From positions 1-22,774 of IMG/VR virus record IMGVR_UViG_3300027906_000166: DNA of 22,774 nucleotides. One strand, given 5' to 3'. The position numbers and the translations under genes are program-made. The DNA is from a virus. Under the pieces are notes generated by a model. The model was not told where the DNA came from. It made no database searches and saw only the letters and a program-made list of their open reading frames with translations. Shown one piece after another: positions 1 to 22,774 of the stretch (position 1 is its first letter; every line of letters starts with the position of its first letter).

Positions 1-293
1 GAAGATTTGAGTCTGAGGCTGACAGAGTAGGCGAACAGTTTGATATGTCTCGCTTTGCAAACCTTGACGCCATCAACCGAGATCAAACGCTCATAGATCA
101 GTTGACTGGACTTGTTGACGTAGGGCGAATCGGTGCAGAAGGGTTGACTGGAAACACCTCAGCCTTTTCAACGCTAGGAGGAAACGTGTATTCTCAACTT
201 GGCGATGCTATGGGGTATGAAGGGTTAAGGCGAGGAGATCGATTCAGCAATGCAATCGGTGGATTATTTTCTAAAGACAAGAAACAGGCATAG
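1..293 (+). CDS. C-terminal fragment of a probable virion/ejection protein (5' partial)
   Basis: The reading frame is open from the first bases of the window, so an ATG at 45 is probably internal and the gene starts upstream. About 96 residues are visible. They are rich in Gly, Asp, Arg and Ala, without cysteine or a membrane segment, and end in a basic tail (SKDKKQA). I do not recognise a catalytic motif. The gene lies 15 bases before two further genes of ejection-protein character on the same strand. Small, Gly-rich C-termini like this are common in P22 gp7/gp20-type DNA transfer proteins, so that role is inferred from context only. The stop is clear; the true start is outside the window. 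Confidence 0.6.
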   Translation, partial: RFESEADRVGEQFDMSRFANLDAINRDQTLIDQLTGLVDVGRIGAEGLTGNTSAFSTLGGNVYSQLGDAMGYEGLRRGDRFSNAIGGLFSKDKKQA

Positions 294-308
294 CGCAGGA
301 GCTAAGTA

Positions 309-1661
309 ATGGCGAACAGACTTCAAAGAATCATGGCGATGGATCAGATGATCCAAAATCGCAATATGCCTCAGCAGGGGATGCAGAATGTTTTTAATCC
401 CACAACAGGAACATTTGTAAGCGTACCCTTTCAGACTGATCCTAATTTTAAAGGGCGCAGGACGGTTATGACTCCCTCTGGCCCTCAAGTGTTACCGGGA
501 TTTAAAGGAGTAGAAAACCCCTATCGACAACTAGGTCGAGGTGTCAGGAATCTACTCGGCAACTTGTTTGATCGTGGATCACTTAGACGAGAAGAAAGAA
601 AACGAGAGCAAGGCATGGAACAAGCAGATCAAATGCTTGATACGATGGATCCGTCAGTTCTTCAGCGTCCTGAGTTTGATCCAGTACCAGACAATCAAGC
701 AAGAATTGACGAGCTTCAAAAAAGAATCAATCGTCCAATTATGCGTGGCCCTGCGCCCCTGCCTACCTTTGACATTTCTAGGGTTAGAGGGCAAACAGCA
801 AAACTTTCTCAAGAAGACAAAAATATTGAAAACTTTTTACCTACTGGCGTTACGTCAGACGGAAGAATTGTAAACGGTCAAACGACTACCAAAGCAACAA
901 GAGAGCAATTACGAACAGCATTACAAGATAGAAAAAGTTTAGAAGGGGTCGATCAAAGAACTAAAGACTTGCGAGGAGAATTTAGAAAAGCTACAGATCA
1001 GTTTTCAAAAATCGATCAAGCTTTTGGTCGGCTACAAGGAAGTCTTACAGGTACAGGGGCAGGGGATTTGTCTTTAATTTTCCAATACATGAAGATTTTA
1101 GATCCCGGCTCAACAGTAAGAGAGGGAGAGTTTGCAACGGCACAAAATTCAGGAGGCGTGGACGATAAAGTAAGAGGTTTATATAATCAAATTGTAGACG
1201 GAGCGCGTCTCGCTGGTAGTCAAAGAATTGACTTTTACGAACGATCTAAAGATTTATACAACGCTGCAAAAGAGGGATATAATTTAAACGTTGCAACTTA
1301 TAACGATCTGGCAGAAAAGTCTAAAGTCAATAAAAATTTAGTTACTTATGATAGGGCAACGTCAGCAGCAGCAGGAGATAAAATAAACATAATTTTAAGT
1401 GGATTAGATGAGTCTGAATTGAACTCCCTAACCAATGAAGATTTAAAAAGGTTAGGCGGTCAGGATTTAGTCAATAGAGTTGCAAAGTTTAAACAAGGTG
1501 GAGGTGAAAGTTCTGCTGACCCATTTGGTTTTTCTACCATGCCACTAGTCACGATTGAAAAAATTGCAAGTCAAGATCGACAATCTTTATTAGATAGTTA
1601 TGGTCAAGAGTTTGTAGATGCTTTAGTAGCAGAGTTAACTAGAAGAGACGAGCAAAAATAA
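309..1661 (+). CDS. Probable phage DNA-ejection/internal virion protein (450 aa)
   Basis: The start has a good ribosome site (AGGAG, 7 bases before ATG). The N-terminal 90 residues are Met/Gln/Asn-rich, residues 90-110 are highly charged, and residues 249-345 form the recognisable part: the stretch MKILDPGSTVREGEFA (about 261-276) followed by a helical, Tyr-rich segment. I know this block from hypothetical internal-virion or DNA-transfer proteins of podoviruses; I cannot name a specific gene. No signal peptide or clear membrane helix is seen. The stop overlaps the next ATG (TAATG), so translation is probably coupled. Leucine codons shift from mainly CTN in the first part to mainly TTA/TTG after about position 790, hinting at mosaic origin. 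Role as an ejected protein is inference from that block and the neighbours. Confidence 0.7.
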   Translation: MANRLQRIMAMDQMIQNRNMPQQGMQNVFNPTTGTFVSVPFQTDPNFKGRRTVMTPSGPQVLPGFKGVENPYRQLGRGVRNLLGNLFDRGSLRREERKREQGMEQADQMLDTMDPSVLQRPEFDPVPDNQARIDELQKRINRPIMRGPAPLPTFDISRVRGQTAKLSQEDKNIENFLPTGVTSDGRIVNGQTTTKATREQLRTALQDRKSLEGVDQRTKDLRGEFRKATDQFSKIDQAFGRLQGSLTGTGAGDLSLIFQYMKILDPGSTVREGEFATAQNSGGVDDKVRGLYNQIVDGARLAGSQRIDFYERSKDLYNAAKEGYNLNVATYNDLAEKSKVNKNLVTYDRATSAAAGDKINIILSGLDESELNSLTNEDLKRLGGQDLVNRVAKFKQGGGESSADPFGFSTMPLVTIEKIASQDRQSLLDSYGQEFVDALVAELTRRDEQK

Positions 1662-3481
1662 TGGCTACTTTACTTGAAGAAATACGATCTCGAAAAAAGT
1701 CAGATAACTCTCAATCTCAAGAATCTGAAATTCCAACTTTAGAGGAATTTGCCCCAACTAGAACTTTGTTAGATGAAGTTAGAAATCAACAGCCAGATAT
1801 TGCAAAAGGAAGAAGGCAATTATTTAGATCAATTACGCCTCAAGCAGTTGATGATTTTGTTGACAGATTTCCATCTGAAACACCTTTAGACGAATTGTTT
1901 AAAGACGTACCGGGAGGGTTAGAAGGAGCGAGAGGCGTGGCAGATGTTGTGCTTTCAGGTGCAACCTCAGTTATTCCTGCGATTGGTAATGTGGTCGGGA
2001 CAGTTGAAGGATTTGGAAAAGCTCTATCAGATGGCAGTTTTGGAACACAAGAAGGCGCAAGAAACATTCAAAGAACTGCAGAGCAAAGGGCTGAAGCGTT
2101 TGGTCGTAACCGATTGATTCCGTTTTATGAGCCTCCCTCAGAAGCAGGAAAGCAATTACAAGAAAATTTAGGTAGATTTGCTGGAAGATATTTACCTCCA
2201 TTTTTATCTGGTGGCCCTAGTCAGTTTCTTACTGGCAGACAACCAACAATTACGAAAAAAGAGGAAACTGCAAATAGAATTAGATCAGGGGATCAAAGTG
2301 CAGAACTTGCGAAAACTAAAATTCCAGATCCCGAAGGTTTTACTAAAGATAAAACAATAGAAAAAGACAGAGAAGCTATCGAAGTAATAAAACAAGGGCT
2401 TGATGAGTCAAAAGTTCAAATGATTAAACAAGCATCAATTCCTGATAAAGAAAGAATGTTAGAAATGGTCAATTTGAGATCAAAGGGATTAACTAACTAT
2501 AAAGAAGAGCAATTAGATAGAGCAAGCGATATACCGGGACAGGCTTTATTCAATAATATTACAAAATTAAGAACTGCAAAAACTAAAGCAGGACAAGAGG
2601 TAAAAAAAGAAGCCAACACTTTGAAAGGCGTTTCTATAGATAACGATCAAGAAGTTTTAAATATCGGTAATAGATTTATAAATGATCTTTCTGAAGATTT
2701 AAATATAGAATTTGATCGAAATTTAAACCCAATTTTTGAAGGCACAACACTTGTTGAAATAAACCCAACGTCTCAAAATTTAATTAAGAAAATTTTTACT
2801 ATTGCAAAAAATCCAAAAGACGCTAAAGGGTTGCATGATCTCAAACAAGCAGTAAACGAAAAACTTAATTATGACAAAAAACAACCCGGAGGGGTTGCAG
2901 GGAGTACAGAGAGAATAATTAAAGATTTTAATCGAGATATAAATAATTATTTAAGAAACAAAAGCGACAGTTACGCTAAAGCAAACGATAAATTCAGTAT
3001 TATTACAGATGCAATAGACAGTTTTAAAGATATTGCACCAGCAAAAACAGATTTCGACTCCATTACAACTTCAAAACAATTTGGCGTTTTATTAAAAGGT
3101 TTAACTTCAGACAGAATGACAAGGGCGCGTTTGCTAGATGCGATTAACAAAGTTCAAACGGTTGGAGGCATAAAGGATCAGAATTTAGTAACTTTATCTC
3201 TTTTTGCACAAAATTTAGATGATCTTTTAGGAAGGCCAAGTGCTGTTACTGGTTTTCGGGGAGAAACTCAAAGAGGCATTGAATCAGCATTAGAAAACAC
3301 TATGTTAGGGCAGCCGACAATGATGCAAACAGGAGTCAACCTAGCAAAAGGCGCAAGGGATAGAGTAAGAGGCATCAATCAAGAAAATGCTCTCCAATCC
3401 ATCAGAAACTTACTTGAACGAGATTTGCGAGAAAACAGACGCAGACAATCAAAGTCTAAAGAGATAGTCCCTAGAAACTAA
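1661..3481 (+). CDS. Probable ejected virion protein with hydrophobic N-terminal module (606 aa)
   Basis: The ATG overlaps the previous stop by one base. The N-terminus is charged, with a weak repeat of a Leu-Leu-acidic-x-x-Arg pattern near residues 4-9 and 36-41. A Gly/Ala/Val-rich hydrophobic stretch at about 91-121 is followed by a charged helix and the motif FYEPPSEAGKQL at about 155-166. The rest is lysine-rich and probably alpha-helical, ending in an Arg-rich tail. The hydrophobic segment plus the 'Y-x-P-x-x-E-x-G' motif also appears in the 607-aa protein at 17374 and is common in large injected phage proteins. Codon use is AT-rich throughout (many TTA, AAA, GAA). Its stop overlaps the converging gene at 3478 by four bases. 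Function in DNA ejection is inferred; no enzyme motif was seen. Confidence 0.65.
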   Translation: MATLLEEIRSRKKSDNSQSQESEIPTLEEFAPTRTLLDEVRNQQPDIAKGRRQLFRSITPQAVDDFVDRFPSETPLDELFKDVPGGLEGARGVADVVLSGATSVIPAIGNVVGTVEGFGKALSDGSFGTQEGARNIQRTAEQRAEAFGRNRLIPFYEPPSEAGKQLQENLGRFAGRYLPPFLSGGPSQFLTGRQPTITKKEETANRIRSGDQSAELAKTKIPDPEGFTKDKTIEKDREAIEVIKQGLDESKVQMIKQASIPDKERMLEMVNLRSKGLTNYKEEQLDRASDIPGQALFNNITKLRTAKTKAGQEVKKEANTLKGVSIDNDQEVLNIGNRFINDLSEDLNIEFDRNLNPIFEGTTLVEINPTSQNLIKKIFTIAKNPKDAKGLHDLKQAVNEKLNYDKKQPGGVAGSTERIIKDFNRDINNYLRNKSDSYAKANDKFSIITDAIDSFKDIAPAKTDFDSITTSKQFGVLLKGLTSDRMTRARLLDAINKVQTVGGIKDQNLVTLSLFAQNLDDLLGRPSAVTGFRGETQRGIESALENTMLGQPTMMQTGVNLAKGARDRVRGINQENALQSIRNLLERDLRENRRRQSKSKEIVPRN

Positions 3482-3810
3482 ACATCCTCTGGCGTTGGAT
3501 CTCCCCAATTATTCGCAACCTTGTACACGCTCGTTTGTTTCTTGATCTTAAAGAACCCCTCATGCTCCGGGTATGTTTCTATGAACGCTCTGGCGTAAAA
3601 GGGAACATGATTGTTTGAGATTTTAAAATCAGTGGTGTTGTCACTGGTAATAATTTTGCTCCACCTAATTACCTCAAAGATTGCTTTAGCCGAATACTTT
3701 GGTTCTTTAGCAATCATCTGAAAGGTGTGTTTAACAAACTCTTCCCAGATGTGAGGGTTGTTTTTGTGAAAAGCTTCAAACTGTTCCTGCATCTCTTCAA
3801 GTCTATTCAT
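3478..3810 (-). CDS. Conserved phage hypothetical protein (110 aa)
   Basis: Soluble protein with no membrane segment. The pattern is familiar from many phages: an N-terminal FHKNNPHIWEEFVKHTF, then YSAKAIFEVIRW, then NNHVPFYARAFIETYPEHEGFF. I know such proteins only as unnamed hypotheticals next to recombination or replication genes. The start at 3810 has a strong ribosome site (AGGAGG, 4 bases from ATG). It is the last gene of the leftward recombination operon, 8 bases after SSB. Aromatic and His residues are conserved-looking, but I see no known catalytic or DNA-binding motif, so no function is proposed. Its 3' end overlaps the stop of the converging 606-aa gene. Confidence 0.8.
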   Translation of the reverse strand: MNRLEEMQEQFEAFHKNNPHIWEEFVKHTFQMIAKEPKYSAKAIFEVIRWSKIITSDNTTDFKISNNHVPFYARAFIETYPEHEGFFKIKKQTSVYKVANNWGDPTPEDV

Positions 3811-3818
3811 GCTACCTC

Positions 3819-4175
3819 CTAAAATGGTATATCATCATCAACAAGTGGTTGGTCTTTTGGTGACAAGAATTGGAAGCTAAAGGCTTTGATGATTGTAGAA
3901 TATCTCCTCTCTCCTTCCTTCTCCCATTCCCTATACTGAATCTTGCCCTCGACATATATCTTTGAACCTTTCTTGAGCGTGTCGGCTGCCTCGGCTATTG
4001 CCCCTCTGAACTCTACTTTGTGCCATTCAGTTTGCTCTTTTCTTTCACCTTGAGAAGTTTTCCACTTGTCTGAAGTAGCAAGGCTGATGGTCATGGTCTT
4101 AGTACCATCCTCCCAGTATTTGATATCTGGATCTCGGCCAAGATTCCCCACCAAAATCACTTTATTCACTGACAT
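3819..4175 (-). CDS. ssb: Single-stranded DNA-binding protein
   Basis: Classic bacterial-type SSB: it begins MSVNKVILVGNLGRDPDIKY, the first strand of the OB fold, and carries the conserved WHKVEFRG and KGSKIYVEGKIQYREW blocks at about 51-58 and 69-84. The linker is very short and the acidic tip is DDDIPF, the usual docking peptide for exonucleases and other SSB partners. At 118 aa it is shorter than host SSBs, which is normal for phage versions. The ribosome site is GGAGG, 6 bases from ATG. The start overlaps the exonuclease gene by 14 bases. It probably coats ssDNA made during replication and supplies the substrate for Erf annealing. Confidence 0.95.
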   Translation of the reverse strand: MSVNKVILVGNLGRDPDIKYWEDGTKTMTISLATSDKWKTSQGERKEQTEWHKVEFRGAIAEAADTLKKGSKIYVEGKIQYREWEKEGERRYSTIIKAFSFQFLSPKDQPLVDDDIPF

Positions 4176-4992
4176 TGTTTGCCTCCGTTATGTTGATTTT
4201 TTTGTAAGTCGATGACTTGGAAAAATACGGTTCGAGTTGCTTATAAAGATTCGGATCTTCCTCTTCCAACTTTTTAAGATTAAGAGATCCTTTTTTTTGA
4301 ACAGTTTTAACTGTCACTCCAAACCCAAAACACTCGCCCTGATTTTTAAGAGTTTCGCCTATTGCGTCTAACTGGGCTTTGATTGCCTTCTCTTGTTTCT
4401 TCAGGCTCTTGTACTTAGTCGCCATGTCCCCAAAAGCCTCATCTGTTCTTTCAGATTCAAACTTGTTCCATGCCTCTATGAGTTGGCTAAAGTGATCCTC
4501 AGTAATATGACATTCCTGAAGTCTGGTTCTATCCTCGTCATAAGTGTACAAAAACGTCCGTTCAGCCCCGGAACAGAGTTTTTGGTGAACTAATTGCCAA
4601 AATGTAGGGTGCTTTTCGTCCAAATCGTCCCAGTACGCACTAGAAGGGCTTGAGGGACATTTTATCTCTACGATGACCTCTACCCCTTCCAGTTCGCCAA
4701 AAGCGTCCAGAGAGGCTCCAAATAGCCCCATTTCGTAACAACGTGGCTCCAAATGTATTCCAAGGTGTTCCCCTACTGCTGCCCTAGCAATAGGCTCCAT
4801 GTTCGACCCTCTGACCATCGCCTCGTTAACAAAAGTGGGTTTCTTGTCTGCCTTCTGCTTTCTCAAAGCGTTTTGGGATTGATGAGGATTGACGTTCATA
4901 ACGGTGGGAGTTTCAGAGGCGGTACGGAGTGACTCACGCCACTCCAACCACTCCCGGGAACCTTGCTCTAAAAAGACTCGTTTATTCTCCAT
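4162..4992 (-). CDS. YqaJ/lambda-exonuclease family recombination nuclease
   Basis: A 5'-3' dsDNA exonuclease of the YqaJ viral-recombinase fold, degrading one strand at DNA ends so that an annealing protein can pair the other. Visible motifs, in order: RGSNMEP at 61-67 (catalytic Glu66), GASLDAFGE at 92-100 (metal-binding Asp96), VEIKCPSS at 108-115 (the E-x-K pair Glu109/Lys111) and FWQLVHQ at 131-137 (Gln133). This is the full PD-(D/E)xK set. Length (276 aa) fits the family. The C-terminal third is helical and charged. The start overlaps the Erf stop by 11 bases and relies on a weak AAGG site, so coupling is likely. The pair with Erf and SSB makes a Red-like recombination system. Confidence 0.92.
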   Translation of the reverse strand: MENKRVFLEQGSREWLEWRESLRTASETPTVMNVNPHQSQNALRKQKADKKPTFVNEAMVRGSNMEPIARAAVGEHLGIHLEPRCYEMGLFGASLDAFGELEGVEVIVEIKCPSSPSSAYWDDLDEKHPTFWQLVHQKLCSGAERTFLYTYDEDRTRLQECHITEDHFSQLIEAWNKFESERTDEAFGDMATKYKSLKKQEKAIKAQLDAIGETLKNQGECFGFGVTVKTVQKKGSLNLKKLEEEDPNLYKQLEPYFSKSSTYKKINITEANNVSE

Positions 4993-5605
4993 CAGTGACA
5001 GCCTTTTGAGTTGCTTGATCTATAGCTCTTTTTAGCTTCGCCTCAATCTGTGCGTCAGTCATCTTCTCTTTACGCCAGTTCTCAATTGTCTTGGGATAAA
5101 CTATTTTGGCTTCGAGAGCTTTAGCAATAATTCCACTCTCTTTAACTTCTTGCTTGGGCATTGTGCCAATTTTCTTGATTTGTTCTTTGGTGCTTTTCTT
5201 GTGAGTGGCTTCTGCACCATTCCCATCATCGTCTTCATCAGATCCGATTCCGCAAGCTGTAGCAAGTGAGTATCTTTTTGCGTATGTCAGGGCAGATCCG
5301 TAACCTTGAGGCGAGTTCTTATCCAGTGGCACAGTCGTAAGCCCAAAGCTCATCTGACCATCCGGGCCGTGGAAGATTGTCTCAACACAAACAGCGTTCT
5401 CTCGCTCGTGTACTTTTTGTTGATAGAAAATGCCGTTCTTGTTGAGAGGCTCCTTAACTGCATCGATGATAGCCTCTAGCGTGGCATACGTTGATTTAAA
5501 GTGAGGATTTGGTTTGTCTTTTACAGCGTGAGTGATCTCTGACTGAGCCTTTACGAGCGCAGTCATAAAGGCTTGTGTTTCTAGATTTTTGTTTATCTCT
5601 AACAT
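4982..5605 (-). CDS. erf: Erf-family single-strand annealing recombinase
   Basis: Homologue of P22 Erf, which anneals complementary single strands and helps circularise or concatenate phage DNA. Seen: an N-terminal AFMTALVKAQSEI helix, NPHFKSTYATLEAII, the hallmark GYGSALTYAKRYSLATACGI at about 101-120 and the acidic EDDDGNG at 124-130. I start it at 5605 rather than 5668: that ATG has an AAGGGG site 7 bases upstream and is separated by one base from the stop of the preceding 58-aa gene, and the longer form adds 21 residues that do not look like Erf. The product is 207 aa, typical of the family. The C-terminal part is a charged helical region probably used for oligomerisation or partners. Confidence 0.92.
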   Translation of the reverse strand: MLEINKNLETQAFMTALVKAQSEITHAVKDKPNPHFKSTYATLEAIIDAVKEPLNKNGIFYQQKVHERENAVCVETIFHGPDGQMSFGLTTVPLDKNSPQGYGSALTYAKRYSLATACGIGSDEDDDGNGAEATHKKSTKEQIKKIGTMPKQEVKESGIIAKALEAKIVYPKTIENWRKEKMTDAQIEAKLKRAIDQATQKAVTDGE

Positions 5606-5606
5606 A

Positions 5607-5783
5607 TTAGTTCCCCTTGATTGAACATTGTGGTTGAAGGTTTTTATAGTCCGGATGGATACCATCACAAACGTCTTTAAAATACTGCTGTTCTTGAATT
5701 AGCTCGTCTTGATAGTCCTGATTGCCAATCAAACCAAGAGCTAAAAGGATCGCTGCAAGGATGCTTAGGTTCTTTAGGCTCAT
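5607..5783 (-). CDS. Small membrane-anchored or exported protein (58 aa)
   Basis: A short gene between the 93-aa gene and Erf. The ATG overlaps the upstream stop (ATGA) and has GGAG 8 bases upstream; the TAA stop is one base before the Erf ATG, so it sits exactly in the operon. The product starts MSLKNLSILAAILLALGLIG, a signal peptide or single membrane helix, followed by a polar tail with two cysteines in a CDGIHPDYKNLQPQC arrangement that could form a disulfide in the periplasm. Small phage proteins with a hydrophobic start and a similar Cys/Pro/Asp-Tyr tail are known to me only as hypotheticals. The topology is inferred; the coding call rests on the overlaps and ribosome site. Confidence 0.75.
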   Translation of the reverse strand: MSLKNLSILAAILLALGLIGNQDYQDELIQEQQYFKDVCDGIHPDYKNLQPQCSIKGN

Positions 5784-6061
5784 AGGTTATGCTCCCTTAC
5801 AATTCTCAAAGCCTCAGAACAATCATTTCCTACTGAAAGATCGTGCGACGCTGCTTCAAACTTTAAATCATCTTTCCATTGATCGTAGTCTTCAAGGATG
5901 CTTTCAAGAAGTTGCAGAGGATTGTCGCTCTTAGATTTGTCATCAACAGCCTCTTTAATGGTTTCGACTAAACCATCTTCAGCGTTAATAAATTCAAACC
6001 ACAAGCTATATTCATCTCTCTTAATCCGTTTGCTTTCTGAAACAAGTTTATCGTTTGTCAT
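5780..6061 (-). CDS. Hypothetical acidic protein (93 aa)
   Basis: Soluble, acidic and helical, with no cysteines pairs, membrane segments or known motif. The ATG at 6061 has a good AGGGAG site 5 bases upstream, and the stop overlaps the next start by ATGA. It is the second gene of the leftward early operon. The middle region (about 30-70) is Asp/Glu-rich with bulky hydrophobics, typical of small phage proteins that bind host factors, but this is only a resemblance in composition. I do not recognise the family and propose no function. Confidence 0.75.
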   Translation of the reverse strand: MTNDKLVSESKRIKRDEYSLWFEFINAEDGLVETIKEAVDDKSKSDNPLQLLESILEDYDQWKDDLKFEAASHDLSVGNDCSEALRIVREHNL

Positions 6062-6070
6062 AATGTCTCC

Positions 6071-6280
6071 CTAATTAGAAATCTTGCTAGTGGCGTAAAC
6101 ATTTATTTGGTCAACTTCACTTATTTCATTTGCCAACTCTTGACGAACTTGTTTGTTCCAACTTTTAAAGAAATAATTTTTTTCAATCTCTTCAAAAACT
6201 TCTTTTTTGGAGTGGCCTTTGTTCAAAAGCCTCACAATTTCGTCTTGATAATTTCTCATGCGCTGGATCTTGTTTGTCAT
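6071..6280 (-). CDS. Hypothetical protein, first gene of the leftward early operon (69 aa)
   Basis: Start chosen at 6280 (MTNKIQRMRNYQ), because it has an AAAGGGAG ribosome site 7 bases upstream; the in-frame ATG at 6304 lies in the promoter/operator region and would add eight odd residues. The protein is helical and mixed-charge: a short basic N-terminus, a segment resembling a winged or HTH-like helix pair (EIVRLLNKGHSKKEVFEEIE at about 12-31), then a polar tail. The 'LLNKGHSKKEVFEEI' pattern looks like the first two helices of a helix-turn-helix, so it could be a small regulator, but it is too short and divergent to be sure. It is the promoter-proximal gene of the recombination operon. Confidence 0.7.
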   Translation of the reverse strand: MTNKIQRMRNYQDEIVRLLNKGHSKKEVFEEIEKNYFFKSWNKQVRQELANEISEVDQINVYATSKISN

Positions 6281-6299
6281 TTGTTTTCTCCCTTTCATC

Positions 6300-6313
6300 T
6301 GCATTATTATGCA
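6300..6313. promoter_or_regulatory. Inverted repeat over the leftward promoter (candidate operator)
   Basis: TGCATTATTATGCA is a TGCAT/ATGCA inverted repeat with a 4-base centre. It covers the proposed -10 box of the leftward promoter, a natural place for a repressor. A related TGCATTAT core occurs on the minus strand of the second control region near 10613-10622, also at a leftward -10-like box. The small HTH protein encoded next door is the obvious candidate ligand. Binding is inference. Confidence 0.4.
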
Positions 6314-6333
6314 TATCTAAAATAAATTATCAA
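6306..6333 (-). promoter_or_regulatory. Leftward early promoter (PL-like)
   Basis: On the minus strand: TTGATA as -35 (positions 6333-6328, five of six consensus bases), a 16-base spacer and CATAAT as -10 (6311-6306, five of six). Transcription would begin near 6299, giving a leader of about 20 bases that contains the AAAGGGAG ribosome site of the first gene at 6280. It would drive the whole recombination operon. Confidence 0.55.
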
Positions 6334-6339
6334 CTGTAC

Positions 6340-6367
6340 TTGAATACAAAGAAAAAATGGTTATTAT
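6340..6367 (+). promoter_or_regulatory. Rightward promoter giving a possibly leaderless mRNA
   Basis: TTGAAT (6340-6345) as -35, a 16-base spacer and TATTAT (6362-6367, five of six) as -10. The expected first transcribed base is about 6374, which is the A of the HTH gene's ATG. No Shine-Dalgarno site is properly placed before that ATG. Its -35 lies only seven bases from the -35 of the leftward promoter, so both could be governed from one site. Confidence 0.5.
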
Positions 6368-6373
6368 GTCAGG

Positions 6374-6574
6374 ATGCTAAAAGAGAAGACGATAGAATTG
6401 TTGAAGGAAAGTCCGAAGCCTCTTCCAAAGATTGCAAAGGATTGCAAACTTAAAGAAAGGTGGCTCTATCATTTGAAGAATGACTATTGGGATGATCCCG
6501 GCGTTTTGAAGATAGAAAGGCTCTATGAGTATCTATCTGGTAAGTCTTTGAATTTAGGCAAAAAAAGGAAATAG
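6374..6574 (+). CDS. Small HTH DNA-binding protein (Cro-like regulator, 66 aa)
   Basis: A compact helix-turn-helix: LPKIAKDCKLKERWLYHLKN at about 17-36 fits the recognition pair, and DDPGVLKIERLYEYLSG follows. The 'DPGV-x-x-IERLY-x-YL' ending is known from many small phage XRE/Cro-type regulators. The C-terminus is basic (NLGKKRK). It is the first rightward gene, divergent from the recombination operon, which is the position of Cro or a similar switch protein in lambdoid phages. No partner CI-type repressor gene is in the window. The start lies right at the predicted transcription start, implying a leaderless message, as known for lambda cI from PRM. Specific operators are not proven; the TGCAT inverted repeat at 6300-6313 is a candidate. 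Confidence 0.7.
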   Translation: MLKEKTIELLKESPKPLPKIAKDCKLKERWLYHLKNDYWDDPGVLKIERLYEYLSGKSLNLGKKRK

Positions 6575-6632
6575 TGTCCCAAAGTGTCGGAAGAAAAAAA
6601 CCGATAACGCAGCGCACCACCTGCACAAAAGG

Positions 6633-6667
6633 GTAGCTAGGAGATGGATAAATCCGTAGCTAAGAGA
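6633..6667 (+). repeat. Short tandem direct repeats in the gap 6575-6748
   Basis: The 174-base gap after the HTH gene has no convincing gene. It holds GTAGCTAGGAGA at 6633-6644 and GTAGCTAAGAGA at 6656-6667, eleven of twelve bases equal and 23 bp apart, plus two copies of CGATAAC (6602-6608, 6678-6684) and a small TACCG/CGGTA hairpin at 6712-6726. These could be protein-binding sites for regulation or replication initiation next to the O-like gene; no function is shown. I see no intrinsic terminator here. Confidence 0.4.
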
Positions 6668-6748
6668 CTCGCTATTCGATAACACTTTTTCCTCCGTCAT
6701 AGTTTTAAAAATACCGCTCGTCGGTAAAGTGGTTTATGGGAGAAAGAT

Positions 6749-7165
6749 ATGAATTACACCGAAGACTTTGAACATTACTGGAGCTTGTACCCCAAGCAGA
6801 CCGGGAAGGGAGCCGCCTTCGCAAGTTGGAAAAAGTACACGAAAGCAGAGCATGAGCTAATACTAGATCACCTTCCACAAAGGTTAAAAACTGATTCAGA
6901 CTGGCTTGAGGGTAAGTTCATCAAGAACCCTGCGACTTGGTTGAATCAAAGATGTTGGGAAGACAACTATAAGAGAGCATCTCAATTCGCAAGGATCTCA
7001 GCTATCAAAGAAGAGGCATGGTGCGATAAGTGTGACAGCTATAACTTCACTCGAAGGCATGAGGACATCTGCGAAAACGGAGAAGAGTTTTATCACTTGA
7101 GACTTAAAAACAAAAAATGGGTTTTCTCAAACTACAAGGCGACTGAACTTGAAACGGTCGCTTGA
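6749..7165 (+). CDS. Replication O-like protein, C-terminal-domain type with zinc-finger tail
   Basis: Residues about 5-75 match the C-terminal domain found in phage replication-initiation proteins (lambda O/DnaT-like, helicase-loader binding): FEHYWSLYPKQTGKGAAFASW, then an 'I-L-x-H-L' helix and the signature GKFIKNPATWLNQRCWED at about 52-69. The usual N-terminal winged-helix origin-binding domain is missing, so this is the helicase-contact half alone. A new tail follows with CDKCDSYNF...HEDIC, which could bind zinc. The start has GGGAG 6 bases from ATG, so the short form is real and not a mis-start. It is followed with overlap by NinB. No helicase gene is seen in the window, so it may recruit the host's DnaB. 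Confidence 0.75.
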   Translation: MNYTEDFEHYWSLYPKQTGKGAAFASWKKYTKAEHELILDHLPQRLKTDSDWLEGKFIKNPATWLNQRCWEDNYKRASQFARISAIKEEAWCDKCDSYNFTRRHEDICENGEEFYHLRLKNKKWVFSNYKATELETVA

Positions 7166-7490
7166 ACAAAACGACTGCCTTCACAAGTGGACTAGAGTGA
7201 TTTCTAGTCACCTTCAAGACTCAGGCGTGGCTGTGAGTCACGATACAGTAAAAGAGTTAATTCTTTTAGAGTTGGGAAATACAAAGAGAGTCAAAGTGCC
7301 GGGACTTCAAGAAAGGGTCATTCCCATGCGAAGTCATCAATATAAACAAATGGACTTTGATCTTAACGAGTACGACAGAAAAAATAATTTTATCTCTATG
7401 AACGCTCTTCTCTCTAAGGTAGAGGCGTGGGCTGCAACAGACTTGAACTTACAATTGGAAGGAGTAAAATCTAAAGAGGGAGTAAGCTAA
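7149..7490 (+). CDS. ninB: NinB-like recombination mediator
   Basis: The N-terminus KRSLEQNDCLHKWTRVIS is the NinB (lambda Orf) signature 'RS-x-EQN-x-x-x-H-x-W'. NinB binds ssDNA and SSB and helps Red recombination. Length is 113 aa, a little under the family's about 140. The only in-frame start is TTG at 7149 with an AAGG site 9 bases upstream; it overlaps the previous gene by 17 bases. The remainder has 'QMDFDLNEYDRKNNFISMNALLSKVEAWA', split here by me into a hydrophobic strand and a C-terminal helix of the kind seen in the family. Neighbouring NinG-like gene and the leftward Erf, exonuclease and SSB support a recombination role. Confidence 0.7.
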   Translation: MKRSLEQNDCLHKWTRVISSHLQDSGVAVSHDTVKELILLELGNTKRVKVPGLQERVIPMRSHQYKQMDFDLNEYDRKNNFISMNALLSKVEAWAATDLNLQLEGVKSKEGVS

Positions 7491-7687
7491 TGTTTTTTAA
7501 AAAGAAATGCGCCAATCAAGCGTGTGATAATAAACACAAGATGACCCTCGACCCCGATGAGCATTGGTGCGACTTTTGTTACGGAAAAAGAGTCAACAAG
7601 CAGGAACGTCATCTGCGAGGACTTAGGAGAGAACAGGAGCTTGTCGCTAAATATTGGAAGGCTCCAACGTGGGTTCCAGAAACATGA
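7490..7687 (+). CDS. Small zinc-ribbon protein (65 aa)
   Basis: Start overlaps the NinB stop (TAATG) with a GGAG site 7 bases upstream. It has CANQAC at 7-12 and WCDFC at 26-30, a Cys4 arrangement that probably binds one zinc, followed by a strongly basic helix (about 33-48, Arg/Lys-rich) and a polar C-terminus. Small zinc-ribbon proteins often sit between nin genes in lambdoid phages, where they may bind DNA or RNA. No more specific function can be given. Confidence 0.7.
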   Translation: MFFKKKCANQACDNKHKMTLDPDEHWCDFCYGKRVNKQERHLRGLRREQELVAKYWKAPTWVPET

Positions 7688-8097
7688 GAGGGAGAAAAGG
7701 GCCACAGAATTTAGAAAAGAAAACGGTTCCTCAGTTACAGAATACCTTATGGCCTATCTTTGCTAACTACATCAAAGCAGTCTATGGTTCAGAGTGCTTT
7801 ACTTGTGGAAAACGATGCGAGGGTAGGGACAGACAGGCAGGACACTTTATTCCCCGGACATATTCTCCAGTAAAATACGATGAGGACAATGTTAGAACTC
7901 AATGCTCTCATTGCAATGAGTTCCATCATGGAAAGCCTGTAGAATTTGAGAGAAAGCTAAGACTTCAGATCGGAGATGAGGCAGTTGAAAACCTAAAACG
8001 AGAATCCACGAAGACTTGGAAGTGGGATCGTCAGTGGTTGATTGATAAGATTCTCTACTATCGACAAGCCTTAAAAGAAAGGGAGGAAGCTGCATGA
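7684..8097 (+). CDS. ninG: NinG/Rap-like Holliday-junction endonuclease
   Basis: The core is diagnostic: ECFTCGKRCEGRDRQAGHFI, then RTYSPVKYDEDNVRTQCSHC, then NEFHHGKP. This is the HNH-like zinc fold of lambda NinG (Rap), which cuts recombination intermediates; the four cysteines and the His residues are all present. I start at 7684 (MRGRKGPQ), where ATGA overlaps the previous stop, rather than the upstream TTG at 7654. The product has 137 aa, shorter than lambda NinG (about 200 aa), lacking part of the N-terminal helical region. The C-terminus is helical and basic. It overlaps the holin start by ATGA. Confidence 0.88.
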   Translation: MRGRKGPQNLEKKTVPQLQNTLWPIFANYIKAVYGSECFTCGKRCEGRDRQAGHFIPRTYSPVKYDEDNVRTQCSHCNEFHHGKPVEFERKLRLQIGDEAVENLKRESTKTWKWDRQWLIDKILYYRQALKEREEAA

Positions 8098-8474
8098 GTC
8101 TACTAACTTCACTGATTGCGCCAGTTGCTAACATTGCTACCGGGATTATAAAAAACAGAGGCGAGATTTCTAAAGCGAAACACGAAGCTAAAATGTCTCA
8201 GATTCAGAATGACGCAGATTGGGAATCTAAGATGGCCGATGCTTCTGCTAATTCGTGGAAAGACGAGTGGTTTACAATTTTGCTTTCCATACCCTTACTA
8301 GCGGTCGGTGCTGGCGTTGTGATGGACGATCCCCTTATCATTGACCGAGTAAAGTCAGGCTTTCAAGCTCTCGAAGAGTTGCCAGATTGGTACAGCTATC
8401 TTTTATTCCTAGCAGTCTCAGCATCTTTTGGAGTGAAAGGCGTTGATAAACTAATGAATCTGAGAAAGAAATGA
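8094..8474 (+). CDS. Holin of the 3TM/GTA-holin type
   Basis: 126 aa with an N-terminal amphipathic helix (about 1-20), a charged coil with lysines and acidic residues (21-55), the signature WKDEW at 55-59, a membrane helix at about 60-77, the DWYSY motif at 98-102 and a second membrane helix at about 102-117 ending in a basic tail (NLRKK). WKDE followed by a hydrophobic helix and 'LPDWY...SASFG' is the pattern of the 3TM holins named from gene transfer agents. It should form holes in the inner membrane that release the lysozyme encoded two genes downstream. The start overlaps NinG (ATGA) with GGAGG 7 bases upstream. Confidence 0.82.
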   Translation: MSLLTSLIAPVANIATGIIKNRGEISKAKHEAKMSQIQNDADWESKMADASANSWKDEWFTILLSIPLLAVGAGVVMDDPLIIDRVKSGFQALEELPDWYSYLLFLAVSASFGVKGVDKLMNLRKK

Positions 8475-8794
8475 ACAAAGAACTAGAGCCGGGAAGTGAA
8501 TACAACAAGTACGATACTGACGGAGATGGCGTGGTTACAGATGCAGAACTCGCCACTACTGAACGACTGCAAGCCTTAGAGTTGCAAAATGAGAAAGCAG
8601 ATGCTCAGAAAACGATGTGCTGGTTTGCCTTGTGGGGGATGCTCCTCTATCCAAGTGGAATAGTGATCACTTCGTTTTTAAAACTGGATTCGGCTGCTAC
8701 CATCCTTGGGGACATTGCCTCCGTATATTTCATATCCGTGTCTGGCCTGATCGCTGCCTTCTTTGGGTTCCAAAGTTTTAATGGTAAAAAATAA
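8471..8794 (+). CDS. EF-hand membrane protein in the lysis cassette (107 aa)
   Basis: Residues 15-26, DTDGDGVVTDAE, are a complete canonical EF-hand calcium loop (Asp1, Asp3, Asp5, Gly6, Val8, Glu12). A charged helix follows (about 27-48), then two membrane helices at about 50-70 and 79-101. With the loop before the first helix, it would face cytoplasm or periplasm depending on topology. Only one EF-hand is present, so a dimer would be needed for the usual paired fold. The start overlaps the holin stop (ATGA) and the stop overlaps the next small gene (TAATG). I know similar EF-hand plus two-helix proteins only as hypotheticals from environmental phages. A role in calcium-sensitive timing of lysis is inference; it could also be a second holin or antiholin. 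Confidence 0.8.
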   Translation: MNKELEPGSEYNKYDTDGDGVVTDAELATTERLQALELQNEKADAQKTMCWFALWGMLLYPSGIVITSFLKLDSAATILGDIASVYFISVSGLIAAFFGFQSFNGKK

Positions 8795-8859
8795 TGGAAA
8801 TCTTAATCGCAGTTGGTTTTATTGTTGGTTATGTATTAGGGAAACACTATGGCCGTTAA
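8794..8859 (+). CDS. 21-residue membrane peptide between EF-hand protein and lysozyme
   Basis: The ATG shares a base with the previous stop (TAATG) and the TAA stop lies 11 bases inside the lysozyme gene, so it fills the gap exactly. The product MEILIAVGFIVGYVLGKHYG plus Arg is a single membrane helix with Gly spaced for helix packing (G8, G12, G16) and a basic end, so an N-out or N-in single-pass mini-protein. No Shine-Dalgarno site is close; translation would depend on coupling. It may be a holin accessory or simply a spacer that couples lysozyme translation. I cannot identify it with a family. Confidence 0.55.
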   Translation: MEILIAVGFIVGYVLGKHYGR

Positions 8860-9337
8860 CTTAGATCAACTTTACGAAGAGATTAAAGCAGACGAGGGAC
8901 TTGTAACTAATGACGAGGGCGAGTCTCTGATCTATAGGTGTACAGAGGGCTATCTGACTTGTGGCATTGGTCATAAGATCGTGGAGGGAGATGCAGAGTA
9001 TGGATTCGTGGAAGGCGATACAGTCCCAATGGACTCGGTTAAGGAACACTTTGAGAAAGACGTTCAAACAGCTATTGAGGACTGCCGAGCAATTTATGGA
9101 GACGGATTTGATTCGTGGAGTGAGGAACGCTGTCATATCGTCACTAACATGGCTTTTCAACTTGGTAGAAAAGGGCTATCTAGCTTTAAAAAGTTTAATG
9201 CGTACTTTCAAGAAGGAGCTTATGGCGGTGCGTCCTTGGAAATGATGGATAGCAAATGGGCTTTACATCAAACACCAAATCGGGCCAAAAGATTGAGTGA
9301 ACGAGTCCTAGCGTTAGCCAATGACTCTAGCCGATAA
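8849..9337 (+). CDS. T4-type lysozyme (GH24 endolysin)
   Basis: Cleaves the MurNAc-GlcNAc bond of peptidoglycan. Seen: KADEG with catalytic Glu16, TEGYLTCGIGH with Thr37 at the T4 Thr26 position, NMAFQLG at 100-106 and QTPNRAKR at 141-148, the last identical to T4 lysozyme. The Asp20 position is Cys31 (YRCTEG); the Cys-to-Thr spacing (five residues) is as in T4, but there are six extra residues between Glu and Cys. Cys in place of Asp is known in other GH24 endolysins of P22/P21 type. Length (162 aa) equals T4 lysozyme. No signal peptide or SAR helix is seen, so release needs the holin. Ribosome site AGGG, about 7 bases from ATG. Confidence 0.93.
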   Translation: MAVNLDQLYEEIKADEGLVTNDEGESLIYRCTEGYLTCGIGHKIVEGDAEYGFVEGDTVPMDSVKEHFEKDVQTAIEDCRAIYGDGFDSWSEERCHIVTNMAFQLGRKGLSSFKKFNAYFQEGAYGGASLEMMDSKWALHQTPNRAKRLSERVLALANDSSR

Positions 9338-9731
9338 AGCAGACAAGTTGATAGAGCTATGGGTGAGGGAACTGGCTCAGGAATCAGCCAATCCCTACAA
9401 GGCTCAGAGTCTCCTCGATGGACACTTTGCCCTTGAGGTTGGAGGTAAGCGGAATCCCTTGAAGTCATACATCAACGCAAAGGAAACGAAATCACCGCCA
9501 AGGGACATCATTAGCAGCGATTTGATTTTGATTGACTCAATCATTGGTCAGATTAGTAAGGTGAATAGTAAATATCCTTTAGTTTTAAAATGGTTTTATA
9601 GTACAGGCGACATGAAGCGAGTAGCGAAAGAGGCAAGCGTTAGCCTTACTAAAGCAAGGGAACTAAAGAATACTGCATTTGACTTAGTACAAGTTTTATT
9701 AGATGAAAAATTAGGAAAGAACTATGGTTAA
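9321..9731 (+). CDS. HTH protein, candidate Q-like late antiterminator (136 aa)
   Basis: The start overlaps the lysozyme stop by 17 bases. Residues about 70-125 run as a helical region with DSIIGQI, YPLVLKWFYSTGDMKRVAKE and ASVSLTKARELKNTAF, the last fitting a helix-turn-helix of the kind in phage antitermination Q (PF06530-like) or sigma-4-like regulators. The N-terminal half has HFALEVGGKRNPLKSYI and is mixed-charge. A regulator of late transcription would fit a position at the end of the early/middle operon, just before the control region that precedes the late genes. In lambda, however, Q lies before the lysis genes, so the order is unusual. Without a search I hold the family assignment loosely; a plain DNA-binding regulator is the alternative. 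Confidence 0.6.
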   Translation: MTLADKADKLIELWVRELAQESANPYKAQSLLDGHFALEVGGKRNPLKSYINAKETKSPPRDIISSDLILIDSIIGQISKVNSKYPLVLKWFYSTGDMKRVAKEASVSLTKARELKNTAFDLVQVLLDEKLGKNYG

Positions 9732-9831
9732 AAAGTTATGGGAAAAGATTAAAAAATTGTTGGGCTTGACCCCGGAGGTTGAACCCCCAAAAGCCAAGCC
9801 CAGAAAAGCTAAAAAGAAGAAAGCCCTCTAG
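9724..9831 (+). CDS. 35-residue cationic amphipathic peptide
   Basis: ATG lies 8 bases before the end of the Q-like gene. The product begins MVKKLWEKIKKLLGL, an amphipathic cationic helix like those of membrane-active peptides, then a Pro/Glu hinge (TPEVEPPKAKP) and a run of Arg/Lys (RKAKKKKAL). Thirteen lysines or arginines of 35 give a strong positive charge. It is the last gene of the lysis operon and no spanin is seen nearby, so a disruptin-like role (outer-membrane disruption in the last step of lysis) is an idea worth testing; nucleic-acid binding is the alternative. Its 3' end overlaps the leftward 54-aa gene by 23 bases. Confidence 0.6.
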   Translation: MVKKLWEKIKKLLGLTPEVEPPKAKPRKAKKKKAL

Positions 9832-9973
9832 CGAAATCTAAGAGCTTTTTTCTGAACTGAGGCAGGACATACACCTCCACCTTAACGAGTCCCTGCCTCC
9901 TGCGTTTCAGCCTATGGCGTTGAACCCGGTCACGATTGAGCCGGGCTTTTTTCTCCTCTTTGGTTTCGTTCAT
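9809..9973 (-). CDS. Basic ribbon-helix-helix-like small protein (54 aa)
   Basis: The ATG overlaps the stop of the 63-aa gene (ATGA), so it is the third gene of the leftward trio. The product has a charged N-terminus, an Arg-rich segment DRVQRHRLKRRRQGL at about 15-29, the strand KVEVYVLP at 31-38 and a helix QFRKKLLDFARGL at 39-51. 'RV-x-x-HR-x-x-x-x-x-x-GL-x-x-V-E-V-x-V-P' is the pattern of small ribbon-helix-helix proteins (Arc/MetJ-like regulators and antitoxin-type relatives). Such proteins bind tandem palindromic operators, and two identical palindromes lie 750 bases upstream. Nothing proves the pairing. The gene overlaps the hairpins 9852-9952, which read on the other strand as a terminator. 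Confidence 0.6.
   Translation of the reverse strand: MNETKEEKKARLNRDRVQRHRLKRRRQGLVKVEVYVLPQFRKKLLDFARGLSSF
9852..9910. repeat. Long inverted repeat inside the 54-aa gene
   Basis: GAGGCAGG at 9859-9866 pairs perfectly with CCTGCCTC at 9892-9899, and an outer CTGAA/TTCAG (9852-9856, 9906-9910) can extend it. The loop is 25 bases and no T-run follows, so it is not an intrinsic terminator by itself. It lies in the convergent zone between the lysis operon and the leftward trio. Confidence 0.4.
9925..9952 (+). terminator. Rightward intrinsic terminator of the lysis operon
   Basis: CCCGG (9925-9929) and CCGGG (9941-9945) form a GC stem with an 11-base loop, followed by C and six T (9947-9952). 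It lies about 95 bases after the last rightward gene (35-aa peptide) and inside the oppositely oriented 54-aa gene, so it should stop rightward transcription before the control region. Confidence 0.65.
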
Positions 9974-10161
9974 GCCTCAACACCTTCTAAAGCCTCTTGA
10001 GCCTCTTTCTTGGCTCGCTCAACTTCAATTTCAGATAAGTTCTCAGCAAACGATTGTGCATGTGTGATTGCTCTTTTAGCTTGCTCTTCTGTTGGTGCTG
10101 AAATCGCAAGTTTAAGTGCCAAAACGAGCGCATCGTAAAGATTATCAATTTTTACTTCCAT
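9970..10161 (-). CDS. Small acidic helical protein (63 aa)
   Basis: Begins MEVKIDNLYDALVLALKLAI, then APTEEQAKRAITHAQSFAEN and an acidic end (EALEGVEA); it looks like two or three helices. The pattern 'ALVLALKLAI-x-APTEE-x-A-x-x-A' seems familiar from phage hypotheticals but I cannot name it. The ATG has an AAGGGG site 6-7 bases upstream in the shared leader AATCAAGGGGAA. It lies between the DnaJ-like zinc gene and the 54-aa gene, with which it overlaps by ATGA. No cysteines or membrane helix. Confidence 0.75.
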   Translation of the reverse strand: MEVKIDNLYDALVLALKLAISAPTEEQAKRAITHAQSFAENLSEIEVERAKKEAQEALEGVEA

Positions 10162-10188
10162 TTTTTTCCCCTTGATTTAGTTAAATTA

Positions 10189-10578
10189 CTAACAGCCCAT
10201 CCTTTGCTCATCTATCGCCCACGCCTCTTCCTCTGCTTCTAACATTTTCATCTTTTGAAGTTGCTGCTCTAATTCTTCACGATGCTTGGTTTCCAAGCGT
10301 GAAATGTCATAATCTTGGACAGTCGTTCTCCCATCGCATTGAGGGCAAGTGACATCATAAACGCCTGAATAATAATTTTTGTAGAACTCGTCCCGGTCAT
10401 CTGGGTGAATCTCGTCGGCAGTCATGCCATTAAATGCAGGATTGCCAATGTTGCCCTCACCTTTACAGGTCGGACAAACTACCCATTTTTTAGTAAGTAG
10501 GTATTCTGTCGTATCTTCTGATTGCCACCTCCCATCTGGAATTAAATATTCAATGTCGCTGTTGTACTGGTAAGCCAT
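10189..10578 (-). CDS. DnaJ-type zinc-finger phage protein (129 aa)
   Basis: Two CxxCxGx(G/T) knuckles, CPTCKGEGN at about 35-43 and CPQCDGRT at about 78-85, resemble the DnaJ zinc domain and should bind zinc together. Between them is an acidic/aromatic stretch; the C-terminus is a Glu-rich helix ending in MGC. I start at 10578 (MAYQYNSD), where the AAGGGG site lies 7 bases upstream; the longer form from 10626 begins inside the operator region. Small phage proteins with this pattern are common and unnamed. It is the promoter-proximal gene of the leftward trio facing the control region. Confidence 0.75.
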   Translation of the reverse strand: MAYQYNSDIEYLIPDGRWQSEDTTEYLLTKKWVVCPTCKGEGNIGNPAFNGMTADEIHPDDRDEFYKNYYSGVYDVTCPQCDGRTTVQDYDISRLETKHREELEQQLQKMKMLEAEEEAWAIDEQRMGC

Positions 10579-10602
10579 TTTGTTTCCCCTTGATTTATTT
10601 AA

Positions 10603-10636
10603 GTTACAAAGATGATAATGCATCATTACATGTAAC
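10603..10636. promoter_or_regulatory. Nested inverted repeat over the leftward promoter
   Basis: GTTACA (10603-10608) and TGTAAC (10631-10636) enclose a second inverted repeat, GATGAT/ATCAT around AATGC (10611-10625). The centre covers the -10-like box proposed for the leftward trio. It looks like an operator or a stem in the leader RNA; which one cannot be told from sequence. Confidence 0.45.
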
Positions 10637-10640
10637 GCAA
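10612..10640 (-). promoter_or_regulatory. Weak leftward promoter for the 10578-9809 trio
   Basis: On the minus strand TTGCGT (10640-10635, three of six) is followed after 17 bases by TATCAT (10617-10612, five of six). Transcription from about 10605 would leave a 27-base leader with the AAGGGG site. The poor -35 suggests that an activator or a phage factor is needed. Confidence 0.35.
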
Positions 10641-10645
10641 GTTAT

Positions 10646-10680
10646 TTAGTGCAATTAAATAAGGTATTTTTCTGCACTAA
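10646..10680. repeat. Inverted repeat TTAGTGCA/TGCACTAA
   Basis: Perfect 8-base arms at 10646-10653 and 10673-10680 with a 19-base AT-rich centre. Imperfect outer arms (ACGCAAG and CTTTTGCG) extend the symmetry to about 10635-10690. The centre-to-centre distance of the two arms is 27 bp. It could be a binding site for a dimer of dimers, or a cruciform. Lies between the leftward promoter and the tandem palindromes. Confidence 0.45.
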
Positions 10681-10718
10681 CTTTTGCGCAGTTAATTACC
10701 CATATTTATTTGCGTGTC

Positions 10719-10755
10719 AGTATCGTGATACCACTTTTTTAGTATCGTGATACCA
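10719..10755. promoter_or_regulatory. Two identical 15-bp sites with palindromes, 22 bp apart (operators)
   Basis: AGTATCGTGATACCA occurs at 10719-10733 and again at 10741-10755 without a mismatch. Each contains the palindrome GTATC-GT-GATAC (10720-10731, 10742-10753). The 22-bp period is two helical turns, so two dimers would bind on the same face. They stand upstream of a -10-like box (10780-10785) and between the leftward trio and the late operon. Best read as a tandem operator or activator site. The cognate protein may be the HTH protein at 6374, the RHH-like 54-aa protein, the Q-like protein or an unseen repressor. Confidence 0.7.
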
Positions 10756-10779
10756 GAAAACCCTTTGCAAGACGTTTTT

Positions 10780-10785
10780 TATAGT
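10780..10785 (+). promoter_or_regulatory. Candidate late-promoter -10 box
   Basis: TATAGT, five of six consensus bases, with start expected near 10792. No matching -35 hexamer is 16-18 bp upstream (bases there read GAAAAC or similar), while the tandem palindromes lie at about -40 to -75, where activators bind. It would read through the hairpin 10800-10845 into the late genes. Assigned from position; an in-vivo start is not shown. Confidence 0.35.
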
Positions 10786-10799
10786 GTAAGGTATGTGAA

Positions 10800-10845
10800 G
10801 GTGCGACTGCTGACTCTTGACCCCTTGAGGGAGTCTCAGCGCACC
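10800..10845 (+). other. Long hairpin in the late leader
   Basis: GGTGCG (10800-10805) pairs with CGCACC (10840-10845), and GACTC (10812-10816) with GAGTC (10831-10835); CCC/GGG pairs can form in the loop. A short asymmetric internal loop separates the two stems. No T-run follows, so it is not an ordinary terminator. In a leader RNA it could be a pause or antitermination signal, or an RNase III site. The next ATG at 10851 directly abuts the stem. Confidence 0.55.
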
Positions 10846-10934
10846 GGTGCATGAATCACCTTTTCATTGATGACATGATGCGGGGAATGTTTTTACTTTC
10901 TATCTCCCTCCCCGCTGATTGTTTTGAGAATCCC

Positions 10935-11069
10935 ATGACAAAACGAGTCGAACGAAAACTTAAAAAAATAGCGAAGTCTCTGAACAAGGCAAGCAGGACT
11001 CATAAGGGCCAAGCGAGAGAGATCAACAAGATCGTGAAGAAGAAAGCCAAGACTAGGCGCAGGAAATGA
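10935..11069 (+). CDS. Small basic protein, first gene of the late operon (44 aa)
   Basis: MTKRVERKLKKIAKSLNKAS, then RTHKGQAREINKIVKKKAK and RRRK: highly basic and helical. An ATG at 10851 is in frame and would give 72 aa, but it abuts the hairpin, has no ribosome site and adds an atypical hydrophobic/Cys segment. I therefore prefer the ATG at 10935, which has only a weak GAG site. Basic small proteins of this type before the terminase are common and unnamed; nucleic-acid binding is likely from charge alone. Stop overlaps the next start (ATGA). Confidence 0.6.
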   Translation: MTKRVERKLKKIAKSLNKASRTHKGQAREINKIVKKKAKTRRRK

Positions 11070-11404
11070 GTAGACGTATTCTTATTGACCCTCATAGGAA
11101 TAGTTCACAAAATCGGAGCTATGGACAGAACGTCACAACTGAAATGCTTTACAAAGTAGACTTCAGTAACGCAGCCTCAGACCAGAGTACGTCAGTTTCA
11201 GGCGTTACGGCCGAAAGCAAAGGCAGACAAGGACTTACCCTCACAACTCCCTCAGTCAGTAGTAACGTTGCTAGTTTTTACGCAAGCTCGGCTCATTCCG
11301 GGGATGGTGTGATAAAAGTGACTGCGACTTATGCCAACGGAAAGAAAGACGCTAGCTTTATCAAAGTGAAGGTCAACAACCCAACAGATCATAGACACTT
11401 CTGA
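11066..11404 (+). CDS. Beta-rich protein resembling phage fiber-tail adaptor/Ig-like proteins (112 aa)
   Basis: A short N-terminal arm (SRRILIDPHRNSSQN) precedes a beta-rich, Ser/Thr/Val-rich domain: LTLTTPSVSSNVASFYASS and then VIKVTATYANGKKDASFIKV. 'S-S-x-x-A-x-F/V-x-A-S ... IKVT-x-T-x-x-G-x-x-D-x-x-F/S-x-x-V-x-V' is like proteins often annotated as fiber-tail adaptors or Ig-like head decoration. It lies before the terminase genes, unusual for a tail adaptor. The ATG overlaps the previous stop; AGG is 9-10 bases upstream. Function is tentative. Confidence 0.6.
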   Translation: MSRRILIDPHRNSSQNRSYGQNVTTEMLYKVDFSNAASDQSTSVSGVTAESKGRQGLTLTTPSVSSNVASFYASSAHSGDGVIKVTATYANGKKDASFIKVKVNNPTDHRHF

Positions 11405-11589
11405 TGACAGAAGAGTTAAAGGGCAGAATTGAGATATTAGAACAGCAGCGAAACGATGCGATGAATCAATGCGTTTTGTTAGGCGGCCAGATCAAACAGA
11501 TGATCGAACAGATTGAAGCATTGAAGAAGTTAAAGGATTTAGAGTCAGAAAGCGGTGTAGATCAAGAAATTGAAAATACTGAATCTTGA
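11404..11589 (+). CDS. Small coiled-coil protein (61 aa)
   Basis: TGATG overlap with the previous gene. The sequence is one long heptad-like helix (LKGRIEILEQQRNDAMNQCV, then GGQIKQMIEQIEALKKL) with an acidic tail, suggesting a dimeric coiled coil. It overlaps the ParB-methyltransferase start by 20 bases. No ribosome site of quality is seen. Proteins of this shape before terminase or methyltransferase genes are known as hypotheticals; no function is proposed. Confidence 0.7.
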   Translation: MTEELKGRIEILEQQRNDAMNQCVLLGGQIKQMIEQIEALKKLKDLESESGVDQEIENTES

Positions 11590-12901
11590 AATAGATAACA
11601 TTTTTCCGTATGAGAAAAATCCTCGTAAAAACGACGAGGCTGTTAACGTGGTAGCTAAGTCCCTCGAGGAGTTCGGGTTCCAGCAACCGCTAGTATTAGA
11701 CGCAAATAATGTCATTGTAGTTGGCCACACCAGATTTAGTGCAGCAAAGCAGCTTGGTTTAGAAACAGTGCCTTGCGTGATTGCAGATCACTTATCAAGT
11801 GAGCAGATTAACGCGTACAGAATTATGGACAACAAGTCAGCAGAGTATGCAAATTGGGAGAATGATTTGTTGTTAGGCGAAATAAATAGCCTAATTGATA
11901 GCGGCTATGATTCAGAATTAACAGGATTTTCTAAGGAAGAAATAACAGACTTAAAACTAGAGTTTGACTTAAGTTTTGCCTACGACAGCGTCAATAAGGG
12001 CGCATTGTCCGAAAGGTTCGGAGCACCACCTTTTAGCGTTTTGAACGCTCGAGCTGGCTACTGGCAAGATCGAAAAAAAATGTGGGCATCCTTAGGAATT
12101 GAGTCTGAGCAAGGGCGTGACGATAATTTATTAAAATATAGTAAAGTTACTCGACTGAAAACGGGGACGAGCGTATTTGACCCTGTTCTCTGCGAGCTTG
12201 TTTATAAATGGTTTTCTGCGCCTAGAGCCAAGGTTTTAGATCCATTTGCGGGAGGAAGCGTTCGAGGCATAGTAGCGGCTAAAACGGGGAGAAGCTATTT
12301 CGGAATCGATTTGCGAGCAGAGCAAATAAAAGCAAATGAATTACAAGCGAAAAAAATAGCCCCGGCAGAAGATATAGTTTGGAAGCTCGGCAATAGTCAA
12401 GACATCTTGAGCATAGCAAAGGGTGTAGAGGCTGATCTTATATTTACTTGCCCGCCTTACTCTGATTTAGAAGTCTATAGTGATGACCCAGAAGATCTTT
12501 CAACTATGGACTATGGTCAATTCATAGAAGCTTATCGGGACATTATTTCAAAAAGCTGCTCGCTGCTGAAGGATAACTCCTTTGCCGCAGTAGTTGTCGG
12601 AGAGATTAGGGACAAAGCGGGGGTTTATAGGAATTTCGTTGGCGATACCGTTAAAGCGTTTATAGATGCTGGTCTCGATTATTACAATGAGGCCATTTTA
12701 GTCACTATGATTGGTACTTTACCTCTAAGGACAGAAATAGCCTTTAATTCTGCTAGGAAGCTAGGTAAGACACATCAAAATGTCCTTGTTTTTGTGAAAG
12801 GTGATCCCATACAAGCGGCTGAAAAAATTGGGGTCGTTGACTTTTCAGAAATACAGAATGGTACAGAAAATGGCGAGCGAATACTCCAAACTTACGGATG
12901 A
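11570..12901 (+). CDS. ParB-like nuclease domain fused to DNA methyltransferase
   Basis: Residues 1-90 form a ParB/Srx-like N-terminal domain (IFPYEKNPRKND near 11-22, VVGHTRFSAAKQLG at 50-63, GHTR being the usual signature). A linker with FGAPPFSVLNARAGYW (150-165) leads to a class-beta-type methyltransferase: TCPPYSDLEVY at 293-303 is motif IV and LDPFAGGSVRG at 223-233 motif I (SAM binding). Motif IV has Cys where Asp, Asn or Ser is usual. The fusion is frequent in phages next to terminase, where it may modify phage DNA against host restriction. The only start is TTG at 11570, agreeing with the ParB N-terminus. Product about 443 aa. Target base and sequence cannot be read. Confidence 0.87.
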   Translation: MKILNLEIDNIFPYEKNPRKNDEAVNVVAKSLEEFGFQQPLVLDANNVIVVGHTRFSAAKQLGLETVPCVIADHLSSEQINAYRIMDNKSAEYANWENDLLLGEINSLIDSGYDSELTGFSKEEITDLKLEFDLSFAYDSVNKGALSERFGAPPFSVLNARAGYWQDRKKMWASLGIESEQGRDDNLLKYSKVTRLKTGTSVFDPVLCELVYKWFSAPRAKVLDPFAGGSVRGIVAAKTGRSYFGIDLRAEQIKANELQAKKIAPAEDIVWKLGNSQDILSIAKGVEADLIFTCPPYSDLEVYSDDPEDLSTMDYGQFIEAYRDIISKSCSLLKDNSFAAVVVGEIRDKAGVYRNFVGDTVKAFIDAGLDYYNEAILVTMIGTLPLRTEIAFNSARKLGKTHQNVLVFVKGDPIQAAEKIGVVDFSEIQNGTENGERILQTYG

Positions 12902-13385
12902 TCTAAAAGCTAAAATGAAAGCCGCTTATGTGGTTGGAGAAGCTAATGCCGAGGGCTTCAGGCGCACTAAAACCATTGAGCAGTTGGCCGAAGAAAACAA
13001 TGTCTCAATCAATACACTGTATAAAGCAGCGCAACGTGATGGCTGGAGAGATCAAAAAGATAAGTTTCAAGCGGAGTTCGAGGCAGAGATAGAAGCCCAG
13101 AGAATCGAAGAGTTTGCAAAAGAGTCGAAATTGCTGGACAGCAGTAGTTTGAACCTAGCAAAAGCCATATTAGTTACAGTGGGACAAAAGATAAAAGCAA
13201 ATCAGGAAGCAGAAAGAGGTGGCGAGGAAGGGATGACTTCTAGCCACTTGCAGTCCTTGTCTACAGCCTCTTTAAACGCTCAGAAGTTAGCAAAGCTGGC
13301 TCTAGGAGAACCAACAGAAAACACAAGCATCAACGCAAAAGTCTCCGCTTATGAAATCAGTTTTACAGACGAAACAGAAGACTAA
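12870..13385 (+). CDS. Terminase small subunit
   Basis: Recognises phage DNA for packaging. Residues after the start MASEYSKLTDDLKAKMKAAY run into TIEQLAEENNVSINTLYKAA, a helix-turn-helix of the small-terminase/transposase type, then DGWRDQKDKFQAEFE and an acidic helical oligomerisation region, then GEPTENTSINAKV. The order HTH, 'RDGWRDQK', long helices is common in small terminases of P22/PBSX-related phages. I start at ATG 12870 (171 aa); 12858 (MVQK) is equally possible, and a GTG at 12801 is rejected because it lies deep inside the methyltransferase gene. It ends 35 bases inside the large subunit gene. Confidence 0.75.
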   Translation: MASEYSKLTDDLKAKMKAAYVVGEANAEGFRRTKTIEQLAEENNVSINTLYKAAQRDGWRDQKDKFQAEFEAEIEAQRIEEFAKESKLLDSSSLNLAKAILVTVGQKIKANQEAERGGEEGMTSSHLQSLSTASLNAQKLAKLALGEPTENTSINAKVSAYEISFTDETED

Positions 13386-14613
13386 AATCCCAACTGCGTT
13401 CAAAGAGTTGTTTGAGCAGCATCGATACAAAGTCTATTGGGGAGGACGAGGCGCAGGGAAGTCGGTTCAAATGGCTTCAGCACTTCTGCTAAAGGGAACG
13501 GAAAGCCCGAAAAGAATTTTATGCGCCAGAGAGATCCAGAGATCAATCAAAGATTCTGTTCACTCTCTATTAGAGTCTCGCATTAAAGCGTTAGGGTTGC
13601 ATAATTTTTATGAGGTAACCCAAAACGAGATTCGTGGGGTTAATGGGACGTCTTTCATCTTTTCAGGATTATGGCAAAACATAGAAAGCATAAAATCGAT
13701 AGAGGGCATTGATTATTGTTGGGTCGAAGAGGGCAATAAGGTTTCAGAGAACTCTTGGAGGACTTTGATTCCTTCAATACGAAAGCCCGGATCTGAGATA
13801 TGGGTGAGCTTCAATCCAGAGCATAAGACAGACGCAGCGTACCAGAGATTTGTTCTGTATCCACCGCAAAACGCAATGGTCAAGAAAGTCAGCTATCGGG
13901 ACAATCCGTACTTTAGTCAGACAACGCTCCCAGAAGAGATGCAAATCCTCAAAGATCAGAACGAGGAAGAATATCTTCATGTATATGAGGGCGAGCTAAA
14001 GCAATTCGTTGACGGATCGATCTACAGAAAGCAACTTCAGCAAGCGAGAGACGAAGGTCGGATTTGCTGGTTCCCAGTCGAAAGCCTTGAGGTGCATACA
14101 TTTTGGGATCTAGGTAGGAACGATTCGACTGCGATATGGTTCATGCAAGCAGTTGGAAAGGAACTGAGATTTATTGATTACTATGAACATAGGTTAGTGG
14201 ACTTAGATCATTATGCTCATGTCCTCAAGGAAAAAGGCTATCTCTACGGAACACATTATCTTCCTCACGATGTTGAGGTGATCTCGTTAGGAAGTAACAA
14301 CCGAAGCAGGAGAGACATCTTGGAGGGATTAGGAGTGCATCCGATTACGACTGTTCCGAGGATAGCAAGCGTTGAAGATGGTATAGCGATGGTGCGAGAT
14401 AAATTTAAAGCTTGCTGGTTCCATGAAAACTGCGAAGAAGGTTTAGAGGCTCTCTCAAACTACCAATACCAGTTCGATGAGAAACATGACACATACAGAA
14501 AAGTGCCTCTTCATAACGCAGCAAGCAATGGGGCTGACGCCTTCAGAATGTTTGCGCAAGCGTTTGAGGAAGACACATATATCCAAGAACTCGACTTTGC
14601 AAGTGAGTGGTGA
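13351..14613 (+). CDS. Terminase large subunit
   Basis: ATP-driven packaging motor and nuclease. Seen: Walker A GGRGAGKS at 31-38, Walker B with its glutamates in IDYCWVEEG at 120-128, the SFNP coupling motif at 153-156, and the RNase H-like nuclease aspartates in FWDLGRNDS (Asp253), LPHDVE (Asp307) and NGADAFR (Asp396). 420 aa is normal for the PBSX/Terminase_3-like group. The start overlaps the small subunit by 35 bases without a strong ribosome site. The stop is shared with the portal start (TGATG). DNA moves through the portal ring encoded next. Confidence 0.95.
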   Translation: MKSVLQTKQKTKIPTAFKELFEQHRYKVYWGGRGAGKSVQMASALLLKGTESPKRILCAREIQRSIKDSVHSLLESRIKALGLHNFYEVTQNEIRGVNGTSFIFSGLWQNIESIKSIEGIDYCWVEEGNKVSENSWRTLIPSIRKPGSEIWVSFNPEHKTDAAYQRFVLYPPQNAMVKKVSYRDNPYFSQTTLPEEMQILKDQNEEEYLHVYEGELKQFVDGSIYRKQLQQARDEGRICWFPVESLEVHTFWDLGRNDSTAIWFMQAVGKELRFIDYYEHRLVDLDHYAHVLKEKGYLYGTHYLPHDVEVISLGSNNRSRRDILEGLGVHPITTVPRIASVEDGIAMVRDKFKACWFHENCEEGLEALSNYQYQFDEKHDTYRKVPLHNAASNGADAFRMFAQAFEEDTYIQELDFASEW

Positions 14614-16589
14614 TGAAAAGAAATAGCGAACAACAAAACGAGATCGTCAAAGAGGCGTTAGAACGCTTTGAAACTGCGTCCGATGGGTGGTCAGACATCT
14701 ATGAGCAATCCGTCGCTGATGTCTCTTTTATCGATGACGATGAGGGTCAGTGGGAGGATTCAGTCCGAGAATCGAGACACAATCGTCCTTGCTTAACTTT
14801 TGACAAGCTCTCTGCATCCGTTGACCGAGTTGTTGGAGGCCAAATGGCACAAATGCCCTCAGTCAAAGTCAGAGCCGCAGAGGAAGGCGATGAGGACATA
14901 GCTGAAGTCTACCAAGGGTTAATACGTCAAATCGACCAGAGAGGCATACAAGCCTTTAAAACGGCATTTAAGTTTGCGGTTAAGTCCGGGTGGGGCTGTC
15001 TACTGGTGGATCACGATTACATCGATGACGTTTCTCTCGATCAAGACATTATCCTTCGAGAGATCAAGAATCCGTTTTCTGTACTCCTTGACCCAATTAT
15101 CCAAGCTCAACACGTTCAAGAGGCTCGCTTTGGCTTTATGTTTGAGGACATGGAGCGCAAAGAGTTTGAAAGGCTTTACCCAGACGCAGAGTCTTATCCG
15201 GGTGAAAGCGACTTCACTTCAACTGGCAATATGGATTCATGGGTAAGCGAGGACTTTGTACGAGTAGCTGATTACTTTAGGATTTCGCTAGAAGAGAAAA
15301 CGCTAGTCCAACTTTCAGACGGACGAGTCCTAGACTTGGAAGAAGTCCAGCCAGTTAGAGACGAGTTGAATCTGCAAGGCATTACACTAGGCAAGACCAG
15401 AAAGATTCAGAAGCGAAAGCTAGAGCGATTCAAGATCAGCGGCATGGAGATACTTGAAGAGGTTGAGTGCGTTGGAAGATTCATTCCTCTTGTCCCAATG
15501 TTTGGTAAGACTTCCAACATTAACGGTCGTTACATCACAAGAGGCATTGTACGCAAAGCTAAGGACGCTCAGAGACTCTATAACTACTCCAGAAGCGTAG
15601 CAGTCGAGGTTACAGCCCTCACTCCTAAACAGCCTTACTTCGTAACGCCAGCAATGATTAAGGGGCATGAGAGCAAGTGGAAGAACATGATGGTTTCAAA
15701 CGATCCAGTTCTTCAGTTTAATTTTGACCAAGGGCAGAAACCTTACAGAGAATCCCCAGCACAAGGATCACCCGGACTCTTGCAAGATGCTCAGTTCGCA
15801 GCCGAGGACATCAAAGCAACCACCGGGATATTTGATGCAAACATAGGACAACAAGGCCAAGAGACTTCAGGCGTAGCAATCGGTCGAAGACAGTTTCAAG
15901 GCGAGATGTCTAACTTTGAGTATCAAGATCAACTCATTGACTCAATGGAGTTAGCCGGAAGGATTATGATCGACATGATCCCTGCCGTGTACGACACCGA
16001 AAGAACAATCAGGATTATAGGCGAGGACGAGCGAGAGGAAACGATCAGTGTCAATAAGACTTTGATGGACGCTCAGACAGGGACATTCGTCAAGACAATG
16101 GACTTGAACGCAGGAAACTATGACATCAAGATCGCAAGCGGCCCATCCTTCACAACTCGGAAGCAGGAAACAGCAGAACAACTGTCCTCGATGATTGCTC
16201 AAAACCCTGCCATGAGTCAGCTAGTTGGAGACATTCTATTCCAGAACCTTGATCTAGTGGGAGGCGATGAAGCGATCAAACGTCTCAGAAGCGCAGGAGT
16301 TAAAGCAGGAATCATAGAGCCTAACCAAGAAGAGGCCGTTGCACTTCAGTCTCAGATTGAATCTAGCAAGCAACTAGAGCAACAAGCAGCGCAGTTAGAA
16401 CTCGCACTCAAACAAGCAGAAGTCTCAACCGAAAGAGCCGAGGCAATAGAACGAGAAAGCAAAGCAGCGATGAACACAGTCAAAACAGCAGTCGAGCAAA
16501 TGAAGCTTGCAGAAGCTCAGGAAGACTTAGAATCTAAGCAGATCGCTCAGATGAGATTACGTCAGTCAGTGGGGCTACCAGTTATTTGA
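14613..16589 (+). CDS. P22-like portal protein (658 aa)
   Basis: Forms the ring at the DNA vertex. The sequence has the P22-gp1-type features: WSDIYEQSVADVSFIDDDEGQW near the start (shown in part), RPCLTFDKLSASVDRVVG, GWGCLLVDHDY, then ITRGIVRKAKDAQRLYNYSRS, GQETSGVAIGRRQFQGEMSN, and a C-terminal Gln/Glu/Ala coiled coil. Start at 14613 overlaps the terminase stop; GTG codons at 14607 and 14610 are possible but not needed. At 658 aa it is somewhat shorter than P22 gp1 (725), mostly at the C-terminal barrel. The length and coiled coil suggest a long internal barrel. Confidence 0.92.
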   Translation: MKRNSEQQNEIVKEALERFETASDGWSDIYEQSVADVSFIDDDEGQWEDSVRESRHNRPCLTFDKLSASVDRVVGGQMAQMPSVKVRAAEEGDEDIAEVYQGLIRQIDQRGIQAFKTAFKFAVKSGWGCLLVDHDYIDDVSLDQDIILREIKNPFSVLLDPIIQAQHVQEARFGFMFEDMERKEFERLYPDAESYPGESDFTSTGNMDSWVSEDFVRVADYFRISLEEKTLVQLSDGRVLDLEEVQPVRDELNLQGITLGKTRKIQKRKLERFKISGMEILEEVECVGRFIPLVPMFGKTSNINGRYITRGIVRKAKDAQRLYNYSRSVAVEVTALTPKQPYFVTPAMIKGHESKWKNMMVSNDPVLQFNFDQGQKPYRESPAQGSPGLLQDAQFAAEDIKATTGIFDANIGQQGQETSGVAIGRRQFQGEMSNFEYQDQLIDSMELAGRIMIDMIPAVYDTERTIRIIGEDEREETISVNKTLMDAQTGTFVKTMDLNAGNYDIKIASGPSFTTRKQETAEQLSSMIAQNPAMSQLVGDILFQNLDLVGGDEAIKRLRSAGVKAGIIEPNQEEAVALQSQIESSKQLEQQAAQLELALKQAEVSTERAEAIERESKAAMNTVKTAVEQMKLAEAQEDLESKQIAQMRLRQSVGLPVI

Positions 16590-16798
16590 TAACTACTCTT
16601 TACCTGATTAGTAATTTAACTTGGTATCACTTCAAAGACTTCAACGGTGACTACCAAATCGATGCGTGTTTAGGCACTAAAGCGCACATACAGAAGAACT
16701 TTAAGGTCAAGGGCGTTTGCTTATCAAAGTGGGATGACATTCTTATCCTCGACAACAAGGTATATTTTAATGGAAAAAAAAGATCCCAGACTTACTAG
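16586..16798 (+). CDS. Hypothetical protein with TTG start (70 aa)
   Basis: The only in-frame start is TTG at 16586, overlapping the portal stop (TTGA). No good ribosome site is present; GGGG lies 12 bases away. The product is aromatic-rich, with a predicted beta-type pattern (TWYHFKDFNGDYQIDA, then VCLSKWDDILILDNKVYF) and a basic tail. It fills the gap between portal and the next gene and keeps operon spacing, which argues for coding. I do not recognise it. It may be a small head-proximal protein; confidence is limited. Confidence 0.5.
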   Translation: MITTLYLISNLTWYHFKDFNGDYQIDACLGTKAHIQKNFKVKGVCLSKWDDILILDNKVYFNGKKRSQTY

Positions 16799-16824
16799 GG
16801 CGAACCACAAATAGGAGAGACGTT

Positions 16825-16935
16825 ATGCCAAATGTAAAAGGTAAGAAGTTCCCTTACACAAAAGAAGGAATGGCAGCAGCAACGGCTAAAAAGAAAACAA
16901 AGAAAGCTAAAGAGAAAGGTGGATACGACAAATGA
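16825..16935 (+). CDS. Small basic protein (36 aa)
   Basis: AGGAGA lies 6 bases before ATG, and the TGA stop overlaps the ATG of the next gene (ATGA), so it is a well-placed gene. The product starts MPNVKGKKFPYTKEGMAAAT and continues with lysine-rich AKKKTKKAKEKGGYDK. I recall very similar 'NGKKFPYT-x-x-G-x-x-AA' mini-proteins in other podoviruses near portal and scaffold genes, always unnamed. Thirteen lysines suggest DNA binding or packing in the capsid. Function unknown. Confidence 0.7.
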   Translation: MPNVKGKKFPYTKEGMAAATAKKKTKKAKEKGGYDK

Positions 16936-17381
16936 ATCAACCGATGAATCGCACTCCGGCTCAAGACTTGGTTATGTCTCGCAGAGAAACACCGGGAACA
17001 GGTACGGCAGGAGCTACCGCACTAGCCAACAAAATGAACGTACCACGCACGGCATTACCCTCGTCAACGCCTCAAACGAATATGCCTGAGCTACCTATGA
17101 ACCCGATGCAAATGGTCACAGGTAAGGACGGCAAGAAATACCAGATCGTGATTGATCCAAGTACAGGCTTACAAACTTTTATTCCCTATCGTGAACCAGC
17201 AGGCAGAGGAATGGGGCAGATGCGTGGAATGGGCGAGATGCGAGGTATGGGACAAATGCCCGGAGCTTCTGGACAAGGCGGCAGGATGGAGCGCATACAA
17301 CAACTCGCAAGTCGTATGGGGCAAATGCAAGGCCAAAATCCGACTAATCGTCTAAGTAGTCTACTGTCTGCAAGTGGCTAA
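16932..17381 (+). CDS. Gly/Met/Gln-rich structural hypothetical (149 aa)
   Basis: The first 60 residues are rich in Pro, Thr and Met; residues 63-86 (TGKDGKKYQIVIDPSTGLQT) form the only domain-like part. Residues 93-110 are a short repeat of MGQM/MGEM-RG units (GMGQMRGMGEMRGMGQMP), with another MGQMQG at 129-134. The C-terminus is helical. No enzyme motif or membrane segment. Low complexity suggests a flexible virion protein. The start overlaps the previous stop (ATGA), and its stop overlaps the GTG of the 607-aa gene. Confidence 0.7.
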   Translation: MNQPMNRTPAQDLVMSRRETPGTGTAGATALANKMNVPRTALPSSTPQTNMPELPMNPMQMVTGKDGKKYQIVIDPSTGLQTFIPYREPAGRGMGQMRGMGEMRGMGQMPGASGQGGRMERIQQLASRMGQMQGQNPTNRLSSLLSASG

Positions 17382-19197
17382 TCAACTTGCTCCCAGAATG
17401 GAACGCAGGGGCGGTGGTGGTGTAAACCGTCTCTTAGGCATCATCGAGCCAGCTATGACAGTTGGTTCTGCGATTGCTGCTGAGGTTCCTGCCCTTGCAG
17501 TTGGTCTAGGTTCTCTTAACACAGTGGAAGACAGTCAAAGACCGCTGAGTGACGCAGTAACAGCCGCAGACGAAGTTAGAGAGATGCTTACCTATAACCC
17601 TCGCTCGATGGAGGGTCAGGCAGGGATGCAGTCTCTTATAAACTCTGTTAGTCAATTAGCCGACACGGTTGGACTCGATAGAGCCTTTCAAGTCTTGAAC
17701 GAAGAGATCATTCCTAGAGTACAAAGCACACTAGGCGAAGACGCTGCGAGAGAACTTGGCTCGATGGCGATGATGATCCCGGCTGTTAAAAGAGTCACAA
17801 AAGTAGTGCAGCCAAGCGCAGACATAGAACAAGAAATAATTGACCCTGATAAAAATTTAATGTTTTTGCAGAACACAAGCCCTGAAGCCTTGCAGAGTTT
17901 TGACGAGATTGGCGGTATGCCAATGCCGTCTTTAGCAGTCACAAAAGAAGACATACCCTTTGAGGGATTTGGAGAAATAACTTTAGTCGGAAAACCTGAG
18001 AGCTTTGATCCGAGAGCTTCAAGAACTAACGAAATGTTTTCTGCTGACGCTTACACAGTGCGTGCGCCAAGACCAATGCAATTAGCAAAGAAAAACGCAG
18101 ACGATATTTTTGAAGAGAAATTCGGGACATCAAAAGAATTAGAACAACTGGATGTGAATGCTTATGGTTTGATAGAGAATTTAAGGTCACTATCATCTAA
18201 AAATCGGGCGTATCCAGAAAGTTATAACCGTATTTCCGAGTTTTTTGAAATTCCAAGAATTGCTAAAAAATTATTTGCATTAGATCAAGGTTATGACAAA
18301 AACAAGTTACCAAAACAAAATGATTCTGTAGAAGTAAGAAAACAAAAAGAAATAGAGTTAAATGATTTTATCAGTCAAAAAGAAGATTTAGAGTTTATAA
18401 GAAACAAATCTGAAAACAAAAATAATTTGTTGGAATCTTGGAAAGAAAAACAACTTTCTGATCTGTTGGAACCTGAAAAGGTTTTTGTCACAAACCCTGA
18501 CCGTGATTATGTTACCGGCAGAGCTATTATTAAACCATATACCGCAGAAAACGTGACAAAATTCATGCGAAAAAGTAGTGGGCAAAATCAAGAGGTAGGA
18601 TTTGATCAGTCAAGCATTGGAGCGCAAAGAGCCGCGACTGCTGAACCAATTAAATCCTTAAAACAAGCAAGAGAAAGAAAAGATGAATTACAAACAAAAG
18701 ACGCACTTGAAGAGTTAAAAGAAAAACAGTACGAAGCCTTTGACGCAATCACAGAAGATTTAAAAAAATATTATGAATTTAATTCTGATCGTTTTGGTTT
18801 TGTTGATGAAGTAGGTGAATTGATAAAAATATCAGAGCGAAAAGGATTAGACGCTGCGTTTCGAGAAGTTGGATTTAAAGATGTCCCAGATGATTTGAAA
18901 GACGCAATCAACGAGTATAAAGATTCGTTACGCTCTGCACCTACTCAGTATTTTGAAGCAAAACCTAAACGAGTTGTTGATCTATCAGAATTCGGAGGGG
19001 CAATTGTTCCTAAAGGATCTGAGCCACAAATTAGAAAAATTTTAGAAAAATACGGAATCACTCGCTTGAAAACATACGAAACAGACGTTGAAAGAACTGC
19101 GGCACGAAAAGCCTTTCAGGACTTAATGTTTTCTATTGGATTACCTGCAACAGTCGCAGGGTCAATAATTTATGGGGAAGAAGATCAATCGGTTTAA
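17374..19197 (+). CDS. Large virion-associated protein with a polyvalent-protein-type domain (607 aa)
   Basis: N-terminal part: hydrophobic Gly/Ala-rich stretch at about 26-48, then the motif MLTYNPRSMEGQAGMQ at about 71-86. Residues about 161-235 (LQNTSPEALQSFDEIGGMPM, PSLAVTKEDIPFEGFGEITL, then FDPRAS...SADAYTVR) match the domain found in large polyvalent proteins of phages and conjugative elements: 'GG-x-P-x-PS-x-AV...GFG-x-I-x-L...DAYT-x-R'. These proteins are typically injected and counter host defence. The rest is lysine-rich and helical, ending in a short hydrophobic segment and acid tail. Codon use changes sharply at about 17830, at the start of that domain. Start GTG 17374 assumed (overlap with previous stop); ATG at 17398 is the alternative. 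No catalytic residues identified. Confidence 0.7.
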   Translation: MANQLAPRMERRGGGGVNRLLGIIEPAMTVGSAIAAEVPALAVGLGSLNTVEDSQRPLSDAVTAADEVREMLTYNPRSMEGQAGMQSLINSVSQLADTVGLDRAFQVLNEEIIPRVQSTLGEDAARELGSMAMMIPAVKRVTKVVQPSADIEQEIIDPDKNLMFLQNTSPEALQSFDEIGGMPMPSLAVTKEDIPFEGFGEITLVGKPESFDPRASRTNEMFSADAYTVRAPRPMQLAKKNADDIFEEKFGTSKELEQLDVNAYGLIENLRSLSSKNRAYPESYNRISEFFEIPRIAKKLFALDQGYDKNKLPKQNDSVEVRKQKEIELNDFISQKEDLEFIRNKSENKNNLLESWKEKQLSDLLEPEKVFVTNPDRDYVTGRAIIKPYTAENVTKFMRKSSGQNQEVGFDQSSIGAQRAATAEPIKSLKQARERKDELQTKDALEELKEKQYEAFDAITEDLKKYYEFNSDRFGFVDEVGELIKISERKGLDAAFREVGFKDVPDDLKDAINEYKDSLRSAPTQYFEAKPKRVVDLSEFGGAIVPKGSEPQIRKILEKYGITRLKTYETDVERTAARKAFQDLMFSIGLPATVAGSIIYGEEDQSV

Positions 19198-19217
19198 CGC
19201 ACCGTAAAAGCGTGGGC

Positions 19218-19244
19218 TTACTTGCTGCCCTCTTAGCAAGGTAA
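19218..19244 (+). other. Hairpin before the scaffold gene
   Basis: TTACTTGCT (19218-19226) pairs with AGCAA-G-GTAA (19235-19244): nine base pairs with one bulged G and an 8-base loop. No T-run follows, so it is not an intrinsic terminator. It sits 22 bases before the scaffold ATG, upstream of the GGAG site. It may be an RNA processing or translation-control element in the late mRNA. Confidence 0.45.
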
Positions 19245-19266
19245 ACATTCGTGGAGACGTACTCAT

Positions 19267-20136
19267 ATGGAAACTGATGCAGCAATAGCTGAGGCTGAAA
19301 TATTGCCAACGGAAATAGAGCAAGCCGGACAAGATGCTCAAGAGCCTTCACAGGGCGAAACCTCTGAAGCAGTAGAAACTCCAGAAACCGAGGAGAAAGC
19401 CGCAGAAGAGTCATCCGGGGACGAGACACCCGAAAAACTAGCAGAAGAGAAGCAGAAAAAGCGTAACTCTGTTCAAGAAAGAATCTCACAACTGGCACGA
19501 CAAAAAAATGATGCGAACACTCGTGTACAAGAACTAGAACAGCAAGTTGCTTACTTACAGGCTCAGAGTCAGCCTCAAGCTCAAGATGCGCCACAAGCCT
19601 ATCCAAGACTTGAAGACTACGACTACGACGAAGCAAGACATCAACAAGCAGTTCTACAGTACACCTCAAGCGTAAATGCTCAGAACGTGCAACAGGTCAT
19701 GCAGCAACAACAGCAAGCCCAGATTGCCCAGCTACAAGCTCAGAAGGCACAAATTGCGTCTCAAGAGTTTGTAGAGAAAAGCAATGCATTTGCTTTGGAC
19801 TACAAGGACTTCAACGAAACTGTTACTAATCCTAATTTCCATCAAAGTGATCAAGTAGCAAGGACGATTGTTGAATTGCCAAATGGCCCTGATGTTGCGT
19901 ATTACCTTGGCAAGAACTTAAAGATTGCCAACGCTCTGAACAATAAAAGCGAAAGGGACGCCAGAGATGATTTAATTAGAATCTCAACAGCGTTACAAGT
20001 GAACTCTCGGAAACGTCGTGCTAACACTACTAACGCTCCTACGCCCGGAAAGACGGTGACACCTAAAGGAAAAGTCTCTAAGGACTTGGATAAGATGTCT
20101 CCCGAAGAATATCGAAAGGCAAGGGGCTATACTTAA
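19267..20136 (+). CDS. Capsid scaffolding protein (289 aa)
   Basis: Called from position (between portal and coat) and shape. Residues 1-60 are very acidic with Pro and Ala, residues about 70-160 are Gln-rich coiled coil (QELEQQVAYLQAQ, VQQVMQQQQQAQIAQLQAQK), and the C-terminus is basic (NSRKRRANTT, then TPKGKVSKDLDKMSPEEY), which in P22 gp8 is the coat-binding part. 289 aa is near P22 gp8 (303). It should assemble the procapsid with the coat and then leave. GGAG lies 10 bases from ATG, preceded by the hairpin at 19218-19244. No sequence identity to gp8 is claimed. Confidence 0.75.
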   Translation: METDAAIAEAEILPTEIEQAGQDAQEPSQGETSEAVETPETEEKAAEESSGDETPEKLAEEKQKKRNSVQERISQLARQKNDANTRVQELEQQVAYLQAQSQPQAQDAPQAYPRLEDYDYDEARHQQAVLQYTSSVNAQNVQQVMQQQQQAQIAQLQAQKAQIASQEFVEKSNAFALDYKDFNETVTNPNFHQSDQVARTIVELPNGPDVAYYLGKNLKIANALNNKSERDARDDLIRISTALQVNSRKRRANTTNAPTPGKTVTPKGKVSKDLDKMSPEEYRKARGYT

Positions 20137-20148
20137 AGGTAAATTAAC

Positions 20149-21336
20149 ATGGCTAATTCATTGCTCACACCGAGCATAATCACGAAAGAAGCCCTTGCTA
20201 TACTTCATCAGAAGCTTAATTTCATAGGTACGATTAACAGGCAGTACGATGACCAGTATGCTCAAAGTGGGGCTAAAATTGGATCGGACTTAAAAATCCG
20301 ACTTCCTAACGAGTTTACTGTTAGAACTGGCGCAACTCTCTCGTCGCAAGACGTAACAGAGCAAAGCGTAACTCTTTCAGTTGGGACTCAAAAAGGTGTG
20401 GACTTTACGTTCTCATCCCAAGAGTTGTCTTTGACAATTGATGAGTTCAAAGCACGATACATTGAACCAGCAATGGCGGTATTGGCTGCGAACATTGAAA
20501 GCGATGCTTTTTCGATGTCGAAGGACGTAAGTAATTTCGTTAATGGAGTAGGCTCTGCAAACTCCTTTGCCAACATAACGAAAGCACAAAAGGAACTGAC
20601 CCTTGGCCTAGCTCCTTACGGTGATCGAGTGTACATGCACGATCCTCAAAGTGTTGTGGATATGCTGGCAGACACGAAAGGACTCTTTCAAGACTCTGGA
20701 CAGATCGCAAAGCAGTACAAAGAAGGTATGCTAGGACGGATCTCAGGATTTGATCACTATGAAAATACCCTTGTCCCCACCCATACCACTGGAACGGCTG
20801 CGGCTACAACATCCTACTTAGTCAATGGGGCGAGTCAAACTGGCTCTTCTTTGACAGTAGATGGAGGATCAACGACCTTCCTAGTTGGTGACATCATCAC
20901 TATCGCAGGAGTCAATAGAGTTCATCCTGAGACTAAAGCCGATACCGGCGTTCTTCAGAACTTTGTTGTGACCGCAAACTCAGGTAGCTCTGCGACAAGT
21001 CTATCCATATCACCCGCTATTACTGCTTCAGGCGGCAATCAGAATGTTAGCGGTAGCCCTGCTGACAACGCTGCTGTCAGTAAGTTAGGCGGTGGCAATG
21101 GTGCAGATTGGACTGATACTTTGGCTTATCACAAGGACGCGTTCTGTTTTGCTACAGCTGACCTTGTTATGCCGGAGGGAGTTGACTTCAGTGCGAGAGA
21201 AGTAATGGACGGTATCTCTATGAGAATCGTGCGAGACTACTCAATCAGTGCTGATACCTTCCCTTGTAGAATAGATATCTTGTACGGATATAAGACTATC
21301 CGTCCTGAGATCGCTACGAGAGTGGGCATTAACTAA
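20149..21336 (+). CDS. P22-like major coat protein with I-domain
   Basis: HK97-fold coat of the P22 gp5 type. The N-terminal part (NSLLTPSIITKEALAILHQK) and E-loop region (KIGSDLKIRLPNEFTVRTGA) resemble gp5. Residues about 211-308 are an inserted beta-rich domain, TFLVGDIITIAGVNRVHPET and NFVVTANSGSSATSLSISPA, matching the P22 I-domain 'GDKI-x-FAGV'. The C-terminus RIDILYGYKTIRPEIATRVG also fits 'IALWYG-x-x-x-TRPE'. 395 aa against 430 in P22. AAAGGT lies 8 bases before ATG. A strong terminator follows directly, so coat mRNA may exceed that of downstream genes. Confidence 0.92.
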   Translation: MANSLLTPSIITKEALAILHQKLNFIGTINRQYDDQYAQSGAKIGSDLKIRLPNEFTVRTGATLSSQDVTEQSVTLSVGTQKGVDFTFSSQELSLTIDEFKARYIEPAMAVLAANIESDAFSMSKDVSNFVNGVGSANSFANITKAQKELTLGLAPYGDRVYMHDPQSVVDMLADTKGLFQDSGQIAKQYKEGMLGRISGFDHYENTLVPTHTTGTAAATTSYLVNGASQTGSSLTVDGGSTTFLVGDIITIAGVNRVHPETKADTGVLQNFVVTANSGSSATSLSISPAITASGGNQNVSGSPADNAAVSKLGGGNGADWTDTLAYHKDAFCFATADLVMPEGVDFSAREVMDGISMRIVRDYSISADTFPCRIDILYGYKTIRPEIATRVGIN

Positions 21337-21346
21337 ACCCCCTATT

Positions 21347-21375
21347 AGCCGGGGCGTAAAACCCCCGGCTTTTTT
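21347..21375 (+). terminator. Strong intrinsic terminator after the coat gene
   Basis: AGCCGGGG (21347-21354) pairs perfectly with CCCCGGCT (21363-21370) over an 8-base loop, followed by T-run 21370-21375. It lies 11 bases after the coat stop and ahead of the gp4-like gene, inside the late operon. It should be partly leaky or overridden by an antitermination system, since the tail adaptors must be made too. Confidence 0.85.
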
Positions 21376-21387
21376 CCAAGGTGAGAT

Positions 21388-21792
21388 ATGGCAACAAGTC
21401 AGGAAATCATTGATCGAGCAACGAGTCTTTTGCGTGTGCGTACTTCAGGCGTTACGTTCTCCACTGATGACGCAAACAAAAACGCAGATGTATTTATTGC
21501 GTTTAAGAATATGCTGAATGAGTTTGGGGAAGACGGTCTAGTAAACATTCCTGAGCCTTCTAGTTTGACGGCTACGCTAGACATTCCATCAGGATCAGTT
21601 CGAGGACTTGCTTACAACCTAGCGGTAGAAGTGGCGGCAGAGTTTGGTCTTGACCCAACTCCAATAGTCTTTGAGATAGCAAAAGAGACAAAAGATCGTC
21701 TTGAAAGTGAAATTACTTTAGACATGTCAATCGATGCCAGTGATCTCAGATGGTCGCATGGCAAATACGAGATAGATAGCGATAGCCTATGA
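21388..21792 (+). CDS. P22 gp4-like head-completion/tail accessory factor
   Basis: Adaptor that docks on the portal after packaging. The sequence is a helical bundle with the typical start QEIIDRATSLLRVRTSG, the middle VFIAFKNMLNEFGEDGLVNI and the Leu/Ala-rich GLAYNLAVEVAAEFGLDPTP, followed by KETKDRLES; gp4 has 'D-x-L-x-x-M-x-x-E/W...DGI-x-x...L-x-x-NLA-x-x-x-A-x-x-x-x'. Length 134 aa against 166 in P22. AGGTGAG precedes ATG by a few bases. Next to a gp10-like gene, as in P22. In P22, gp4 also has peptidoglycan-hydrolase activity; that is not shown here. Confidence 0.85.
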   Translation: MATSQEIIDRATSLLRVRTSGVTFSTDDANKNADVFIAFKNMLNEFGEDGLVNIPEPSSLTATLDIPSGSVRGLAYNLAVEVAAEFGLDPTPIVFEIAKETKDRLESEITLDMSIDASDLRWSHGKYEIDSDSL

Positions 21793-22774
21793 GAGCCTCA
21801 GTACCTTTAGAGTCTAGCTATCAAAGCACACGGCTAGACGCAAACAGACAGCAAACCTTGAATCTGTTTCCTCACACACTGAGAGGATATAGGCAGTTTC
21901 CCGGCCATGTTACCTTTGCATCGTTTCAAGCCACAGGAGAAGCGATTACAGACAGTTTAGGTTCTGCCCTGACTGATTCATCGGCTGAAGCAATAACGGC
22001 CTCAGTCACGCCCGGAGGCGCAGACAGAGGATTGATTGCTGATGGGCCAAATGGACTTTTGTATCAGGTTACAGGCTCGGCTTTGTATTCGATTGATTCG
22101 GGTGGAGGGGCATTGTTTTTAGGTGAAATTGTAAACAGTCCAACCCCGGTTGTAATGGCAACTGATCGAAATCAGTTAATCATTTGCACTGGAGGAACGC
22201 CAGATGCGTATGTCTACACGGTCGCAGGAGGCTTACAAGAGATTAGCGATACCGATTTACTCCTAACTAGCAGCGTGGCTTTTTTAGACTCTAGGTTTAT
22301 TTACCAACAACCAGACGGCTTTTTTGTTGTCTCAGCGTTGAACGATGGCACAAGCATAGCCTCCTTAGACTTTGCACAAGCTGAGGCTTTACCAGATGAC
22401 TTGCTAAGGGTTTTCTCTCAAGACCAATACCTATACCTATTCGGAGAGACAACGACTGAGATATGGTTTACGAGTGGTACAGGTAGACCGCCTCTATCAA
22501 GACAAGCAGTTTTGCAACAAGGCATTTGCGGAACTTACGCTGTAGATAGTATAGATGGAGTTATATACTTCATTGATGCAACACGAAGACCGGGAATGAT
22601 CCAAGGCGAGAATTTTGCTCCTTTGTTTGTTCCTGCAATCGGAGAACAGTGGGCAGGATTTGATGAGAGTGATTTTACAAACGCAAGGGTATCAGCCTAC
22701 TCTTTGCACCAAGAAAACTTTGTAGACTTTATATTCGCAGATCAATCACAAATTTGGTCGTATCACGTTACCTC
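21789..22774 (+). CDS. P22 gp10-like packaged-DNA stabilisation protein (3' partial)
   Basis: Starts with ATGA overlap on the gp4-like gene and stays open to the window end, giving about 328 residues. Beta-propeller-like, with QQTLNLFPHTLRGYRQFPG at the start (P22: 'N-x-L-x-x...RSFPG'), then repeated strands. The best match to P22 gp10 is the block YLYLFGETTTEIWFTSGTG, followed by QQGICGTYAVDSIDGVIYFI, corresponding to 'CFGSSTIEYFSLTG...QKGIAGTY'. gp10 forms the tail knob/hub layer under gp4 and holds DNA in the head. P22 gp10 is 472 aa, so about a third is missing to the right. No internal stop is seen. Confidence 0.88.
   Translation, partial: MRASVPLESSYQSTRLDANRQQTLNLFPHTLRGYRQFPGHVTFASFQATGEAITDSLGSALTDSSAEAITASVTPGGADRGLIADGPNGLLYQVTGSALYSIDSGGGALFLGEIVNSPTPVVMATDRNQLIICTGGTPDAYVYTVAGGLQEISDTDLLLTSSVAFLDSRFIYQQPDGFFVVSALNDGTSIASLDFAQAEALPDDLLRVFSQDQYLYLFGETTTEIWFTSGTGRPPLSRQAVLQQGICGTYAVDSIDGVIYFIDATRRPGMIQGENFAPLFVPAIGEQWAGFDESDFTNARVSAYSLHQENFVDFIFADQSQIWSYHVT

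Follow-up and report, generated by a model that had tools for sequence, protein, structure and literature searches.

The window, meaning the whole 22,774-base stretch of DNA analysed here, is an IMG/VR virus record. Because terminase, portal, scaffold, coat and a gp4-like protein follow in order, it was assigned to a P22-like podovirus. Between portal (PF16510, end 16589) and scaffold (phrog_8865, start 19267) lies an intact plus-strand open reading frame, 17374–19197, encoding 607 amino acids from a GTG start that overlaps the stop of the 16932–17381 gene; only 69 bases separate its own stop from the scaffold start. This position, already pointed out in an earlier note on the sequence, is consistent with head cargo, and the reading frame is referred to below as the cargo gene. 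The features discussed are as follows.

4162–5668, minus strand: YqaJ-type exonuclease (4162–4992) and ERF-family annealing protein (4982–5668), a phage recombination pair
14607–16589, plus strand: P22-like portal (PF16510, E = 4e-155)
16932–17381, plus strand: Gly/Met/Gln-rich 149-amino acid gene, its stop overlapping the cargo start codon; a homologue is kept in a relative without the cargo gene (L052)
17374–17793, plus strand: trunk (residues 1–140), helical and Lys-poor, the proposed packaging/ejection part
17794–17835, plus strand: junction and flexible linker (residues 141–154); 17793 is the last position of DNA identity with ART-type alleles before the cassette; pLDDT is below 50 at residues 139–153
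17836–19137, plus strand: PBECR5-type effector module (residues 155–588), delimited by homologue alignment and predicted as one unit
17839–18378, plus strand: match to the Pfam profile PF18814 PBECR5 (residues 156–335)
17869–17871, plus strand: codon CAG, Gln166; His in 73/79 aligned sequences
18931–19137, plus strand: C-terminal block of the module (residues 520–588), with invariant Y526, E528, K530, F540 and A543
19188–19266, plus strand: conserved 3' flank, TCGGTTTAA, comprising the last cargo codons and then the scaffold leader
19267–20136, plus strand: head scaffolding protein (phrog_8865)
20149–21336, plus strand: P22-like coat protein (PF11651)

Elsewhere in the record, a protein encoded upstream of the terminase genes (11570–12901) joins an N-terminal ParB domain to an N6/N4 DNA methylase. 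The late protein at 1661–3481 matches phrog_5880 weakly; a strong phrog_5880 member occurs near a PBECR5 protein in another contig (L105, 30–2021). Several small Lys-rich genes are found between portal and 149-amino acid gene in related contigs (L002 2497–3277, L007 4710–5466, L009 68–1007, L011 4595–5453 and L012 1915–2478). Most have been lost from the window (16589–16935), where a truncated reading frame, MEKKDPRLTRANHK, remains, with its end at 16814.

A break in leucine codon use near 17830, reported in the earlier note, was borne out. CTN and TTR codons number 11 and 3, respectively, in residues 1–155, and 6 and 29 beyond; the best split of the gene falls between the leucines at residues 128 and 162 (permutation p = 0.0018), and comparison of leucine codon use with TerL, portal, scaffold, coat and gp4 gave a Fisher p of 3e-7. 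Across the break, GC content falls from 0.51 to 0.36. The window genes at 309–1661 and 1661–3481 are also low in GC and TTA-rich, and because such AT-rich, TTA-rich genes occur elsewhere in the genome, composition alone is no proof that the downstream part was acquired. Residues 236–607, described as lysine-rich, do contain 11% Lys, yet their net charge is −8, so that the Lys content is AT-driven (AAA codons) and the region is not basic.

Evidence for acquisition came instead from comparison with relatives. A scan of viral contigs returned 16, six of them with the window's module. Nine of the 16 match residues 1 to ~149 only (or whatever part of these is present) at 86–92% identity, as does L016 at 77%, before running into other sequences. 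The trunk is thus common to relatives with other C-termini (70–94% amino acid identity), and residues 1–140 and both flanks are kept at ~93% DNA identity. Between the window and L008, DNA identity exceeds 90% up to 17793 and again from 19189, with nothing significant between, which places the comparative DNA boundary at codon 140–141, near the 17830 given in the earlier note. Both junctions of the cassette are sharp, the left after ...MMIPAV(K/R)R and the right at TCGGTTTAACGCACCG. The right-junction sequence provides the last codons in the PBECR5 allele, lies untranslated past the stop in the ART-B/C alleles, and is intergenic in L052. The latter is a natural empty site, the whole gene being missing between the 149-amino acid homologue and scaffold. 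These alignments show that, in this phage group, whole effector modules are swapped between two conserved stretches, residues 1–140 on one side and the scaffold leader on the other, and that the gene is absent from this site in one relative. By the same comparison, the codon break is a real exchange point, and the acquisition proposed from codon use is seen directly as block replacement.

The exchange could also be followed as incongruence between backbone and cassette. L016 and L005 are mostly 95–99% identical in the backbone from TerL to gp10 (86–91% in a few stretches), whereas their cassettes are ~50% identical and unrelated. Conversely, the window and L005 are 63–88% identical over most of the backbone and 91–98% at both cassette ends. 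The incongruence is therefore reciprocal, one pair sharing backbone but not cassette and the other cassette but not backbone. Synonymous distance between the window and L003 drops from 0.79 in the trunk to 0.35 in the module. In comparisons with L005 and L016, the cassette flanks (window 17600–17793 and 19188–19400) show 82–97% identity and the adjacent backbone 62–68%, a pattern to be expected from homogenisation of the flanks by recombination running through them.

Counted as contigs, which are not independent events since several are near-copies, the site carries the PBECR5 module in seven (the window and L002–L007), type B in nine (L008, L011–L015, L017 and the fragments L143 and L144), type C in two (L009 and L010) and type D in one (L016), with no gene in one (L052). 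Besides PBECR5, the relatives thus carry at least three unrelated C-termini, one a near-threshold ART-PolyVal and two recognised by motif only. Type D scores 28.8–28.9 bits against ART-PolyVal (PF18760; cut-off 31.2, E = 2e-6) and has homologous stretches in ~50 viral contigs, mostly inside very large open reading frames. Types B and C appear ART-like by motif and weak scores only, and the structure model of an ART-B allele, with a pLDDT of 44, was of too low quality to be used. All type B alleles (L008, L011–L015, L017) read YIGS where the ART motif is YHGS; if ART, the type B module may be without the catalytic His. A search for further module types through the scaffold gene gave no new type.

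For the module of the window itself, the profile search supported the claim of a polyvalent-type domain. Cargo residues 156–335 match PF18814 PBECR5 of Pfam, a family that is nuclease-like and belongs to large polyvalent phage proteins, with E = 3.8e-18 and 66.7 bits against a cut-off of 25, and the relatives L002, L003 and L007 also pass this cut-off. An alignment-based scan found relatives at 80 loci, and 78 viral homologues align end to end over residues 155–588. Ten positions are invariant in the window module and these 78 homologues (S186, G200, D225, Y227, R230, Y526, E528, K530, F540 and A543). An AlphaFold model of the cargo protein, built with 60 sequences as input, has pLDDT values mostly above 90 at residues 155–588 and low values in the linker (139–153); the trunk is modelled as helical, with low to moderate confidence. 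Because the homologues align over the full length, both end blocks hold invariant residues and the model forms one confident unit, residues 155–588 are read as a single PBECR5-type unit with predicted helical insertions. The earlier note had placed the domain at residues ~161–235, which do correspond to the conserved N-terminal block of PBECR5, but the module runs on to residue 588; the 370-residue remainder, proposed there as a separate new effector, is part of it.

Foldseek searches against viral models gave large polyvalent proteins and 'Nuclease' entries as best matches (E down to 4e-24). With the full cargo model against the PDB there was no match with E ≤ 0.001, a result for the whole model and not its core, which does not exclude a BECR fold. 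For the window module, the nuclease fold is thus best taken as a family label. Known defence-system families gave a weak match only (E = 0.013). The possibility that PBECR5 is a disguised ART fold, raised by the resemblance of HNTS to HGTS, was rejected (hhalign probability 0.8%).

Both conserved blocks have a dN/dS of ~0.05 (window against L007, dN ~0.015 and dS 0.26–0.34), and since dN is so far below dS in both, the protein is maintained. The middle of the module (residues 241–500) is variable, with dN 0.27. This variability, together with the location of the gene inside the head-gene block, would fit an ordinary head or neck assembly protein with a fast-evolving C-terminal half and an incidental similarity to PBECR5. 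Such a protein would not be expected to be replaced abruptly at one codon by mutually unrelated modules while its flanks stay at ~93%, nor to be missing altogether from L052; with both conserved blocks matching a named effector family under strong purifying selection, we regard this explanation as very improbable.

We consider it likely that this P22-like podovirus packages the product of the gene in its head and ejects it as cargo, the protein being made up of a short trunk and an exchangeable effector. We infer its virion location, delivery and activity, with packaging and ejection argued by analogy from gene position and family precedent. The trunk would carry the protein into the procapsid, plausibly via portal and scaffold, which are encoded on either side, and the protein would exit with the DNA. 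Once in the host cytoplasm, the linker-joined module would act on RNA or bind it as a decoy, so as to disable a host function or defence; protection of the incoming DNA is one possible role. The conserved flanks would probably serve exchange by homologous recombination, in which the phage's own ERF/YqaJ pair might take part, and selection would vary the choice of payload, not phage assembly.

Catalysis by the module is put in doubt by residue 166, its only conserved His column. The window, L002, L003 and L007 alone have Gln at this position and form one supported group; L073 and L074 have Met. The two proteins with this second change are 936 amino acids long and carry the module near the N-terminus. 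Iyer et al. (2017, PMC5512222) describe a helix His as the usual catalytic residue of BECR domains and propose that the PBECR of phage Mu MuF is non-enzymatic and binds RNA or acts as a decoy. The window module could likewise have lost nuclease activity with the change of His166 to Gln and serve as an RNA-binding or decoy domain, a variant of the packaged-cargo explanation that differs in its last step only. Loss of a His otherwise present in 73 of the 79 sequences, in the window clade and again in L073/L074, with the remainder conserved at the low dN/dS given above, favours this variant, as does the Mu precedent. The model, however, places position 166 in the first strand (residues 162–168), not in a helix as in the BECR description, so that its equation with the BECR catalytic His, and hence its catalytic role, is putative; the invariant D225, Y227, R230, Y526, E528 and K530 could serve other chemistry. 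We treat loss of catalysis as a serious possibility, though less likely than not. Because the sole conserved His is Gln166 despite strong purifying selection elsewhere, catalysis by the window module is uncertain, and the module would be an enzyme whose active site has changed or else a form that only binds.

The trunk was examined separately. It has one hydrophobic stretch (residues 27–45), and searches of bacterial and archaeal genomes and cultured phages detected no homologue outside the window's phage group, so that its role is a guess. A MuF domain was rejected, since PF04233 matched neither the protein nor anything else in the record, as was kinship with the N-terminal part of the 1661–3481 late protein, with which the trunk shares a YxPxSxxG-like motif (hhalign probability 0.2%). 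Among open-licence papers, none was found on the trunk or on payload exchange at the P22-like portal-scaffold site. At 140 residues, the trunk is nevertheless a candidate for a compact adaptor by which proteins could be brought into a P22-like head.

Similar arrangements occur in other phages. An otherwise different P22-like phage (L077) has a 672-amino acid protein (4254–6272) between portal and scaffold, with terminase upstream; in it, an N-terminus of its own is combined with an HGTS-bearing stretch (ART-like by eye) and a PBECR5 module. A PBECR5 protein directly follows the phrog portal in L112 and lies a few genes upstream of the portal in L119 and L123; P22-like phages without such a portal-scaffold gene also exist (for example, L031 and L036). 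Among cultured phages, the module was found at 25–39% identity in Acinetobacter phage Ab9, Cobetia phage Carin1 and Roseobacter phages CRP-901/902 (annotated 'nuclease'). It is embedded in proteins of more than 2,800 amino acids in Ab9 and Carin1, and in a 510–520-amino acid protein with another N-terminus in CRP-901/902; in all of these the His is present, unlike in the window.

In P22, the genes for the ejection proteins gp7, gp16 and gp20 lie elsewhere in the genome than the portal-scaffold gap. The three are minor head proteins that exit with the DNA, as the cargo protein would (PMC8402733); the trunk gave no family match to the gp7, gp16 or gp20 families. Large polyvalent proteins with PBECR domains typically have 2–15 domains and often more than 1,000 residues, are predicted to be injected and are encoded among virion genes (Iyer et al. 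2017, PMC5512222; PF18814, PF18760). The cargo protein resembles them in its PBECR5 module, in the ART-PolyVal-type module of the sister allele in L016 and in the location of its gene among virion genes, but differs in carrying one effector on a 140-residue trunk, in a 607-amino acid protein swapped between near-identical phages. The cargo protein thus works like a large polyvalent protein and is not classed as one, having a single module and not at least two effector/LPD domains.

In MuF polymorphic toxins (Jamet et al. 2017, PMC5576092), whose genes closely follow that of the portal, the N-terminal part is constant and the C-terminal domain, a nuclease or an ART, varies. The cargo gene shares this logic: position downstream of the portal, constant N-terminus and variable C-terminal effector. 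If the cargo were a toxin of the MuF kind, carried by the phage for competition between bacteria, it would call for a linked immunity gene and for lysogeny. MuF toxins belong mainly to temperate phages of Firmicutes, whereas the cargo is found in a P22-like podovirus on an unrelated trunk, the record being free of MuF domains, and the 69 bases before scaffold leave no room for a small immunity gene downstream. The small Lys-rich post-portal genes were considered as immunity partners and rejected, as they vary independently of effector module type. Seven family records, each of which may be partial, contained no integrase. Taken together, a competition toxin of this kind appears unlikely.

Returning to the packaged-cargo explanation, a broader reading is that the P22-like portal-scaffold gap is a dedicated cargo slot in which whole modules (PBECR5 and several ART-like) are exchanged through recombination at fixed flanks, behind a non-MuF trunk serving as a general adaptor for packaging and ejection, constituting an undescribed polymorphic-effector system aimed at host defences; on this we are evenly divided. 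For payloads of the polyvalent or MuF type, the usual evidence is gene position and domain content. In the present group, because near-isogenic natural phages differ mainly in payload, and the site in L052 is empty, the effect of a single injected effector would be directly comparable. The Gln166 clade poses a clear question, that of PBECR domains as enzymes or as binders.
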